Shown here piece after piece: positions 1 through 64,000 of a stretch of DNA of 64,000 nt. The stretch covers positions 124,001-188,000 of the forward strand of contig NZ_JAMFLH010000005.1 in NCBI RefSeq assembly GCF_023501975.1, in the 5' to 3' direction. Made by a program: the position numbers and the translations under genes. This DNA comes from Altererythrobacter sp. KTW20L. GTDB lineage: Bacteria; Pseudomonadota; Alphaproteobacteria; Sphingomonadales; Sphingomonadaceae. The first letter of the stretch is position 1, and each line of letters begins with the position of its first letter. The notes under the pieces were generated by a model. The model saw nothing but the letters and a program-made list of their open reading frames with translations, had not been told where the DNA came from and ran no database searches.

Positions 1-456
1 TCGCTCGCCGTGCCGGAAATGAAGACCGGCTTCGGCTGGGTCCAGGCCAAGCCCGCCTGTTCGGCCGCGCCCCTTGCCGTGACGCCCGATGCGCTGGGCG
101 ATGACTGGCAGGACGGGCGCGTCTGCCTCGACCTGCTCGTGGACTGGAACGGCCAGCGGTTTGGCGCGGCCAACGGGCGCGAAATGGCCTTCGGGTTCCA
201 TGACCTGATCGCCCACGCGGCGGCCACGCGCGACCTTGCTCCCGGCACGATCATCGGGTCCGGGACCGTGGCCAATGCCGCCTATGCGCAAGTGGGTTCA
301 AGCTGCATCTCCGAACGCCGCGCGATCGAGATCATCGCCGATGGCCGCCCCGCCACCGCCTTCATGCGGTTCGGCGACCGCGTGCGGATGGAAGCGCTTG
401 ACGCTGCCGGACAGAGCATTTTCGGGGCCATGGACCAAGCGGTCGCGCGCGCCTGA
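1..456 (+). CDS. fumarylacetoacetate hydrolase family protein, 3' end only
   Basis: The gene enters from the left edge, so only its C-terminal 151 residues are visible. The reading frame is open from base 1 and ends with TGA at 454-456. The segment GTIIGSGTVANA followed by a conserved GSSCISE stretch is typical of the C-terminal catalytic fold of the FAH family, which hydrolyses C-C bonds in beta-diketone acids such as fumarylacetoacetate or hydrates/decarboxylates ring-cleavage products. The metal-binding acidic residues would lie upstream of the window. The family is clear. The exact substrate (fumarylacetoacetate, fumarylpyruvate or another) cannot be decided from this fragment. Confidence 0.85.
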   Translation, partial: SLAVPEMKTGFGWVQAKPACSAAPLAVTPDALGDDWQDGRVCLDLLVDWNGQRFGAANGREMAFGFHDLIAHAAATRDLAPGTIIGSGTVANAAYAQVGSSCISERRAIEIIADGRPATAFMRFGDRVRMEALDAAGQSIFGAMDQAVARA

Positions 457-584
457 CACACTACATCAACACCCCGCGCCCCTTTCAGGAGAGAAGAACA
501 TGAGAAGCCCGGTGGGCCTGGCAGGGATCGCCGGGGGGATATGGCGTAGCAAAGGTCGAGGGAAAATCGCGTTGAAACGGTCCG

Positions 585-596
585 TGTAACGTTACG
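585..596. promoter_or_regulatory. LacI-type palindromic operator candidate upstream of the TonB receptor
   Basis: The perfect palindrome GTAACGTTAC at 586-595, extended as TGTAACGTTACG, lies about 120 bases before the receptor start in the 260-base gap after the FAH gene. Its shape matches operators bound by LacI-family repressors. No matching regulator gene is in the window, and I could not place a convincing -35/-10 pair around it. The rest of the gap shows nothing else I recognise. Confidence 0.3.
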
Positions 597-715
597 CCAG
601 GAACGATTACCGTAAATAACCTGTCGCCGCAGGCTCGGCATCAGCATCGATTGCCGCTCAGCCGGGGGACCATCGAGAACGCCTCCGGGAACGAGAACCT
701 GAAAGGCGACGATCT

Positions 716-2860
716 GTGAAGCGGAACACCTTGTGCCGGGCATGCGGCATATCCCTGTTGGCACTGGCGGCGGCTCTGCCGACACCTATCGTGGCCCAGG
801 AAACCACCGATACCGATGACAGCATCCTGGTGACGGCACAGCGGGAGCAGGTGCTGACATCCGAAGCCCCGACCGGGAGCCGCCTTGGTCTCAGCATCCT
901 GGAAACGCCTGCCACGGTGAACGTAGTGAGCGGTGACGACATCCGCGCCCGCGGTGACATGTCGATCATCGATGCCGCCACCCGCGCCCCGGGGATCACC
1001 AACGATGCCAATCCGGGCAATGCCGGTCTGTCGTTCGCGATGCGCGGGTTCAGCGGGCAGTCCTCTGTCATGCAGCTTTATGACGGGGTCCGCCTGTTCC
1101 CCAACAACGGCTCGATCTCGTTTCCTACCGACCCGTGGAACGTCGAGCGGATCGAAGTCCTGAGCGGCCCGGCCTCGGTGCTGTTCGGCCAGGGCGCACT
1201 GGGCGGCGTGGTCAATGTAATCCCGCGCAGCCCCAATGCCGAGCGCTATGATGGTGACGCGGAAATCGGCTTCGGATCGCAGGACAGCTTCCACATTGCC
1301 GCCGGTGCCGGCGGGCCGATCAGCCAGGCGCTCGCCTTCCGGGCCGATGCCAGCTACCGCCAGTCGGACGGCTATGTCGATCGCGGCGACAGCGACAACC
1401 TGTCACTCTCGGGCGCGCTCAGGTTCGCCCCCACCTCGAATTTTACGCTGACGCTGCGCAACGATTTCGGCAGTGTGAACCCGATGCAGTATTTCGGCAC
1501 GCCGCTGATCGATGGCGAGCTGGATACTTCCATCCGGCGCGAGAACTACAACGTGAGCGACGCCACGATGCGCTTCCGCGACAACCGCCTGGCGCTGACT
1601 GCCAACTGGGAGGTGAGTGACAATGTGTCGATCAACAACACCGCCTACTGGCTGGCCAGCAACCGCAAGTGGCGCAACCTGGAAACCTATGCCGACAACG
1701 GCAATGGCACGATCTACCGGGCCGACAACTACGGCATCATTCACGATGTAGACCAGTACGGCAACCAGGGCTACCTCACGCTGCGCAGCGACCTTGGCGG
1801 CTCGATGCGCAACGATCTTGTCGTCGGCATGGACGTAAGCCGCGTCACGCTGAACTATTCGCACCAGTTCGCCTCTGTTTATCAAGAGGATGTGGTGCCG
1901 ATCACCGGCTTCGATCCGGGCCTGTTCCTCGATACCGTGGGCCTGCTGCCGCGCTATCACACCCGCACCACCACCTGGGCGATCTATGTCGAGGACCGGC
2001 TGGCGCTGAGCGAGCAGTTCTCGATTGTCGGCGGCTTGCGGCACGAGGAGAACAAGACCGGGCGCTGGAACTGGGTCTATACCGATGGCGTGATCACCGG
2101 CGATGCCCCGGCGCTGAACGGGGGCAACGATGCGTTCAAAAACCTGAACAGTACCACCTGGCGCGTCGGCGCGGTGTACCAGCCGTCGGAAAACCTGTCG
2201 TTCTATGGCCAGTATGCCACGGCGGTCGATCCGCTCGGCAGCCTCACGACCTTTGCCACCTCGGCCCAGCAATACCAGCTGACCTATGCCGACGGTTACC
2301 AGTACGAAGCGGGTGTGAAGGGCCTGTTCATGAATGGCAATGGCAGCTTCACCCTGGCCGCCTATCGGCTGGTGAAGCAGAACCTGTTTAGCCAGACCGT
2401 AGTCGGCGGGGCGATCGAACAGGTCGGCCAGCGGTCGTCGCAGGGGATCGAGGCGACGCTCGACCTGGCGCTTCCCGCAGGTTTCGGCCTATCGGCAAAT
2501 GGCACCGTGCTCGATGCGAATTTCGATGATTTCACCGGATTCGAGGACAACACCCCTCCCGGCGTACCCCAGACAGCAGCCAATGTGGAACTGCGCTGGA
2601 GCGACAGCAGGCGCCTCTCCACCCGCGCCAACCTGCGCTATGTGGGTCATCGCTTCACCGATAACGCCAACGCCTTCCGTGTGCCTGCCTATACGGTGGT
2701 GGACCTTGGCGCGAGCTATGCGGTCACGTCTAACCTGGCGCTGGATCTGCGGCTCTACAATCTTTTCGACAAGGACTACGCCACGGCCACCTATGGCAAC
2801 GAACAGTGGATCCTGGGCCGGCCGCGATCGTTCGACGTGTCGCTGCGCGCGAGCTTCTGA
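716..2860 (+). CDS. TonB-dependent outer-membrane receptor, siderophore type
   Basis: This 714-residue protein starts at GTG 716 and begins with a signal peptide ending near PIVAQ. A TonB box-like DSILVTAQ follows at about residues 34-42. The plug domain shows the family pattern ETPATVNVV, then MRGF, then a segment ending in GPASVLFGQGALGGVVN. The rest is a long beta-barrel ending in Phe (LRASF), as expected for an outer-membrane protein. The plug most resembles siderophore (FhuA/FecA-type) receptors, which import ferric chelates using TonB energy. The next gene, only 14 bases downstream, is a PepSY membrane protein often paired with such receptors, which supports an iron or metal uptake role. 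The ligand is not known. Confidence 0.9.
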   Translation: MKRNTLCRACGISLLALAAALPTPIVAQETTDTDDSILVTAQREQVLTSEAPTGSRLGLSILETPATVNVVSGDDIRARGDMSIIDAATRAPGITNDANPGNAGLSFAMRGFSGQSSVMQLYDGVRLFPNNGSISFPTDPWNVERIEVLSGPASVLFGQGALGGVVNVIPRSPNAERYDGDAEIGFGSQDSFHIAAGAGGPISQALAFRADASYRQSDGYVDRGDSDNLSLSGALRFAPTSNFTLTLRNDFGSVNPMQYFGTPLIDGELDTSIRRENYNVSDATMRFRDNRLALTANWEVSDNVSINNTAYWLASNRKWRNLETYADNGNGTIYRADNYGIIHDVDQYGNQGYLTLRSDLGGSMRNDLVVGMDVSRVTLNYSHQFASVYQEDVVPITGFDPGLFLDTVGLLPRYHTRTTTWAIYVEDRLALSEQFSIVGGLRHEENKTGRWNWVYTDGVITGDAPALNGGNDAFKNLNSTTWRVGAVYQPSENLSFYGQYATAVDPLGSLTTFATSAQQYQLTYADGYQYEAGVKGLFMNGNGSFTLAAYRLVKQNLFSQTVVGGAIEQVGQRSSQGIEATLDLALPAGFGLSANGTVLDANFDDFTGFEDNTPPGVPQTAANVELRWSDSRRLSTRANLRYVGHRFTDNANAFRVPAYTVVDLGASYAVTSNLALDLRLYNLFDKDYATATYGNEQWILGRPRSFDVSLRASF

Positions 2861-2877
2861 CGGGCGACGCGCGGGTG

Positions 2878-4347
2878 ATGTGGCATACGGTCAAGCGCTG
2901 GCTCTACCTGACCCATCGGTGGATCGGCATTGCGACCTGCCTGCTGTTCGTGCTGTGGTTCGTCTCGGGGCTGGTCATGCTCTACGTCCCATACCCTGCG
3001 CTCGATGCGGAGGAACGGCTGGCGGGGCTTTCGCCGATCACTTGGGAACAGGTTGACCACCAGCCCGAGGCCGAGCCCGGTCTGCGTGAGGTAGCGCTGG
3101 AAATGCGGGGAGACCGGCCGGTCTGGCGGGTCTCCCCGTGGAATGGCGGATCCTACTCCGTATGGGCCGATAGCGGCGAATTTGCCGGGACGGCTGGCAG
3201 GACCGAAGCCGAGGCCATCGCTGCGACTTTCGGCAAGGCTCCGGTCGAGGAGATGCGCCCGATCCGCTCGGACCAGTGGACCGTCGGAAGCGGCTACGAT
3301 CGCTACCGGCCACTATGGAAGGCAGAACTGGCAGGCGAAGGTGGTCGGGTGCTCTATGTATCGTCCACCACCGGCGAAGTGGTGCTCGACACTGCTCGCA
3401 CCGAGCGGTTCTGGAACTGGCTCGGCTCGATCCCGCACTGGCTCTATCCGCGCGCCTTGCGTGAGGATCAGCCGCTGTGGCGGCAGGTGGTGATGTGGGT
3501 CTCTGGTCCATGCATCCTGGGTGCGATCACCGGCGTGTGGATCGGGCTGATGCGTATCCGCCCCGGTCGCCAACGGTTCAAGGGCGGAAGAATGACACCC
3601 TACCGCGGGTGGATGAAGTGGCATCATGTGTCGGGCCTCGTCGGCTCGGCCTTCCTCATCCTGTGGATCTTCTCGGGCTGGCTGTCGGTCGATCCGTTCC
3701 GGCTGTTCGCCAGCGAGGGGATCGGCGCCGAGGCTCGGCAGAATTACGCGGGCGACGCCCCGCTCCCCTCGCCCGATACTGGCCTGCTGGCGCAAATGGG
3801 CGACGGCGCACACCGGGTGGCCCTGCGCAGTGCAGCCGGTCATCCCTATCTGCGACTGCAACAACCGGGGTCGCCCGATACCCTGCTGGAAGCCGATACC
3901 TTCCTGCCACATCATCCCGAATTCGAGCGCATCCGTCAGTCTGCCGCGGGCCTGGTGCCAGGCCCCTCGATTGCCGCAGTCGAGACGCTGACAAAGCCCG
4001 ATGCTTACTGGTATGCGGTTCGCGGCACGGTGCCCCTGCCGGTTCTTAGGGTGAAGTTCGCCGACGAGGCCGCAACATGGGTCCATATCGACCCGGCCAG
4101 CGGCGACCTGCTGAGCGAAGCCGATGCCCGCCGACGCACCTATCGCTGGCTGTTCGACCTGTTCCACCGGTGGGACCTGAACCTGCTGATCGGAACCCCG
4201 CCGGCCCGTGACCTGTTGATCTGGCTGATGTCGCTGGCCGGCCTGATCAGTTCCGCCACTGCAGTGGTCGTGGGCTGGCGCAGGCTGCGAAGGTCGGGTC
4301 GGCCGAATCGCTCGGTGCAGTCAGGTTTGATTGTCCCGTCCCGTTGA
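2878..4347 (+). CDS. PepSY-associated TM helix protein (metal-chelate reductase-like)
   Basis: This 489-residue inner-membrane protein has a first membrane helix right after the N-terminus (LYLTHRWIGIATCLLFVLW), two central helices around residues 195-220 and 255-275, and a last helix near residue 460. PepSY periplasmic domains lie between them. The histidines at the helix ends (THRW, WHHVSG, FHRWD) are of the kind that ligate heme in this family. Members are thought to reduce iron-siderophore complexes in the periplasm after import, but that is family knowledge and not proven here. I chose ATG 2878; GTG 2875 is just before it. It lies 14 bases after the TonB receptor and overlaps the region leading to the next gene, so the three probably form one operon. 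Confidence 0.85.
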   Translation: MWHTVKRWLYLTHRWIGIATCLLFVLWFVSGLVMLYVPYPALDAEERLAGLSPITWEQVDHQPEAEPGLREVALEMRGDRPVWRVSPWNGGSYSVWADSGEFAGTAGRTEAEAIAATFGKAPVEEMRPIRSDQWTVGSGYDRYRPLWKAELAGEGGRVLYVSSTTGEVVLDTARTERFWNWLGSIPHWLYPRALREDQPLWRQVVMWVSGPCILGAITGVWIGLMRIRPGRQRFKGGRMTPYRGWMKWHHVSGLVGSAFLILWIFSGWLSVDPFRLFASEGIGAEARQNYAGDAPLPSPDTGLLAQMGDGAHRVALRSAAGHPYLRLQQPGSPDTLLEADTFLPHHPEFERIRQSAAGLVPGPSIAAVETLTKPDAYWYAVRGTVPLPVLRVKFADEAATWVHIDPASGDLLSEADARRRTYRWLFDLFHRWDLNLLIGTPPARDLLIWLMSLAGLISSATAVVVGWRRLRRSGRPNRSVQSGLIVPSR

Positions 4348-4376
4348 AGTTCACACGATACAGAAAGCAGGATCAC

Positions 4377-4871
4377 ATGTTTACCGCTCCCAGACTTGCC
4401 GCCGCGCTTGCCGCAGCCACCCTCGTGGCAGTGCCGGCTGCGGCCCAATCGCCTGAATTCCGTACCGATGATCTGCCCGGAGCCACGATTCATCGAGCAA
4501 CTGCGCAGCCCCATCGTACCGACACCGTCGAGCTCACTCTGGCGCCTGCCGGACAGGACGGATCGCGCCTTGAGTACAAGGTGCACATGGCGGCAGGCGA
4601 TGTGCTGCTCTACTCGCTCGCCACAAGCGCGCCGCTGGTGGCCGAATTCCACGGCGAATCCGATGCCAACAAGGCAGTCATGTTCTATCGCGAGGATCCC
4701 GCCGCATCCGCGACCTATGGCCACCTCGTCGCCCCCATGACAGGCATCCATGGGTGGTACCTGGCCAACACCGGGGATGTTCCGGTGGCGGTTCGCCTGA
4801 ACTTCTCGGGCAATTACGCGGTGACACCCGGAGTGATCGAACTGCGCCCGCGTCCGCGCGAGACACCCTGA
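4377..4871 (+). CDS. small exported protein of the iron-uptake unit
   Basis: This 164-residue protein has a clear signal peptide (MFTAPRLAAALAAATLVAVPAAAQ) written here in two parts: MFTAPRLAAALAAATL then VAVPAAAQ. The mature part resembles proteins annotated in databases as 'transmembrane anchor protein', with a GIHGWYLANTGDVPV-like segment near the end, but no membrane anchor remains after the signal. ATG 4377 is preceded by AGCAGGA, a good ribosome site; an upstream TTG at 4344 overlaps the previous stop but would spoil the signal peptide. It follows the PepSY gene by 29 bases. It may be a periplasmic helper of metal-chelate processing. That role is inferred from position only. Confidence 0.7.
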   Translation: MFTAPRLAAALAAATLVAVPAAAQSPEFRTDDLPGATIHRATAQPHRTDTVELTLAPAGQDGSRLEYKVHMAAGDVLLYSLATSAPLVAEFHGESDANKAVMFYREDPAASATYGHLVAPMTGIHGWYLANTGDVPVAVRLNFSGNYAVTPGVIELRPRPRETP

Positions 4872-4989
4872 CGTAATTCTTGTCAGCTTTGAGCAGGCGC
4901 GAGCAATGGTTGCGCGCACCCCCTGCTCCCCAAACTCCATCCTTGACCCAACCGGAAAACCGCGTATTTCCGCGGCTTCCCACTGCGTG

Positions 4990-5065
4990 GGGCGATTAGC
5001 TCAGTTGGTAGAGCATCTCGTTTACACCGAGAGGGTCGGCGGTTCGAGCCCGTCATCGCCCACCA
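4990..5065 (+). tRNA. tRNA-Val (anticodon UAC)
   Basis: A full cloverleaf can be drawn. The acceptor stem GGGCGAT pairs with ATCGCCC, the D arm is TAGCTCAGTTGGTAGAGCA, the anticodon loop TTTACAC gives anticodon TAC, and the T arm carries GGTTCGAGCC. The CCA end is encoded at 5063-5065. A strong hairpin follows 12 bases downstream. Confidence 0.97.
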
Positions 5066-5077
5066 GTTTTGACAACA

Positions 5078-5102
5078 GAAAATCATCCGGGGGATGATTT
5101 TC
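5078..5102 (+). terminator. hairpin terminator after tRNA-Val
   Basis: A perfect 11-bp stem GAAAATCATCC / GGATGATTTTC with a 3-base loop begins 12 bases after the tRNA. The T-rich part is inside the 3' strand of the stem rather than after it, so termination could be weak or depend on processing. Confidence 0.6.
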
Positions 5103-5176
5103 GGTCGAAACTCCCGAGCGGAGCGAAGGGACACGTTCTCGTCCAGGGTGCAACAGGTTGATCGAGCCTGCACTCC

Positions 5177-6154
5177 TCAAGCCATCCCCACCCCGCCCTT
5201 GCCTATTTCGGCGAAGTAGCGGGCCATGGCATCCACCGCCTTGTCGGTCAGCTGGATGAAGGCGCGGCGGCGGTCGGTATCATCCTCCACCCGTTCGAGC
5301 AGGCCGGCATCGGTCATCTGCGATATCCAGCGCAGCGCCGTAGTCGGCGGCACGCCCGAGGCGATGCACAGCGAAGTGACCGAAACGCGCGTGTGCTCCA
5401 CTCGTGCGGCGGTGAGGTCGAGCAGCATGTCCCACGCCGGATCGGCGAACAGGTCGCCATCGAAGAACCGCGCGCGGGCCTGGCGCTGCTGGATGATGCG
5501 GCGGACCAGCCGCGGATCGGGCAGTGGCGGGCGGGCGGGACGCACCAGCTTATCTCCGGGCGAGCGCAAGGTCGCACCCGCCTGTTCATCGAAGCGGAAG
5601 GCCATGCCCGCGGCGCGCACCGCGTCGCTCTCCGCATCGCCAAGCCGTTCAAGCTTTTCGGCAATGGTGTTCACCTGCTCTGTCAGGCGCAGCAGGGTCA
5701 TCCGATCGGTTTCGGTAAGTTCGTGCAACCGGCCATGCGGCGCGCGCGCCATCACCTGGCCCAGCGCGATGATCCGGTCCGCCCGGCGAGGGTCCACCAG
5801 GATCTGCGGACGCGATTGCGCGCAACAGCCGAACACCGCATCCAGCGCCTCCATTGAGGTGGAGACCACCAGCATAGCGCCGGACCGCGCCGCGCGCATG
5901 TCCAGCCGGGTGAGCGCCGCCATGCCTGCCGCGTCGAGCTGCGGACAATCGATCAGCACCGCCTCCCCCAAAACGCGCAGATCGCCCGTTGCGAGCATTT
6001 CCAGCGAACCGCATTCGCGCAAGGTCAGCCCGGCGGCGGCAACATCCTCCGCCAGCTCAACCCGCACGGCGGCGCGATCGGCATAGACCGAGACATCGAG
6101 CGGCAGGCCGACGGCATCGGCAATCGCACCATATGCAAAATCGACCTGGCCCAT
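5177..6154 (-). CDS. winged-helix (MarR-like) regulator with N-terminal receiver-like domain
   Basis: This 325-residue protein has a C-terminal winged-helix DNA-binding domain (about residues 240-325). The helix-turn-helix lies around VTSLCIASGVPPTTALRWI, followed by the wing and LTDKAVDAMARYF. The N-terminal 150 residues alternate short strands and helices (VLIDCPQLDAAG, AMLVVSTSMEALDAVF, QILVDPRRADRIIALG) in a way that recalls a response-regulator receiver, but I do not see a convincing phosphorylated Asp site. It could be a degenerate receiver. ATG 6154 is preceded by GGGGA; GTG 6163 is an alternative. A shorter paralogue of the C-terminal part is at 10565-11086. The target genes are unknown; the neighbour is purA. 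Confidence 0.75.
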   Translation of the reverse strand: MGQVDFAYGAIADAVGLPLDVSVYADRAAVRVELAEDVAAAGLTLRECGSLEMLATGDLRVLGEAVLIDCPQLDAAGMAALTRLDMRAARSGAMLVVSTSMEALDAVFGCCAQSRPQILVDPRRADRIIALGQVMARAPHGRLHELTETDRMTLLRLTEQVNTIAEKLERLGDAESDAVRAAGMAFRFDEQAGATLRSPGDKLVRPARPPLPDPRLVRRIIQQRQARARFFDGDLFADPAWDMLLDLTAARVEHTRVSVTSLCIASGVPPTTALRWISQMTDAGLLERVEDDTDRRRAFIQLTDKAVDAMARYFAEIGKGGVGMA

Positions 6155-6243
6155 GTTCCCCACTCATGATTCGCGCCTGGCATCAGGCGGGAACAAGATG
6201 GGAACAAATCAGGATCGTGTCAAGAATATCGAAAGCTCGGGAG

Positions 6244-7533
6244 TTAATCCGCAAACGGATCACGCACGGTGATGGTGTCATCCCGCTCCGGACTGGTGGA
6301 AACCGACGCCACCGGACATTCGATCAGTTCCTCGATCCGGCGGATATATTTGATCGCCTGGGCGGGCAGGTCGGCCCATGAGCGCGCGCCCACGGTGGTG
6401 CCTTCCCAGCCCTCGATCTCCTCGTAAACAGGCGTGCAGGCGGCCTGGTCCTGGGCGTTGGCGGGGAGGTAGTCGATCACCTCACCGTGTAGCTCATAGC
6501 CGGTGCAGATGCGGATGGTCTCGAACCCGTCGAGCACGTCGATCTTGGTGAGCGCGATGCCGGTTACACCGCTGAGGGCACAGGTCTGGCGTACCAGCAC
6601 GGCATCGAACCAGCCGCAGCGACGCTTGCGGGCGGTGACGGTGCCCCATTCATGGCCGCGCACGCCCAGCTTCTCGCCATCTGCATCGTCGAGTTCGGTC
6701 GGGAACGGGCCGCTGCCGACGCGGGTGGTATAGGCCTTGACGATGCCGAGCACGAAGCCTGCCGCGTTGGGGCCCATGCCGCTGCCGCTGGCGACGGTGC
6801 CGCTGACCGTGTTGGAGCTGGTGACGAAGGGATAGGTGCCGTGGTCGACATCGAGCAGCACGCCCTGCGCGCCTTCAAACAGGATGCGGCGACCGGCCTT
6901 CTTGGCCTCATTCAACCGGCGCCACACCGGCTGGGCGAATTGCAGCACGAAGGGCGCAATGCCGCGCAGTTCTTCGAGCAGCGCCGCGCGATCGACCGGC
7001 GGTTCGCCGAACCCGGCGCGCAGCGCATCGTGGTGGGCGCAGAGCCGGTCGAGCTGCGGCTCCAGCTCATCGAGGTGTGACAGGTCGCACACGCGGATGG
7101 CGCGGCGGCCGACCTTGTCTTCGTAAGCCGGGCCGATGCCGCGGCCGGTGGTGCCGATCTTGCCGGAGCCCGCCGCCGCCTCGCGCAGGCCATCGAGATC
7201 GCGGTGGACGGGCAGGATCAGCGGGCAGTTGTCGGCAATGCCGAAGTTGTCCGGCGTGATCGACACGCCCTGGGCTTCCAGCCGCTCGATCTCGGCCTTC
7301 AGGGCCCAGGGATCAAGCACCACGCCGTTGCCGATAAGCGAGAGCGTGCCAGTGACGATGCCGCTGGGCAGGAGGCTGAGCTTGTAAGTCTTGTCACCCA
7401 CCACCAGCGTATGGCCGGCATTGTGACCGCCCTGGAAACGCACGACCACGTCGGCCCGCGCCGCCAGCCAGTCAACAATCTTGCCCTTGCCCTCATCGCC
7501 CCACTGGGCGCCGATTACGGTCACATTGGCCAT
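6244..7533 (-). CDS. purA: adenylosuccinate synthetase
   Basis: This enzyme makes adenylosuccinate from IMP, aspartate and GTP, the first committed step to AMP. The 429-residue length is normal. The N-terminus carries the GTP-binding [14 protein letters not shown] motif, then [25 protein letters not shown] and the C-terminal [11 protein letters not shown] and GWxxxT-like segments are family signatures. It is one of several purine genes in the window (purC, purS, purQ, purM, purN) but stands alone, between a winged-helix regulator and a symporter. Confidence 0.98.
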
Positions 7534-7680
7534 GGATGAATGTCCTCACCTGCCCGATGGATCCGGCTTGCCCTTCGACAGGACTCGGCAAGCGGATGTG
7601 CCAGAGCAAGGGAGGCGTCCCCTTGCGCTGGGGCCACTAACGTCGTGCGCTCCAAAGTCAACCGCACCGCACCAGCAATC

Positions 7681-7708
7681 CTAATGCATGTGCCCTAATG
7701 CATGTGCG
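7681..7708. repeat. tandem 13-base duplication across the symporter stop codon
   Basis: CTAATGCATGTGC occurs twice with a 14-base period. The copy inside the gene encodes the last codons His-Met-His and the stop; the second copy repeats them just after it, so a read-through ribosome would meet an identical stop after four or five codons. Confidence 0.8.
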
Positions 7709-9467
7709 GAGTTTCGGCTCCCTTGGGAATGCGGATGCGGGCGACCAGTTGGCGCACGTGGAGCGGCACCGGACCGGTAAATTTCGCCACCGCGATCGCC
7801 ACGGCGAAGTTGAGCACCATGCCGACCACGCCGATCCCCTCGGCCGATATGCCGAACAGCCAATTCTGCGGCCTGTCGAGTTCGGGAAACCACAGCTTGA
7901 ACCAGGCGATGTAGAGGAAGGTGAAACCCAGCCCCGACACCATCCCGGCAATCGCGCCCTCGCGGTTCATCCACTTGGTGAAGATGCCCATGAAGATCGG
8001 CGGGAACAGCGAGGCGGCGGCCAGACCGAAGGCGAAGGCCACCACCTGCGCCACCCAGCCAGGCGGATATATCCCCAGGTAGCCCGCCACCATGATCGCC
8101 GCGCTGGCCGCGATTCGCGCTGCGAGCAGTTCCCCCTTCTCCGAGATATCGGGGCGGAAGGTGCGTTTGAGCAGGTCATGGCTGACCGAACTGGATATCA
8201 CCAGCAGCAGCCCCGCAGCCGTACTCAACGCAGCAGCCAGACCGCCCGCCGCCACCAGCGCGATCACCCAGCCGGGCAGTGCGGCGATTTCGGGGTTGGC
8301 CAGCACCATGATGTCGCGATCGACATAGACCTCGTTCTCGCCCACGGCATCCGCGTTAGACACCAGCCGCTGGCCCGAAGGGCCGGTCTCGCCGGTGAAC
8401 ACCGGAGCGCCCGCAAAGGCATCGCCGCTGCGGTACTGCATCACGCCATCCTGGTTCTTGTCGTTCCAGGCGATGAGGTTCTGCGTTTCCCAGTTGTGGA
8501 ACCAGCCGGGTGCCGTGGCATAGTCCTGCTCGTTCACCGTCTCCACGAAATTGAGCCGGGCAAAAGCCCCCACGGCCGGCGCGGTGGTATAGAGCAGGGC
8601 GATGAAGATGAGCGCCCAGCCCGCCGATTTGCGCGCGTCGCTCGCCTTGGGAACGGTGAAGAAGCGCACGATCACATGGGGCAGGCCCGCCGTGCCGATC
8701 ATCAGCGCGGCGGTGATGCAGAACACGTCGATGGTCGATTTGGACCCGTCGGTATAGGCGGCAAAGCCCAGGTCCTGCAGCACCAGATCCAGTTTCTGCA
8801 GCACGAACAGGCCCGATCCGTCATTCACCTCGCTCCCCAGCCCCAGTTGCGGCACGGGGTTGCCGGTGATCATGAAGCTGATGAAGAAGGCGGGCACCAG
8901 GTAGGCGAAGATCAGCACGCAGTACTGCGCCACCTGGGTATAGGTGATGCCCTTCATGCCGCCGAGCACGGCATAGACGAAGACGATCCCCATGCCGATC
9001 ACCACGCCAAGGTTGATATCAACCTCCAGGAAGCGCGAGAACACGATGCCCACGCCGCGCATCTGCCCTGCGATATAGGTGAAGCTGATGAAGATCAGGC
9101 AGATCACTGCCACAACCCGCGCAGTCTTGCTGTAATAGCGAGCACCGAAGAAATCGGGCACGGTGAACTCGCCGAACTTCCTGAGGTAGGGGGCCAACAG
9201 CAGCGCCAGCAGCACATAGCCGCCGGTCCAGCCCATCAGGTAGACGCTGCCGTCATAGCCCGAAAAGGCGATGATACCGGCCATCGACAGGAAGCTGGCC
9301 GCACTCATCCAGTCGGCTGCCGTGGCCATGCCGTTCATCACCGGGCTGACCCCGCCGCCCGCGACATAGAAATCGGTGGTCGATCCGGCCCGTGCCCAAA
9401 GGGCAATACCGATATAGAGCGCGAAACTGGCGCCGACGAACAGGTAGATCAGGGTCTGCGTTTCCAT
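7695..9467 (-). CDS. sodium:solute symporter, acetate/short-chain carboxylate type
   Basis: This 590-residue inner-membrane transporter of the SSS family has about 13 hydrophobic helices. The N-terminal half has TTDFYVAGGGVSPVMNGMAT, ADWMSAASFL and SGYDGSVYLMGW, which match the VC_2705/ActP branch that imports acetate or related monocarboxylates with Na+. A long insertion of about 90 residues between helices (around residues 310-380, with NEQDYATAPGW) is typical of this branch. The preceding gene, 8 bases upstream, encodes a DUF4212 small subunit that always accompanies this subtype. The last codons and stop lie in a short tandem duplication. Confidence 0.9.
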   Translation of the reverse strand: METQTLIYLFVGASFALYIGIALWARAGSTTDFYVAGGGVSPVMNGMATAADWMSAASFLSMAGIIAFSGYDGSVYLMGWTGGYVLLALLLAPYLRKFGEFTVPDFFGARYYSKTARVVAVICLIFISFTYIAGQMRGVGIVFSRFLEVDINLGVVIGMGIVFVYAVLGGMKGITYTQVAQYCVLIFAYLVPAFFISFMITGNPVPQLGLGSEVNDGSGLFVLQKLDLVLQDLGFAAYTDGSKSTIDVFCITAALMIGTAGLPHVIVRFFTVPKASDARKSAGWALIFIALLYTTAPAVGAFARLNFVETVNEQDYATAPGWFHNWETQNLIAWNDKNQDGVMQYRSGDAFAGAPVFTGETGPSGQRLVSNADAVGENEVYVDRDIMVLANPEIAALPGWVIALVAAGGLAAALSTAAGLLLVISSSVSHDLLKRTFRPDISEKGELLAARIAASAAIMVAGYLGIYPPGWVAQVVAFAFGLAAASLFPPIFMGIFTKWMNREGAIAGMVSGLGFTFLYIAWFKLWFPELDRPQNWLFGISAEGIGVVGMVLNFAVAIAVAKFTGPVPLHVRQLVARIRIPKGAETPHMH

Positions 9468-9475
9468 GGCGCGGC

Positions 9476-9781
9476 TCAGTCTTCCAGGTCGTACTTGCGC
9501 TCGAGCCGGCGCATGGCATGGGAATAGTAGAAGATCAGCGCCACGAAGACGTAGATCGAGCCTTGCTGCGCAAACCAGAAGCCCAGCGGATATCCGCCGA
9601 TGCGGAACAGGTCGAGCCAGTCGCGAAAGAGCACCCCTGCCCCAAAGCTGACCACGAACCAGATGGTCATGAGGATTCCGAGCAGGCGCAGGTTGGCCTT
9701 CCAGTATTGACCCTCGACAACTGCGTTAGCGCTATCCCCAACGGGTGCGGCGGCGGGAGGCATGTCGTCCTGTTCGCTCAT
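9476..9781 (-). CDS. DUF4212 small membrane subunit of the symporter
   Basis: This 101-residue protein has two membrane helices (LRLLGILMTIWFVVSFGAG and QGSIYVFVALIFYYSHAM) and a basic-acidic tail RRLERKYDLED, the standard layout of DUF4212. These proteins are encoded just before VC_2705-type symporters, as here (8-base gap), and are presumed to be a partner subunit. I chose ATG 9781 (MSEQDDMP); the frame is open further upstream but that part overlaps the divergent wrbA promoter region and is not conserved-looking. Confidence 0.88.
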   Translation of the reverse strand: MSEQDDMPPAAAPVGDSANAVVEGQYWKANLRLLGILMTIWFVVSFGAGVLFRDWLDLFRIGGYPLGFWFAQQGSIYVFVALIFYYSHAMRRLERKYDLED

Positions 9782-9937
9782 ATGTTTGCAAAGGTCTTGC
9801 GCGGAACCGCCTGCGGCTGCCATCATTGCAGCTTGGCAAGTGGCGCTCCTCGCGACTAACCATCCTCTTTCCCTTGATCCTTGACCGGGGTTGTAGCGCA
9901 GGCGCTCGACCCGGCAAGCCACAAAGAAAGGTTTTCC

Positions 9938-10540
9938 ATGGCCCGCATCCTGGTGCTCTACTATTCGTCCTATGGCCACAACTCGCAGATGGCCGAAGCC
10001 ATGTCCGAAGGCGTGCGCGCCGCGGGCCACGAAGCTGATATCCGCCGCGTGCCCGAAACCGCGCCTGCCGAAATCGTCAAGAACTTCGGCTTCTCGGTTA
10101 ACGAGGGGCACAAGGTGATCGAAAGCCCCAACGCGGTCGGCACCTATGACGGGCTGATCCTGGGCGCGCCCACCCGCTTCGGCCGCCTGCCCAGCCAGAT
10201 GGCCGCCTTCCTCGACACCTGCGGCGGTCTGTGGGCATCGGGCGCGATGATCGGCAAGCCTGCGGCGGTGTTCACTTCCAGCAATTCGCAACACGGCGGG
10301 CAGGAAACCACGCTGTTCTCGATGATCACCAACCTGCTGCACTTCGGTTGCACGATCATCGGCCTCGACTATGGCTTCGAAGGCCAGAACGGGGTGGACG
10401 AGGTCAAGGGCGGCGCGCCCTATGGCGTCACCACCATCGCCGGACCCGACGGCAGCCGCCAGCCCAGCGCCACCGAATTGGACAGCGCGCGCTACATGGC
10501 AAAGCGTGTGGCCGAAACGGCGGCGAAGCTGGCGGGCTGA
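9938..10540 (+). CDS. wrbA: NAD(P)H:quinone oxidoreductase, WrbA type
   Basis: This 200-residue flavodoxin-fold enzyme reduces quinones by two electrons using FMN and NAD(P)H, limiting oxidative stress. The FMN phosphate loop [16 protein letters not shown] is at residues 6-21, and [13 protein letters not shown] and [14 protein letters not shown] are WrbA hallmarks. The length is normal. ATG 9938 has a good ribosome site (AAGAAAGG) 6-7 bases before it; an in-frame start at 9881 is less likely. It is divergent from the DUF4212-symporter pair. Confidence 0.95.
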
Positions 10541-10564
10541 CCACCCGCCATTGGCTCGGCCCGC

Positions 10565-11086
10565 TCAATGCTGTTCCAGGTATAACCCCACGGCCAGCAC
10601 TCCCTGGTCGGTCAACGAGACAAAGGTCACGCGCTTGTCGAAGGCGCTGGACTCGCGTTTGACCAAGCCAGCTTGCTCCAGTTGCGCGATGTAGCGGAGC
10701 GCGGTGGAGGCAGGCACGTCGGCGGCGATGCACAGGCTGGTGGTGGACACCTTGGCCCCGCCGGCAAACTGCATGAACAGTTCAAGCAGGATGTCCCACG
10801 CCGGTTCGCCCAGGAATTGCGCGGGCAGAAAATCGTGCCGCTTGCGCCGCTGCTGGTAGATCACCCGCGCGGTCATGGCCAGGTTCAGCGCATTGCGCTC
10901 GATCCGCGAAAGGGCATTGGGCCAGCGGAAGATCGGCCGGGTCGACGTGTCATCCCACCGCTGGTCGAGCGAATCGGCCAGGCGCAGCAGGGTGGCGGCA
11001 AGGTCACGGATTTCGCCGGGCTTCCAGCTATCGGCCAGGCCATCGAGGATCGACTGGCGGTCGGTCGCAACCAGCGGTTTTGTCAT
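10565..11086 (-). CDS. winged-helix (MarR-like) regulator, short paralogue
   Basis: This 173-residue protein is clearly related to the C-terminal half of the regulator at 5177-6154. Both share a pattern of [PA]AWDxLL[ED]L, then TSLCIA..VP..TALR[YW]I, then GL..R, then F[IV].LTD. The helix-turn-helix is at about residues 110-135. It lacks the receiver-like N-terminal domain. It converges on wrbA, with 24 bases between the stops, so it is not in that operon. Its target is unknown. The name 'MarR-like' reflects fold, not a ligand. Confidence 0.75.
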   Translation of the reverse strand: MTKPLVATDRQSILDGLADSWKPGEIRDLAATLLRLADSLDQRWDDTSTRPIFRWPNALSRIERNALNLAMTARVIYQQRRKRHDFLPAQFLGEPAWDILLELFMQFAGGAKVSTTSLCIAADVPASTALRYIAQLEQAGLVKRESSAFDKRVTFVSLTDQGVLAVGLYLEQH

Positions 11087-11505
11087 GCGCCCGCCCGCGC
11101 AGCCGAAGCGGTGTCAGGCTCCCTGTCCATCAGCAATATCGCTCCCCGTTTGTGGGCCCAGTCTGGCAGAACGCGGCATTGTGCGGCGATACGCAGTCGT
11201 GCGGATAAGGGCTTTCCGCAGGGATGCGCGGGATGTGGCCCGTCTGCGAACTGCGCGCTGTCCTACACCGTGGCAGATCGGCAGATAGCCAGATCGGCTC
11301 TTTCCCACCGTCAGTTCCAAGTTGGCCTTGTGGCAGGCCGGATGGCTCCGGCGATGGGGCCAGGCAACAAGAGCGAAGTCTCCGGCTCCCGTGTCACCTT
11401 GTCCGGCGCACCGGAAATCTTTGAATTGCAGCAGTTTAAGGCGAGAAACGAAAGTGACAGTGCGTCACTTGTGTCACCTTTTCCGGCCTGTCACCTCCGG
11501 CCGGA
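11087..11505. other. 419-base non-coding gap with direct repeats and a palindromic element
   Basis: No plausible gene is seen. Two copies of GTGTCACCTT(G/T)TCCGG lie 80 bases apart (starting 11391 and 11471). Between and over the second lies a palindromic block described separately. The left 300 bases show nothing I recognise and would hold the promoter of the winged-helix gene to the left. Confidence 0.6.
11441..11482. repeat. GTGACA-type palindromic element, copy 1
   Basis: Read on the minus strand the block is AGGTGACACAAGTGAC, five bases, then GTCACTTTCGTTTCTCG. The core AAGTGAC-N5-GTCACTT is a perfect inverted repeat. A nearly identical block with the same spacing is found at 47895-47935 beside the tmRNA gene. 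Confidence 0.7.
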
Positions 11506-12552
11506 TCAGGGCGCGGGCTGGATCACCGGGGCCGCCACGAATTCGATGACCGGCTCGGGCGCGGGGACTGGAGCCATGTCGATCACAGCAGCTTCGACCG
11601 GCGCGGCGGCAGGTTCCTCGGCCACCTCGTCCAGCTCGTCCTCGTAATAAGGATCGGCTGCAGCCATCAGCGCATCGATCGAGCAATCACGCGGCGGCGG
11701 GCGGTTGCGCAGTTTGGCAATGTCGGCTTCGCGCAGGCACAGGTAGCTTTCGCGTGTGGCCATATAGGGATCGTCGCTGGCGCGGATCGCTGCCAACCGT
11801 TCGTCCACTTCGATCCGGTACTGCAGCGAATTCACCGTATAGGCCGGGATCGCGTAATAGGGCGTATCGAGCGGGGGGCCGACAATGAAGGGCACCACGG
11901 CCTGGTCCAGCGTATTGCCCACCAGGTCGCGCAAGGTGGTCGCGCCGACCAGCGGCAGGACCATGAAAGGCCCCGGTCCGACGCCGTAGTAGCCCAGCGT
12001 ATTGGCAAATCCGTTGCGACGATAGGGCAGGTTGAACTGTTCGGTTGCCGCCACGTCGAACAACCCGCCGAACCCCGCCGTGGTATTGAGCGCGAACCGC
12101 CCGAGTGTTTCGAAGGCCTTGCCCGGCTTCAACTGTAGGATGAAGTTGAGGAAGTTGACCGGTTCCAGAAGGTTGCGCAGCACGTTGCGCAGGCCATTGC
12201 GCACCGGTTTGGGCAGGTCATCCTCATAGACTCCGGCGATCGGGCCAACGATGGCCTGGTCCACCTTCTGGGTCAGCTCGAAGGTCTGGGCGTTGAGGTT
12301 TTCCAGCGGATCGCCCGGCGTATCGAGCACCGTGCCCTGGACGCGGATGATGTCGCCGGGATGCACTTCGCCGGAATCGGGGGCATCGGTCAAAGGGTTC
12401 GGACCGGTTTGCTCGCCCGCCGGTTGCGCCTGTTCGACAGTTCCGGCCGACACCGTATCGGGTAGCTCGATGTCCGCCACCTGCACCACCGCAACAGGCA
12501 GCGGCAAGGGGGATACAGACGCCAGCAGGGCGGGAGCAATGGCGTGGTACAT
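11506..12552 (-). CDS. mlaA: MlaA/VacJ family phospholipid-asymmetry protein
   Basis: This 348-residue protein belongs to the MlaA (VacJ) family, the outer-membrane component that removes misplaced phospholipids from the outer leaflet. The core runs from about residue 75 to 270, with NGLRNVLRNLLEPVNFLN, RFALNTTAGFGGLFDVA, LGYYGVGPGPFMVLPLVG and STLRD-like segments. Two oddities stand out: there is no lipobox Cys near the N-terminus although MlaA is normally a lipoprotein, and the C-terminus carries an acidic then Pro/Ala-rich tail of about 45 residues. No other mla genes are nearby. Its partner transport genes are expected elsewhere. Confidence 0.9.
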   Translation of the reverse strand: MYHAIAPALLASVSPLPLPVAVVQVADIELPDTVSAGTVEQAQPAGEQTGPNPLTDAPDSGEVHPGDIIRVQGTVLDTPGDPLENLNAQTFELTQKVDQAIVGPIAGVYEDDLPKPVRNGLRNVLRNLLEPVNFLNFILQLKPGKAFETLGRFALNTTAGFGGLFDVAATEQFNLPYRRNGFANTLGYYGVGPGPFMVLPLVGATTLRDLVGNTLDQAVVPFIVGPPLDTPYYAIPAYTVNSLQYRIEVDERLAAIRASDDPYMATRESYLCLREADIAKLRNRPPPRDCSIDALMAAADPYYEDELDEVAEEPAAAPVEAAVIDMAPVPAPEPVIEFVAAPVIQPAP

Positions 12553-12687
12553 TCAGGATTTTTCCGGGAATTGCAGTGCGCCGCACAATGACAGCGCCTG
12601 GGGCTATACGCAAACGGGCGATTGTGGTTCCACCGGAAAAACGCTCGTTCCGGCCCTTTCGGCCCGGCTATCGCACCGGCGCCTGCC

Positions 12688-15681
12688 CTAGAACGCCTGG
12701 CTCACCCCCAGTTTGGCGGTGAAGCCCAGCGGACTGGCGGTGAACGGATCGTAGTTCTGGTCAAGCCGGGCGAACGGCGGATCGCGGTCGAAAATGTTGT
12801 CGAGCGCCACCGACACTCGCGTGCCGCTGTCCAGTGTCCACAGCCAAGCGAGATCGACGGTGGTATGGGCCGCCAACCGCTTGCCGCCGGTGACCGAAGC
12901 CCCCGCCAGCGCGCCGCTATTGGGGCCGAACACCGCCGCGCCGCGCTGGTCCTCGTAGCCTGCCACGTGGTTGACGGCGAGGCGCAGGGAGTGGTCGCCC
13001 GCCTGGGCCTGTACCCATGCCTGCCCCTTGGCGCGCGGCAGGGGATAGGCCGTGGTCTGGAAGTTGAGCTTGCCGACCGCATCGAAGCTGGGCTGGACCA
13101 GCACGCCTTCGACCAGCACGTCGTCCACGCGGTAGTTGATCACATAGCTGCCCGCTGCACCCACCTGCAGGTCCACTCCGCCCGCGCGCCAGTCATAGCT
13201 GGCCTGGGCGTCCACCCCGCTGGTCGTCACGTCCGACGCGTTGAAGGCATAGGTCGCCAGCCGCTGGACATTGCCCGCCCCGCAGACCCCCCCGGAAAAG
13301 GTGAAGCGCGCCTCAAGCCCGGCAAAGGCCGGATTGCCGCAGTTGGCCGTGCCGATTGCGCCGAACATGGCCGCCACGATCCCACCGACCGGCTCGTTCT
13401 CGATCCCGCCGGAAAAGTCATAGCGCCAGTAATCCGCGCTCAGCCTCAGGCCCCCGCTATCGACGACCGCACCGGCGTTCCAGGTGGTCGCCTTTTCCGG
13501 CTGCAACTGCGGATTGGCGAGGATATCCACCGCGCGGAAGGCCCCGCCGATGAATGTCAGGATTACCGTGTCGGACAGCGTCTGGTTGGCGGGCGGCCCG
13601 CGGAAGGTGCTGCCCACCCCGCCGCGCAGGACCAGCCAGTCGGTCGCCTCGTACCGCAAGCGCACCTGCGGGTCGAAGGTGGAGCCGACATCGGCGCCAT
13701 AGTCCTCGAACCGGGCGGAAAGCTGGGCGGACAGGCGATCGGCCAGCGGCAGATGCAGCTCGCCGAACAATGCGTAAACCTCGCGACTCACGGCGAAATC
13801 GCGCCCTGCCCCGATAAAGCCGAGCGCGCCGGTTTCGGGATCGCAGGTTGCAACCGGGTTGAGCACCGATCCGGGACAGGGGAACAGGTCGAGGTTGTTG
13901 CCGCCCTCGAAGACCCGCGCGAAACGGTCGCGGCGGAACTGCGCTCCGGCAGCAAACCGCACCTCGCCGGCCGGCAGCGTGACGCCGCTGTCACCCGCCA
14001 GCACGGCATCCGCCACCAGCTGCCGGGTGTTCGCCGTGCGGCCCCACACGTTGTAGAAATGGCCGATGGTGCCGAGATCGTTGACCAGCCCCGCGCCGGG
14101 GCTCGCATCCTGCCCGAGCGGATTGCCGTTGCCCGCGAAATTGGGATTGGCCTCGCCGGTCACGGCGTTGCCCGCCACGCCGGTGGAGAACGGATTGAAC
14201 CATGTGCAGCCACCGGTGCCCGCCAGCGCGGCAAGCTGGGACTGGCTCAGCCCTGCGCGGCTCGCCGGGCTAGCATAGGCGCAGCTTTCCCCACCAAAGC
14301 CCGCCAGTGCGTTCTGGAGGAGATCCACGAAGCTGTCGCCCACTTCGAAGAAGGCATCGTATTGCGACCAGGTTGCGCCCAGCTTCAGCTCGATCCCGCC
14401 GCTCAGGTCGGCGGTGAATTCGGCGGCAAGTTGGTAGGCATCGTTGTTGTAGTCGAGCTGGGTTGCCCCGCGCTCGTCATCAAACAGTGGGTTGCCGCCG
14501 GCCAGCAGCGGGCGGAAGCGCACCGGGAAGGCCAGCGCCGGTTCGGTCGGATTGCCCGCGCCGTCCAGCGCGCAGCCCGCCGCCGCGCCGAAGCGGGCGC
14601 AATAGTCGGCCAGCGCCGGGGCATAGGACGGAATAGTGAACAGCCCGGTCCCGCCGAACGCGGCATTGGCCGAAGGTGCGATGGTGGGCAGGAAGCTGGG
14701 CGAGGTGTGCAGCCAGGTCTGGGTGCGCCCGTAAAGTCCGGTCACGCGCAGGTCCATTCCCGGCCCAAGGTCGAGGTCAAGGTCGGCGAACAACTGATAG
14801 CGTTCCTCCGGCTCGACCAGGTTGGTGAAGCCGAGGTAGCTCGCCTGGCACAGGTCGCTGCTCGATCCCGGCAAGGATCGGAACCCGCCCAGTGCCTCGC
14901 AGCCCTCGTCCGCCTCGAACACCGTGCCGCCGACCGCACCGTTGAAATCGAAATTGCCCGGATTGCCGCCGCCACTGAAGCCGCCTTGCGGGTTCTCGGC
15001 AAAGTCGCGCCAGGCAAAGGCGCGGTCGGTCATCTGCAATTCGCCGCGCCGCTGGTAGCCGCCCGACAGGAACAGCCTGAGGGCGCCGAACTGCTGGCCG
15101 TAGCTGGCCGAACCGGTCCAGTCGCCGCTCGACCCGGGGACATAGCGATAGTCGCCGCCGACCACGAAGCCCTGCTGGTCGGTGCGGGTGATGAGGTTGA
15201 CCACTCCGGCGATGGCATCCGAGCCATAGGTCGCCGCCGCGCCATCCTTCAGGATCTCGATCCGGGCGAGCGCGGAGGCGGGCATCAGGTTCAGGTCCAC
15301 CAGCGGCACGTTGCCGCCGCCGGTCGCCGCCATGCGGTTGCCGTTGAGCAGCACCAGCGTGCGCTGCGGCCCCAGGCCGCGCAGGTTCACGCTGGACACG
15401 CCCTGGGCAAACTGGCTGCGCGGATCGAACTGGCTGGAATCACCGATCACCCCGGCGGAAACCGGCAGGCGGCGGGCAAGCTCCATCAGGCCGGGCGATC
15501 CGGCGCGGGCAAGATCATCCGCCGTGATGACATCGACCGGTGCGGCCCCATCCTCCTCGCTGCCCGAAATCAGCGAGCCGGTGACCACGATCACATCCCC
15601 GTCATTATCCTGTGCCAATGCTGGCAACGACGCGAGAATTGCCAGGATGGATGCCGAGCAGGCGGCAGCGCGAATGTTCAT
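12688..15681 (-). CDS. large TonB-dependent outer-membrane receptor
   Basis: This 997-residue receptor has a signal peptide ending PALAQ, a TonB box-like DVIVVTGSL at about residues 28-36, and a plug domain with APVDVITADDL, VNLRGLGPQRTLVLLNG and LKDGAAATYGSDAIAGVVN. This plug type is common in the very large receptor families of sphingomonads, which often take up oligosaccharides, peptides or other organic ligands rather than siderophores. Several Cys pairs lie in the barrel loops. ATG 15681 has GAGGG just before it and gives a good signal peptide; ATG 15693 is four codons earlier. It ends in Phe (SQAF). It is divergent from purC with a 202-base gap. The ligand is unknown. Confidence 0.9.
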   Translation of the reverse strand: MNIRAAACSASILAILASLPALAQDNDGDVIVVTGSLISGSEEDGAAPVDVITADDLARAGSPGLMELARRLPVSAGVIGDSSQFDPRSQFAQGVSSVNLRGLGPQRTLVLLNGNRMAATGGGNVPLVDLNLMPASALARIEILKDGAAATYGSDAIAGVVNLITRTDQQGFVVGGDYRYVPGSSGDWTGSASYGQQFGALRLFLSGGYQRRGELQMTDRAFAWRDFAENPQGGFSGGGNPGNFDFNGAVGGTVFEADEGCEALGGFRSLPGSSSDLCQASYLGFTNLVEPEERYQLFADLDLDLGPGMDLRVTGLYGRTQTWLHTSPSFLPTIAPSANAAFGGTGLFTIPSYAPALADYCARFGAAAGCALDGAGNPTEPALAFPVRFRPLLAGGNPLFDDERGATQLDYNNDAYQLAAEFTADLSGGIELKLGATWSQYDAFFEVGDSFVDLLQNALAGFGGESCAYASPASRAGLSQSQLAALAGTGGCTWFNPFSTGVAGNAVTGEANPNFAGNGNPLGQDASPGAGLVNDLGTIGHFYNVWGRTANTRQLVADAVLAGDSGVTLPAGEVRFAAGAQFRRDRFARVFEGGNNLDLFPCPGSVLNPVATCDPETGALGFIGAGRDFAVSREVYALFGELHLPLADRLSAQLSARFEDYGADVGSTFDPQVRLRYEATDWLVLRGGVGSTFRGPPANQTLSDTVILTFIGGAFRAVDILANPQLQPEKATTWNAGAVVDSGGLRLSADYWRYDFSGGIENEPVGGIVAAMFGAIGTANCGNPAFAGLEARFTFSGGVCGAGNVQRLATYAFNASDVTTSGVDAQASYDWRAGGVDLQVGAAGSYVINYRVDDVLVEGVLVQPSFDAVGKLNFQTTAYPLPRAKGQAWVQAQAGDHSLRLAVNHVAGYEDQRGAAVFGPNSGALAGASVTGGKRLAAHTTVDLAWLWTLDSGTRVSVALDNIFDRDPPFARLDQNYDPFTASPLGFTAKLGVSQAF

Positions 15682-15883
15682 ATCGACCCTCATGTGACCC
15701 GCGCGGGCACTTAGCGGTCATATCCACGAGCCGCAATGCCAGCACAATTGCCAGCAGGGGGGCTTGGGTGTATAGGCCGTGTCAACCGCGCCCCGGCACC
15801 GGCGAAGCACCTGCTTCGTTAGCCGGGGCGCTCTCGTTTTCCGGTGCGGACAGTGCCCGCGCCATCAAGCAAAGGGTGTGCCC

Positions 15884-16687
15884 ATGTCCCGCCGCCGCCA
15901 GATCTACGAAGGCAAGGCCAAGATCCTCTATGAAGGTCCGGAGCCGGGCACCATCATCCAATATTTCAAGGACGATGCCACCGCCTTCAACGCCCAGAAA
16001 AAGGGCACGATCAACGGCAAGGGCGTGATCAACAACCGCATCAGCGAGCATGTGTTCACCCGCCTGTCCACTATCGGCATCCCCACCCACTTCATCCGCC
16101 GCCTCAACATGCGCGAGCAGCTGGTGCGGCAAGTCGAGATCATTCCGCTCGAAGTGGTGGTGCGCAACGTGGTGGCCGGATCACTCGCCAAGCGCGTGGG
16201 CCTGCCCGAAGGCGAACCACTGCCGCACACGTTGATCGAATACTACCTCAAGTCGGACGAGCTGAACGACCCGATGGTGGCCGAAGAGCACATCGCCTGC
16301 TTCAACTGGGCCACGCACGAGGAAATGCAGGACATCGCCGCCATGGCGATCCGCGTGAACGATTTCATGTGCGGCATGTTCAGCGCGATCGACATCCGTC
16401 TGGTGGACTTCAAGCTGGAATTCGGCCGCATCTACGATGGCGACTACAGCCGCGTGATCCTGGCCGACGAGATCAGCCCGGACAACTGCCGCCTGTGGGA
16501 TTTCACCACCGGCGAGAAGCTCGACAAGGACCGGTTCCGCCGCGACATGGGCGGCGAAGAGGAAGCCTACCAGGAAGTCGCCCGCCGCCTTGGCCTGTTG
16601 CAGGACGATGGCAGCCCCGGCGAAGTACTGGACATGAGTGCCCACCGTACCCGCTTGCGCAATTCCCCGACCAAGCCGAAGAAGTAG
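15884..16687 (+). CDS. purC: SAICAR synthetase
   Basis: This 267-residue ATP-dependent enzyme joins aspartate to CAIR in the purine pathway. The N-terminal [11 protein letters not shown] and [13 protein letters not shown] segments and the central [14 protein letters not shown] and [12 protein letters not shown] are family signatures. The length is slightly above the E. coli enzyme because of a C-terminal tail (about 20 residues), which is common in alphaproteobacteria. ATG 15884 (MSRRRQ) is preceded by AAAGGG about 7 bases away. An M16 peptidase gene sits between this gene and purS-purQ. Confidence 0.98.
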
Positions 16688-16737
16688 GGCTTAAGAAGTA
16701 ATTGCGGGTTAAGCTCGATTGCCGCATCAGGTGCGGC

Positions 16738-19623
16738 ATGAAATTCCACGTCTTTTGCGCGGGCCTCGCCGCGCTCGCCCTTCCGCTTGCTGCAACCGCC
16801 CAGGCTCCTGAGTACCAGGATGTCGAACGGGTGGTGCATCACGTCACCGCGCCAGATGGCTTACCCGGCGATCCGTTCGGCATTGCCGCCAGCGACCTGC
16901 CGCTCGATCCCGACTACCGGCTGGGCGTGCTGGACAACGGCATGCGCTATATCATCCGGCCCAATGGCACCCCCGCCGCGCAAGGGATGGTCTATCTGTG
17001 GGTCAATGCCGGGTCGCTGGGCGAGGAGCCGGACCAGGCGGGCTATGCCCACTTCCTTGAGCACATGGCGTTCAATGGATCGACCAATGTGCCCGAAGGC
17101 GAGATGATCCGCCTGCTTGAGCGCGAGGGCCTGGCCTTCGGGCCCGATACAAACGCTTCGACCACCTTCGACCGCACGGTCTACATGCTCAACCTGCCGC
17201 GCAACGATGAAGGCCTGCTCGACACCGCGTTGATGATCATGCGCGAAACGGCGAGCGAGTTGACGCTGGACCCGGAAGCCGTCCAGCGCGAGATCGGCGT
17301 GATCCGGTCCGAACTGCGGGTCCGCGATACCTTCCAGCAGCGCGCCCTGATCGACCAGTTGAAGTTCCTCTATCCCGGCTCGGCCTTTGCCGAAAACTGG
17401 ATCGGCGGGAGCGACGAAACCGTCTCTGCCGCCACTAGCCAGCGGCTGCGGGACTATTACGAACGGTGGTATCGCCCCTCCAACGTGGCAATCATCGTGG
17501 TGGGCGAATTCGATCCCGAGGTGGCCGAGGCCGCCATCGCCAAGCATTTTGCCGATTGGCAGGGCGCACCGGTGGGAGACCCCGCACCGGCCGGCCCCAT
17601 CGACTTGGACCGCGCGGGGGAAACCGATATCTACCTCGACCCCGCGCTGTCCGAACAGGTCAACGTGTCGCGCAGCGGCCCGTGGATCGAGCGGCCCGAT
17701 ACGGTTGAAACCCGGCGCGAGCGGCTGCTGCGCGAGATCGGCTATTCGATCGTCAACCGCCGCCTGCAACGCCTCAGCCGGACGGAAAACCCGCCGTTCC
17801 GCGCCGCCGGGATCAACACCGAGGAAGTGTTCGAGGCTGCCCGCACCACCTCGCTGGTTATCCAGGCCGCCGAGGGTGAATGGCAGCGCGGCCTTGCCGC
17901 CGCGCAGGAGGAATATCGGCGGGCGGTGGAAAGCGGCTTCACGGCTGGCGAAGTGGCAGAGCAGGTCGCCAACCTGCGCGCCTCGGTGGAGTCCAATGCC
18001 GCCGGTGCCGCCACACGCCACAACAACAACTTCCTCACCGGCGCGATGACCCTGCTGGAAGACGGCCAGGTGCCGACCACTCCGCAAAGCGCGCTCGAAC
18101 GGTTCCTTGAACACGAACCGCTGATCACGCCCGAAGCCGTGCTGGCGGCGATGCGGGCAGACCTCGTGCCGCTCGACAATCCTTTGATCCGCTTCTCCGG
18201 TCGCACCGCGCCTGAAGGCAGCGAGGAAGCGCTCCGCAATGCCTGGGAAACCGGCATGGCCATGGAGCTGGAAGCGCGCGACGATGCCGCGCTTGATGAC
18301 TTCGCCTATACCGATTTCGGCCAGCCGGGCACGGTGGTGAGCGACGTTGTGGAACCGCTGCTCGAAGTGCGCACGATCACTTTTGCCAACGGCGTGAAGC
18401 TCAACCTCAAGCGCACCGACCTGGCGGCTGACCGGGTCACGGTGCAGGTCAATATCGATGGCGGGCAATTGCTCGACACGCGCGAACAGCCGCTGGCCAC
18501 GGCCATGACTTCGTCGCTAATCTCGGGGGGCCTCGGTGCCCATACGCTGGACGAGCTGGTCTCGATCCTCGCGGGACGGCAGGTCGGACTCAACATCGGT
18601 GCCGAGGAGGAGACCTTCCAGTTCAATGCCACGACGACCACGCGCGATCTTGAAATGCAGCTGCAGCTGTTCGCCGCTGCTGCCAGCGATCCCGGCTGGC
18701 GCAGCCAGGGCGAGGAGCAGTACCGCCGCTCTGTCGCCAACTTCTTCGCGCAGTTGAACGCCACCCCCGATGCAGCGCTGCGCAATGCGCTGGGCGGGAT
18801 CATATCCGACAACGATCCGCGCTATTCGCTGCGCCCCGAGTCCGAATACATGCTGCTCACCTTCGCGGGCCTGCGCGATGCGATCGGCGAGCGGCTGGCC
18901 AATGGCGCGATGGAAGTGGCGCTGGTGGGCGATTTCGACGAGGACCAGGCCATCGCCATGGTCGCCGCCACGCTGGGCGCGCTGCCCCCGCGCGAGGCGG
19001 AGTTCCGCGACTATGCCGCCAACCGCGACCGCAGCTTTACCGCCGACCGCTCGCCCCGCACGCTCGCCCACCAGGGTGATGCAGGCCAGGCGCTGCTCTA
19101 CATGACCTGGCCGACCCGGGACGGCGAGGACATGCGCGAGACGCTGGAATTGAACCTGCTCGAAAACGTCGCGCGTTCGCTGCTGCTCGACCGGCTGCGC
19201 GAGGAGCTGGGGCAGACCTATTCGCCCAGCGCCAACGCCCAGCAATCGCGCGTCTATCCGGGCTATGGCACCTTCTCGGTCAGCGCCGCGGTCACCCCGG
19301 ACGACGTGGCCCCGGCGCGCGAGGCGATGCTCGATGTGATCGAGCGGCTGCGCGCCGAACCGGTGGACGAGGACACCCTGCTGCGCGCCCGCGCCCCGCA
19401 GCTGGAATCCTATGACAACCTGCTGAAATCAAACAGTGGCTGGATGGGCCTGGTCGATCGCGCCCAAACCCAGCCCGACCGCCTGCAGCGCTATGTCGAA
19501 GGCCGCGCCGTGCTGGCCGAACTGACCCCGGCGGATGTGCAGGAGATGGCCCAGCGCTATCTCGATCCGGCGCAGCGGCTGGAAGTGACGGTCCTGCCCC
19601 AGGCCGATCCAGCGGCAGAGTGA
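16738..19623 (+). CDS. exported M16 family zinc metallopeptidase
   Basis: This 961-residue protein starts with a signal peptide (cleavage after TAQ, about residue 22) and has the two-lobe layout of M16 (pitrilysin/insulinase-like) enzymes. The zinc motif HFLEH is at residues 105-109, with the third ligand Glu expected about 75 residues on, near ETASELTLDP. The second lobe, lacking the motif, runs through the C-terminal half with RLREELGQTYSPSA as the usual substrate-binding segment. It acts in the periplasm or at the outer membrane on small proteins or peptides. ATG 16738 was chosen because it gives the signal peptide. It lies 50 bases after purC and before purS, so it may share their transcript. 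Confidence 0.92.
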   Translation: MKFHVFCAGLAALALPLAATAQAPEYQDVERVVHHVTAPDGLPGDPFGIAASDLPLDPDYRLGVLDNGMRYIIRPNGTPAAQGMVYLWVNAGSLGEEPDQAGYAHFLEHMAFNGSTNVPEGEMIRLLEREGLAFGPDTNASTTFDRTVYMLNLPRNDEGLLDTALMIMRETASELTLDPEAVQREIGVIRSELRVRDTFQQRALIDQLKFLYPGSAFAENWIGGSDETVSAATSQRLRDYYERWYRPSNVAIIVVGEFDPEVAEAAIAKHFADWQGAPVGDPAPAGPIDLDRAGETDIYLDPALSEQVNVSRSGPWIERPDTVETRRERLLREIGYSIVNRRLQRLSRTENPPFRAAGINTEEVFEAARTTSLVIQAAEGEWQRGLAAAQEEYRRAVESGFTAGEVAEQVANLRASVESNAAGAATRHNNNFLTGAMTLLEDGQVPTTPQSALERFLEHEPLITPEAVLAAMRADLVPLDNPLIRFSGRTAPEGSEEALRNAWETGMAMELEARDDAALDDFAYTDFGQPGTVVSDVVEPLLEVRTITFANGVKLNLKRTDLAADRVTVQVNIDGGQLLDTREQPLATAMTSSLISGGLGAHTLDELVSILAGRQVGLNIGAEEETFQFNATTTTRDLEMQLQLFAAAASDPGWRSQGEEQYRRSVANFFAQLNATPDAALRNALGGIISDNDPRYSLRPESEYMLLTFAGLRDAIGERLANGAMEVALVGDFDEDQAIAMVAATLGALPPREAEFRDYAANRDRSFTADRSPRTLAHQGDAGQALLYMTWPTRDGEDMRETLELNLLENVARSLLLDRLREELGQTYSPSANAQQSRVYPGYGTFSVSAAVTPDDVAPAREAMLDVIERLRAEPVDEDTLLRARAPQLESYDNLLKSNSGWMGLVDRAQTQPDRLQRYVEGRAVLAELTPADVQEMAQRYLDPAQRLEVTVLPQADPAAE

Positions 19624-19628
19624 TTACG

Positions 19629-19675
19629 ACCCGGCAATCGGCAAAGGGCCTTGCCCCTCTTGCCGATTGCCGGGT
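19629..19675. terminator. perfect 16-bp hairpin between the M16 gene and purS
   Basis: ACCCGGCAATCGGCAA and its exact reverse complement TTGCCGATTGCCGGGT are separated by 15 bases, starting 6 bases after the peptidase stop. No T-run follows, so it may act as a factor-assisted terminator or as an RNA-stabilising end. Confidence 0.6.
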
Positions 19676-19750
19676 GCGTCGCCATAGGCTCGGTAATCCG
19701 GCGACTCCGTGCCACAGATCGAATTGACCCCCAGCGACAGGACCGCAGCC

Positions 19751-19990
19751 ATGAAAGTCCGCATCTTCGTCAACCTCAAGCCCGGCGTGCTCGACCCCCA
19801 GGGCCGCGCGGTCCATCACGCGCTCGAAGGCCTCGGCTTCGAAGGCGTGGCCGATGTGCGGGTGGGCCGGCTGATCGAGCTGGACGTGGCCGACAGCACA
19901 ACGGACGAGGCGCTGGACGAGATGTGCCGCAAGCTGCTCGCCAACATGGTGATCGAGAACTACCGCGTCGAAAAGCTGGAATCGGCCTGA
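19751..19990 (+). CDS. purS: phosphoribosylformylglycinamidine synthase, PurS subunit
   Basis: This 79-residue protein is the small structural subunit of the three-part FGAM synthase (PurS-PurQ-PurL) that uses glutamine and ATP to make FGAM. The sequence [18 protein letters not shown], with GRLIELDV and the C-terminal [10 protein letters not shown], is typical. ATG 19751 gives the normal length; an earlier in-frame start at 19709 would add 14 atypical residues. The stop overlaps the purQ start by one base. purL is not in the window. Confidence 0.96.
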
Positions 19991-20661
19991 TGCGCGCCGC
20001 AGTCATCACCTTCCCCGGTTCCAATTGCGACCGCGACATGGCGGTGGCGATCGAGAAAGTTTCGGGCAAGGCCCCGCTGCGCGTGTGGCACGGCGATGCC
20101 GAACTGCCCCAAGGTCTCGATTTCATCGCCCTGCCAGGCGGCTTCTCTTATGGCGATTACCTGCGTTCGGGTGCGATGGCGGCCAAGAGCCCGGTAATGC
20201 AGGGCGTGATCGCCGCCGCCGCACGCGGTGTGGCCGTGCTGGGCGTGTGCAACGGCTTCCAGGTGCTGACCGAAGCGGGCCTGCTGCCCGGTGCGTTGAT
20301 GCGCAACGCAGGGCAAACCTTCATCTGCCGCACCGTGCCGCTTAAGGTGGAAAACAACCAGTCGCTGTTCACCAACCGCTATGCAGCGGGCCAGGTGATC
20401 CAGATCCCGGTTGCCCACCACGACGGCAATTACTTTGCCGACGATGCCACGCTGGACCGGCTGGAAGGCGATGGCCGCGTGGCCTTCCGCTTTGGCGAGA
20501 ACTGCAACGGGTCGCGCCGCGACATTGCCGGGATCCTCAACGCCGGCGGCAACGTGCTGGGCATGATGCCCCACCCCGAACGCGCGATCGAGCAGGACCA
20601 TGGCGGCACCGATGGACGGGCGCTGTTCGAAAGCGTGATCGGTTCGCTGGTCGCAGCCTGA
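19990..20661 (+). CDS. purQ: phosphoribosylformylglycinamidine synthase, glutaminase subunit
   Basis: This 223-residue class I glutaminase releases ammonia from glutamine for FGAM synthesis. The catalytic Cys sits in GVCNGFQ (about residue 86), and the His-Glu pair is in the C-terminal [17 protein letters not shown] at the start and [12 protein letters not shown] are family signatures. The start codon overlaps the purS stop (TGATG), so the two are translationally coupled. Confidence 0.98.
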
Positions 20662-20666
20662 TTTGC

Positions 20667-20898
20667 TTTGCGAGGGCGCATCCGCGCCTTCGTCCTCGGC
20701 GCTATTCCCTGCACTTCGTTCCGGGGCGCCTGCGGGCGGCCGTTTGGCCTATGGTGCGGCTTCGCCGAACAACCAGCTGATCGTTGAGAGGCTGTCACGG
20801 GCCCCAGGCCCGCAAGCGCGAACGCGCGCCCGCAGGTGCCCTGTAGCGTAGCGGAAGGATCAGCGCCGAGGACGAAGGGCCGGATGGCCCTTCGCAAC
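20667..20898. repeat. 232-bp inverted-repeat element between purQ and the GGDEF-EAL gene
   Basis: Two 72-base arms, 20667-20738 and 20827-20898, are reverse complements without any gap and with roughly a quarter or fewer mismatches; the longest shared run covers GCGCCGAGGACGAAGG. An 88-base centre separates them. Each arm end also folds locally; on the right, GAAGGGCC-GGAT-GGCCCTTC is a perfect hairpin. It fills the space between two converging genes almost exactly, so it can act as a two-way terminator. Its size and symmetry also fit a miniature, non-coding mobile element, but no clear target duplication was seen. Confidence 0.65.
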
Positions 20899-20903
20899 TC
20901 AGA

Positions 20904-23258
20904 TCACGCCGCCGCCGTATTCCGGCGTTTCAACACCAGCGATCGGGCCTCCAGCGCGCTCATCGGGCGACCGAAGTAGTAGCCCTGGATCTTGGTGCAG
21001 CCGAGATCGCGCACCAGTTGGGCCTGCACCGCATCCTCCACGCCTTCGGCCGTGGTGGACATTTCCAGGCTGGTGGCCATGGCGACCACTGCGTTGATGA
21101 TCGCCAGGCTTTCGGGATTGTCCTGCGAAGCGCCCTGCACGAAGCTGCGATCCACCTTGATGGTCGAGAAGCGCATCGTGCGCAGGTAGCCGAGCGAGGA
21201 ATAACCGGTCCCGAAATCGTCGAGTGCGATGGAGCAGCCAAGCGCGAGGATTTCCTCCAGCGTCTGGCGGGCGGTGCGGCCATCGCGCAGGAACACGCTT
21301 TCGGTCACTTCCACTTCCAGCCGGTGGGCGGGCAGCCCGGTATCGGCCAGGGCGCGGACCACGGTCTGCGAGAAGCGCGGTTCGAGCAATTGTTCGCCCG
21401 ACACGTTGACCGCCACCTTGATGTCTTCCGGCCAGGAAATGGCCTCGCGGCAGGCTTCGCGCAGCACCCAGTCGCCGATCGGCACGATGAGGCGGGTATC
21501 CTCGGCCAGCGGAATGAACTTGGCCGGGCTGACAAAGCCGTGGTCACTGCTGTTCCAGCGCAACAGGGCTTCGAAGCTGACCACGTTTTCCGACCGGGCG
21601 TTGACCACCGGCTGGAAATGCAGCTCCATCTCTTCGTTCCCGATGGCCGTGCGCAGGCTGGCCTCCAGCTTGAGCTTTTCCTGTGCGTTGCTGTGCAGCG
21701 CGGGCAGGAACTGGCGGTGTTCGCCGCCGCCATCGTCCTTGGCCTGGTACAAGGCCAGGTCCGCATTGCGCATCAGCGTTTCCACATTGGGCCCGTCGCG
21801 CGGACCCATGGCCGAGCCGACCGACGCGCCGATATAGAGCGTGTGATTGTCCACCGTATATGGTTGCGAAATAGCATCGACCACGCGCTGGGCGACTTCC
21901 GCCACATGGCCCGTGCGCGAGGCATCGCGGATCACCACGGCGAATTCGTCACCGCCGAGCCGACCGACCTGCTCATTCGGGCTCATCACCGATTGCAGCC
22001 GCTGGGCGACCTGCGCCAGCAGGCGGTCGCCCACATGGTGCCCCAGCGAATCGTTGACCGACTTGAAGCGGTCGAGATCGATCATCAGGAAGGCGCAGCG
22101 GGTTTTCCACTGGGCGGCATAGCGCAGGGCTTCTGCCAGCCCTTCGGTCAGCATCAGGCGGTTGGGCAGGCCGGTCAGCGTGTCGTAGCGGGCAAGATAG
22201 GCGATCTTTTCCGACGATTCGCGTTGCTGGGTCACGTCCGATCCCACGCCGCGGAAACCGGCGAAGGCACCCGTATCGTCGAAGATCGGCGTGCCCGACA
22301 GTTCCCACCAGCGACGACCGGAGGGGACTTCGACCTGCACCACCAGGTTGGCAAAGCTCTCCCGCCGCTTCAGGCGTTCGGCCAGTTCGTGCAAGGAAGG
22401 GGGCAGGTCACCGGCGTTCCACAGCTTGCCGGCCAGCAGCTCCATGATCAGCTTGCCTTCGGTTTCCTTGGCCTCGCTGCCCAGGGCATAGGCGAAGCGC
22501 GGGCTGGCGCCCTTGATGCGCCGCTGGGTATCGATCTGCCACAGCCAGTCGGCCTGGTGCTCCTCGAACTCGCGCAGCAACAGCGAGACGACCTCGTCCT
22601 TTTCGGCAACGCCCATTTCGGCAATGCGCGCGGTGAGGAAGGTGCGGGCGATATCGATCGTGCCGTGGACGATGATAAAGCAGAAGATCACGCTGGCCAT
22701 AGCGAAGACATATTCGCCTTTGAGCATGAACGAAGCCGCCGCCGCCGCGCCGCAGATCACCGCCCAGATGAGCGTGATGGACGGGGCCTGCTTCATCTTG
22801 CTGGACGATCCCGCCACCAGCATCGCCACCACGGTCCACAAGGCATAGTGGTTGCCTTGATCGCCCATCGGCACGAAAATCAGCAGTGACAGGGCCCAGA
22901 CGACGGCCATAGCGGCAATGGCCCAGCAGTGGCGGTTGAATTCTCGCCGTGTCATCAACCGGCGATCAATATCGGCCAGTCCGCGCTCGATGCGGATCAC
23001 ATAGATAACCGACAAGAACAGCGCCACCAGCCAGGCGCCCATCAGCGGCAAGGGTATGTCATCGACATAGAGGCTGATGACAGTCAATGCGGCCAGCAGG
23101 TGGCCGATGATGCGCACGCCAGCAGTCTGGTACAATTCGCGGTATTGCAGCACGCGCAGGCGCGCCCAGTCCCCCTCGTCGGGATCCTTGAAACCGATAA
23201 TCTGCGCAGCTCTCAGGCGGAGCGGCAGGCTCGGCAATCCGGAATAGTCTTCGGCCAC
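20904..23258 (-). CDS. membrane GGDEF-EAL cyclic-di-GMP signalling protein with PAS domain
   Basis: This 784-residue protein makes and/or breaks cyclic-di-GMP. It has four to five N-terminal membrane helices (about residues 45-200), a PAS-like domain (about 225-345), a GGDEF domain with an intact GGDEF at 435-439, and an EAL domain with intact EAL at about 563-565. DDFGTGYSSL and KVDRSFV later in the EAL domain are the metal and catalytic segments, so both activities look possible. The membrane part resembles a small sensor module rather than a periplasmic one. The gene stands alone. It converges on purQ across the inverted repeat. Confidence 0.93.
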   Translation of the reverse strand: MAEDYSGLPSLPLRLRAAQIIGFKDPDEGDWARLRVLQYRELYQTAGVRIIGHLLAALTVISLYVDDIPLPLMGAWLVALFLSVIYVIRIERGLADIDRRLMTRREFNRHCWAIAAMAVVWALSLLIFVPMGDQGNHYALWTVVAMLVAGSSSKMKQAPSITLIWAVICGAAAAASFMLKGEYVFAMASVIFCFIIVHGTIDIARTFLTARIAEMGVAEKDEVVSLLLREFEEHQADWLWQIDTQRRIKGASPRFAYALGSEAKETEGKLIMELLAGKLWNAGDLPPSLHELAERLKRRESFANLVVQVEVPSGRRWWELSGTPIFDDTGAFAGFRGVGSDVTQQRESSEKIAYLARYDTLTGLPNRLMLTEGLAEALRYAAQWKTRCAFLMIDLDRFKSVNDSLGHHVGDRLLAQVAQRLQSVMSPNEQVGRLGGDEFAVVIRDASRTGHVAEVAQRVVDAISQPYTVDNHTLYIGASVGSAMGPRDGPNVETLMRNADLALYQAKDDGGGEHRQFLPALHSNAQEKLKLEASLRTAIGNEEMELHFQPVVNARSENVVSFEALLRWNSSDHGFVSPAKFIPLAEDTRLIVPIGDWVLREACREAISWPEDIKVAVNVSGEQLLEPRFSQTVVRALADTGLPAHRLEVEVTESVFLRDGRTARQTLEEILALGCSIALDDFGTGYSSLGYLRTMRFSTIKVDRSFVQGASQDNPESLAIINAVVAMATSLEMSTTAEGVEDAVQAQLVRDLGCTKIQGYYFGRPMSALEARSLVLKRRNTAAA

Positions 23259-23315
23259 GAGCCCGCGTTAAGGGCGAAAGGTTTTATTCGAGTAAACCGC
23301 TGCAACGTTTCCGAA

Positions 23316-25139
23316 CTATTCCACCGTTACCGATTTCGCCAGGTTGCGTGGCTGGTCCACGTCGGTGCCCTTGGCGCAGGCCACGTGATAGGCCAGCAGT
23401 TGCACCGGCACGGCATAGACCAGCGGCGCGATCAGCGGATGGACCTGCGGCATCTCGATCGTGGCAAGGCAGCCTTCTCCTGCCTCGGCAAGGCCAGCGG
23501 CATCGGAAATCAGCACGATCTTGCCGCCGCGCGCGCGCACTTCCTGCATGTTGGACACAGTCTTTTCGAACAAGGGGCCCGATGGCGCGATCACGATAAC
23601 CGGGACGGCCTCGTCGATCAGCGCGATGGGCCCGTGCTTCATTTCGCCGGCGGCATAGCCTTCGGCATGGATATAGCTGATTTCCTTGAGTTTTAGCGCG
23701 CCTTCCAGCGCCAGCGGGAAGTCCGGCCCGCGCCCGAGGTAAAGCACGTCGCGGGCAGGCGCGATGAGGTGAGCCATGGCCTTGATCTCGTCGTCATGTT
23801 CCAGCGCCAGGTTGAGCTTGGCAGGTGCTTCCAGCAGGTGGGCGACGATATCGGCCTCCTCCTCGGCATTCATCCGGCCCTTCTTCACCGCGAAATGGGC
23901 GGCGAGGGCGGCGAGCACGGCAAGCTGGCAGGTAAAGGCCTTGGTACTTGCCACACCGATTTCCGGCCCGGCATGGGTCGGCAGCAGCAGGTCCGCCTCG
24001 CGCGCCATGGTGCTGGTGGGCACGTTGACCACCACGGCGATGGTCTGCCCCGCCGCCTTGCAGTGGCGCAGGGCGGCCAGGGTGTCGGCCGTCTCGCCGC
24101 TCTGGCTGATGAACAGCGCCAGGCCGCCCGCAGGCAAGATCGGGTCGCGGTAACGGAATTCGGAAGCGAAATCGATGTCCACCGGCACGCGGGCAAAGGC
24201 CTCGAACCAGTACTTGGCCACCATTGCGGCATAGTAGCTGGTGCCGCAGGCAACGATGGTGATGCGATCAATGGCCGAAATGTCGAAGTCGATCTGCGGC
24301 AGGGCGACCTGCCGTTCGAGCGGACGCAGGTAGCTCCGCAGGGTCTGCGCCACCACGGTCGGCTGCTCGAAGATCTCCTTCTGCATGAAATGGGTGTAAT
24401 GCCCCTTCTCGATTGCCGCGGCGCTGGCTCCCGAGGCAACGACAGCACGTTCCACCGGCCTGTTGTCGCAATCGCGGATGGCGATGGAGTCGCGCCGGAT
24501 GGCCACCCAGTCACCTTCGTCCAGGTAGATCACCCGCTGGGTGAGCGAGGCCAGGGCCAGCGCGTCGGACCCGAGGTAGCTCTCGCCCTCGCCCAGCCCG
24601 ACGACTAGCGGCGAACCGAGCCGTGCGCCGATCAGCAGGTCGGGATGACTCCGAAAGGCGATGGCCAGCGCGAAGGCCCCGCGCAGGCGAGGTAGGACTT
24701 CGGCCACTGCTTCCTCCGGCCCCTTGCCGGCCTCGACCTGTTCAGAGACGAGGTGGGCGACCACCTCGCTGTCGGTCTCGCTTTCGAACTTGCGCCCGCG
24801 GGCTTCGAGTTCGGCCCGAAGGCTGGAGAAATTCTCGATGATGCCATTGTGGACGATGGCCACTTCGGGCGTGGCGTGGGGGTGGGCATTGCGTGCGGTG
24901 GGCGCACCGTGGGTAGCCCAGCGGGTATGCGCGATCCCGGTGAGGCCGGGGGCGGGATTGCCTGCCACTTCGCGCACCAGGTTCGCCAGCTTGCCTTCAG
25001 CCCTGCGGCGGACCAGTTCGCCCTGGTGCAGGGTGCAGATTCCCGCGCTGTCATAGCCGCGGTATTCCATCCGCCTGAGGCCATCGATCAGCCGGTCCGC
25101 AACCTGCTCCTGGCCGACAATTCCGATAATTCCGCACAT
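23316..25139 (-). CDS. glmS: glutamine-fructose-6-phosphate aminotransferase
   Basis: This 607-residue enzyme makes glucosamine-6-phosphate, the first step to UDP-GlcNAc for peptidoglycan and lipopolysaccharide. MCGIIGIVG places the nucleophile Cys at residue 2 after Met removal. The glutaminase domain (1-240) is followed by two SIS sugar-binding domains, with ACGTSYYAA, SQSGETADTLA and GRGPDFPLALEGALKLKE split over the C-terminal part. The end NLAKSVTVE is the usual functional C-terminus. In this organism it is separated from glmU by a toxin-antitoxin pair and one small gene. No ribozyme-like element was seen upstream. Confidence 0.98.
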   Translation of the reverse strand: MCGIIGIVGQEQVADRLIDGLRRMEYRGYDSAGICTLHQGELVRRRAEGKLANLVREVAGNPAPGLTGIAHTRWATHGAPTARNAHPHATPEVAIVHNGIIENFSSLRAELEARGRKFESETDSEVVAHLVSEQVEAGKGPEEAVAEVLPRLRGAFALAIAFRSHPDLLIGARLGSPLVVGLGEGESYLGSDALALASLTQRVIYLDEGDWVAIRRDSIAIRDCDNRPVERAVVASGASAAAIEKGHYTHFMQKEIFEQPTVVAQTLRSYLRPLERQVALPQIDFDISAIDRITIVACGTSYYAAMVAKYWFEAFARVPVDIDFASEFRYRDPILPAGGLALFISQSGETADTLAALRHCKAAGQTIAVVVNVPTSTMAREADLLLPTHAGPEIGVASTKAFTCQLAVLAALAAHFAVKKGRMNAEEEADIVAHLLEAPAKLNLALEHDDEIKAMAHLIAPARDVLYLGRGPDFPLALEGALKLKEISYIHAEGYAAGEMKHGPIALIDEAVPVIVIAPSGPLFEKTVSNMQEVRARGGKIVLISDAAGLAEAGEGCLATIEMPQVHPLIAPLVYAVPVQLLAYHVACAKGTDVDQPRNLAKSVTVE

Positions 25140-25156
25140 GCTGGTCTGCGCTTTCG

Positions 25157-25537
25157 CTAAAAGGTGTAGGGGACGCGGATGCCAGGCATCTCTGCCGGGA
25201 ATTCCTTGGTATTTCGTGTGACAAGTAGCCGGTTACGCAATTGCGCGGTTGCCAGGATGATTGCGTCCGGGGATTTCAGCCGTGGCCTTTCCCGTCGCAA
25301 GGCAGCAGCGCGCGCCCCGATTTCGCCATCCATCTCATCGACACCGAACCCGCTCAGGAAGTGTTCGGTCCGGTGCATGTCCTGCGGTGAGCCCTTCGAC
25401 ATGACTTCGACCCAGACCATGCGGCTAATCCAAACCCGAGCGCCCAGTGCAGCACCCCGTGCAATCTCCGCCTTTGCCAGCATCGAACCGCCCAGGGCAT
25501 CGATCAGGATGTTCGAATCGAACGTAAAGCCGCTCAC
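25157..25537 (-). CDS. PIN-domain toxin (VapC-like)
   Basis: This 126-residue PIN-domain protein is predicted to be an endoribonuclease. Acidic active-site candidates are in the expected places: Asp7 (FTFDSNILID), Glu44 (MVWVEVMSK) and Asp91 (LKSPDAIILATA), with TRNTKEF near the C-terminus. The start is GTG 25537, overlapping the antitoxin stop as GTGA, which couples its translation to the antitoxin. It follows glmS in orientation and ends 17 bases before the glmS start, so read-through from this pair could reach glmS. Confidence 0.88.
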   Translation of the reverse strand: MSGFTFDSNILIDALGGSMLAKAEIARGAALGARVWISRMVWVEVMSKGSPQDMHRTEHFLSGFGVDEMDGEIGARAAALRRERPRLKSPDAIILATAQLRNRLLVTRNTKEFPAEMPGIRVPYTF

Positions 25538-25911
25538 GCTGCGCCCGGCTTCCGCGGTTCGGGATAAATGCCCTTCTTCATGTCGAGATAGATCTGGCGT
25601 TGCCGATCATCTTCGGCATCGAAAAGATCAGGAAATTCGGCCTTCACCTCGTCGTAGTCATCATCCCAGGGCCTGGTCCACGAGGCCCGCTCACGGCGCT
25701 GCCACTCGACCGCATCGCCGATATCGGTGCGGTCCTTCCAGGCACCAAAGCCCGCTTCAAGCCAGTCGAGGTCGCCGCTATCCCCTGGCTGCGCATTGTA
25801 GGAAGCTACCGCCTCGCGCAGCACGGCCGCGCGGCTCTTGCCCTGCTCGCGGGCAATGCGGTCGAGCCGTTCGATCTCGTCATCGGGCAGGTCTGCAAGG
25901 ATGCGGGTCAT
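25534..25911 (-). CDS. ribbon-helix-helix antitoxin partner of the PIN toxin
   Basis: The first 38 residues (RILADLPDDEIERLDRIA, then REQGKSRAAVLREAVASY) form a ribbon-helix-helix DNA-binding domain, which would bind its own promoter. The rest, up to residue 125, is acidic with many Trp and Asp (DLDWLEAGFGAWKDR, PWDDDYDEVKAEF). It is longer than the usual 70-90 residue antitoxin and probably includes the toxin-binding region. The AT-rich palindromes at 25922-25943 just before its start are the likely operator. Confidence 0.82.
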   Translation of the reverse strand: MTRILADLPDDEIERLDRIAREQGKSRAAVLREAVASYNAQPGDSGDLDWLEAGFGAWKDRTDIGDAVEWQRRERASWTRPWDDDYDEVKAEFPDLFDAEDDRQRQIYLDMKKGIYPEPRKPGAA

Positions 25912-25920
25912 GGTGATATA

Positions 25921-25948
25921 CTGATATCATATCATGATATCATGTCAA
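25921..25948 (-). promoter_or_regulatory. promoter and operator of the toxin-antitoxin pair
   Basis: The stretch is strikingly AT-rich for this genome and holds palindromes TGATATCA (25922-25929) and ATGATATCAT (25934-25943), whose centres are 13 bases apart. On the minus strand a perfect -35 box TTGACA (25948-25943) is followed after 16 bases by TATCAG (25926-25921). With this placement the transcript would begin about three bases before the antitoxin ATG, so it may be nearly leaderless. The operator overlaps the promoter, which fits autorepression by the RHH protein. Confidence 0.6.
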
Positions 25949-25968
25949 GCGGATCACCCTCGCTGTTC

Positions 25969-26424
25969 TCAAGCGGCGAAAATTGCCGGATCGGCTTCGA
26001 TCGGCAATAACTCACCCACTACCAGTTTCGCGTCCTGCCCTTCGCTCTGTTCAACCCGGAACGGCGCCAGCACGACGCGGCTATAGTCCGGCGCCTCGAC
26101 ATGAACGCGTATTGCGCTGTCGAACCCCTCGCCAAACTGCCCCGGCGTGCCGCCCACTGCCGATACCATCGTGGCGGCGACTAGCTGACCCGCGCGGGCC
26201 TCTTCAGCGATGGCGGCCTGCGTCTTGTCATAGATCTCGTCCAGCGGCAGCTCGGTATCCTCATCGACAAAGCGGATGAAATCGATCTCGCCTGCCGCGT
26301 TGGCACGACCGGCAAAGGGGATCAACCGCTGGCCCTGCGCGATCTGGCTGATTGCAAAATTGCGGCTCGCCTCGAGCAACAGGGCCAGTCCCTGCTCGCC
26401 AATCGCCTGGTTTTCCGCGCTCAC
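25969..26424 (-). CDS. conserved hypothetical protein coupled to glmU
   Basis: This 151-residue protein has no signal peptide and no membrane segment. The N-terminal half is helical (IGEQGLALLLEASRNFAISQ) and is followed by FIRFVDEDTELPLDEIYDK and a beta-rich C-terminal half. I do not recognise the family. Its start overlaps the glmU stop (ATGA), so it is translated with glmU. No function can be assigned from the sequence; a role tied to the glmU transcript is only positional. Confidence 0.7.
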   Translation of the reverse strand: MSAENQAIGEQGLALLLEASRNFAISQIAQGQRLIPFAGRANAAGEIDFIRFVDEDTELPLDEIYDKTQAAIAEEARAGQLVAATMVSAVGGTPGQFGEGFDSAIRVHVEAPDYSRVVLAPFRVEQSEGQDAKLVVGELLPIEADPAIFAA

Positions 26425-27782
26425 TTGCCCGCTTCCTTCTTCTTTTTCATCGCATCGTGGAAGCGGTCGGCCCAGCCGGGTTTCACCAGCTGTTCGGCCC
26501 GCACCATGCGCAGCTCGCCATCGGCCACGTCGCGGCTGACCGCACTACCCGCGCCGACAATCGCGTCACGCCCGATCGAGACCGGCGCGATCAGCGCGGA
26601 ATTCGACCCGATGAAGGCCCCTTCTCCGATCACGGTCCTGTGCTTGAAATAACCATCGTAATTGCAGGTGATCGTGCCGGCGCCGATATTGGCCCCCGCC
26701 CCCACCGTGGCATCGCCCAGATAGGTCAGGTGGTTGGCCTTGGCCCCGGCACCCAGCGTGGCGTTCTTCACTTCGACAAAGTTGCCGATTTTCGCGCCAG
26801 CCTCCAGCACTGCGCCAGGCCTGAGCCTCGCATAGGGCCCGATCTCCACCCCTTCGGCCAATGTCGCTCCTTCCAGATGGCTGAAGGCGCGGATGCGGAC
26901 GTTATCCGCCACGGTCACACCAGGGCCGAAGACCACGTTGGGTTCGACCAGCACATCGGACCCCAGCACGGTATCATGGCTGAAGAATACGGTCTCGGGC
27001 GCGACCAGCGTGGCCCCTTGCGCCATGGCCTTGGCGCGCCGCCCCTGCTGGAAGCGCTCCTCCGCCTCGGCCAGTTCGGCGCGGCTGTTGATGCCGGCCA
27101 CTTCGTCAGGATCACTGGTGACGACCACCGCGGTCGGCACATCGGCGGCAATGGCCACGTTGACCACATCGGGAAGGTAGAATTCGCCCTGCGCATTGTC
27201 GTTGCCGACATTGCCCAGCAGGGTGAACAGGATGTCGCTGCGTACGGCCATCAGGCCCGAATTGCACAAGGGGCAGGCGCGCTCTTCCTCGCTCGCGTCC
27301 TTGAATTCGACCATCTTCACGATCCGGTCGCCATCCGTCAGCACGCGGCCATAATGGCCCGCGTCCCAAGGCTTGAAGCCCAGCACCACGGCGGCGGGCG
27401 CGTCGTCTGCATGGAGGCGCTTGAGCATGGCCATCATGGTTTCCGCCCGCACGAATGGCACGTCGCCATACATCACTAGCACGTCGCCGGCGAAGCCTTG
27501 GAGCGCGCGTTCGGCCTGCATCACCGCATGGCCGGTGCCGAGCTGCCGGTCCTGTACGGCGAATTGCACCCGGCCCGCCAGCCGCGCCTCGACCTGCTCG
27601 CGCGCTTCGCCCACGACGACTACGGTGCGGCTGGCGCCCAGCCGGTCCACTTCGGCCAGCAGATGCTCGATCATCGGCTTGCCTCCGATTTCGTGCAGCA
27701 CCTTGTGGCGCTGGCTATTCATCCGGGTGCCTTTGCCCGCAGCAAGGACAATGGCGGCGATCAGTCGTTCGGGTTCCATCAT
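26421..27782 (-). CDS. glmU: bifunctional GlcNAc-1-P uridyltransferase / GlcN-1-P acetyltransferase
   Basis: This 453-residue enzyme makes UDP-GlcNAc. The N-terminal nucleotidyltransferase domain carries LAAGKGTRMNS and then the sugar-nucleotide-binding loop; QLGTGHAVMQA is the usual uridyl-binding segment. From about residue 250 a left-handed beta-helix (hexapeptide repeats such as VFGPGVTVADNVRI and YLGDATVGAGANIGAGT) holds the acetyltransferase. I chose the Met-Met start at 27782/27779 because the catalytic loop follows at once; the open frame further upstream overlaps the divergent gph and is not used. The intergenic space to gph is 61 bases. Confidence 0.97.
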   Translation of the reverse strand: MMEPERLIAAIVLAAGKGTRMNSQRHKVLHEIGGKPMIEHLLAEVDRLGASRTVVVVGEAREQVEARLAGRVQFAVQDRQLGTGHAVMQAERALQGFAGDVLVMYGDVPFVRAETMMAMLKRLHADDAPAAVVLGFKPWDAGHYGRVLTDGDRIVKMVEFKDASEEERACPLCNSGLMAVRSDILFTLLGNVGNDNAQGEFYLPDVVNVAIAADVPTAVVVTSDPDEVAGINSRAELAEAEERFQQGRRAKAMAQGATLVAPETVFFSHDTVLGSDVLVEPNVVFGPGVTVADNVRIRAFSHLEGATLAEGVEIGPYARLRPGAVLEAGAKIGNFVEVKNATLGAGAKANHLTYLGDATVGAGANIGAGTITCNYDGYFKHRTVIGEGAFIGSNSALIAPVSIGRDAIVGAGSAVSRDVADGELRMVRAEQLVKPGWADRFHDAMKKKKEAGK

Positions 27783-27843
27783 GGACAGGGTCAATGCCAC
27801 CAAATGATTGCGGTTTCCACCGCGCTGGGCCAGTGGATTGCGG

Positions 27844-28518
27844 ATGAGTGATTTTCCCTTTTCCATCGTCGGCTTCGACCTCGATGGCACCCTGGTCGAT
27901 TCCGCACTGGACCTCGCCCCGGCCGTCAACCACGCGCTGGTTGCGGCAGGTCGCGAACAGGTGAGCCTGGATACTACCCGCTCGCTGATCGGCGGCGGCG
28001 CGCGGCGCATGCTCGAACGCGCGCTGGAAGTGACCGGCGGGCCGGTGGCCATGTCGCATTTCGATGAACTGCACGAGCTGCTGCTGGAACACTACACCGC
28101 CAATATCGCCGCCAATACCTTGCCCTATCCCGGCTGCCTCGATGCGCTGGACGTGCTGACTGGCCATGGCTGCAAGGTGGCGGTGGTGACCAACAAGTCC
28201 GAAGTGCTCGCCCGCCTGCTGCTGGGACAGCTCGGCTTGACCGAACGCTTCGCCTCCATCGTGGGCGGCGATACGCTGGGCCGCGAGCGCGCCAAGCCCG
28301 CGCCCGACCTGATCCATGAGACGGTCGCCCGCTGCGGCGGCGGCAGCTTTGCCATGGTGGGCGACAGCACGTTCGACGTGCTCGCAGCGCGCAATGCGGG
28401 AGTGCCGGTGGTGGCACTCAGCTTCGGCTATCACGATGTCCCGCCGGGCGAACTTGGCGCCGACGTGCTGGTGGACCATTTCGACGATCTGGTGGAGGCA
28501 CTGGCCGCACTGGGATAG
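27844..28518 (+). CDS. gph: phosphoglycolate phosphatase (HAD family)
   Basis: This 224-residue HAD hydrolase removes phosphate from 2-phosphoglycolate, a product of DNA repair. FDLDGTLVDS at residues 8-17 gives the nucleophile Asp and the acid/base Asp. VVTNKSE is motif II and KPAPD plus MVGDSTFDVLAARNAG are motifs III and IV. The Gph assignment follows the family's close match in length and cap. ATG 27844 is preferred over an upstream TTG at 27808. The gene is divergent from glmU. Confidence 0.9.
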   Translation: MSDFPFSIVGFDLDGTLVDSALDLAPAVNHALVAAGREQVSLDTTRSLIGGGARRMLERALEVTGGPVAMSHFDELHELLLEHYTANIAANTLPYPGCLDALDVLTGHGCKVAVVTNKSEVLARLLLGQLGLTERFASIVGGDTLGRERAKPAPDLIHETVARCGGGSFAMVGDSTFDVLAARNAGVPVVALSFGYHDVPPGELGADVLVDHFDDLVEALAALG

Positions 28519-28538
28519 AGCAAGGGGGATACGGGGGG

Positions 28539-29198
28539 ATGACAGTAACCATTCGCGGTGCCGCGCGGCTTGAAACGCGGGCGAAAGTCTGCCGACTGGC
28601 GCTGTGGACCTTCATCGTGGTCTGCGCACTGACATTCTGCCTGCTGCTGGTGGTCATGGCGCGGCAGTTGCAACTGGCCTATCCGCCGCCCCAGATTCTC
28701 GCACTCTATGGCCTGGGCGAACTGCTGCTTTGGCTGGTGCTGCTGCTGGGGACGATCCCGGTCAGCCTGTGGCTCTATCGCGCCCATGCGAACCTGCATG
28801 AAGGCTCAGTGGGCGGGCTCAACTATTCGCCCGGCTGGGCGGTCGGCAGCTTCTTTGTTCCTGTCGCCAACCTGTTCGTGCCGATGAAGGCCATGCGCGA
28901 TCTGCACAACCGCTCGAATGGCGAACCGGCCGATTTTGCCGCCAGCAGCGTGGGCGATGTGACGAGCTGGTGGGCCTGCCACCTGGCCGCAGTCCTGCTG
29001 GCCTTCATCGTGGTGGTCATTGCCCTGGTACCGCTGATAACCAATGCCTACTGGACCACGCCGCCTGCCGCGACATCGGTGCTCGGCCTCCTCAACATCC
29101 TGTTCTGGACCGGCTCGGCCGCCTACCTGCTGCGAATAATAAACGCGGTGACCACGGCGCAGGCGCACGGGGTAAGCTCGGCAGCAGTTTTCGAGTAA
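28539..29198 (+). CDS. DUF4328 membrane protein
   Basis: This 219-residue protein has four membrane helices: around residues 22-45, 57-78, 148-170 and 185-203. The DUF4328 core is the loop and helix GWAVGSFFVPVANLFVPMKAM with YRAHANLHE before it. No enzymatic motif is seen and the function of the family is unknown. It starts at ATG 28539 with a purine-rich GGGGGG site and follows gph by 20 bases. Its stop codon TAA is directly adjacent, with no spacer, to the stop of the convergent gene. Confidence 0.85.
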   Translation: MTVTIRGAARLETRAKVCRLALWTFIVVCALTFCLLLVVMARQLQLAYPPPQILALYGLGELLLWLVLLLGTIPVSLWLYRAHANLHEGSVGGLNYSPGWAVGSFFVPVANLFVPMKAMRDLHNRSNGEPADFAASSVGDVTSWWACHLAAVLLAFIVVVIALVPLITNAYWTTPPAATSVLGLLNILFWTGSAAYLLRIINAVTTAQAHGVSSAAVFE

Positions 29199-29552
29199 TC
29201 AGACAAGCTTAACCAGCTTGCGCTCCATTGGCGCCAGCACGCCTGCCAGTTCATGGCCGCGTTTCAGCACCTGGCCGTGTTCGCCGAACAGTGCCCACAT
29301 GCCTTGCCGGTTGCGCAAGGCGGGCCGCTTTTCGAGGCGCATCTGCGGGACATCTGCCGTGCGGCGGAAAGCCGCAAACACGGCATAGTCGCGGGTAAAG
29401 TCCATCGCATAGTCGCGCCATTCACCTGCGGCGACCATGCGGCCATAGAGGTCCAGGATACGGGCAAGCTCGACACGCTCGAACCCGACCTGTTGCGGCG
29501 CAGCCCCGCCGGGGAACGGAAGCAGTGTGAAATCGCCGGGCGGCACCCGCAT
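29199..29552 (-). CDS. DUF2794 family protein
   Basis: This 117-residue soluble protein matches the DUF2794 pattern, with the core GRMVAAGEWRDYAMDFTRD and the C-terminal KRGHELAGVL. The family is widespread in alphaproteobacteria and has no known biochemical role. The start ATG 29552 overlaps the cysE stop by one base (TGATG-type), so it is co-translated with cysE. Confidence 0.85.
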   Translation of the reverse strand: MRVPPGDFTLLPFPGGAAPQQVGFERVELARILDLYGRMVAAGEWRDYAMDFTRDYAVFAAFRRTADVPQMRLEKRPALRNRQGMWALFGEHGQVLKRGHELAGVLAPMERKLVKLV

Positions 29553-30256
29553 CAATCGTCGGTCCCGCTCTTGCGGCAGCGGGTCGCGGGAGCTTGTTCG
29601 CGTTCGGCCTTGAGCGCGGCAATCTCGGCCTTCATGGCGGCGAGTTCGCGCTCCAGCACATCGATGCGCGAATAGTCCGGCTCGCACGGTTCGTCGCAGG
29701 GCGTGCCGTAAGGGATGAATTCACGCAACCAGGTTTCGGCCGGAACCAGGGTGGACCGCGCCTTGAGGCCGATCATCGTCGCGCCTTCGGGCACGTCGTC
29801 GGTCACCACGGCGTTGGCCCCCACTCGTGCACGTTCTCCCACGGTGATCGGGCCGATCACCTGCGCGCCGGAACCGATGATCACATTGTCGCACAAGGTG
29901 GGATGGCGCTTGCCGCCTTCGCCATTGGTGGGATTGGTTCCGCCCAATGTAACGCACTGGTAGATCGTGACATTGTCGCCGATCTCGCAGGTCTCGCCGA
30001 TCACGGTAAAGCCGTGGTCGATGAAGAAGTTCTTGCCGATCTGTGCGCCGGGATGGATATCAATCGCGGTCAGCCAGCGCGACAGGTGGTTGATGAACCG
30101 GGCGAGGAAGTAAAGCCGTCCGACAAACAGCCAGTGGGCCACCCGGTGGAAGCCCAGCGCCCAGACACCCGGATAGAGCAGGATCTCCCACCGCGAACGC
30201 GGCGCAGGATCACGCGCGTGGACCGAGTCCAGATAGCTTATCAGGCGGTCAAACAT
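29552..30256 (-). CDS. cysE: serine O-acetyltransferase
   Basis: This 234-residue enzyme acetylates L-serine with acetyl-CoA, the entry to cysteine synthesis. The hexapeptide-repeat domain is clear: IDIHPGAQIGKNFFIDHG, ETCEIGDNVTIYQCVTLGG, GKRHPTLCDNVIIGSGAQV. His in DHGF and in KRHPT are the catalytic positions. It is the short EpsC-like type, without the long N-terminal helical domain of E. coli CysE. A charged coiled-coil tail follows after residue 190. It is coupled to the DUF2794 gene. The family is sure. Feedback-inhibition features cannot be judged. Confidence 0.95.
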   Translation of the reverse strand: MFDRLISYLDSVHARDPAPRSRWEILLYPGVWALGFHRVAHWLFVGRLYFLARFINHLSRWLTAIDIHPGAQIGKNFFIDHGFTVIGETCEIGDNVTIYQCVTLGGTNPTNGEGGKRHPTLCDNVIIGSGAQVIGPITVGERARVGANAVVTDDVPEGATMIGLKARSTLVPAETWLREFIPYGTPCDEPCEPDYSRIDVLERELAAMKAEIAALKAEREQAPATRCRKSGTDD

Positions 30257-30283
30257 CGGTGCCAGTCTCCCACCATCGTCACG

Positions 30284-30892
30284 TCAAAGCAAGCGCGGCT
30301 CGTCCGGGCCATGCAGCGCTTCCAGCGCCGCGCGCCAGATGCCGGCAGTAGGTGGGGTCTTGCGCTCCAGAGACAAGCGGTCGATCATCGCGACAAGCTT
30401 TTCGAGATCTTCCTGCGCGCGTGAGGCCCGGGGGACGAGGTAGATGGCCGCATCCGGCCCCAGCGGCAGTCCGCGCTCGGCGGCCAGCGACAACAGCAGT
30501 TCTGCCGCCTGTCCATCATCCGGCATGCCGATATCGAGTTGCAGCGCCGCACCCAGACGCGAGCGCAGGTCCGGCAAGGCAATGGTCCACGGCGGCTCCC
30601 CGCCCACCAGCAGCAACGGGGTGCCACTTTGTTGCGCACGGTTCCATCGGTGGAACAGTTCGTCCTCGGGCAGGAGATGCGCGTCGTCCACCGCCTCGCC
30701 TTTTCCGGACGAAGCAAACCAGCGCGCGAACAGCGACTTGCCCGAGCGCGGCGGGCCGGTGAGCACGGCTGTATGGAACGGCCAGCTTTCGGGCCGTGCC
30801 AGCGCCTCGGCGACGTGGGCATTGCCCGCGCCGATCACGATGCGCTGCGGCCCCTTGCCGGTAGCGGTGAGAGGAAGGGCGATCTGCGACAT
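30284..30892 (-). CDS. hda: Hda/DnaA-type ATPase, regulator of DnaA
   Basis: This 202-residue AAA-type ATPase resembles the DnaA ATPase domain without the DNA-binding part, as in Hda, which promotes ATP hydrolysis on DnaA together with the sliding clamp. The start MSQIALPL is the clamp-binding motif (QIALPL) found at the very N-terminus of Hda proteins. Walker A is GPPRSGKS and Walker B is AVDDAHLL. It is located 22 bases downstream of a DUF2066-like gene and purM is on the other side, the usual gamma/alphaproteobacterial arrangement. Confidence 0.9.
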   Translation of the reverse strand: MSQIALPLTATGKGPQRIVIGAGNAHVAEALARPESWPFHTAVLTGPPRSGKSLFARWFASSGKGEAVDDAHLLPEDELFHRWNRAQQSGTPLLLVGGEPPWTIALPDLRSRLGAALQLDIGMPDDGQAAELLLSLAAERGLPLGPDAAIYLVPRASRAQEDLEKLVAMIDRLSLERKTPPTAGIWRAALEALHGPDEPRLL

Positions 30893-30917
30893 GGGACGTT
30901 CTGCCGTTCCCGCGCGC

Positions 30918-32192
30918 TCAGCGCGCGATGGCGAGCGCGTTGTTGCCCACGGTCACCTGCCAGCCGGCGGCGCGCAGAGCATCGGCCAGTTCGCCGATCG
31001 ATCCGGCATAGTTGACCTGCATCACCGAAGTGCCGCCGATTGCCGTGCTCGATACCGACAGTCCGCGCACGCCTGCCACGCCGCGAATGCCGGTCAGCGT
31101 GCCATCGAAACTGCGCGCATCGGGGGTGGCGGCCTGGACCACGATGGAATTGACCGTGGCGGCTTGAACCGGCTGTTCGCCTGGCGAGGAGACCCCTCCG
31201 GCCACCGGCGGAGCCACGCCCGGCGCGTCGGCTACTCCCATCGCTTCGGCCAGTCGCCCCTGTTCGATCAAAGCGCGCAGTTCGGGGCTGATCTCGACCA
31301 TGTCGAGGGTCAGCGTGGGATCGGGGCGCAAGGTGCCATCGGCCAGGGCGCGGCGGTAGATCTCGTCGAACCGGGTGATCGCGCGGCGCAGCATGTCCGG
31401 CAACTGGCCCGGCCCGTCAGCGCGCATGGTGAATGACGACAGGAAGCGGTTGTCGGGGCCGTAGCGGGCGGTGAACTGCCCCTCGATCGGCCCGCCCGGC
31501 CACGAATAGTGGAGCCGCGCCACCGGCACCAGCACGTCGGCCGCGCTGAACTGGTCGAGCACGGTATTCCACCAGGCACGGCTGCGGCGACCGGTCTGGC
31601 CATAGGTCAAAAGCAGCGATTCGCCGCCTGCGCCCGATGGGCGGACATAGTCGATCGTCGATGCACCCAGTTGCGTTTCGGCCCAGGCGCGCTGCCACGG
31701 GTTGCGGTATTCGAACATGGTTGCGCTGCCGCCGGTCATCATCACCGGCAGGGTCAGCATCGGGGCAGACCTTGCCCGCGCGCCTTCTCCGCCCAGCAGG
31801 GAACCGGCGCGCTGGCGATCGAAAATCACGCCCAGCCGCGCGACATAACGCCGCGGTCCGAGGCGTTCCTCTTCCACCACGATGGCAGAGACCAGCCCCT
31901 GCAGCCGCGAATCGGGTATATCGGGCCCGTCGATCCGTTCCCACGCAATGCGTTGCGCTTCCAGCCAGCCGTTCATCCGCGCATCGTCCGGATTGTCGCC
32001 GGTCACGTTGACCTCGATTCCCGACACCTCGATATCGGTGCTGCTGGCGACGGGCGCGATGCCGCGATCACCGGCCACCTGGGCGAACAGGCTGGCCGCG
32101 CCGAGCACGCCAAGGGCCAGCACGACAGGCGCCGCAAACTGCAGCATCGGGCGGTGCGATTGCGTGGGTGAAGAGGCGACTGGGTTCAGCAT
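30918..32192 (-). CDS. DUF2066-like exported or membrane-anchored protein
   Basis: This 424-residue protein has one hydrophobic segment near the N-terminus (LQFAAPVVLALGVLGAASLF, residues 17-36), a signal peptide or anchor. It continues with a beta-rich domain with VNVTGDNPDDARMNGWLEAQRIAWERI written here only in part (NPDDARMNGWLEAQRIAW), and an Ala/Val-rich linker near residue 320. A C-terminal small alpha/beta domain has VRGLSVSSTAIGGTSVMQV. I place it with DUF2066 because such genes lie between hda and purM in many proteobacteria and because the N-terminal domain has the same layout. The function is unknown. ATG 32192 was chosen as the first plausible start between it and the divergent purM. 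Confidence 0.7.
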   Translation of the reverse strand: MLNPVASSPTQSHRPMLQFAAPVVLALGVLGAASLFAQVAGDRGIAPVASSTDIEVSGIEVNVTGDNPDDARMNGWLEAQRIAWERIDGPDIPDSRLQGLVSAIVVEEERLGPRRYVARLGVIFDRQRAGSLLGGEGARARSAPMLTLPVMMTGGSATMFEYRNPWQRAWAETQLGASTIDYVRPSGAGGESLLLTYGQTGRRSRAWWNTVLDQFSAADVLVPVARLHYSWPGGPIEGQFTARYGPDNRFLSSFTMRADGPGQLPDMLRRAITRFDEIYRRALADGTLRPDPTLTLDMVEISPELRALIEQGRLAEAMGVADAPGVAPPVAGGVSSPGEQPVQAATVNSIVVQAATPDARSFDGTLTGIRGVAGVRGLSVSSTAIGGTSVMQVNYAGSIGELADALRAAGWQVTVGNNALAIAR

Positions 32193-32261
32193 CGGGGAAA
32201 TCGCGGCCCTTCTGCGACAAGGCGAGTGGAAATCCAAGCGCGAATGCGCCAATGGCGGTGA

Positions 32262-33359
32262 ATGACTTCCAACACTCCACCATACACCTACGAACAGGCA
32301 GGCGTTTCGATCGATGCCGGCAACCGGCTGGTCAAGGCCATCGGCCCCCTGGTGAAAGCCACCCGTCGCCCCGGTGCAGACGGCGAGATCGGCGGCTTCG
32401 GCGGCTTCTTCGATCCGCGCGCGGCGGGATACAAGGATCCGCTGCTGGTGGCGGGCAACGATGGCGTAGGCACCAAGGTCAAGATCGCCATCGACCATGA
32501 CCGGCACGATGCCATCGGCATCGATCTTGTCGCCATGTGCGCCAACGACCTGATCGTGCAGGGTGCCGAACCGCTGTTCTTCCTCGACTATTTCGCCACT
32601 GGCAAGCTGGACAACGGCGTGGCCGAGCGGGTGATCGCGGGCATTGCCGAAGGTTGCAAGTTGGCCGGCTGCGCCCTGATCGGCGGCGAGACGGCGGAAA
32701 TGCCGGGCATGTATGCCGCGGGAGACTATGACCTGGCGGGATTCTGCGTCGGCGCGGTGGAGCGCGGCGAACAGTTGACGGGCAACCGCGTTGCCTCCGG
32801 CCACGTGCTGCTGGGCCTCGCCAGTTCGGGCGTCCATTCCAACGGCTATTCGCTGGTCCGGCGGCTGGCGGAGGACAAGCTGTGGAAGATGGACCGCCCC
32901 GCCCTGTTCGATCCCGATCGCCTGCTGATCGACTATCTGGCCGAACCCACGCGAATCTATGTCAAAAGCCTGCTGCCGGTGATCCGCGCCGGGCAGATCG
33001 ATGCGCTGGCCCATATCACCGGCGGCGGCCTGCTGGAGAACGTGCCGCGTGTTCTGCCCGCGGGGGCCCATGCGGTGATCGATGCCGACAGCTGGGAACT
33101 GCCGCGACTGATGGCCTTCCTCCAGGCCCAGGGAAATATCGAGCCGGTCGAGATGGCGCGGACTTTCAACACCGGCATCGGCATGGTGCTGGCCGTAACG
33201 CCGGACAAGGTCGATGGCGTGACTGCCGCGCTGGAAGAGGCAGGCGAACAGGTGTTCCGCATCGGCGCCATCGTCGAAGGCGCCAAGGGCTGCACGGTCA
33301 AGGGATCGGCCGGAACCTGGTCGGCCCGCGAGGACTGGGAAGCGACGCATAATGCCTGA
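32262..33359 (+). CDS. purM: phosphoribosylaminoimidazole synthetase
   Basis: This 365-residue enzyme closes the imidazole ring (FGAM to AIR). The N-terminal [35 protein letters not shown] segments (first part of each) and [17 protein letters not shown] are family signatures, as is the [11 protein letters not shown] loop. The length is typical. ATG 32262 is 69 bases from the divergent DUF2066-like start. purN overlaps its end by 8 bases, so the two are co-translated. Confidence 0.98.
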
Positions 33360-33948
33360 CTTGGGGCCCAAGGCAAAGGTCGCCTGCCTGCTGTCGGGCA
33401 ACGGCACCACCATGTCGGCCCTGCTGTTCCACTCGCGCCTGCCCGACTGCCCTTATGAAATCGTGCTGGTCGCCAGCAACGTGCCCGATGCGCCGGGCCT
33501 GAAGATTGCCGAGGCCGAAGGCATCGCCACTTTCGCCCACGACCATCACGGCATGGACCGGGCCGAGCACGAAGCAGTCATGGATGCGGCGCTGAGGGAA
33601 TCGGGTGCGGAATACCTGGCGCTGTGCGGTTACATGCGCATCCTGACCGCCGAGTTCGTGTCGGGCTGGGAAGGCCGTATGGTCAACACCCACCCTTCCC
33701 TGCTGCCCAAGTTCAAGGGCCTCGACACCCACCAGCGGGCCATCGACGCGGGCGAGAAGTACGGCGGCTGTTCGGTGCATGTGGTGACGGCGGAGCTCGA
33801 CGGCGGGCCGCTGCTGGGCCAGATCCCGGTGGCCATCCTGCCGACCGACTCTGTCGACAGCCTGGCCCGGCGGGTAATCCTGGCCGAATACCAGCTCTAT
33901 CCGCGCATGTTCGCCGACTATGTCGCGCGGCCCCTTCGGACGGACTAG
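33352..33948 (+). CDS. purN: phosphoribosylglycinamide formyltransferase
   Basis: This 198-residue enzyme transfers a formyl group from 10-formyl-THF to [16 protein letters not shown] is the phosphate loop, and the catalytic Asn-His-Asp are in [13 protein letters not shown] and [10 protein letters not shown]. It overlaps purM by 8 bases. The last codons fall inside a hairpin at 33931-33961. Confidence 0.97.
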
Positions 33949-33961
33949 CCGCCCGAAGGGG
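33931..33961. terminator. hairpin at the purN 3' end
   Basis: CCCCTTCGG (33931-33939) pairs with CCGAAGGGG (33953-33961). It spans the purN stop and lies between converging genes, so it may stop transcripts from both sides. No T-run follows, so this is weaker evidence than the ndk terminator. Confidence 0.45.
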
Positions 33962-33968
33962 TTCAGCC

Positions 33969-34214
33969 CTATGCGCGCGCCTTGGCGAGGATCGGGGCGA
34001 TTTCGTCGAGCAGGGCCAGCCGCTTCTTCTTGAGCAGTTCGGCACGGTCATCCGATGCCGGTTCGATTTCTGCATCGATGCGGTGAATTTCGCGGTTCAG
34101 TTCGTGATAGCTGTCAGCCAGCCGGGCGAAGTGGGCATCGTCCTGCTTCAGCTTGTGGATGACGGCAACGTCCTGCGGAAATTCGGCGGCGAGTTCGTGC
34201 GGGGTGTGGGACAT
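33969..34214 (-). CDS. YdcH/DUF465 family small protein
   Basis: This 81-residue protein is highly charged and helical. It begins MSHTPHELAAEFP and has LKQDDAHFARLADSYHELNR, the DUF465 (YdcH) signature, then a second helix with LKKKRLALLDEI. The family forms coiled-coil-like hairpins of unknown role. I chose ATG 34214 as the start of the conserved part; 10 extra codons are possible upstream. It converges on purN. Confidence 0.85.
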   Translation of the reverse strand: MSHTPHELAAEFPQDVAVIHKLKQDDAHFARLADSYHELNREIHRIDAEIEPASDDRAELLKKKRLALLDEIAPILAKARA

Positions 34215-34298
34215 GGTTGATCCTTTCCTTGGTTGTTTCGCCAAGGTTAGGCCTCGCGTCCGCGCAATCCCTTGCGCGCAATCAAAAAGCCAAGCAGC

Positions 34299-34329
34299 AA
34301 AAACCCCGCCGGATCGCTCCGACGGGGTT
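34299..34329 (-). terminator. rho-independent terminator of ndk
   Basis: On the minus strand a GC-rich stem AACCCCGTCGGA / TCCGGCGGGGTT with a GCGA loop is followed at once by five T residues. It begins 26 bases after the ndk stop. This is the best classic terminator in the window. Confidence 0.9.
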
Positions 34330-34354
34330 CATGAATTCAGCATTTGCCGAGCAA

Positions 34355-34777
34355 TCAGCCGACGATTTCTTCCGGCTTAAAGAAATAGGCGATCTCGATC
34401 GCGGCATTCTCGTCCGAATCCGAACCGTGGACGGTGTTGGCTTCGATCGATTCGGCCAGTTCCTTGCGGATCGTGCCCGGCTCGGCATTGGCCGGGTTGG
34501 TGGCGCCCATGATGTCGCGGTTGCGCTGCATGGCGTTCTCGCCCTCGAGCACCTGCACGACCACCGGGCCGCTGATCATGAAGTCGACCAGTTCGCCGAA
34601 GAACGGACGCTCGCGGTGGACGGCATAGAAGCCTTCGGCCTGTTCGCGGGTCATGTGGATCCGCTTGGAAGCGACGACACGCAGGCCGGCTTCTTCCAGC
34701 ATCTTGGTGACCGCCCCGGTCAGGTTACGGCGCGTGGCGTCGGGCTTGATGATCGAGAAAGTGCGGGTAACCGCCAT
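34355..34777 (-). CDS. ndk: nucleoside diphosphate kinase
   Basis: This 140-residue enzyme transfers phosphate from ATP to other nucleoside diphosphates through a phosphohistidine. The catalytic His lies in the conserved NAEPGTIR-preceding segment: [17 protein letters not shown] ends in the NxxHGSD signature, here [12 protein letters not shown]. The length is normal. It is followed by a strong terminator and appears to be a single-gene unit. Confidence 0.97.
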
Positions 34778-34911
34778 GGGGTGTTCCTTTGAGATACGCC
34801 TGTGGATCCGTGTGAGGGCCAGCCGCCTGTGCCGCCGCCCCTGTCGGGCGCGCCCCTAGCCTTGTTGCCGCCTTTGGGCAAGCTTTCGCATCTGCAACGC
34901 GGGCGGCGGGG

Positions 34912-35409
34912 TTACATGCCCCGGCCCACGGTAAGCTGCACCGTGTTCACCCCGTCACCACCGGGCGAGGCGCTGGCGCTGAAGGCCAGGCCCTCCGGGC
35001 CGTCGCCGCCGATCAGCCGGGTGCCATTGGTGTTCATCTCTCCATCGATCGTCACGCCCGCCGCTTCGGCCTGCTGGCGATAGAATTCGATCACCTTTTC
35101 CGGCGCATCGGGCGTGGTCAGCACCACCAATACGCCCGAGCCATCGGTGGTGTTCACCGAGGTCGAGGTCACTACCGTGGCACCGGGATAGACCGAGAAG
35201 CCTTGGGGCATCCCTTCAACCGCCTGCGAACCGCTGCGCACTGTCACATGTTCGCCGCCCGGCCCGGTCATGTCGACCGAGACATCCTCGCCCTGGCTGT
35301 CGATATCGTAGGTGACTTCGCCATCCTCGGTCTGGATCGTGCCTTCATCGCCCGAACCGCAGGCCGCCACCAGCAAGGCCACCGCACTCACCCCCAAAAA
35401 CCTGCGCAT
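34912..35409 (-). CDS. predicted lipoprotein of unknown function
   Basis: This 165-residue protein has a lipoprotein signal: MRRFLGVSAVALLVAAC, with the lipobox LVAAC ending at Cys17, so it should be anchored to a membrane by lipid. The mature part is acidic and Gly/Ser/Thr-rich, with a central region FSVYPGATVVTSTSV and a helix KVIEFYRQQAEAAGV. That layout resembles a small alpha/beta domain. I do not recognise a family with a known role. ATG 35409 is preferred because of the signal; nine more codons are open upstream. It precedes ndk with a 134-base gap. Confidence 0.75.
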   Translation of the reverse strand: MRRFLGVSAVALLVAACGSGDEGTIQTEDGEVTYDIDSQGEDVSVDMTGPGGEHVTVRSGSQAVEGMPQGFSVYPGATVVTSTSVNTTDGSGVLVVLTTPDAPEKVIEFYRQQAEAAGVTIDGEMNTNGTRLIGGDGPEGLAFSASASPGGDGVNTVQLTVGRGM

Positions 35410-35460
35410 CGCAAATCCTCCTAATGTCCGTGCCAATGTCCGAGGCTGAAGCTTGCCCGT

Positions 35461-35898
35461 TCAGGCCTTCTGAATCCAGCGCCCGTTTTCCAGCTCGTGG
35501 AATTCGCGGCTCACATCCTCGCGCCCGTCGAACAGCCGCCATGTGGCGCGGGCAGCCGAACGACCCTCCTCATCGAAGAACAGCAGCGCCCGTTCGAAGC
35601 TTTCCGCCTCCTCGCGCCAGAGGCCGTCGGCAAGGGCCACCAGCGTCGCCCCGTTGGCTGCTTCGCACCGGTCCGACAGCAGGATCGGCTGGCGCGCATC
35701 GTGCGGCCCGCCGGAAAAGCCGTGGGCGAGGAATTCGTCGGGGAAGGCCTCCCACAAGGCTGCATCGAGCCGCGCCACTTGCTCCACATCGGCCGAGACC
35801 ACGAGCAGGCGCTGCCCCTGCCCCATGGCCGCGCGGGCGATCAGCGGCAGGACCCGCTCGATCAGCTGGTCGGCGTGGAGATAGAAGCCAAGGCGCAT
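35461..35898 (-). CDS. holC: DNA polymerase III chi subunit
   Basis: This 145-residue protein belongs to the HolC family, the chi subunit of the clamp loader that contacts single-strand-binding protein. The N-terminal FYLHADQLIERVLPLI, RLLVVSAD and LWEAFPDEFLAHG segments are typical. The C-terminal part is shorter than in E. coli. It sits between the DUF2256 gene (coupled within one base of it) and the lipoprotein gene, all on the minus strand. Confidence 0.9.
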   Translation of the reverse strand: MRLGFYLHADQLIERVLPLIARAAMGQGQRLLVVSADVEQVARLDAALWEAFPDEFLAHGFSGGPHDARQPILLSDRCEAANGATLVALADGLWREEAESFERALLFFDEEGRSAARATWRLFDGREDVSREFHELENGRWIQKA

Positions 35899-36066
35899 TC
35901 AGGCCACCGCTCCCAAGGTGCGCTTGTCCTTGCTGCTGCGGCACCGGTCGGAACAGAACCGCACGTTGTCCCAATCCCGCTCCCACTTCTTGCGCCAGCT
36001 GAACGGCAGCCCGCATGACGCGCAGGTCTTGCTGGGCAGGTCCGCCTTCTTGCGCATCCGTGGCAT
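35899..36066 (-). CDS. DUF2256 small zinc-finger-like protein
   Basis: This 55-residue protein is easily missed because of its length. It starts [15 protein letters not shown], and the core [18 protein letters not shown] is followed by VRFCSDRCR, giving a CxxC...CxxxC set expected to bind zinc. This is the DUF2256 family, of unknown function, often found near cryptochrome or redox genes in other bacteria but not here. Its stop is directly adjacent to the holC start and it lies 8 bases after pepA, so the three are probably one transcript. Confidence 0.8.
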
Positions 36067-36074
36067 GGGCGCGA

Positions 36075-37535
36075 TCAGCCCTCGACAGTATCGCGCACGA
36101 AGGTGTCGATCAGCCGCACGCCATAGCCGGTTGCGCCCTTGTCCCAGGTGGCGCCGGGCTTATCGGCCCAGACCATCCCGGCAATGTCGAGGTGGGCCCA
36201 TTCCACGCCCTCATCGACGTAGCGCTGGAGGAACTGCGCCGCGGTGATGGAGCCTGCCAGCCGCGGGCCGACGTTCTTCATGTCGGCAATCGGGCTGTCG
36301 ATCAGCTTGTCGTATTCGGGGGCAAGCGGGAAGCGCCACAGCTTGTCCCCGCTCGCCTTGCCGGCGGCCGCCAGCCTGTCGGCCAGGGCATCGGAATTGG
36401 AGAACAGCCCCCCGTGCTCCACGCCAAGCGCAATCATCATCGCGCCGGTCAGGGTGGCCAGATCGACCATGGTTTTCGGCGAAAACTCCTTCTGCGCCCA
36501 AGTCATCGCGTCGCACAGCACTAGGCGTCCTTCGGCATCGGTGTTGATTACTTCGACCGTCTGGCCCGACATGGTGGTGACCACGTCGCCCGGACGTTGG
36601 GCATTGCCATCGGGCATGTTCTCGACGAGGCCGCAGACGCCGATCACATTGGCCTTGGCCTTGCGCCCAGCCAGCGCCAGCATGGCCCCTGCCACCGCGC
36701 CTGCGCCGCCCATGTCCCACTTCATGTCTTCCATGCCCGCGGCAGGCTTGATCGAGATGCCGCCGGTGTCGAAAGTCACGCCCTTGCCGACAAAGACCAC
36801 CGGCTTGGCACCCGCTTTTCCGCCCTGCCACTTGATGACCAGCATCTTGGGAGCCCGGGCCGAGCCCTGCGCCACGCCGAGCAGCGCGCCCATGCCAAGC
36901 TGGCGCATCTCGTCCTCGTCCAGCACGGAAATCTCCACACCGCTTCCGGCAAAGCGCGCCTGGCACCGTTCGACGAAGCTTTGCGGATAGATCACGTTGG
37001 CGGGTTCAGCCACCAGCTCGCGGGTGAATTCAACGCCGGTGGCGACGGCCGCTTCGGCCTGCCACTCAGCTTCGGTTCCTTCGGGCGCACCGACCACGAC
37101 CACTTCGCCGAGGGACTTCTTTTGCTCTTCCTTCAGCTTGGTGCGATAGGCATCCCAGCGCCACGAGCGCAGCCTGAGGCCGAGCAGTACGGCGGCAACT
37201 TCGCGCGGGCTGGCCTTGCTGCTCGTCAGGTCAAGCGCCAGCACGGTTTCTCCCGAGGTGAGGTAGCGCGCGGCCAGCGCTGCGCCGGCCTTCTCGAAAT
37301 TGGTCACCCGGCTTGACCCGTTGTCCTTGCCCGCGCCCGCGAGCGCCAGCCGCACCACCGTGCCGCCGCTTTCGACAAAGCCTTCGAACAGTTGTCCGGC
37401 CTTGCCTGAAAAGCGTGAGGCTTCGGCCCCTTGCAGCATGGCCACCGGCAGGTCGGCGGGCAGCTTGTCCGTTTCGACAAGGCGGGCGACGAGGCGGGGC
37501 GAGGACGGCAGGGCCTGGGCGAAAGTAACTTTCAT
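36075..37535 (-). CDS. pepA: leucyl aminopeptidase (M17)
   Basis: This 486-residue cytosolic metallo-aminopeptidase has a variable N-terminal domain followed by the M17 catalytic domain. [16 protein letters not shown] carries a metal Asp and Lys, [12 protein letters not shown] the second metal Asp, and NTDAEGRL is the hallmark motif. ATG 37535 (MKVTFAQA) gives the normal N-terminus; 10 upstream codons are not conserved-looking. It is the first gene of a minus-strand run pepA-DUF2256-holC. Confidence 0.96.
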
Positions 37536-37720
37536 GATTTCTCCGGTGATCCGAAACGGGGACACGGCGATCCGATCTGGCGGCCGCGAATGCTGCCGTT
37601 GCAGTTAAGCGCGGGCGGTGCGATAGGCAACCCATGCTCCCTGCCCTGCCGTCATCGCCACAAGTCCGGGATCTGGCCGGAGAAACGGCGCCGGATCATG
37701 TGCGCGCCCGATCGCATTCC

Positions 37721-40054
37721 ATGCGGCTGGGAGCTCTACTCGGCGCCACTGCGCTGGCCTGTTTGGCCTTGCCCGCGATGGCGCAGGTTTCCTCACCGAC
37801 GGACGAACCTGCTGCCGAGATCGAGCCAGAAAGCGCCATGACCGAGCCGGGCTTCCGCATACGGCCTGATCCGACAGAACCCGCACCGGTGCCCGCAGAG
37901 ACGCCAGCAGAGTCGGAAGGCCCTGCCGATGACCCGGCTGCAACCGAAGGCCGCCGCATCGCCTTTGAAGCTGGCGAACTCGATTACGACAGCAATGCCG
38001 ATGTGGTGACCGCATCGGGCGATGTGCTGGCGCGATCGGGCGACGAATCGGTACGCGCCGACCGCATCGTATGGAACCGCACCACCGGCCAGATCGTGGC
38101 CGAGGGCAATGTCCGCCTGGTCGATGGCGACGGGAACCAGTTGTTCACCGAACAGCTCGAACTGACCGACGAGTTGAAGGCCGGGGCCATGAGCAACCTG
38201 CTCCTCGCCTTCCGCCAGGGCGGCCGGCTGGCCGCCGACATGGCCGAGCGTGACGAGGCCGGCAACGTGGTGCTCGACCGGGCTGCCTATTCATCCTGCG
38301 CCGTGGTCGATGCCGAAGGCTGCCCCAAGGATCCAAGCTGGCGGATCACCGCGCGGCGCGTGGTCTATGATGCCGAAACCCAGCTTATCCGTTTCCAGGG
38401 CGCGCACCTTGAACTGTTCGGCACGCGCGTCCTGCCGCTGCCGGGCATGATGCTCAGCGCAGATGGGCGGGCGATGTCGGGCTTCCTCATCCCCGATCTG
38501 GGCATAACCGCGTCCAACGGGCTGGAAATCAGCAGCAGCTATTACTGGCGCATCCAGGAAAACCGCGACCTGACACTGACCGGTTTTGTCTACAGCTCGG
38601 CCACGCCGATGCTCCAGGCCCAGTACCGCCAGTTGAACGATGACGGCGCTTTCCAGGTGACGGGCTATGGTACCTACAGCCGCCGCATCCCGCTCAACAC
38701 CAATGTGCCGACGCCAGAAAGCTCGCTGCGCGGCTATATCTTCGCCAATGGCCGCTACCAGCTTGACCCCAACTGGAGCGTGACCGGATCGCTGCGGGCA
38801 GCGAGTGACCGCACTTTCATCCGCCGCTACGATATCAGCCGCGAGGACCGGCTGCGTTCCACCGTTAATGTCGAGCGGATAGATCCGGACAGCTACCTGT
38901 CGATTTCCGGCTGGGCCACCCAGGCGCTGCTGGTGCCGGTGGGTCAGGGACAGGTTCCGGTGGCCCTGCCGCTGCTCGACTATCGCCGCCGCCTCACCGA
39001 TCCGATCGCCGGCGGGCGGGTGGACCTACAGTTCAACACCCTGGCCATCACCCGGACCGAAGGGCAGGATACCCAGCGCGTCTTTGCCCGCGCCCAGTGG
39101 GACCTGAGGCGCATCACCCGGATGGGGCAGGAAGTGACGCTGACCGGCATGGTGCGCGGCGATGTCTATCACTCCAACCAGAACTTGCTGACCCTGACGC
39201 CCAGCTACCGCGGCGAGAACGGCTGGCAGACGCGCGGCGTGGCCGTGGCGGCGGTGGATGTGAAATGGCCGTTCATCGGCGAATTCATGGGCGGATCGCA
39301 GATCTTAACACCGCGCATGCAGGTCGTGGCCACGCCCGATGTGCGCAACCTGGCCATTCCCAACGAGGACGCCCGCGCGATCGACCTGGAGGATTCCAAC
39401 CTCTTCGCGCTCAATCGCTTCCCGGGGTATGACCGGGTGGAGGACGGCGTCCGCCTGACCTATGGGCTCGACTGGGAAGCAAGCTTTCCCGGCTGGCGGC
39501 TGGAAACTACCATCGGCCAGTCCTACCGCCTGAATGACAAGCCGACGCTGTTTCCCGATGGCACCGGCCTCAACGAACAATGGTCCGACTTTGTCGGGCG
39601 GACCACGGTGCGCTACCGCGATTTCGTCAAGTTCACGCACCGGTTCCGGCTCGACAAGGACAACCTTGCCGTGCGCCGCAACGAGATCGATGCGACGCTG
39701 GGAAATGACCAGACCTACATCGAAGTCGGTTACCTGCGGCTCGACCGCAATATCGACCTCGACTTCGAAGACCTGCAGGACCGCGAGGAGCTGCGCGCCG
39801 CAGGGCGGATCGCCTTTGCCCGCTACTGGTCGATTTTCGGATCGGCCGTGGTCAACATGACCAACCGCGAGGAAGACCCGACTTTCCAGGCCAACGGTTT
39901 CGAGCCGCTGCGCACCCGCCTTGGCATCGCCTATGCCGATGATTGCCTGGAACTGGGCTTTACCTGGCGGCGCGACTATATCGAGCTGGCCGATGCCCGC
40001 AGCGGTAACTCCTTCCGCCTGCATTTCGCCCTGCGCAACATCGGCTTCCGGTGA
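37721..40054 (+). CDS. lptD: LPS-assembly protein LptD
   Basis: This 777-residue outer-membrane protein inserts lipopolysaccharide into the outer leaflet together with LptE. After a signal peptide (MRLGALLGATALACLALPAMAQ, given here as MRLGALLGATALACL then ALPAMAQ) and an acidic Pro-rich linker, an OstA/LptA-like periplasmic domain follows (about residues 85-220, with SGDVLARSGDESVRADRI). The large C-terminal barrel ends in Phe-Arg (NIGFR). I chose ATG 37721 for the signal peptide over an in-frame start at 37634. It heads the classic order lptD-surA-pdxA-rsmA. Confidence 0.93.
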   Translation: MRLGALLGATALACLALPAMAQVSSPTDEPAAEIEPESAMTEPGFRIRPDPTEPAPVPAETPAESEGPADDPAATEGRRIAFEAGELDYDSNADVVTASGDVLARSGDESVRADRIVWNRTTGQIVAEGNVRLVDGDGNQLFTEQLELTDELKAGAMSNLLLAFRQGGRLAADMAERDEAGNVVLDRAAYSSCAVVDAEGCPKDPSWRITARRVVYDAETQLIRFQGAHLELFGTRVLPLPGMMLSADGRAMSGFLIPDLGITASNGLEISSSYYWRIQENRDLTLTGFVYSSATPMLQAQYRQLNDDGAFQVTGYGTYSRRIPLNTNVPTPESSLRGYIFANGRYQLDPNWSVTGSLRAASDRTFIRRYDISREDRLRSTVNVERIDPDSYLSISGWATQALLVPVGQGQVPVALPLLDYRRRLTDPIAGGRVDLQFNTLAITRTEGQDTQRVFARAQWDLRRITRMGQEVTLTGMVRGDVYHSNQNLLTLTPSYRGENGWQTRGVAVAAVDVKWPFIGEFMGGSQILTPRMQVVATPDVRNLAIPNEDARAIDLEDSNLFALNRFPGYDRVEDGVRLTYGLDWEASFPGWRLETTIGQSYRLNDKPTLFPDGTGLNEQWSDFVGRTTVRYRDFVKFTHRFRLDKDNLAVRRNEIDATLGNDQTYIEVGYLRLDRNIDLDFEDLQDREELRAAGRIAFARYWSIFGSAVVNMTNREEDPTFQANGFEPLRTRLGIAYADDCLELGFTWRRDYIELADARSGNSFRLHFALRNIGFR

Positions 40055-40225
40055 TAGGCCGGACGGGTACTTGGCGGCTGGATTGGCAGCAGGCGACAAA
40101 GCGGCTATCAGCCGCCGTTCCAGCACGGCAACTCAGCTTGGGTTAAGCCTTGGCTTGGCATTTGGCCCGGAGTTGCTTTGGGCAGAACGGCGCAATATCG
40201 CGCCATCGACAGGATTGAGAACGAC

Positions 40226-41566
40226 GTGAACCGTTTCGGCAAGACGATACGATTGGCCTCCACCGCTGCCACGCTGGCCGTGCTCGGCCTGGTTGGGGCC
40301 TCTGTGGCGCAGGCGCAGGAAGACGGGTTCCAGCTTCCCGGCGATATCAACTTCCTCGGCCAGGCCGATCCCAACGTCCGGCGCGCCACTGCGCGGGTCA
40401 ACGGGAATATCATCACCGGGACCGACGTGGATCACCGCGTGGCGCTTATCGCGGCATCCAACAACATGGAGATCCCGGCCGAAGAAATGAGCCGGCTGCG
40501 CCTGCAGGTGCTGCGCAACCTGATCGACGAGACGCTGCAGGTGCAGGAAGCCGCCTCGCTCGACATGGAAATCACCGCCGAAGAGGTGGACCAGGCCTAT
40601 ACCCGGTTCGCGGTCGAGCAATTCAATCTCAGCCCCGAGGACATGGACGCCTATCTCGCTTCGATCGGTTCGTCGGCGCGCACGGTCAAGCGGCAGATCC
40701 AGGGCGAACTGGCGTGGGACCGGCTGCTGCGCCGGAACATCGCCCCCTTCGTCAATGTCTCGAGCGAGGAAGTGAACGAGATCGTTGACCGCATGAATGC
40801 GGCCCGCGGGCAGTTTGAATACCGCATCGGTGAAATCTACATGGCGGCCACCCCCGCCACGCGCGATGCAGTGCTGTCCAATGCCAACCAGATCGTGGCC
40901 CAGTTGCGCCAGGGCGGTTCGTTCGCCGCCTATGCCCGGCAGTTTTCGCAGGCTTCGACTGCCGTCGTTGGCGGGGATCTTGGCTGGATCCGCATCGAGC
41001 AGTTGCAAAACCCGGTGCTCGAAGCCGCGGCGCGCGACCTTGCCCCCGGGCAACTGGCCGGTCCGCTGGAGATACCCGGCGGCTATTCGCTGCTGTTGCT
41101 GATTGACCGCCGCCAGATCGGCATGGCCGATCCGCGCGACGCGGTGCTCAGCCTCAAGCAGATTTCGCTGGATTTCCCCCCCGGCATACCTGAATCCGAG
41201 TTCCAGTTGCGCGCCGAACAATTCGCCGCCGCTGTGGCCGAAATCAACGGCTGCGGCGATGCCGATGCCCGGGCGGCCGCGATGGGAGCCGAGGTCATCG
41301 CCAATGACGAGCTTGCCGTCCGCGCCCTGCCCGACGCGCTGCAGCCCATCATGCTCGAACTCAACGTGGGCGAGGCAACCCCGCCGTTCGGTGACGTGCA
41401 GCAGGGTGTGCGCGTGCTGATGCTTTGCGGTCGCGATGACCCATCGCAGACGTCGGGGCCTGAGTTCGACGAGCTTATGAACAACCTAGAAAACGATCGG
41501 ATCAACCGCCGGGCCCAGCGCTACCTGCGCGACCTGCGCCGCGATGCGGTGATCGATTACAACTGA
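40226..41566 (+). CDS. surA: SurA-type periplasmic chaperone / peptidyl-prolyl isomerase
   Basis: This 446-residue protein helps outer-membrane proteins such as LptD fold in the periplasm. After the signal peptide (ending VAQAQ), a SurA N-terminal chaperone domain is seen (about residues 55-190, with RVNGNIITGTDVDHRVALI). A single parvulin domain then follows around GGSFAAYARQFSQAS, GGDLGWI and APGQLAGPLE. E. coli SurA has two parvulin domains; one is common in alphaproteobacteria. GTG 40226 was chosen because it gives a normal signal peptide. It is between lptD and pdxA as expected. Confidence 0.92.
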   Translation: MNRFGKTIRLASTAATLAVLGLVGASVAQAQEDGFQLPGDINFLGQADPNVRRATARVNGNIITGTDVDHRVALIAASNNMEIPAEEMSRLRLQVLRNLIDETLQVQEAASLDMEITAEEVDQAYTRFAVEQFNLSPEDMDAYLASIGSSARTVKRQIQGELAWDRLLRRNIAPFVNVSSEEVNEIVDRMNAARGQFEYRIGEIYMAATPATRDAVLSNANQIVAQLRQGGSFAAYARQFSQASTAVVGGDLGWIRIEQLQNPVLEAAARDLAPGQLAGPLEIPGGYSLLLLIDRRQIGMADPRDAVLSLKQISLDFPPGIPESEFQLRAEQFAAAVAEINGCGDADARAAAMGAEVIANDELAVRALPDALQPIMLELNVGEATPPFGDVQQGVRVLMLCGRDDPSQTSGPEFDELMNNLENDRINRRAQRYLRDLRRDAVIDYN

Positions 41567-41606
41567 CCGGGTGGTGCCGACGCCGCCCGCCCCCGCTCAC
41601 CTTGAA

Positions 41607-42608
41607 ATGGCGCCTCTCGTCCTGTCGCTGGGTGATCCGGCGGGGGTCGGTCCGGAACTGATCGCTGCCGCATGGGCCGCGCGGGCAGAATTGGACCTGC
41701 CGGCTTTCGTTGTGGCAGGCGGAGCCGATGTGTTGCGCGCCGCTGCTGCAACTCGCGGCGTGGACCTGCCGGTGGCCGTGATGGACGATCCGGCTTCGGC
41801 TGCCGCGCTGTTCCCCACGTCCCTTCCCGTCCTCACCACGGTCGGAGATGGCCCATACCGCCCCGGCGAACCGGGCGTGGAGGGCGCGAGGCTTGCGCTG
41901 CACTCGCTCGAACAGGCCACCGCCCTGGCCCTGTCGGGCGCGGCGAGTGGCCTTGTCACCGCGCCGGTTTCCAAGTCCGAACTGGCGCGTGTCGGCTTCA
42001 CTTTCCCCGGCCAGACCGAATTCCTCGCCCATGCCTGCGGCATCGCCGAAGAAGACGCGGTGATGATGCTGGCGGGGCCCAGCCTGCGCACCGTGCCGTT
42101 GACGGTCCACGTGCCACTGGCCGAGGTGTCACGGCTGGTCACTATCGACCTGATCCTGCGCCGCTGCCGCGTGATCGCCGCAGCCATGACGCGCGATTTC
42201 GGCATGGCCCACCCGCACCTCGCGCTGGCCGGGCTCAACCCCCATGCCGGAGAAAAGGGCCGCATGGGCGACGAGGAGCAGGCGGTGATCGCGCCCGCCA
42301 TCGCGCAGTTGCAGGCCGAAGGCATCAATGCGAGCGGACCCCACCCCGCCGACACCCTGTTCGCCCCGCACAAGCGCGACACCTATGATGTCGCCGTGGC
42401 GATGTACCATGACCAGGCGCTGGTGCCATTGAAGACGCTCGATTTCGACGAGGGCGTGAACATGACGTTGGGCCTGCCGATCGTGCGCACTTCGCCCGAT
42501 CATGGCACGGCCTTCGACATTGCCGGCAAGGGTGTGGCGCGGGTCAATTCGCTGGTCGCGGCGATTCGCATGGCCGCCAGTGCCGCCGCGCATCGAGCCG
42601 CTGCATGA
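41607..42608 (+). CDS. pdxA: 4-hydroxythreonine-4-phosphate dehydrogenase
   Basis: This 333-residue enzyme oxidises 4-phosphohydroxy-L-threonine in vitamin B6 synthesis. [18 protein letters not shown] is at the N-terminus, and metal ligands are in [13 protein letters not shown] and [16 protein letters not shown] favour ATG 41607; GTG 41571 would add 12 residues. Its stop overlaps the rsmA start by four bases (ATGA), so it is coupled to rsmA. Confidence 0.95.
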
Positions 42609-43426
42609 CCCTCCCGCCCTTGCGCGAAGTCATCGCACGGCACGGTCTCAGCGCATCCAAAGCCTTGGGCCAGAACTTCCTGTTCGACGAGCACCTGCTG
42701 GACCGTATCGCCCGCGTTCCGGGTGACCTTGCCGGCCAGCGCGTGCTCGAAGTGGGCCCCGGCCCCGGCGGCCTTACGCGCGCCCTGCTGAGGGCCGGTG
42801 CCGAAGTGACCGCCATCGAAATGGACCGCCGCTGCCTGCCAGCCCTGGCCGAACTGGGCGAGGCATTCCCCGGGAAGCTGACCGTGGTCGAAGGCGACGC
42901 GCTGAAGATCGATCACGGCACCCTGATGCAGGGGGAGCCCTTCGCCGTGGTCGCCAACCTGCCCTATAACGTGGGCACTGCGCTGCTGGTCCGCTGGCTC
43001 GAAAGCCCGCAATGGCCGCCGCAATGGACCTCGTTGACACTGATGTTCCAGTTGGAGGTGGCGCAGCGGATCGTGGCCGAACCGGATACATCGTCCTTCG
43101 GGCGGCTCGCGGTGCTGGCCCAGTGGCGCACTTCGGCCAAGCTGGCGATGAAAGTCCACCGTAGCGCCTTCACGCCCCCGCCCAAGGTTATGAGTGCGGT
43201 GGTCCATGTCACGCCGGACGAGGCGCCCGAAGGCGTGCGCGCCGCGAAGTTGTCGCAAGTGACCGAGGCCGCTTTCGGCCAGCGGCGCAAAATGTTGCGG
43301 CAAAGCCTGAAGGGCCTGCCCGGCGCGGTCGAGGCGGCAGAAGCGCTGGGTATCGACACCGCCCGCCGCGCCGAAACCCTGTCGGTCGATGAATTTGTGG
43401 CGCTGGCCCGCTGCCTCTCGGCCTAG
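42605..43426 (+). CDS. rsmA: 16S rRNA dimethyladenosine transferase
   Basis: This 273-residue enzyme (KsgA) dimethylates two adenosines near the 3' end of 16S rRNA using [37 protein letters not shown] (the SAM loop) and [10 protein letters not shown] (the NLPY catalytic motif) are all present. It is the last gene of lptD-surA-pdxA-rsmA. The gene after it converges, with 6 bases between stops. Confidence 0.97.
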
Positions 43427-43432
43427 TGCACC

Positions 43433-43924
43433 CTATTTCTGCGCCAGCATGGCCGCGCGCATCGGATCGAAGCCGCTCGAGACCAGCTCGGTCAGGATGA
43501 AGCCAGCACCCATCAGCGCCGCCAGCACCATGGCAAACTGGCCGATCCGCGCCAGGGCCTGGGGTGTTGCAGCGAGGGCCGCCCAGTGATTTGTCGTGCG
43601 CCTCGCCCTTGCCGGGGAAACCGCCAGCGCCACCGCGCCAGCCCCGCCTTCCAGCATCGCGGCCACACTCACCCGTTCGCGCAAGGACAGCCCGAACCGC
43701 CGCTCCCCCGACCACTTGACCAGTGCGGTCAGGCGATTGGGGCCGATGATCAGTTCGACAAACTCGCCACGTCCGGGCGGGCAGGCCGTGGTCATCAGCA
43801 GGCCGCGGGTCGAAACGTCGATGATGCAGACATCGCGCTCACCCGCCGAATCGCGCAGGCGCGCGCGCACCATGGCCCGCACGCGCGGCTCGACTCTCGG
43901 CTTGTCGGCTATGGCCAGGCCCAT
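43433..43924 (-). CDS. PilZ-domain protein with C-terminal membrane helix
   Basis: This 163-residue protein has a PilZ domain (about residues 8-90), with RVEPRVRAMVRARL as the N-terminal RxxxR-type region and IIDVSTRGLLM as the DxSxxG-type motif that binds cyclic-di-GMP. Near the C-terminus one hydrophobic helix (IGQFAMVLAALMGAGFILTE) suggests membrane anchoring. It is probably a cyclic-di-GMP effector; the GGDEF-EAL gene at 20904-23258 could supply the signal. The output is unknown. Confidence 0.82.
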   Translation of the reverse strand: MGLAIADKPRVEPRVRAMVRARLRDSAGERDVCIIDVSTRGLLMTTACPPGRGEFVELIIGPNRLTALVKWSGERRFGLSLRERVSVAAMLEGGAGAVALAVSPARARRTTNHWAALAATPQALARIGQFAMVLAALMGAGFILTELVSSGFDPMRAAMLAQK

Positions 43925-44044
43925 GTAGTAGCTCCCCTGTAGGCAATGTAGGGCGACAGCCTTAGCCAGGGGTTAAGGCGGGCCGGGGGCGGGGAATTGC
44001 CGGGGAATTGACACCATGCAGCAAGTCCCTAAACCCGGTTGCGG

Positions 44045-45256
44045 ATGAAACAACTGTCGCCTTTTGAGCAACAACTGGTCCGCGCCGTCGATCAGTCCGC
44101 CATGCTCGACCGCACGCTGCATTGGGCGGCGATCAACAGCGGCACCGGCAACCTGGCGGGACTGGACGCGGTGGCGGGGGCGCTGGCCGAGGCATTTGCC
44201 GTGCTTCCGGGCGAGCTGTCGCTGGTGGAGCCTGCGCCGGTGGTCACGGTCGATGCCGCGGGCAACGAACACGCGCAGCAGCATGGTCGCCACCTGGTCC
44301 TGCGCGTGAGGCCCGAAGCGCCCCGGCGTGTGCTGCTGACCGGGCACATGGACACGGTTTTCCCGGTGGACGATCCGTTCCAGTCGATCGCCTGGCTCGA
44401 TGATGACACAATCAACGGTCCCGGTACGGCGGACATGAAGGGCGGCTTGTCGGTCATGCTGGAAGCCTTGAAGGCCTTGGAAACCTCGCCCGCTGCCGCC
44501 AGCCTTGGCTATGACGTGATGGTTAATTCTGACGAGGAGACCGGCTCGCTGTCTTCCGCCGCGCTGATCGCGGAGCTGGCGCAAGGCAAGTTCGCTGCGC
44601 TGACCTACGAACCTTCGGCCCTGCCCGATGGCACGCTGGCCCATGCTCGCGGCGGCAGCGGAAACTATGCCGTCATTTTCCGCGGCCGCTCGGCCCATGC
44701 CGGGCGCAACCCGCAGGACGGGCGCAACGCCCTGGTAGCCGCCGCCGATTGCGCGGTCCGCCTCAAGCTCATGAGCCACGATGACCTGCCGATAAATCCC
44801 GCGAAGATCGATGGCGGATCGGCCAACAACGTAGTGCCCGACCTTGCCGTGCTGCGCTTCAACATCCGTCCCTGCACTGCGCAGGCGGCAGATGACTTTG
44901 CATCCGATTTCCACGATTTGCTGCAACTTCTGGAGAAGTTGCACGAGGTTTCCATCCACAGCCACGGCGGCGTGACCCGCCCGCCCAAGCCGGTCGATGC
45001 CCGCGCGCAAAAGCTGTTCGACCTTGTGCGCGACAGCGGCGCGGCGCTGGGGCAGACGATCGGCTGGCAGCCATCGGGCGGCGTCTGCGATGGCAACAAC
45101 ATCGCGGCCTGCGGCATTCCCGTGGTCGATACGATGGGCGTGCGCGGGGGCTCGATCCATTCGCCCAACGAGTTCATGATCGTGCCTTCGCTGGCAGAGC
45201 GGGCGGCGCTGAGCGCATTGGTCTTGAGCCGCCTGGCAAGGGGGGCCGACCTATGA
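44045..45256 (+). CDS. M20 family metallohydrolase in the arginine-succinyl pathway operon
   Basis: This 403-residue M20 peptidase/deacylase has the di-metal motifs LTGHMDTVFP, INGPGTADMKGG and NSDEETGS, and a dimerisation domain around residues 180-290. The C-terminal His/Asn region is GGVCDGNNIA. It overlaps astA by four bases (ATGA), and astB follows, so it belongs to the arginine succinyltransferase operon. No astE-type gene is present here. It may therefore be the succinylglutamate desuccinylase of this organism, or act on another acylated amino acid. That is an inference from position, not from a conserved substrate motif. Confidence 0.85.
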   Translation: MKQLSPFEQQLVRAVDQSAMLDRTLHWAAINSGTGNLAGLDAVAGALAEAFAVLPGELSLVEPAPVVTVDAAGNEHAQQHGRHLVLRVRPEAPRRVLLTGHMDTVFPVDDPFQSIAWLDDDTINGPGTADMKGGLSVMLEALKALETSPAAASLGYDVMVNSDEETGSLSSAALIAELAQGKFAALTYEPSALPDGTLAHARGGSGNYAVIFRGRSAHAGRNPQDGRNALVAAADCAVRLKLMSHDDLPINPAKIDGGSANNVVPDLAVLRFNIRPCTAQAADDFASDFHDLLQLLEKLHEVSIHSHGGVTRPPKPVDARAQKLFDLVRDSGAALGQTIGWQPSGGVCDGNNIAACGIPVVDTMGVRGGSIHSPNEFMIVPSLAERAALSALVLSRLARGADL

Positions 45257-46272
45257 CATTCGTGATCCGCGCGGCAACACCGGAGGACCTTCAGCCTCTA
45301 TACGAGATGGCCAAACTGACCGGCGGGGGATTCACCAACCTGCCGCCCGATCGCAAGTCGCTCGCCGCCAAGCTTGAACGCGCCGCCACGGCCTTCGCCC
45401 GCGATGGCGCGGACCTGCCGCTGATCGACGAGCTGTTCGTCATGGTGCTGGAAAACACCGAAACGGGCGAAGTGCGCGGCACCAGCCAGTTGTTCACCCG
45501 GGTCGGCCAGCACTGGCCGTTCTATTCCTATCGCATCACCACGCTGACCCAGCATTCCGAGGAACTGGAACGCACCGTCACCGCCGAAATGCTGACCCTG
45601 ACCAACGATCTTGGCGGGTGCAGCGAAGTGGGCGGGCTGTTCCTCCATCCCGGCCAGCGAGCGGGCGGGCTCGGCATGTTGCTGGCCCGCAGCCGCTACC
45701 TCTATATCGCCGCCCATCGCGAGCGGTTCGGCGACCGGATACTGGCCGAGCTGCGCGGGATTATCGACGAACGCGGCGGATCGCCGTTCTGGGATGCCAT
45801 CGGAGGGCGGTTCTTCGGCATGAATTTCCAGACCGCGGACCAGTTCAACGGCGTCCATGGCAACCAGTTCATCGCCGACCTCATGCCCAAGCACCCGGTC
45901 TATATCGCCATGTTGAGCGACGACGCGCGCCAGGTGATCGGCCTGCCCCACCCCAATGGCCGCGCCGCCATGCGCATGCTGGAGAACGAGGGCTTCGCCT
46001 TCGAAGGCTATGTCGATATTTTCGACGGCGGCCCCACCATGCTGGCCCGGACGGACCGCGTCCATTCGATCCGCGACGCAGTGCACCTGCCGGTCACTGG
46101 CACCGACCTCGCCAAGGGGGAGAAGGCGTTGCTCGCCACCGGGCGGCTGGGCAATTTCCGCTGCTGTTATGGCGCGCGCGAGATGCGGGACGGCGGCATC
46201 GCCATCGACAGCCGCGCCGCCGACGTGCTGCAGGTGGGCGATGGCGACGTGGTGTGGAGCATCGGGCGGTAA
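45253..46272 (+). CDS. astA: arginine N-succinyltransferase
   Basis: This 339-residue enzyme transfers succinyl from succinyl-CoA to arginine, the first AST step. The start FVIRAATPEDLQPLYEMA, then GGGFTNLPPDR and ELRGIIDERGGSPFWDAIG, followed by MNFQTADQFNG, are typical. It overlaps the M20 gene (ATGA) and the astB start (TAATG), so the three genes are translationally linked. Control of the operon is not evident from nearby sequence. Confidence 0.95.
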   Translation: MTFVIRAATPEDLQPLYEMAKLTGGGFTNLPPDRKSLAAKLERAATAFARDGADLPLIDELFVMVLENTETGEVRGTSQLFTRVGQHWPFYSYRITTLTQHSEELERTVTAEMLTLTNDLGGCSEVGGLFLHPGQRAGGLGMLLARSRYLYIAAHRERFGDRILAELRGIIDERGGSPFWDAIGGRFFGMNFQTADQFNGVHGNQFIADLMPKHPVYIAMLSDDARQVIGLPHPNGRAAMRMLENEGFAFEGYVDIFDGGPTMLARTDRVHSIRDAVHLPVTGTDLAKGEKALLATGRLGNFRCCYGAREMRDGGIAIDSRAADVLQVGDGDVVWSIGR

Positions 46273-47519
46273 TGCTGCAGGAAATCAATTTCGACGGTAT
46301 TGTCGGGCCGAGCCACAACTATGCCGGCCTGAGCCTTGGCAACCTGGCCGCCACGAAGAACGCAGGCGGCACGTCCTATCCCCGCGCTGCCGCCCTGCAG
46401 GGCCTCGCAAAGATGCGCGGCAACATGACGCTGGGACTGGCGCAGGGCTATCTCCTGCCGCTGCCCCGCCCCAACGCCGGCTGGCTGGACGAGGTGGCCG
46501 CCGATGCCACGACCGACCGGGCGCTGGTGGCGGGCGCGTGGTCGGCCAGTTCGATGTGGACCGCCAATGCCGCCACGGTATCTCCCGCCCCTGACACGCA
46601 GGATGGCCGCTGCCACCTGACCGTGGCCAACCTTGTCACCATGCCGCACCGCAGCCATGAGTGGCCCGATACCCACCGGCAGCTGCGGCTGGCCTTTGCC
46701 GATTCCCGCCATTTCGGTGTCCATCATCCCGTACCGATGTGCTTTGGCGACGAGGGCGCGGCCAACCACATGCGCCTCGCCCCCTCGCATGGCCAGCCGG
46801 GGCTGGAAGTGTTCGTCTATGGCCGCAGCGGAGGCCCCTTCCCCGCCCGCCAGCACGAACAGGCGAGCCGCATTGTCGCGCGGCGGCACGGCCTTGATCC
46901 GGCCCGCATGCTATTCGTGGAACAAGCCCCCGAGGCCATCGCGGCAGGCGCGTTTCATAACGATGTGGTGGCCGTGGCGAACGAGCACGTGCTGTTCACC
47001 CACGAGTGCGCCTTTGCCGATCCGGCGGGCACCTACGCGGCGATTGCCGCCAAATGTCCCGGCGCTCAGGTGGTGGAGGTTCCAGCCAGCGCGGTGAGCC
47101 TGAACGAGGCAGTGCGCAGCTACCTGTTCAACGCCCAGCTCGTCACCCCGCCCTCGGGAGAAATGACGCTGGTTGTGCCCGGTGAATGCAAGGAAAGCGC
47201 GCCGGTCTGGACCTGGCTGCAGGCCATGCTGGCAGGCAATGGCCCGATCCGGCAGGTGAAGGTGGTGGACGTGCGCCAGTCGATGGCCAATGGCGGCGGC
47301 CCCGCCTGCCTGCGCCTGCGCGTGGTGGCAGACCCCACCACGGTCGATCCGCGCTTCCTGCTGGACGAGGCGCGGGCCGATGCGATGGAGGCCCTTATCG
47401 CGCAAATGTGGCCCGAACAGATCGATCCGGCGGATGTGGGCAGCGCCAGCCTGGCCGCCTCGATCCATAGTGCGCGGACCGCCCTGCTCGACCTGCTTGG
47501 CCTCGGCGAACTGGCCTGA
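46272..47519 (+). CDS. astB: N-succinylarginine dihydrolase
   Basis: This 415-residue guanidino-modifying enzyme converts succinylarginine to succinylornithine, CO2 and ammonia. The NFDGIVGPSHNYAGLS start, WTANAATVSP, FGVHHPVP-type segment and GGGPACLRLRV are family signatures. Its catalytic His and Cys should lie in the FHNDVV and GGGPAC segments. ATG 46272 overlaps the astA stop by one base. astC and astD are not in the window. Confidence 0.96.
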   Translation: MLQEINFDGIVGPSHNYAGLSLGNLAATKNAGGTSYPRAAALQGLAKMRGNMTLGLAQGYLLPLPRPNAGWLDEVAADATTDRALVAGAWSASSMWTANAATVSPAPDTQDGRCHLTVANLVTMPHRSHEWPDTHRQLRLAFADSRHFGVHHPVPMCFGDEGAANHMRLAPSHGQPGLEVFVYGRSGGPFPARQHEQASRIVARRHGLDPARMLFVEQAPEAIAAGAFHNDVVAVANEHVLFTHECAFADPAGTYAAIAAKCPGAQVVEVPASAVSLNEAVRSYLFNAQLVTPPSGEMTLVVPGECKESAPVWTWLQAMLAGNGPIRQVKVVDVRQSMANGGGPACLRLRVVADPTTVDPRFLLDEARADAMEALIAQMWPEQIDPADVGSASLAASIHSARTALLDLLGLGELA

Positions 47520-47635
47520 TTGCCCTCACCTGTCGGATTGCCTTACAGACTGCCTTGCGTTAACCTTCGACAATGGCGGGAACCGGCCAATGGCACGGGC
47601 TTTGCACCTGTAATTCCTAACAAGAAAGGGGAGCA

Positions 47636-47878
47636 ATGCTGCGCAAGATTTCAAGGCTGTTCACAATCAAGACGCGGGTCGAAGCCTTCCTGATCATCTA
47701 TGCGCTGGCATTGGGTGCAACGTCGCGCGGCGCGACCTACCTTGAAACCTATCCCGGCACCGGCGGCTGGCTCCTGTTCCTCGCCTGCACCGGCGCGGTG
47801 TTCCTGGCCGGCGCCAAGATCCTCGACTGCCTGAAGTTTGAACGGGTCGAGCGGGAAGCGGTGAATACCTCCGAATAG
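47636..47878 (+). CDS. small membrane protein of unknown function
   Basis: This 80-residue protein has two hydrophobic helices, VEAFLIIYALALGATSRG and GWLLFLACTGAVFLAGAKI, separated by a short loop (ATYLETYPGTGG). The strong ribosome site AAGAAAGGGGAG is 5 bases before ATG 47636. I do not recognise a named family. It is a free-standing gene between astB and the tmRNA. Confidence 0.75.
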   Translation: MLRKISRLFTIKTRVEAFLIIYALALGATSRGATYLETYPGTGGWLLFLACTGAVFLAGAKILDCLKFERVEREAVNTSE

Positions 47879-48089
47879 CAGGCACCTGATGGTCAAAGGT
47901 GACAGAAGTGACACCGTGTCACTTTCTTTCTCGGGCATTTAGCGACGAAAATCAGTAGGTTGATCGCAAGGTGTCAAAGTGACACCCCGGCGGGAAGCAT
48001 CTGTTTGCACAGGGGTCGACAATGGCAAAGAGCAAGCACGTGGGAAGCTCGGCCATCAACCATCCGGCGTCCTGTAGGAAAGCCGCAAA
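47879..48089. other. non-coding gap left of the tmRNA gene
   Basis: No gene is seen. The left half has the second palindromic GTGACA element (47895-47935) and then a perfect small inverted repeat GGTGTCA-AAG-TGACACC at 47970-47986. The right half to 48089 shows nothing recognisable and probably contains the 3' flank of the tmRNA transcript. Confidence 0.5.
47895..47935. repeat. GTGACA-type palindromic element, copy 2
   Basis: AAAGGTGACAGAAGTGAC, five bases, then GTCACTTTCTTTCTCG. The core AAGTGAC-N5-GTCACTT and the tail TTTC-x-TTCTCG-like end match the block at 11441-11482 read on its minus strand. A further TGACACC inverted repeat lies 35 bases downstream. Confidence 0.7.
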
Positions 48090-48440
48090 TCGCACCGCCA
48101 ATGTCTGGATAGATAGGTGGGAGGCTTCTGTTGCCCGGTGCCCCCCAAACCGCTGGAATCCGTTCTGTTGCCCGGTCGGTCCAACCGCGCTTTAGCTTTG
48201 TAAGATCAGGCCGTTAGGCCGTCAGGTTACGCAGCGATTGCGAGTGCTTCGTTATCGTTGGCACTTGTGTGTTGTGAGCCTTGAAACAGGTTACTCAGCC
48301 TGGGCAAAAACATTGTCTTTCAACACACGTCGATCCTAGTTCGGCCCCGTCATTTCCCCCGGTTTCCCGGGGAAGGTGGTGGAGCCGCCGGGTACTGCCC
48401 CCGGGTCCGCTGCGTCTATTACACAATGCCATTTATCGCC
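48090..48440 (-). ncRNA. ssrA: two-piece (circularly permuted) transfer-messenger RNA
   Basis: tmRNA frees stalled ribosomes and tags the unfinished protein. Reading the minus strand, the acceptor piece comes first. Its T-arm region CCGGG-GGCAGTA-CCCGG is followed by CGGCTCC and ACCA, ending at 48377. After a 28-base spacer the coding piece begins with GGGGCCG (48348), whose seven bases pair with CGGCTCC of the acceptor piece. The tag frame at 48262-48227 reads GCC AAC GAT ... TAA, giving ANDNEALAIAA, a normal alphaproteobacterial tag with a final Ala-Ala. GTGTGTTG and CAACACAC can pair inside the coding piece. Outer ends are approximate. The permuted order is the rule in alphaproteobacteria. 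Confidence 0.95.
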
Positions 48441-48510
48441 ATATCCGACCGAAGCCGGCACGATTGATATAGCGTGCAATTGCTGAATGTGAAGTGAGCG
48501 GCAACGGTAG

Positions 48511-48611
48511 CCCCCTCTTCTTTAGAGGAGGGGGTTGGGGGTGGTGGCGTAGAATCGCACCGTGCGGTGCACCGCCACCACCCCTCGATCCCCTCCTCTT
48601 AAGAGGAGGGG
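48511..48611. repeat. nested hairpin repeat rich in CCTCC/GGAGG next to mscL
   Basis: Two local hairpins, CCCCCTCTTCTTTAGAGGAGGGGG (split here as CCCCCTCTTC-TTTAG-AGGAGGGGG) and the perfect CCCCTCCTCTT/AAGAGGAGGGG, flank a larger pair GGGGTGGTGGCG / CGCCACCACCCC, so arms of about 38 bases pair overall around a 23-base loop. It ends 10 bases before the mscL stop. The composition looks like the dispersed intergenic repeats found in many sphingomonads. It may act as a terminator for mscL. Confidence 0.7.
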
Positions 48612-48621
48612 AGGAATTCCC

Positions 48622-49041
48622 CTACTTCTTCAGCGCATCCCTGATTTCGGTCAGCAGTTCGATCTCGGTCGGACCGGTCGGTGCTGCGGCCTCCTCGACT
48701 TCCTTCTTGGCCATCAGCTTGTTCGCCTGGCGCACCAGCAGGAAGATCACGAAGGCGAGGATCAGGAAATTGATAGCCACCGAGATGAAGTTGCCCCAGG
48801 CGAGCACATTGGCCCCCGCCTCGCGCGCAGCGGCGAGCGAGGTGCCTTCGGGCACGGCGCCGCTGAGGACGACATAGAGGTTCGAGAAATCGACATCGCC
48901 CACCAGGCTGCCAACCAGCGGCATGATGATATCGTCGGTCAGCGAACTGACGATGGTGCCGAATGCGGCCCCGATGATGACGGCCACGGCCAGATCCAGC
49001 ACGTTACCCTTGGCGATGAATGCCTTGAACTCGCTCAACAT
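48622..49041 (-). CDS. mscL: large-conductance mechanosensitive channel
   Basis: This 139-residue pore protein opens under membrane tension to release solutes during osmotic shock. It has the short N-terminal helix [20 protein letters not shown], a first transmembrane helix ([17 protein letters not shown]), the periplasmic loop and a second helix ([21 protein letters not shown]), then a charged C-terminal tail with an Ala/Pro segment. The length is normal. ATG 49041 gives the conserved N-terminus; nine extra upstream codons are possible. Confidence 0.96.
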
Positions 49042-49202
49042 TATGCGTCCCCTCCATTGATTAACCACGGTTTCCTGCCACCGGGCGGCACAAACGGCAA
49101 GTGTCGCCAGTTATGCCGGGGCAATCCTTGAAACCCCGCCCCACCGTGCTATATGCGCAATACACCTGCGGGTGACCGACTTGTTTGGGAGGAATATCCA
49201 AG

Positions 49203-49826
49203 ATGTTTTCGCGCCAGAATTTCCCGCAATTGGCCCGCTTTGCGACCGTAGCCTTCGCCAGCCTCGCCCTCACCGCCTGCGGCATCAATTCGGTGCCCGC
49301 GGCAGAGGAAAACGCCAAGGCCAAGTGGGCCGACGTGCAGGCCGCGTTCCAGGAACGGGCCAACCTGATCCCCAACCTGCAGGAAATCACCATGTCTTCT
49401 GCCGAGCAGGAGCGCGAGACGCTGGAAGGGGTGATCCAGGCGCGCGCCTCTGCCACCCGCCCCGAAATCCAGCTTTCGACCGAAGACCTCGACGATCCCG
49501 CCCGCATGGCCGCCTTCCAGCAGGCGCAGGGCGAACTGGGTGGTGCGCTGGCGCGGCTGATGGTGACGGTGGAACAGTATCCCGAACTGCGCAGCCAGGA
49601 CAATTTCGGCCGCTTCATGACCCAGCTGGAAGGCAGCGAGAACCGCATCCGCGTGGCCATCCGCGACTACAACGAGGCCGTGCGCCAGTATAACACCACG
49701 ATCCGCACCTTCCCCGATACCATCGGCGCCAATATCATCCACGGCGCCGAACCGATGGTGCCCTATGAAGCCGTAACCCAGGGTGCAGAAGTGGCTCCCA
49801 CCCTCGACATGCGCAGCGGCGAGTGA
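49203..49826 (+). CDS. LemA family lipoprotein
   Basis: This 207-residue protein is a LemA-family member. After a lipoprotein-type signal ending LALTACG (lipobox LTAC), helices follow with KWADVQAAFQERANLIPNL, the typical LemA start, and RIRVAIRDYNEAVRQYNTTIRTFP split over the last third. LemA proteins are anchored at the membrane with a helical domain outside. A GGGAGGA ribosome site is about 9 bases before ATG 49203, which decides the start; an upstream in-frame codon at 49185 is inside it. Its stop overlaps the next gene, so it leads a LemA-TPM-TPM operon. Confidence 0.92.
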   Translation: MFSRQNFPQLARFATVAFASLALTACGINSVPAAEENAKAKWADVQAAFQERANLIPNLQEITMSSAEQERETLEGVIQARASATRPEIQLSTEDLDDPARMAAFQQAQGELGGALARLMVTVEQYPELRSQDNFGRFMTQLEGSENRIRVAIRDYNEAVRQYNTTIRTFPDTIGANIIHGAEPMVPYEAVTQGAEVAPTLDMRSGE

Positions 49827-50680
49827 CGGCGGCGCATCGCGAGACCCGGATCGTGACCTTTCGTACTCTTTTGGCAGGATTACTGGCGGCGTGGGCGCTT
49901 GCCTTCACCGCCACCGCCCACGCCCAGTCCGCCTTCCCTGATCGCGGCACGGCACCCGTGCTCGACCTGGCCAATATCATCGACCCGGCTACCGAGGCAG
50001 ACCTCACCGCGCGGCTCGATGCCTTCGAGGAAGCGAACCAGCGGCAGTTCGTGATTGTCACGCTGGATTCGCTGCAGGGCTACAATATCGCCGACTATGG
50101 CTACCAGCTTGGGCGCGAGTGGGGCCTGGGCGATGCGGAGCGCAATGACGGCATCCTGCTGATCGTGGCGCCGAACGAGCGGGCTATGCGGATCGAGACC
50201 GGTTACGGGCTGGAGGCGATCATACCCGATGGCCTGGCCTTCGACTATATCGAGGAAATGAAGCCCTACTTCCGCCAAGGTGATTATTCGGGCGGCATTG
50301 CGCTCGGCGCGGATCGCATCCTGACCCAGTTGACCCTGCCACCCGAGGAAGCGGCGGCCATCGCGCAGCAGAGCCAGGGCCGGCAGAGCGAAGGCGGCGT
50401 GCCGATTGGCGCGCTTATTTGGCTGGGCATCATGTTCTTCTTCTTCATCCTGCCGATGATGCGCGACGGAGGGAGCAGGCGCTATCGCGACGGCGGCGTT
50501 GGTAGCGCAGTCGGCAACATCATCCTGTGGGAAGCGGGCAAGGCGCTGATGGGCGGACATGACCGTGGCGGCTGGGGCGGCGGAGGCGGCTTTGGCGGAG
50601 GCGGTGGCTTCGGCGGCGGCGGCGGTTTTGGTGGCGGTGGCGGCTCCTTCGGGGGCGGCGGCGCTTCGGGGGGCTGGTAG
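49823..50680 (+). CDS. TPM-domain membrane protein with Gly-rich tail
   Basis: This 285-residue protein has a signal peptide (TFRTLLAGLLAAWALAFTA) and a TPM domain (about residues 50-170, with VLDLANIIDPATEADLTARL and RAMRIETGYGLEAIIPDG). One membrane helix follows (ALIWLGIMFFFFILPMM), then a cytoplasmic tail rich in Gly and Phe from about residue 245. TPM proteins of this layout accompany LemA in many proteobacteria; a role in envelope maintenance or photosystem-type assembly is suggested for relatives. GTG 49823 overlaps the LemA stop (GTGA); GTG 49853 is an alternative that still gives the signal peptide. Confidence 0.9.
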   Translation: MTAAHRETRIVTFRTLLAGLLAAWALAFTATAHAQSAFPDRGTAPVLDLANIIDPATEADLTARLDAFEEANQRQFVIVTLDSLQGYNIADYGYQLGREWGLGDAERNDGILLIVAPNERAMRIETGYGLEAIIPDGLAFDYIEEMKPYFRQGDYSGGIALGADRILTQLTLPPEEAAAIAQQSQGRQSEGGVPIGALIWLGIMFFFFILPMMRDGGSRRYRDGGVGSAVGNIILWEAGKALMGGHDRGGWGGGGGFGGGGGFGGGGGFGGGGGSFGGGGASGGW

Positions 50681-50681
50681 G

Positions 50682-51359
50682 ATGGCGATGCTCGATAACG
50701 ACCAGCACACAATCGTGTCCGATGCCGTCGGCGCGGCGGAGCTTTCCACCAGCGGCGAGATCGTAACCGTGCTGGCCCGCAGTAGTGACGGCTATACCGA
50801 TGTGGCGCTGGTCTGGGCCATTGCCGTGGCCTTTACCGCCATGTCGATCTTCGCCGTGTTTCCGGCCTTCTTCCTCGGCCTGTGGGACGGGTTGTTCCAT
50901 GGCGGCTGGGCAAGCGAATGGACCATGGGCCAGGTGCTGACACTGATGCTCGGCTTCGGCCTGGTCAAATTCGTCGGTGTGCTGCTGGTCCAGCTGTGGC
51001 AGCCGCTGCGGATGTTCCTCATCCCTGGCCCGATCAAGTGCGCGCGGGTACGCAGCGCCGCGATCCGCCATTTCAAGGTGGGTGCGGAAAAGCGCACCCA
51101 TGGCCGCACCGGCGTGCTGATCTACCTTTCCATGGCCGAACACCGCGCGGAAATCGTCGCCGACAACGCCATCGCGGCGAAGGTTCCGGCGGAAGTCTGG
51201 GGCCTCGCCATGGCCGACATGCTCGTGGAAATCCGCAAGGGCTGCACCGCCGAAGGCATCGCAGCGGGCGTGCGCGATGTGGGCGTTGTACTGGCCGAAC
51301 ATTTCCCGCGCGGCGCCGAAGATGTCAACGAACTGCCCGACAGGTTGATCGAACTCTGA
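50682..51359 (+). CDS. second TPM-domain membrane protein
   Basis: This 225-residue protein has two membrane helices (ALVWAIAVAFTAMSIFAVFP and a second around residues 85-105), preceded by a short cytosolic part with STSGEIVTVLA and followed by a TPM-like domain with TGVLIYLSMAEHRAEIVAD. It is smaller and diverged relative to the preceding gene. It starts one base after that gene's stop, so it is surely in the LemA-TPM operon. It may form a complex with the first TPM protein. That is inferred from gene order. Confidence 0.85.
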   Translation: MAMLDNDQHTIVSDAVGAAELSTSGEIVTVLARSSDGYTDVALVWAIAVAFTAMSIFAVFPAFFLGLWDGLFHGGWASEWTMGQVLTLMLGFGLVKFVGVLLVQLWQPLRMFLIPGPIKCARVRSAAIRHFKVGAEKRTHGRTGVLIYLSMAEHRAEIVADNAIAAKVPAEVWGLAMADMLVEIRKGCTAEGIAAGVRDVGVVLAEHFPRGAEDVNELPDRLIEL

Positions 51360-51394
51360 TTGATCGAACTCCGGGCCTTCGTTAGGCGGGTCCG

Positions 51395-51937
51395 ATGACC
51401 AGCGAACCAGCCGAGCCCGAAGTAGTCCTGTGGTCCGGCAAGTGGATCGAAGCCCGCAGCCGCGGCAAGTGGGAATATGTTTCCCGCGCGCGTGGCATCC
51501 GCGCGGCGGTGATCGTGCCGATTGACGCAGGCCATGTGATCCTCGTCGAACAGTTTCGCGTGCCGCTGGGGCGGCGCTGCCTCGAACTGCCCGCAGGCCT
51601 GATCGGTGACGATGCGGGGTCGGAAGGTGAAGACCCGCTGGCCGCTGCCAAACGCGAATTGGTCGAGGAAACCGGCTATGCCGCGGCGACCTGGCGCGAT
51701 GCAGGCGAATACTTCTCCAGCCCCGGCATGACCTCCGAAAGTTTCACCCTGCTGCTGGCAAGCGACCTTACCCGCGTGGGCTCTGGCGGAGGGATCGAGG
51801 GCGAGGATATCACCGTCCACCGCGTGGCGCTGGCCGACCTGCCTCAGCGGATCGCGCAATTCCGCAAGGCCGGGCTGGCGATCGACGTCAAGCTCCTGCT
51901 GCTGCTGGGGGCCAACCTGTTGGGAGAATCTGCATGA
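51395..51937 (+). CDS. Nudix hydrolase, ADP-ribose pyrophosphatase type
   Basis: This 180-residue Nudix enzyme hydrolyses a nucleoside-diphosphate linked compound, most likely ADP-ribose. The catalytic part RELVEETG is at residues 87-94, preceded by ELPAGLI and EDPLAAAK, and followed by FSSPGMTSE, as in ADP-ribose pyrophosphatases. The first Gly of the Nudix box is shifted or replaced, but the Glu residues are intact. Its stop overlaps the panE start by four bases. Confidence 0.9.
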   Translation: MTSEPAEPEVVLWSGKWIEARSRGKWEYVSRARGIRAAVIVPIDAGHVILVEQFRVPLGRRCLELPAGLIGDDAGSEGEDPLAAAKRELVEETGYAAATWRDAGEYFSSPGMTSESFTLLLASDLTRVGSGGGIEGEDITVHRVALADLPQRIAQFRKAGLAIDVKLLLLLGANLLGESA

Positions 51938-52857
51938 AAGTCGCCATCCTCGGTTCAGGCGCAATGGGCTGCCTGTTTGGTGCAGCCTTCCACCGGGCGG
52001 GCCACGATGTGACGCTGGTGGACGTGAACGCCGCCCATCTTGACGCGATCAATGCCCACGGCCTCGAACTCGACACCCGCGCCGGGGTGGAGCACCTGCC
52101 CATCCCCGCCCGCCTGCCTGCCGATGCCGCAGGCCCGTTTGACCTGGTGGTGGTGTTCACCAAGACCTTCCACACCCAGGGCGCGCTGGAAGGTCTGGCC
52201 CATGCCATCGGACCCGCCACCCACCTGCTCAGCTTGCAGAACGGCCTCGGCAATGACCGGCGGCTGGCAGGCTTCGTGTCGGACGACCGGGTGATGGTGG
52301 GTGCATCCATGTTGCCGAGCGACCTTGTCGGCCCCGGCAAGGTGCGCAGTCATGGCGAGGGCTATTCGCGGCTCTATCCGGCGTTCGGTGGCGATCCGGC
52401 CATGGCGCAGGCCCTGGCAGAGGCGCTGACCGCAGGCGGCCTGCCCGCCCAGCTCGATCCCGAAATCCACAACGCCATCTGGTCCAAGGTCATCTTCAAC
52501 GCCGCGATGAACCCGCTGTGCGCCCTCACCCGCCGCACGCCGGGCTTCCTCGGCGCCAGCGCCGAAGCACGCGCCACGATCCGCGCCGTGGTGGAAGAAG
52601 GCGTTGCGGCAGCCCACGCCAATGGCGCGATGATCGACTCCGCGCCGATCCACGCCCTCACCGAAACTTCGATGACCGACCATGCCGACCACGAAGCCTC
52701 GATGCTGCAGGACGTGAAAGCCGGTCGGCGCACCGAGGTGGATGCGATCAACGGCGCGATTGTCGAGGCGGCAGAGGACAAGGGCGTGGCCGCGCCGGTC
52801 ACGCGGACTTTGTGGCACCTGGTCAAGCTGGAAGAGGCCAAGCTGGCCCCAAGCTAA
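51934..52857 (+). CDS. panE: 2-dehydropantoate 2-reductase
   Basis: This 307-residue NADPH enzyme reduces ketopantoate to pantoate in coenzyme A synthesis. The Rossmann motif GSGAMGCLFGA is at residues 7-17; TKTFHT and LQNGLGN are cofactor/substrate segments, and KVIFNAAMNPLCALT carries the catalytic Lys. Paralogues of this family act on other 2-oxoacids, so the substrate is likely but not proven. It is coupled to the Nudix gene and converges on the oxygenase gene 7 bases away. Confidence 0.88.
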   Translation: MKVAILGSGAMGCLFGAAFHRAGHDVTLVDVNAAHLDAINAHGLELDTRAGVEHLPIPARLPADAAGPFDLVVVFTKTFHTQGALEGLAHAIGPATHLLSLQNGLGNDRRLAGFVSDDRVMVGASMLPSDLVGPGKVRSHGEGYSRLYPAFGGDPAMAQALAEALTAGGLPAQLDPEIHNAIWSKVIFNAAMNPLCALTRRTPGFLGASAEARATIRAVVEEGVAAAHANGAMIDSAPIHALTETSMTDHADHEASMLQDVKAGRRTEVDAINGAIVEAAEDKGVAAPVTRTLWHLVKLEEAKLAPS

Positions 52858-52864
52858 CGCAGGG

Positions 52865-53779
52865 CTAGGCCAGCCTGATCTCGCGCAGCCGCTCCATCAG
52901 GTAATCCTGCGCGGTGATCGGCTCCTCGCCGCCTTCAAACAACGGATCGATTAGGAAATCGGGCCGGAAGTGGAGGAAATAGGGCATCGAATAGCGCGCC
53001 CGGCCAACCGCCTCGCCCGCCGGATTGACCACGCGATGCGTGGTGGAGCGCAGGCGTCCGGCGGTATAGCGTTGCAGCATGTCGCCAATGTTCACCGCCA
53101 GCGCGCCTGGCGGCGGGCTGACCGGCAGCCAGCGGCCATCGCGCGCCAGCAGTTCGAGCCCTGCCTCCTCGGCCCCCAGCAGCAGGGTTATGGCGTTGAT
53201 ATCTTCGTGCGCGGCAGCGCGGATAGCCCCTGCCGGACCACCCTTCACCGGCGGATAGTGCAGCAGCCGCAGGACTGAGTTACCATCGCGCACCGCATCC
53301 TCGAAGAAGTCCTCCTCCTCGCCCAGATAAAGCGCAATTGCCGACAGAATGCGCCGCCCCGTCCAGTCGAAGGCGAGGAACAGGTCCTGCATGACGGGGC
53401 GAAAATCGGAAGGCTCGTCCGGCCACACATTGGGCCGCATCTGGGCGCCATAGCGGTGGCCTGCGGGAAGATCGCGCCCCACGTGCCAGAATTCCTTCAG
53501 ATCCTGCACGGCAGCGCCCTTGGCCTGCTCCACCCCGAACGGCGTATAGCCGCGCGCGCCTGCCTGCCCGGTGCGGTGGTACTGCCGCTTCACATCATCC
53601 GGCAGGGCAAAGAATTGCCGCATCATCTGCTCGGCCCGGTCGATCAGTCCCTGGTCGATCCCGTGGTTCTCCACCACGGCAAAGCCGTAGTCCTCGAACG
53701 AGCGGCCCAGTTCGTCCGCCAGGTCCCGCAGCGGTTTGGCGAGGCTGACGGTTGCGACTTCAGGAGCAATATCTGACAT
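52865..53779 (-). CDS. 2-oxoglutarate/Fe(II)-dependent oxygenase, isopenicillin-N-synthase-like
   Basis: This 304-residue protein is a member of the non-heme iron oxygenase family. Iron ligands are His191 and Asp193 (AHEDINAITLL) and His248 (STTHRVVNP), with Arg262 and Ser264 (RYSMPYF) for the 2-oxoglutarate carboxylate. The N-terminal domain has GFAVVENHGI and ARGYTPFG. Members oxidise small molecules in many pathways, so the substrate is open. ATG 53779 is favoured over a start 12 codons earlier. It is divergent from the LigE-like GST with a 72-base gap, so both may share control. Confidence 0.88.
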   Translation of the reverse strand: MSDIAPEVATVSLAKPLRDLADELGRSFEDYGFAVVENHGIDQGLIDRAEQMMRQFFALPDDVKRQYHRTGQAGARGYTPFGVEQAKGAAVQDLKEFWHVGRDLPAGHRYGAQMRPNVWPDEPSDFRPVMQDLFLAFDWTGRRILSAIALYLGEEEDFFEDAVRDGNSVLRLLHYPPVKGGPAGAIRAAAHEDINAITLLLGAEEAGLELLARDGRWLPVSPPPGALAVNIGDMLQRYTAGRLRSTTHRVVNPAGEAVGRARYSMPYFLHFRPDFLIDPLFEGGEEPITAQDYLMERLREIRLA

Positions 53780-53851
53780 GGCGCAATGTCTCCCACTTTC
53801 CTTTTGCGGCATCAACCAATAGCAAGACCGCTAGAGAGGAATTTTCCCGAC

Positions 53852-54685
53852 ATGGCCGCCAACAACACCATCACCTTCTATGACCTGACCATGGCGCACG
53901 GCGCCACCACCAGCCCCTTCGTCTGGGCCACCAAGTATGCGCTGGCCCACAAGGGCTTCACCATCGACACCGTGCCGGGCGGTTTTACCGGTATCATGGA
54001 ACGCACCGGCGGCATGACCGAGCGGCTGCCGGCCATCGTGGACGATGGGAAATGGGTGCTCGATAGCTGGGGCATCGTTGAATATCTCGACGCCACCTAC
54101 CCTGACCGCCCCATGCTCATCCCGCACGAAAGCGTGGCCGCGCTGACCAAGGCGCTGGATGCCTGGTGGTGGCCCACCGCCGTGGGGCCGTGGATGCGCT
54201 GTTTCTGCGCCGATTACCGCGACCTGTGCTTCGAGCATGACAAGGAATATGTCACCACCAGCCGCGAGAAGATGCTCGGTATGAAGCTGGAGGACATGCA
54301 GGCGGGGCGCGAGGAGCGCCTGCCGCAGATATCCGCCGCGATCGAGCCCTTGCGCATGGCGCTACGCGAGCACCAGTGGCTGGGCGGGAGCGAGCCCAAC
54401 TATGCCGATTACCGCATCCTCGGGCCGATCCTGTTCCTCGCCTCTGTCGGCAAGGTTCCCGCACTGGCCGAGGACGATCCGCTGCGCGACTGGATCGAGC
54501 GGTGCCGTGATCTTTACGGCGGTCTGGGCCGCCATCCCGGCCTGATGAACCTCTATGGCCTCCACGTGCCTGAAGGCGGGCCGGAACCCTATATGCGCGA
54601 AAGCTGGCGCGGCGGGATCTACAAGCGCAATACCGGCCCAGCCTCCACCCGCGCCGAAACCGAACACATCACCACCAAGGATTGA
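53852..54685 (+). CDS. glutathione S-transferase, beta-etherase (LigE)-like
   Basis: This 277-residue GST closely follows the layout I recall for LigE/LigP of Sphingobium, which cleave beta-aryl ether bonds of lignin dimers with glutathione. Shared features are NTITFYDL at the N-terminus, TSPFVWATKYALAHKGF, VPGGFTGIMERTGG, VLDSWGIVEYLD and DRPMLIP, and later LEDMQAGREERLP and DPLRDWI near the C-terminal domain. I cannot run an alignment, so the specific activity is unproven. ATG 53852 has a GAGAGGA ribosome site 11 bases before it. It precedes the hydroxyacid dehydrogenase by 4 bases. Confidence 0.85.
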   Translation: MAANNTITFYDLTMAHGATTSPFVWATKYALAHKGFTIDTVPGGFTGIMERTGGMTERLPAIVDDGKWVLDSWGIVEYLDATYPDRPMLIPHESVAALTKALDAWWWPTAVGPWMRCFCADYRDLCFEHDKEYVTTSREKMLGMKLEDMQAGREERLPQISAAIEPLRMALREHQWLGGSEPNYADYRILGPILFLASVGKVPALAEDDPLRDWIERCRDLYGGLGRHPGLMNLYGLHVPEGGPEPYMRESWRGGIYKRNTGPASTRAETEHITTKD

Positions 54686-54689
54686 CGCA

Positions 54690-55649
54690 TTGCGCATTTT
54701 GATAACCCGCCGCTGGCCGGTCGAGGTCGAGCGAGCCATGGCGGCGCAGTTCGACGTAGTGCTGAACGAGGGCGACAAGCCGCTCTCCCAGGCGGACCTC
54801 GCCGCCGCCATGGGCGAGTTCGACGTGTTGTGCCCCACGGTGTCTGACCGGATCGACGCCGATGTGATCGGAGGCGGCGACCGCGTGAAGCTGATCGCCA
54901 ATTATGGCGTGGGGTTCGACCATATCGATCTCGCCGCCGCGAAGGCCAAGGGCATTGCCGTTACCAACACCCCCGGCGTGCTGACCGATGCCACGGCCGA
55001 CATCGCCATGACGCTGCTGCTGATGGCGGCGCGGCGGGCGGGCGAAGGCGAAAGGGAACTGCGCGCCGGGCAGTGGAGCGGGTGGCGGCCGACGCACCTT
55101 GTCGGCAGCGCGCTTAAAGGCAAGGTGCTCGGCTGTGTCGGCTTCGGGCGGATTGCCCAGGCCACGGCGCGGCGGGCGCACCACGGCTTCGGGATGAAGG
55201 TTGCCTATTACGCGCGGCGGCCAGCCGACGAGGCGGTCGCGCAGGAGTTACAGGCAGAGTTTACGCCTGATCTGATAAACTTGCTGGGCAAAGCTGACTT
55301 TGTTTCTCTCCATGTTCCCGGCGGCGCGGAAACGGCCAGCATGATCGATGCTGCCGCCATCGCAGCGATGAAGCCCGGCTCCTACCTCATCAACACGGCG
55401 CGCGGCGGTGTGGTGGATCATGCAGCGCTGGCGGCAGCGCTCAGGTCAGGCCACCTGGCGGGCGCGGGGCTGGATGTCTATCCGGCAGAACCACAAGTAC
55501 CGGCAGAGTTGCTCGATATCGAAAATGTCGTTTTGTTACCGCACCTTGGCAGCGCCAATTCAGAAACGCGCATAGCCATGGGCATGTGCGCCATGGCCAA
55601 TGTGGAAGAGTTTGCGAAAGGGGCCGAGTTGCCCAACCCCGTTACATGA
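54690..55649 (+). CDS. D-2-hydroxyacid dehydrogenase (glyoxylate/hydroxypyruvate reductase type)
   Basis: This 319-residue NAD(P)H enzyme interconverts 2-oxoacids and D-2-hydroxyacids. The NAD-binding motif is VGFGRIAQATAR, the substrate loop is NYGVGFDHIDL, and the catalytic Arg, Glu and His are in NTARGGVVD, AEPQVP and LLPHLGSA. The start appears to be TTG 54690 (LRILITRRWP), 4 bases after the GST stop; no ATG fits the N-terminus. Its stop overlaps the glycerate kinase start, so reduction of hydroxypyruvate to glycerate is the natural guess. Confidence 0.85.
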   Translation: MRILITRRWPVEVERAMAAQFDVVLNEGDKPLSQADLAAAMGEFDVLCPTVSDRIDADVIGGGDRVKLIANYGVGFDHIDLAAAKAKGIAVTNTPGVLTDATADIAMTLLLMAARRAGEGERELRAGQWSGWRPTHLVGSALKGKVLGCVGFGRIAQATARRAHHGFGMKVAYYARRPADEAVAQELQAEFTPDLINLLGKADFVSLHVPGGAETASMIDAAAIAAMKPGSYLINTARGGVVDHAALAAALRSGHLAGAGLDVYPAEPQVPAELLDIENVVLLPHLGSANSETRIAMGMCAMANVEEFAKGAELPNPVT

Positions 55650-56512
55650 CCATTGATGACCTGATCGCCGCCCACGGCCTGCCAGCCTCCTACCGCGAGG
55701 TGGTGGAGCAATACTGGCAGCCGCTCGCCACGGCGATTGCGCGCCGCACAACCAGCCGTGAACCTCTTATTGCCGGCATCAATGGCGCGCAAGGGTCTGG
55801 AAAATCGACAATTTGCGCTTTCCTCGAAGTGCTGTTGGCAAGCCGCCAGTTGCGCGCCGTAACCCTGTCGATCGATGACCTCTACCTCACCCGCGCCGAG
55901 CGGCAGGCCGTGGCGAGCGAGGTCCATCCGCTGTTCGCCACGCGCGGCGTGCCTGGTACCCATGCGCCGGGCCTGGGCATGGCGATCATCGAACATGTCC
56001 GCGCCCGTCGCAGCTTCGACCTGCCACGGTTCGACAAGGGCACCGATGACCGCAAGCCCGAAGGCGAGCGGATCGAAGGGCCGGTAGACGTGCTCTTGTT
56101 CGAAGGCTGGTGTGTCGGCTGCCACCCGCAGGCCGACGAGGAACTGCTCGATCCGGTGAACGAACTTGAGCGCGACGATGATCCGGACGGTGTCTGGCGC
56201 AGCGTCGTCAACCTGTGGCTGCGCGGCGATTATCGGGTGTTGTTCGACCAGCTCGACATGCTGGTGATGCTTAAGGTCGATGGGTTCGATGCAGTCCTCG
56301 CCAACCGATCCTTGCAGGAAACCAAGCTGCGCGCCGCCGATCCCGCCGCGCCCGGCCTGATGGACGAAGCCGCCATCGCCCGCTTCTGCCAGCATTACGA
56401 ACGCCTGACGCTGCACATGCTGGAAGACTTGCCCCGCCGCGCCGATTTCGTGTTCGACATCGGCGCCGACCAGCGCCCCACATCCCTGCCAGAGGGACTC
56501 GCCAACCGCTGA
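55646..56512 (+). CDS. P-loop kinase, D-glycerate 3-kinase-like
   Basis: This 288-residue kinase has the P-loop GINGAQGSGKST at residues 47-58, then TLSIDDLYLTRAERQ and VLLFEGWCVGC, which match the plant/cyanobacterial-type glycerate kinase (GLYK). This type phosphorylates D-glycerate to 3-phosphoglycerate. It overlaps the 2-hydroxyacid dehydrogenase gene (ATGA), so the pair would turn hydroxypyruvate into a glycolytic intermediate. Uridine-kinase-like enzymes share the fold, so the substrate is likely, not certain. Confidence 0.85.
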   Translation: MTIDDLIAAHGLPASYREVVEQYWQPLATAIARRTTSREPLIAGINGAQGSGKSTICAFLEVLLASRQLRAVTLSIDDLYLTRAERQAVASEVHPLFATRGVPGTHAPGLGMAIIEHVRARRSFDLPRFDKGTDDRKPEGERIEGPVDVLLFEGWCVGCHPQADEELLDPVNELERDDDPDGVWRSVVNLWLRGDYRVLFDQLDMLVMLKVDGFDAVLANRSLQETKLRAADPAAPGLMDEAAIARFCQHYERLTLHMLEDLPRRADFVFDIGADQRPTSLPEGLANR

Positions 56513-56582
56513 CAGGCATCCTAACGTCCGTGACGATGACGCCATAAGACGCACGCACGATTCCTAGGGAGGGGACGCGGGA

Positions 56583-58688
56583 ATGAGATTGCTTCCGACA
56601 TTGCTGGCAGTGGCAGCGACCTTATCTTTCGCCGCCTGCTCGCAGGGCTCCGAATATGGCGCGGTGGACGAAGCGCGGCTGCTGGCGGCAGAGGACGATT
56701 CCGACAACTGGCTCGCCCACGGGCGCACCTATGCCGAGCAGCGCTTCAGCCCGCTGGCCGACATCAACACCGGTAATATCGGCGAGCTGTCGCTCGCCTA
56801 CGCGGTCGAATTCGATACCAACCGGGGGCAGGAAGCGACCCCCATCGTGGTCGATGGCACGATGTACCTTTCCACCGCCTGGTCCAAGGTCATGGCGGTC
56901 AACGCCGCCACGGGCGATGTGCTGTGGCGCTATGACCCGCAAGTGGACGGAGCCAAGGGCGCCCACGCCTGCTGCGACGTGGTCAACCGCGGCGTGGCGG
57001 TATGGGAAGGCAAGGTCTTTGTCGGCACGATCGACGGGCGGCTGGTCGCATTGGACGCAGCGACGGGCGAGGAGCTGTGGGACGTGGTCACGGTGGACCA
57101 GTCCCAGCCCTATACCGTGACCATGGCCCCGCGCGTGGTACGCGGCAAGGTGATCGTCGGCAATTCGGGCGCGGAAATGGGCGTGCGCGGCTATGTCTCA
57201 GCCTACGATGCCGACAGTGGCGACATGGTCTGGCGGTTCTACACCGTGCCCGGCAACCCGGCGGACGGGCCCGATGGCGCGGCGAGCGACGAGGTCTTTG
57301 AACGCTTCGCAACCGACACCTGGAGCGGTGACTGGTGGGAACTTGGCGGCGGCGGCACGGTGTGGGATTCGGTGGTTTACGATTCCGAGTTCGACCAGTT
57401 GCTGGTGGGCGTCGGCAACGGCAGCCCGTGGAACCACCGCGTGCGCAGCGACGGGCAAGGCGACAACCTGTTCCTCACCTCAATCCTCGCGCTCGATCCC
57501 GATACCGGGGCCTACAAGTGGCATTACCAGCAGAACCCCGGCGAGACATGGGACTATACCGCCACCCAGCAGATGACGCTGGCCGACCTCGAAATCGACG
57601 GCGAGATGCGCAAGGTGATCCTGCAGGCGCCCAAGAACGGGTTCTTCTATGTGATCGACCGGGCGGACGGCACGCTGGTCAGCGCCGAACCCTATACCGA
57701 GCAGACCTGGGCCGAACGGATCGATCTTGAAACCGGCCGCCCGGTGGAACGGCCCGGCGCGCGCTTCGCCGATGCCCCGTTCCTGATCACACCCAGCGGG
57801 CTTGGCGCCCACGCCTGGCAGCCGATGAGCTTCTCGCCGCAGACGGGCCTCGTCTATATCCCCACCATGCAGGTGCCCAGCGCCTATGCCGATGACAGCG
57901 ACTTCGAACGCCACATCGGCCGCTGGAACACCGGGGTATCGTTCCTTGCCCCGCCAGAAGGACTGGTGCCCGGCGCCACGCCCGAAGCGCGCCGCGCCTA
58001 TATGACCGCGCGGACCAAGGGGCGGCTGGTGGCCTGGGATCCCGTGGCTCAGCGCGAGGTCTGGGGGATCGACCGTGACTGGCCGTGGAACGGCGGCACC
58101 CTGGCCACCGGCGGGGGCCTGGTATTCCAGGGCCTGCCCGATGGCCGGTTCAACGCCTATGACGCGACCAGTGGCGCGGAGCTGTGGTCGTTCAAGCAGG
58201 AACGCGGGATCATGGCCGGGCCGATCTCGTTCCGGGCCGACGGCGTGCAATATGTCGCCGTGCTGGCGGGCTATGGCGGATCGATGGGCATGGCCAGCCA
58301 GACCGACTGGATGCGCCGCCCGCCGCCCAATGGCATGCTGCTGGTGTTCCGCATCGGCGGAACTGGCGAGCTTGCGCCCCTGCCGCCGGTCGAGCCCCGG
58401 CCCTATGCCGCCAGCCAGGAAAGCTTCACCGCCGCGCAGGTCGCCATGGGCCAGGGACAGTATTTCGCCTTCTGCACCATCTGCCACAACGGCCCGGTCA
58501 ACCCGGACCTGATGCGCAGCCCTGTCGCCACCGATGCGGCGGCATGGAACGCGGTAGTGATGGACGGCATTCTGGCACAACGCGGCATGATCGCTTTCGC
58601 GCCGTGGATCGATGCGGAACAATCCGAAGCGATCCGCGCCTATGTCCTGACCGAAGCCGCACGGCGGCAAGCAGCGGAGCAGCAATGA
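56583..58688 (+). CDS. PQQ-dependent quinohemoprotein dehydrogenase with C-terminal cytochrome c
   Basis: This 701-residue periplasmic enzyme has an eight-bladed quinoprotein propeller, starting SDNWLAHGRTYAEQRFSPL, and a C-terminal cytochrome c domain. The rare vicinal disulfide pair is Cys130-Cys131 (AHACCDVVNRG). The catalytic Asp is expected near NPGETWDYTATQ. The heme site CTICH is at residues 631-635 with a later Met ligand candidate (ILAQRGMIAF). This is the type II alcohol dehydrogenase layout, which oxidises alcohols or aldehydes and passes electrons through the heme. The signal peptide includes Cys19, but the lipobox is weak. Its stop overlaps the next gene. Confidence 0.93.
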   Translation: MRLLPTLLAVAATLSFAACSQGSEYGAVDEARLLAAEDDSDNWLAHGRTYAEQRFSPLADINTGNIGELSLAYAVEFDTNRGQEATPIVVDGTMYLSTAWSKVMAVNAATGDVLWRYDPQVDGAKGAHACCDVVNRGVAVWEGKVFVGTIDGRLVALDAATGEELWDVVTVDQSQPYTVTMAPRVVRGKVIVGNSGAEMGVRGYVSAYDADSGDMVWRFYTVPGNPADGPDGAASDEVFERFATDTWSGDWWELGGGGTVWDSVVYDSEFDQLLVGVGNGSPWNHRVRSDGQGDNLFLTSILALDPDTGAYKWHYQQNPGETWDYTATQQMTLADLEIDGEMRKVILQAPKNGFFYVIDRADGTLVSAEPYTEQTWAERIDLETGRPVERPGARFADAPFLITPSGLGAHAWQPMSFSPQTGLVYIPTMQVPSAYADDSDFERHIGRWNTGVSFLAPPEGLVPGATPEARRAYMTARTKGRLVAWDPVAQREVWGIDRDWPWNGGTLATGGGLVFQGLPDGRFNAYDATSGAELWSFKQERGIMAGPISFRADGVQYVAVLAGYGGSMGMASQTDWMRRPPPNGMLLVFRIGGTGELAPLPPVEPRPYAASQESFTAAQVAMGQGQYFAFCTICHNGPVNPDLMRSPVATDAAAWNAVVMDGILAQRGMIAFAPWIDAEQSEAIRAYVLTEAARRQAAEQQ

Positions 58689-59953
58689 GCGACATTACCG
58701 AGTTCCGGCCCACAGACGTCCTCATCGTCGGCGCAGGCCCCGTCGGCATGATCACCGCCCTGGCCCTGGCGCAAGCCGGTGCCAGCGTGCGGGTGATCGA
58801 GCGCGAGGGGCAGATCATCAATTCCCCGCGCGCCGCAGTCTATTTCCCCTCCACCCTACTGGTGTTGGAGGAACTGGGCATCCTGGACGAGCTCGACCGG
58901 ATCGGCTTCCGCAACCGCGCCTTCGGCACCCATGTGCCGGAGTTCGATTACCACTCGGTCGTGGTGACCGAGCCGGTCGAGGGTATTGCCTACGATTACC
59001 AGCTCCATGTCGGGCAGCACGATGTGGCGCGGGTGGCGATGGAACATGCGCAGCGCCTCGGCGTGGACGTGCAGTTCGGCTGCGAATTGCACGGCTTCGA
59101 GGAATATGACGATCACATGCTCGCCATGGCGAGTGGCCCCGATGGCGAAGTGACCTACAGCGCCAAATGGATGATCGGCTGTGACGGCGCACGGTCGATG
59201 GTGCGCAAGCTGGCTGGGATCGAATTCGAAGGCCACACCTGGCCCGAACGCTTCGTTGCCACCAACGTGAAGTTCCCCTTCGGCGAACTGGGCTATGAAC
59301 AGGCCAATTTTGTCTGCGATCCGGTTAATATGGCTGTGATTGCCCAGCTTGATACGGCCGGTCTGTGGCGCTGCACCTATATGGAGGATTCCTCCCTGCC
59401 CGAGGAGACTTTCGCCGAGCGTATTCCGCAGCGCTACGAATGGTTCATGCAGGGCCGCACCGATTACGAGGTGGTCTCGGCCAGCCCCTACATGCTTCAC
59501 CAGCGGGCGGGCGAGACCCTGCGCAAGGGGCGCGTGCTGCTGGCAGGCGATGCAGCCCATGCGACCAACCCCTGCGGCGGCCTGGGCCTCACCAGCGGCC
59601 TTTGGACCGGGATCGTCCTGGCCGATGTGCTGGGCGCGGTGCTGAAGGGCGAGGAAGACGCTAGCATCCTTGACCGCTTCAGCGACGAGCGGCGGCGGAT
59701 ATTCTGGGAAGTCGTCACCCCGGCGGCGACCGAGAACAAGCGGATGCTGCAGGAGGCCGACCCAGAACAGCGCCAGAAGGACCTCGGCTTCCTGAAAGCG
59801 CTGGAGGACAATCCCGAAAGCGGCGCGTTGCTGATGCTGTTTGCCTATAAGGTGATCGGTGACGTTCTGCGGCCCAATTCGCGCTGGGCTCACGCCGACC
59901 CGAGCGACCGCGTCGCCATCGACATCAGGAACCGCAAGGGCCAGATTCATTGA
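58685..59953 (+). CDS. FAD-dependent aromatic hydroxylase (PHBH/MhpA-like)
   Basis: This 422-residue flavin monooxygenase would use NAD(P)H and O2 to hydroxylate a substrate, usually a phenolic ring. The FAD-binding GAGPVG is at residues 16-21, the middle DG motif is GCDGARSMVRK, and the GD motif is LLAGDAAHATNPCGGLGLT. It starts at ATG 58685, overlapping the stop of the PQQ enzyme (ATGA), and its own stop overlaps the hydrolase start (TTGA). It lacks the C-terminal thioredoxin-like domain of the long MhpA/PheA enzymes, so it is the shorter type. The substrate is unknown. Confidence 0.9.
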   Translation: MSDITEFRPTDVLIVGAGPVGMITALALAQAGASVRVIEREGQIINSPRAAVYFPSTLLVLEELGILDELDRIGFRNRAFGTHVPEFDYHSVVVTEPVEGIAYDYQLHVGQHDVARVAMEHAQRLGVDVQFGCELHGFEEYDDHMLAMASGPDGEVTYSAKWMIGCDGARSMVRKLAGIEFEGHTWPERFVATNVKFPFGELGYEQANFVCDPVNMAVIAQLDTAGLWRCTYMEDSSLPEETFAERIPQRYEWFMQGRTDYEVVSASPYMLHQRAGETLRKGRVLLAGDAAHATNPCGGLGLTSGLWTGIVLADVLGAVLKGEEDASILDRFSDERRRIFWEVVTPAATENKRMLQEADPEQRQKDLGFLKALEDNPESGALLMLFAYKVIGDVLRPNSRWAHADPSDRVAIDIRNRKGQIH

Positions 59954-61047
59954 GCGCTACCGGGAGCAAGTCATACCGCCCGGCGGACCTCCACGCAGCG
60001 GGGCGCGCACGGCCGCTGGAACTGGCGGCGCAGGGCTTTTTCTGGACCGGCGGCGAACTTGTCGATCATCCGCAAGCCGGCAAGGCCATGCGCGGGCAGC
60101 AGTATGTCGAGTACTGGATCCCGCTGGTCCTGCAGCACGAATTGCCCATCGTGATGATCCACGGCGGCGGCGGCCAGGGAACCGATTTCCTCGGCACGCC
60201 CGATGGCCGCGAAGGGTGGGTCCACTGGTTCGTGCGGGCGGGCTGGCCGGTCTATGTGGTGGACCGCCCGCAACATGGCCGCAGTCCGTTCAACCCCGAA
60301 TTCCAGGGCGCGATGGCGAGGCCGGGGCCAACCATGTTCCTCGAACGGCTGTTCACCCGGCCGGGCGACTTTGCCGACAACTATCCGCAGGCCAGCCTGC
60401 ACAGCCAGTGGCCGGGCACGGGCAGGATGGACGATCCGGCGTTCCTCGCCTTCCTCGCCGGAACGGGGCCGACGCTGGCCGATCCCGCGCAGTGGCAAGC
60501 CGATGCGCAAGCCGCCGGGGCTGAAATGCTCGACCGCATCGGCCCGGCGATCCTGCTGACCCATTCAGCGGGCGGGCCCTGCGGTTGGCTGATTGCCGAT
60601 GCGCGGCCCGACCTTGTCCGCGCCATCGTCGCGGCAGAACCGCTCGGTCCGCCGTTCGAGGCAATCAGCGGCACCCTGCCCTTTGGCATCACCCACGCCC
60701 CGCTCACGTTCGATCCGCTGCTGCAAGCGGGGGAGAAACTGGCGAGCATGGACCTGCCCTCGCCCGGCCCCGGTCTCGTGCCCTACAAGGTACAGGCCGA
60801 GCCCGCCCGCCGCCTGCCCGCGCTGGCAGACAAGCCGGTTATGGTTCTGACCGCCGAAGCAAGCTGGATGGCAGCAGACAACCATGCGATTGTCCATTTC
60901 CTGCGGCAGGCAGGGGCCAGCGTCGATCATGTGCGGCTGGAGGAACACGGAGCGCGCGGCAATGGCCATGCCATGCAACTGGAAGCCAACAGCGACGATG
61001 TTGCGGCGGTAATTGCCTGCTGGCTTGCCGATCAGGGGTTGAAATAG
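59950..61047 (+). CDS. alpha/beta hydrolase
   Basis: This 365-residue hydrolase has an oxyanion-type HGGGG at residues 71-75, the nucleophile Ser206 in THSAGGP, and a catalytic His candidate at 340 (ARGNGHAMQ). The C-terminal pattern GNGHAMQLEANSDD is seen in a family of esterases of unknown substrate. It starts at TTG 59950, overlapping the FAD hydroxylase stop as TTGA, so the two proteins are made together. It might cleave an ester or a C-C bond in the product of the hydroxylase. The role is inferred from order only. Confidence 0.88.
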   Translation: MSATGSKSYRPADLHAAGRARPLELAAQGFFWTGGELVDHPQAGKAMRGQQYVEYWIPLVLQHELPIVMIHGGGGQGTDFLGTPDGREGWVHWFVRAGWPVYVVDRPQHGRSPFNPEFQGAMARPGPTMFLERLFTRPGDFADNYPQASLHSQWPGTGRMDDPAFLAFLAGTGPTLADPAQWQADAQAAGAEMLDRIGPAILLTHSAGGPCGWLIADARPDLVRAIVAAEPLGPPFEAISGTLPFGITHAPLTFDPLLQAGEKLASMDLPSPGPGLVPYKVQAEPARRLPALADKPVMVLTAEASWMAADNHAIVHFLRQAGASVDHVRLEEHGARGNGHAMQLEANSDDVAAVIACWLADQGLK

Positions 61048-61123
61048 TTTTCCAACAGAACGATTAAGATACAAATGAATCGCGCGGCAACAGCTGCGAT
61101 TCTCTCGGGGAGACGACAGGAAA

Positions 61124-63079
61124 ATGCGCAAAATCACCGGACTGGCGCTTTGTGCCGCCTTGTTGGCCACAGCATCGATCGGGCCGCTGATGGCACAGGG
61201 CGTGGCCGAGGGCGACTGGCCGCTCTATGCGCGCGACCACGCGGGCCAGCGCTATTCGCCGATGACCGATATCAATCGCGACACCGTGGGCCAGCTCGAA
61301 CGGGCATGGACCATGCAGTTAAGGCCGGAAGGCGGCGCTGCGATCCTTGCAGGTACGGTGCCGGTCGTGATCGAAGGCGTGATGTATCTGCCGTTGGGCA
61401 ATTCGGTCGTGGCGCTGGAAGCCGACAGCGGCCGCGAAATCTGGCGCCACCAGATCGCGCAAGGCACGGCGCGGCGCCACGTCGCATGGTGGCCGGGTGA
61501 TGGCGAGCTTGGTCCGCGCCTGTTCTACAACCCCGGCAACAGCATCGTGGCACTCGATTCACGCACGGGCGCAATCGACCGTTCCTTTGCCGACAATGGC
61601 GTGCTGACGTGGGACGGGGCAAGCTATCCTTATCCCCCCAGCATTTTCCGCGACACTCTGGTGATCGGTGCATGGACGCCAGAAGTCTCGGTGGCCGGGC
61701 CAGAGGGCGATGGTGACAGCCGCGCCTTCGATGCGCGCACCGGGGCGTTCAAGTGGCGCTTCAACACCATTCCCCATGCGGGCGAACCGGGTAACGAAAC
61801 CTGGCCGGAAGACGGCTGGCAGGGCCGCCCGGGTGCAAACATGTGGATCTGGTACACCACCGCCGATGTCGAAACCGGCATGCTCTACATGACGCTGGGC
61901 AGCCCCGGCCCGAACTATTGGGGCGGTGACCGGGCGGGCGACAACCTCTATGCCAACTCGCTGGTCGCGGTCGATATCGAGACCGGCGAATACCGCTGGC
62001 ATTTCCAGGCGATCCATCACGAGTTGTGGGACTGGGACCTGCCCGCCCCGCCGGTGCTGGTTGACGTGACGCAGGACGGTGCGACAGTTCCGGCCCTGTC
62101 GCTGACCGGCAAGAACGGACTGATGTACATCCTCAACCGCCAGACCGGGGAGCCGATCCACGGGGTGAACGAGATGCTGGTGGCGCGCGGCGACGTACCG
62201 GGCGAATGGTACAGCCCCACCCAGCCGTTCCCGGTCAAGCCCGAGCCGCTCAACCGGATGACCTGGACGCCCGATGACGTGGTCACCGAGGACGATACCA
62301 ACGCTGCCCACGTCGCCGCCTGCCACGCGCTGCTGGATAGCTATGGCGGCCTGTTCTTCAATGCCGGGCCGTTTACCCCGTTCTTCCTGCACAAGGAAGG
62401 CGACCCGCCGCGCGCATCGATCAATATGCCGCACAACGGCGGGTCTGTGTGGGGCGGCAGCTCGGCCGATCCCACCACCGGAATGGTCTATATCAACATC
62501 ACCGAAGGGGGCTCGATCGGCTGGATCGAGGAGCGCGATCCCGATGGCAACTATGGCAGCGGGACCGATGGCTCGGTCCAGCCCTATGACCGCGGCAGCC
62601 TGACCGGCCCCGGGGCCTATTCCGGCTTTCTGGCCAGCTTCACCGGCGACGATGGCCGCCGCGTAACCCTGCCCTGCATCCGTCCGCCGTGGGGCCGGAT
62701 GATCGCAGTCGATGCCAGTACCGGCGAGATTGCCTGGGCGACCAGGCTCGGCACTTCGCCACAGCTGGAAGAGGGCAAGCGCGATACAGGGGCCAACAAT
62801 TCGGCCGGCGGGTCGATGGTCACGGCAGGTGGCCTGGTCTTCATCGGCGCGACCAGCGACGGGATCTTCCGCGCCTTCGATGCCGACAACGGCGAAGTGG
62901 TGTGGGAAGACCAACTCGACTATACCACCAACACTATTCCGATGACCTATCGCGGGGCGGACGGTCGGCAGTATATTGCCGCCCTTGCCACGGGAAATAC
63001 GGCCATGGGATCGCCGCGAAACGAGAGCGGCGCCCCGGCCAACCAGGAAAGCCTGATCGTGTGGGCCCTGCCGCAATAG
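61124..63079 (+). CDS. PQQ-dependent dehydrogenase, glucose/quinate dehydrogenase type
   Basis: This 651-residue protein has a signal peptide (ending PLMAQ) and a full quinoprotein propeller, beginning GDWPLYARDHAGQRYSPM. There is no heme motif, so electrons must go to a separate acceptor or to quinone. HHELWDWDLPAPP resembles the HHDxWDxDVPAQP segment of membrane glucose and quinate dehydrogenases, but the N-terminal membrane domain of those enzymes is missing. No adjacent Cys pair is seen. It follows the hydrolase by 76 bases with AGGAAA before the start codon. Its partner could be the cytochrome domain of the first PQQ enzyme. Confidence 0.9.
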   Translation: MRKITGLALCAALLATASIGPLMAQGVAEGDWPLYARDHAGQRYSPMTDINRDTVGQLERAWTMQLRPEGGAAILAGTVPVVIEGVMYLPLGNSVVALEADSGREIWRHQIAQGTARRHVAWWPGDGELGPRLFYNPGNSIVALDSRTGAIDRSFADNGVLTWDGASYPYPPSIFRDTLVIGAWTPEVSVAGPEGDGDSRAFDARTGAFKWRFNTIPHAGEPGNETWPEDGWQGRPGANMWIWYTTADVETGMLYMTLGSPGPNYWGGDRAGDNLYANSLVAVDIETGEYRWHFQAIHHELWDWDLPAPPVLVDVTQDGATVPALSLTGKNGLMYILNRQTGEPIHGVNEMLVARGDVPGEWYSPTQPFPVKPEPLNRMTWTPDDVVTEDDTNAAHVAACHALLDSYGGLFFNAGPFTPFFLHKEGDPPRASINMPHNGGSVWGGSSADPTTGMVYINITEGGSIGWIEERDPDGNYGSGTDGSVQPYDRGSLTGPGAYSGFLASFTGDDGRRVTLPCIRPPWGRMIAVDASTGEIAWATRLGTSPQLEEGKRDTGANNSAGGSMVTAGGLVFIGATSDGIFRAFDADNGEVVWEDQLDYTTNTIPMTYRGADGRQYIAALATGNTAMGSPRNESGAPANQESLIVWALPQ

Positions 63080-63102
63080 GGCGCACCAAGGGAGAGAAGA
63101 CT

Positions 63103-64000
63103 ATGAACCGCAAGATTACTTTCGCACTCACGACCGCGATGCTCGCCCTGGCCGCACCGGCCACGGCGCAGGATACGATCACCACGCCCGAAGGCGCCGT
63201 GATGCAAAGCGGCGCGGACCTGGCCTATGCTCCGGGCGAGCTGACCGATGCACAGCTTAACGGCAGCGCCGGGCACCTGTTCATCCAGGATTCGATGAAC
63301 GTGTTCCGCCGCTTCCCGCGTGAAGCGACCGAGCAGATGGTCAACTTCTACGTCAACGCATTGGGCCTGCGCTCGCTCAACCCGATCCAGCTGACCAGCA
63401 CCCAGCAGATGATCCTGACCGGTGTGGGTAGCGGGCAGGTCAAGCTCTCGGCCGGACAACTGGGCAATCGCACCTACAACCTCGACGGCGGCTATGCCGG
63501 GGGCACCGGTATCCGGTTCTTCATGTTCACCTATCCCGATCCCGCCGTGGTGACGCAGCGCTTCACCGATGCCGGGTTCCCCGCGCCCGAATTCGTCGCG
63601 CGCGGCGATGGCTCGAGCCAGGCGCTGGTGCGCGATCCTGGCGGGTTCGACGTGGTGATCGTGACCCGCCCCGGTGCGGCGGACAATTCGGACGATGGCG
63701 TGGGCGTGGGCATCCATGTATCCGACCTGGAGGAAAGCCGCAGGTTCTATCGCGAGTTCGTGGGCCTGGAGGAGCTTCCCGCAATGGAGGCACCGCTGAT
63801 GGGCGCAACGTTCCATCCCTATCGCCACGGCGAAACCACGGTGATGCTCTACAAGATGGGCGATAACCTGCCGGTCGATAACGGCAGCGCGGGCATCCAG
63901 TACGTGGTCAGCGACGCGCCCTATGTCGCGGCCATGGGCGCGCACCGCGATGTGGAAGTGCAGACCCCGCTCAACAAGATGGCCGGGTTCGACTTGGTCA
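63103..64000 (+). CDS. exported tandem-VOC protein, 5' part only
   Basis: The gene runs off the right edge with about 299 codons visible. It begins with a signal peptide (MNRKITFALTTAMLALAAPA then TAQ). The mature part has two vicinal-oxygen-chelate-like modules: the first around HLFIQDSMNVFRRF and VNFYVNALGLRSL, the second around GVGIHVSDLEESRRFYREFV. VOC proteins are usually cytosolic (glyoxalase, extradiol dioxygenase), so a secreted one is unusual. GGAGAGAAG is well placed before ATG 63103, 23 bases after the second PQQ gene, so it belongs to the operon. It may bind or transform the substrate in the periplasm. Confidence 0.85.
   Translation, partial: MNRKITFALTTAMLALAAPATAQDTITTPEGAVMQSGADLAYAPGELTDAQLNGSAGHLFIQDSMNVFRRFPREATEQMVNFYVNALGLRSLNPIQLTSTQQMILTGVGSGQVKLSAGQLGNRTYNLDGGYAGGTGIRFFMFTYPDPAVVTQRFTDAGFPAPEFVARGDGSSQALVRDPGGFDVVIVTRPGAADNSDDGVGVGIHVSDLEESRRFYREFVGLEELPAMEAPLMGATFHPYRHGETTVMLYKMGDNLPVDNGSAGIQYVVSDAPYVAAMGAHRDVEVQTPLNKMAGFDLV

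Follow-up and report, generated by a model that had tools for sequence, protein, structure and literature searches.

Introduction

Among the described systems closest to the locus analyzed here is the beta-aryl-ether pathway known from Sphingobium SYK-6 and Novosphingobium aromaticivorans, which comprises LigD/L/N/O, LigE/F/P, BaeAB and LigG, followed by HpvZ or HpvY; its known side-chain oxidations are performed by NAD or flavin enzymes. Oxidation by PQQ enzymes outside the cytoplasm is known for polyvinyl alcohol. N. aromaticivorans also harbors Saro_2870, a putative PQQ-dependent aldehyde dehydrogenase, which is a single gene, unlike the row described below, and which the accessible part of the published work does not name among the enzymes found active on a beta-5 aldehyde. 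For F199, the available sections of the literature describe the enzymes acting after vanilloyl acetic acid as still to be found and name as a gap what becomes of the one-ring products that beta-ether cleavage yields (PMC11837543). In the pinoresinol catabolism of Pseudomonas SG-MS2, as far as the available sections go, a lignin dimer is converted partly to methoxyhydroquinone (PMC12607616). That route, in contrast to the present system with its LigE and PQQ enzymes, starts with a flavocytochrome.

The locus under study shares with the SYK-6/N. aromaticivorans pathway LigE- and LigF-type beta-etherases, a sphingomonad host and, as a likely companion, side-chain alcohol oxidation, but differs in that LigE is tied to five PQQ dehydrogenases, cytochromes, an exported VOC protein and unknown proteins. 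The initial annotation had connected no named pathway with this gene set, a view that had to be given up: a LigE-type beta-etherase, predicted to cleave beta(R)-MPHPV in a glutathione-dependent reaction, heads the unit, and beta-aryl-ether catabolism lies near. Since the unit starts with this enzyme, it is best filed beside that pathway.

Results

Five plus-strand genes, encoding PQQ1, FMO, a hydrolase, PQQ2 and a VOC protein, extend from 56583 to 64086, the last one running past the end of the window (the whole 64,000-nt stretch of DNA that was analyzed). The tight packing described in the initial annotation was confirmed, with an ATGA overlap of PQQ1 and FMO at 58685-58688 and a TTGA overlap of FMO and hydrolase at 59950-59953, both read directly from the sequence, followed by gaps of 76 bases (hydrolase-PQQ2) and 23 bases (PQQ2-VOC). 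The same-strand unit begins 2.7 kb before PQQ1 with three directly upstream genes, the first encoding the beta-etherase:

52865..53779, minus strand: 2OG-Fe(II) oxygenase (Pfam), divergent neighbor whose membership in the system is unsure
53852..54685, plus strand: beta-etherase of LigE type (a glutathione S-transferase), with which the unit starts (NCBIfam NF042997; PDB 4yam)
54690..55649, plus strand: D-isomer 2-hydroxyacid dehydrogenase (Pfam 2-Hacid_dh); start uncertain, TTG at 54690 or 54699
55646..56512, plus strand: D-glycerate-3-kinase-like kinase (PDB 6ckg, 7xpc)
56583..58688, plus strand: PQQ1, type II quinohemoprotein alcohol dehydrogenase with C-terminal cytochrome c (TIGR03075; PDB 1kv9)
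58685..59953, plus strand: FAD monooxygenase (FMO) of the PnpA/HspB group (PDB 6ain, 7da9; Pfam FAD_binding_3)
59950..61047, plus strand: alpha/beta hydrolase (Pfam Abhydrolase_1 and _6), TTG start over the FMO stop
61124..63079, plus strand: PQQ2, PQQ dehydrogenase without cytochrome (Pfam PQQ; HHELWD motif)
63103..64000, continuing to 64086 (86 bases past the window), plus strand: tandem-VOC protein, predicted to be exported (Pfam Glyoxalase)

The 2OG-Fe(II) oxygenase gene stands beside that of LigE in 7 of the 21 FMO loci examined outside the studied genome. To the right of position 64000, the VOC gene ends at 64086 and the row goes on with genes for three further PQQ dehydrogenases (PQQ3, PQQ4 and PQQ5), two exported esterases, DUF6152, DUF6644 and an exported SecA/B/C-type family, the latter without a Pfam or NCBIfam match. 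In genome G014, the cluster is present up to FadL. No function has been assigned to the families DUF6152 and DUF6644, the former being unmentioned in the literature searched. Scans of the region for promoters and terminators gave no more signals than shuffled sequences.

The refuting case for the five-gene order, its absence from all other genomes, did not occur, and its conservation elsewhere makes the arrangement more than a chance one. All five genes were found in order in 9 of the 21 FMO loci (once with the first gene cut), the order matched up to a contig end in 3, and only the hydrolase was missing in 3 (3 of 15 PQQ-linked loci); as far as visible, the order was kept in 12 of the 15 PQQ-linked loci. 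In 6 of the 21 loci, FMO was located elsewhere, away from the row; the FMO-hydrolase pair lacked PQQ neighbors in 4 loci and FMO lacked the hydrolase in 2. The 16 PQQ-linked FMOs form one side of a tree branch with a support of 99/99. The PQQ-VOC core, often with cytochromes beside it, occurs in 20 of 199 family genomes from 9 genera, and FMO (at least 49% identity) in 9 of the 199, being missing at this level from 12 of the 20 core genomes. The operon is a mosaic of a PQQ-VOC core and an FMO-hydrolase pair that is also found elsewhere. The idea of the five genes as one pathway held up for the conserved catabolic order; that of a single indivisible five-gene pathway was dropped, as PQQ2-VOC belongs to a larger core that stands without FMO in those 12 genomes and the pair occurs elsewhere as well, with different neighbors.

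Co-occurrence, like gene content, order and families, was observed directly. In Fisher counts that ignore phylogeny except for a collapse by genus and carry no correction for multiple testing, LigE was present in 20/20 core genomes versus 7/179 others, or in 9/9 core genera versus 4/87 others. It adjoins the core in 8 of the 20, and removal of these joint-locus genomes left the association at 12/12 versus 7/179. The core was present in 8/9 FMO genomes versus 12/190 others (6/7 versus 12/190 with the two linked genomes removed), and PnpD in 6/9 versus 2/190. LigF-like GSTs appeared in 16/20 core genomes versus 8/179 others in a scan limited to E 1e-40, which missed the studied genome's own LigF because the query itself scores just 133 bits to LigF.

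LigE passes the curated cut-off of the equivalog NF042997 (501.9 bits versus 440) and matches the beta-etherase 4yam in full length (347 bits, residues 1-267 of 276). LigF is encoded on another contig (G000:C33:11566-12270), apart from the core and among housekeeping-like genes; it scores 324 bits to solved LigF, the next match reaching 55, and has an 89% ortholog in genome G014. A search for a C-alpha dehydrogenase (LigD/L/N/O) returned as best SDR of the genome a protein 40% identical to the query, itself a putative LigD-like enzyme. For the 2-hydroxyacid dehydrogenase, the nearest model was the glyoxylate reductase NF009714 (285 bits, under the cut-off of 455). The kinase had no Pfam match, its best PDB matches being the D-glycerate 3-kinases 6ckg and 7xpc (68 and 59 bits).

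PQQ1 combines the PQQ propeller, C-terminal cytochrome c and vicinal Cys pair (CC at 130) of type II quinohemoprotein alcohol dehydrogenases. It scores 645 bits to TIGR03075 (cut-off 480) and 694 bits to 1kv9 over its full length, cytochrome included; its CxxCH motif lies at residue 631. The earlier description of two quinoprotein dehydrogenases, one with its own cytochrome, was confirmed. What sets PQQ1 apart from 1kv9 is its position in an aromatic gene row, in a genome without pqqC. PQQ2 (Pfam PQQ, 508 bits) carries an HHELWD motif, and its nearest model is TIGR03074 of the glucose/quinate/shikimate group (347 bits, under the cut-off of 833). An Asp-bearing motif, presumably catalytic, is present in PQQ2, PQQ3, PQQ4 and PQQ5. 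The earlier remark that the window holds no PQQ synthesis gene was right and extends to the whole studied genome, where pqqC had no match at E 0.001 and the best pqqE candidate stayed below the cut-off (49 versus 381 bits). As pqqC is likewise absent from G014 and from all 20 core genomes, the dehydrogenases would depend on PQQ from outside.

By a wide margin, the closest solved homologues of FMO (422 residues) are PnpA, a 4-nitrophenol 4-monooxygenase (6ain, 282 bits, 418 residues), and HspB, a 6-hydroxy-3-succinoylpyridine 3-monooxygenase (7da9, 257 bits, 393 residues), the next match reaching 108 bits; unlike these two, the present FMO has PQQ dehydrogenases and a hydrolase as neighbors, and its hydroquinone-type product is putative. 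For the hydrolase, the best solved matches were the uncharacterized 4q34 (69 bits) and the esterase 1qlw (59 bits). Genes for the hydroquinone 1,2-dioxygenase PnpCD lie on the same contig beyond the window, at 85.1-86.6 kb when counted from its first base. PnpD matches the N-terminal domain model PF18191 (155 bits); PnpC, which had no Pfam or NCBIfam match, was assigned by position and because all 8 PnpD loci, the own one included, have a homologue next to PnpD. PnpC and PnpD adjoin a fused LigA-LigB dioxygenase in locus L153, and in L150 they adjoin a PQQ3 relative. Behind the FMO-hydrolase pair stands a GST in three loci read, L029, L036 and G136, the one in L029 being nearest to LigF (133 bits). 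Genes annotated as hydroxyquinol dioxygenases are located about 5.5 kb from an FMO relative of 42%, and an FMO relative of 52% on a Sphingobium plasmid has neighbors (P450, semialdehyde dehydrogenase, CoA-transferase) that do not point to lignin. G147, G079, G069 and G193 each have two FMO paralogs of 38-47%, spaced 4 to 5 kb; in the loci read, such paralogs are surrounded by what we take to be MFS, TonB and carboxymuconolactone-decarboxylase-like genes. No useful result came from searching the literature for aryl ketone monooxygenases.

The earlier assignment of an exported tandem-VOC protein was upheld in its fold, export being predicted from signal-like N-termini read by eye. The model of the nearest full-length relative fetched, L023 (mean pLDDT 81.1), has four strand-helix-strands modules, its secondary structure also read by eye, and Foldseek ranked plant glyoxalase I and GLOD4 first. 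No invariant His, as one of the His/Glu ligands of metal-dependent VOC enzymes, was found in the 13-row alignment, and a metal VOC dioxygenase role (PcpA-like; 4huz, Foldseek rank 10) was dropped on this ground. Contig C5 of the studied genome encodes, behind a PQQ2 paralog, a fusion of the VOC protein with one of the exported proteins. The SecA/B/C-type protein gave a poor model (mean pLDDT 52.5), the best part of which resembles small barrel proteins that carry hydrophobic ligands (matches including FABP/CRABP; best E 3.9e-4), a likeness too weak to claim such a function.

Discussion

The row and its rightward continuation probably constitute one catabolic system for lignin-type aryl-ether or arylpropane fragments. 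The presence of LigE, PQQ dehydrogenases and a ring-hydroxylating enzyme in one row suggests a little-known branch of lignin-fragment catabolism, best read as beta-aryl-ether catabolism with a periplasmic arm of quinoproteins and an FMO branch that leads to a hydroquinone. In favor of the lignin reading are LigE at the head of the row, LigF in the same genome, the co-occurrence of the core with LigE and of FMO with the core and PnpD, the closeness of FMO to PnpA and HspB, the GST behind the FMO-hydrolase pair, the hydroxyquinol dioxygenases near the 42% FMO relative, the neighbors of PnpC and PnpD in L153 and L150, and the VOC fusion on contig C5. Points against it are the place of LigF away from the core, the core genomes without FMO, the PQQ-linked loci without hydrolase, the neighbors of the plasmid-borne FMO relative and the missing pqqC; LigE and the core could also share a habitat rather than a pathway. 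We infer every reaction, substrate and location of the scheme as follows. In the periplasm, PQQ dehydrogenases would oxidize alcohol groups on the side chains of the fragments, with the cytochromes c of the cluster taking up the electrons, while the exported VOC and paralogous exported proteins, rather than being canonical metal VOC enzymes, may bind and hand over the aromatic substrate. Inside the cell, the beta-ether bond would be cut by LigE together with LigF encoded elsewhere. In lineages having FMO and hydrolase, FMO may hydroxylate a para-phenol or aryl ketone ipso, at the side-chain carbon, splitting off a short side-chain fragment and leaving a (methoxy)hydroquinone; the hydrolase might act next to this step on an ester or lactone, with ring opening and oxidation by PnpCD and an aldehyde dehydrogenase. 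The 2-hydroxyacid dehydrogenase and the kinase may carry the C3 fragment to glycerate. The layout proposed in the initial annotation, periplasmic oxidation and cytosolic hydroxylation of an aromatic (ether) substrate, thus stands as likely, the order of steps being conjectural.

It is also conceivable, though somewhat unlikely, that FMO and hydrolase form a module of their own, which joined the PQQ row a single time, acts on another para-substituted phenol (an alkylphenol, a 4-hydroxybenzoate-like acid or a nitrophenol) and has transcription but no pathway in common with LigE and the PQQ core. The pair without PQQ neighbors (4/21 loci), FMO without hydrolase (2/21), the confinement of the 16 PQQ-linked FMOs to one side of the 99/99 branch and the 12/20 core genomes without FMO at 49% identity would be in line with such a history. 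However, even unlinked FMO co-occurs with the core (6/7 versus 12/190), the other context of the pair also holds a LigF-like GST, and the order is kept as far as seen in 12 of 15 PQQ-linked loci.

Quite unlikely in our view is oxidation of a different natural product (terpenoid, polyol, algal phenolic or polyester-type) by a PQQ core that travels with LigE because both help in exploiting plant or algal debris, given LigE in all 20 core genomes and beside the core in 8, the LigF-like GSTs (16/20 versus 8/179) and LigF in the studied genome; the two exported esterases and the Pfam-less exported family, which do not point to lignin, as well as DUF6152 and DUF6644 with their unknown function, would fit this alternative. 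That lack of PQQ leaves the PQQ proteins largely without activity in nature, or that they protect against toxic alcohols or aldehydes instead of supplying carbon, would accord with pqqC missing here, in G014 and in all 20 core genomes and with the sub-threshold pqqE, but appears very unlikely with a core kept in 9 genera, often with adjoining cytochromes, and with the presumably catalytic Asp-bearing motif retained in PQQ2 to PQQ5.

The reading as a catabolic system for lignin-type fragments can be taken further, to a version that we consider speculative and unlikely as a whole: a second, periplasm-first form of beta-ether catabolism, in which PQQ enzymes and exported carriers would precede LigE/LigF, FMO would lift off the oxidized C3 chain whole, leaving (methoxy)hydroquinone, the dehydrogenase and kinase of the row would convert the released C3 unit to 3-phosphoglycerate, and PQQ would come from other bacteria.

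For the gap concerning one-ring products, the conserved cluster of LigE, PQQ dehydrogenases, ipso-type FMO and hydroquinone cleavage provides named gene candidates. If true, the catabolic reading would extend bacterial lignin catabolism by a layer of quinoproteins with sharing of PQQ, and an exported protein family without Pfam or NCBIfam match would gain its first role.

The five-gene row and its neighbours

The five genes that the initial annotation had placed from 56583 to the right end of the window are indeed present there as a tightly packed row: PQQ1 with its C-terminal cytochrome c, an FAD monooxygenase (FMO), an alpha/beta hydrolase, PQQ2 and an exported VOC protein. The ATGA and TTGA overlaps can be read directly in the sequence, the remaining gaps measure 76 and 23 bases, and the VOC gene reaches its stop at 64086. 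The window covers bases 124001-188000 of contig C31 in a genome of 3.09 Mb; in the search with the FMO, the closest relative bearing a name was Alteraurantiacibacter aquimixticola, whose FMO is 89% identical.

The key clue, absent from the initial annotation, is a beta-etherase about 2.7 kb to the left. Ahead of PQQ1 the row extends on the same strand with a glutathione S-transferase (GST), a D-2-hydroxyacid dehydrogenase and a kinase; the first gap is 4 or 13 bases, according to which TTG starts the dehydrogenase, the dehydrogenase and kinase genes overlap by 4 bases, and the kinase lies 70 bases from PQQ1. The GST scores 501.9 bits against the NCBIfam beta-etherase equivalog (cut-off 440) and 347 bits against the solved beta-etherase 4yam; it is called LigE below. 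The kinase has D-glycerate 3-kinases as closest relatives, and the closest model for the dehydrogenase is glyoxylate reductase, with a score below that model's cut-off. Divergent from the LigE gene, a 2OG-Fe(II) oxygenase gene is found at 52865-53779, and its counterpart adjoins LigE in 7 of 21 FMO loci.

Inspection of the genes right of 64000, as initially recommended, revealed that the cluster runs on with PQQ3, a cytochrome-PQQ fusion, PQQ5 and PnpD. Several labels in this stretch are our own naming.

Features to the right of the VOC gene, in order
Opposite strand: cytochrome c
Small protein with a CxxCH motif (read by eye)
HupE/UreJ
Protein with a membrane stretch at its N-terminus (by eye)
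PQQ3
68847-72228 in window numbering (L004:5848-9226, extracted locus): SecA, SecB and SecC, three paralogous exported proteins without Pfam or NCBIfam match
Carboxylesterase
Cytochrome-PQQ fusion
Opposite strand: DUF6644 protein
PQQ5
Another exported protein, DUF6152 and an esterase
Farther right: PnpD (PF18191)
Small neighbour of PnpD: putative PnpC
Also farther right: aldehyde dehydrogenase

Conservation and composite make-up of the row

A single scan of genome contigs with the FMO as query yielded 21 loci, onto each of which 30 proteins of our own region were mapped; since the FMO was the query, loci devoid of it could not appear among the 21, which partly overlap with the family genomes (e.g., L016 and G014, L032 and G066). 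All five genes occur in order at nine loci (L016, L017, L020, L021, L022, L024, L026, L028 and L023, the last counted although the contig start cuts its first gene), and three more (L018, L019, L027) agree as far as the contig reaches. The order is kept without the hydrolase at L025, L034 and L035. At L029, L031, L032 and L036, FMO and hydrolase are present but the stretch contains no PQQ gene (the L031 contig being cut soon after). L030 and L033 have the FMO without hydrolase; there, a remote relative of PQQ1 (37-38%) is encoded on the opposite strand at a distance of about 5 kb. In G014, the cluster is collinear up to the FadL gene, with the esterase missing and PnpC, PnpD and aldehyde dehydrogenase on a separate contig. 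A branch with 99/99 support has the 16 PQQ-linked FMOs (15 loci plus the window) on one of its sides, so the joining of FMO and PQQ row may well have been a single event. At L021:5151-5978, the LigE-type GST is 96% identical to that of the window while the other mapped cluster proteins share 51-87%; this single gene may have been transferred or converted recently.

The family sample comprises 199 genomes, chosen by even sampling of a larger group. The VOC protein occurs in 20 genomes (E 1e-30; 5 of them at only 47-53%), LigE in 27 (E 1e-60), a LigF-like GST in 24 (E 1e-40), the FMO in 15 (E 1e-60; 9 at at least 49% identity), and the hydrolase (E 1e-20) and PnpD in 8 each; in a class-wide sample of 337 genomes, the VOC protein was found in three, all from the window's own genus. 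VOC surroundings were examined in 17 of the 18 VOC genomes besides G000 (the source genome) and G014, G034 being omitted because its matches sit on contig ends or scraps. PQQ2 lies directly upstream of VOC in all 17, the opposite-strand cytochrome follows in 16, and PQQ3 farther on in 13, the remaining four being among the distant VOC genomes. LigE, dehydrogenase and kinase precede VOC in 6 of the 17 (with PQQ1 in between in 3 of these); the FMO is absent from all 17 stretches. Of the 38 LigE matches, 20 loci were examined, own locus included: 12 have the LigE-dehydrogenase-kinase triad, some of them with LigE remote from the PQQ2-VOC core, 2 have a more distant dehydrogenase and 6 neither. 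Because its parts occur in separate combinations, the row is a composite of PQQ-VOC core, alcohol dehydrogenase, FMO-hydrolase pair and LigE triad. The initial interpretation is partly right: the gene order is conserved, but the five genes are not one indivisible pathway.

Co-occurrence of the parts is listed below; phylogeny is not modelled in these comparisons, and the sample includes close kin.

Co-occurrence in the family sample
LigE: 20/20 VOC genomes versus 7/179 others; by genus 9/9 versus 4/87; with the 8 genomes that have the two side by side removed, 12/12 versus 7/179
VOC: 8/9 genomes with FMO (at least 49%) versus 12/190 others; with G000 and G014 removed, 6/7 versus 12/190
PnpD: 6/9 FMO genomes versus 2/190; by genus 4/5 versus 2/91
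LigF-like GST: 16/20 core genomes versus 8/179 others

Candidate functions of the parts

The best solved relatives of the FMO are PnpA (282 bits) and HspB (257 bits), with the third at 108. Both enzymes swap a para substituent for hydroxyl, PnpA releasing nitrite and HspB removing the succinoyl chain from an aryl ketone. It is from these relatives, together with PnpCD (hydroquinone 1,2-dioxygenase), that we would derive the reaction type of the FMO. PnpC and PnpD adjoin a LigA-LigB fused dioxygenase in one genome and a PQQ3 relative (65%) in another, and are present in G017 without FMO or core. On a Massilia putida plasmid, a 42% FMO relative is found with an alpha/beta hydrolase, annotated hydroxyquinol dioxygenases following about 5.5 kb on; in Agrobacterium, the genes close to another relative encode a hydrolase, a protein with a GST domain and a VOC protein. 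At L029, a ThDP enzyme (above the NF004807 cut-off) precedes the FMO-hydrolase pair, which is followed by DUF6152 matches and two GSTs, the first closest to LigF (133 bits, next 70). On a plasmid of Sphingobium, the neighbours of a 52% relative (P450, semialdehyde dehydrogenase, MFS and TonB genes) do not point to lignin. FMO paralogs (38-47%) also occur at a separate locus in G147, G079 and G066 (L155, L156, L157), where G147 and G079 each have a pair separated by 4 to 5 kb, beside what we take to be MFS and carboxymuconolactone-decarboxylase-like genes; this is perhaps another aromatic route.

A LigF-like query gave no match in G000, G014, G008 and G079 at E 1e-40; at a looser limit, relatives appeared in all four. 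That of the source genome (G000:C33:11566-12270) scores 324 bits against solved LigF (next match 55) and has an 89% ortholog in G014, both lying away from the core amid housekeeping-like genes (by eye). Together with LigE, the source genome thus has both kinds of beta-etherase.

The tandem-VOC architecture claimed for the exported protein is borne out by the model of a relative and a fold search, which predict a two-module-pair glyoxalase shape; an alignment of 13 sequences revealed no invariant His. The SecA, SecB and SecC type has a YACHEGNVQ motif that is invariant in 11 relatives, and its model, of poor quality, gives a hint of a small barrel resembling lipid carriers. Contig C5 of the source genome has a natural fusion in one 652-residue frame (L164:10562-12520), of which one half is 66% identical to the window's VOC and the other 66% identical to SecA. 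A PQQ2 paralog (64%) and a MarR-like gene precede it, and a TonB-receptor-like gene lies nearby, past a small gene; the MarR-like and TonB-receptor-like genes were assigned by eye. Owing to this fusion, the two families probably act together.

In the source genome, the cluster alone encodes five PQQ dehydrogenases, and contig C5 adds a sixth. A whole-genome search found no pqqC, a PQQ synthesis gene, which occurs in 7 of the 199 family genomes (6 above cut-off) and in 0 of the 20 core genomes. PQQ would therefore most likely come from outside, and this distribution is consistent with PQQ auxotrophy.

Overall reading

On the best reading of these sequence data, the cluster would serve aryl-ether breakdown of the lignin type and include a quinoprotein arm in the periplasm, the lignin link deriving from the match to the curated LigE model, LigF in the genome and the co-occurrence. 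We infer the flow of carbon through such a system; judging solely from the neighbourhood of dehydrogenase and kinase, these two might convert a C3 fragment to glycerate. The available parts of the literature report methoxyhydroquinone in pinoresinol breakdown by SG-MS2 (PMC12607616) and an assay of Saro_2870, a putative PQQ enzyme (PMC11323797); a word search of the accessible portions of PMC6369299, PMC12997858 and PMC10866074 returned no mention of PQQ. In literature lying mostly outside subscription journals, the titles and abstract openings listed for beta-etherase, lignin or arylglycerol with PQQ or related terms gave no account of the cluster, and a search for guaiacylglycerol together with PQQ found no paper. 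The cluster, with its chemistry as proposed here, is of real interest for lignin catabolism.
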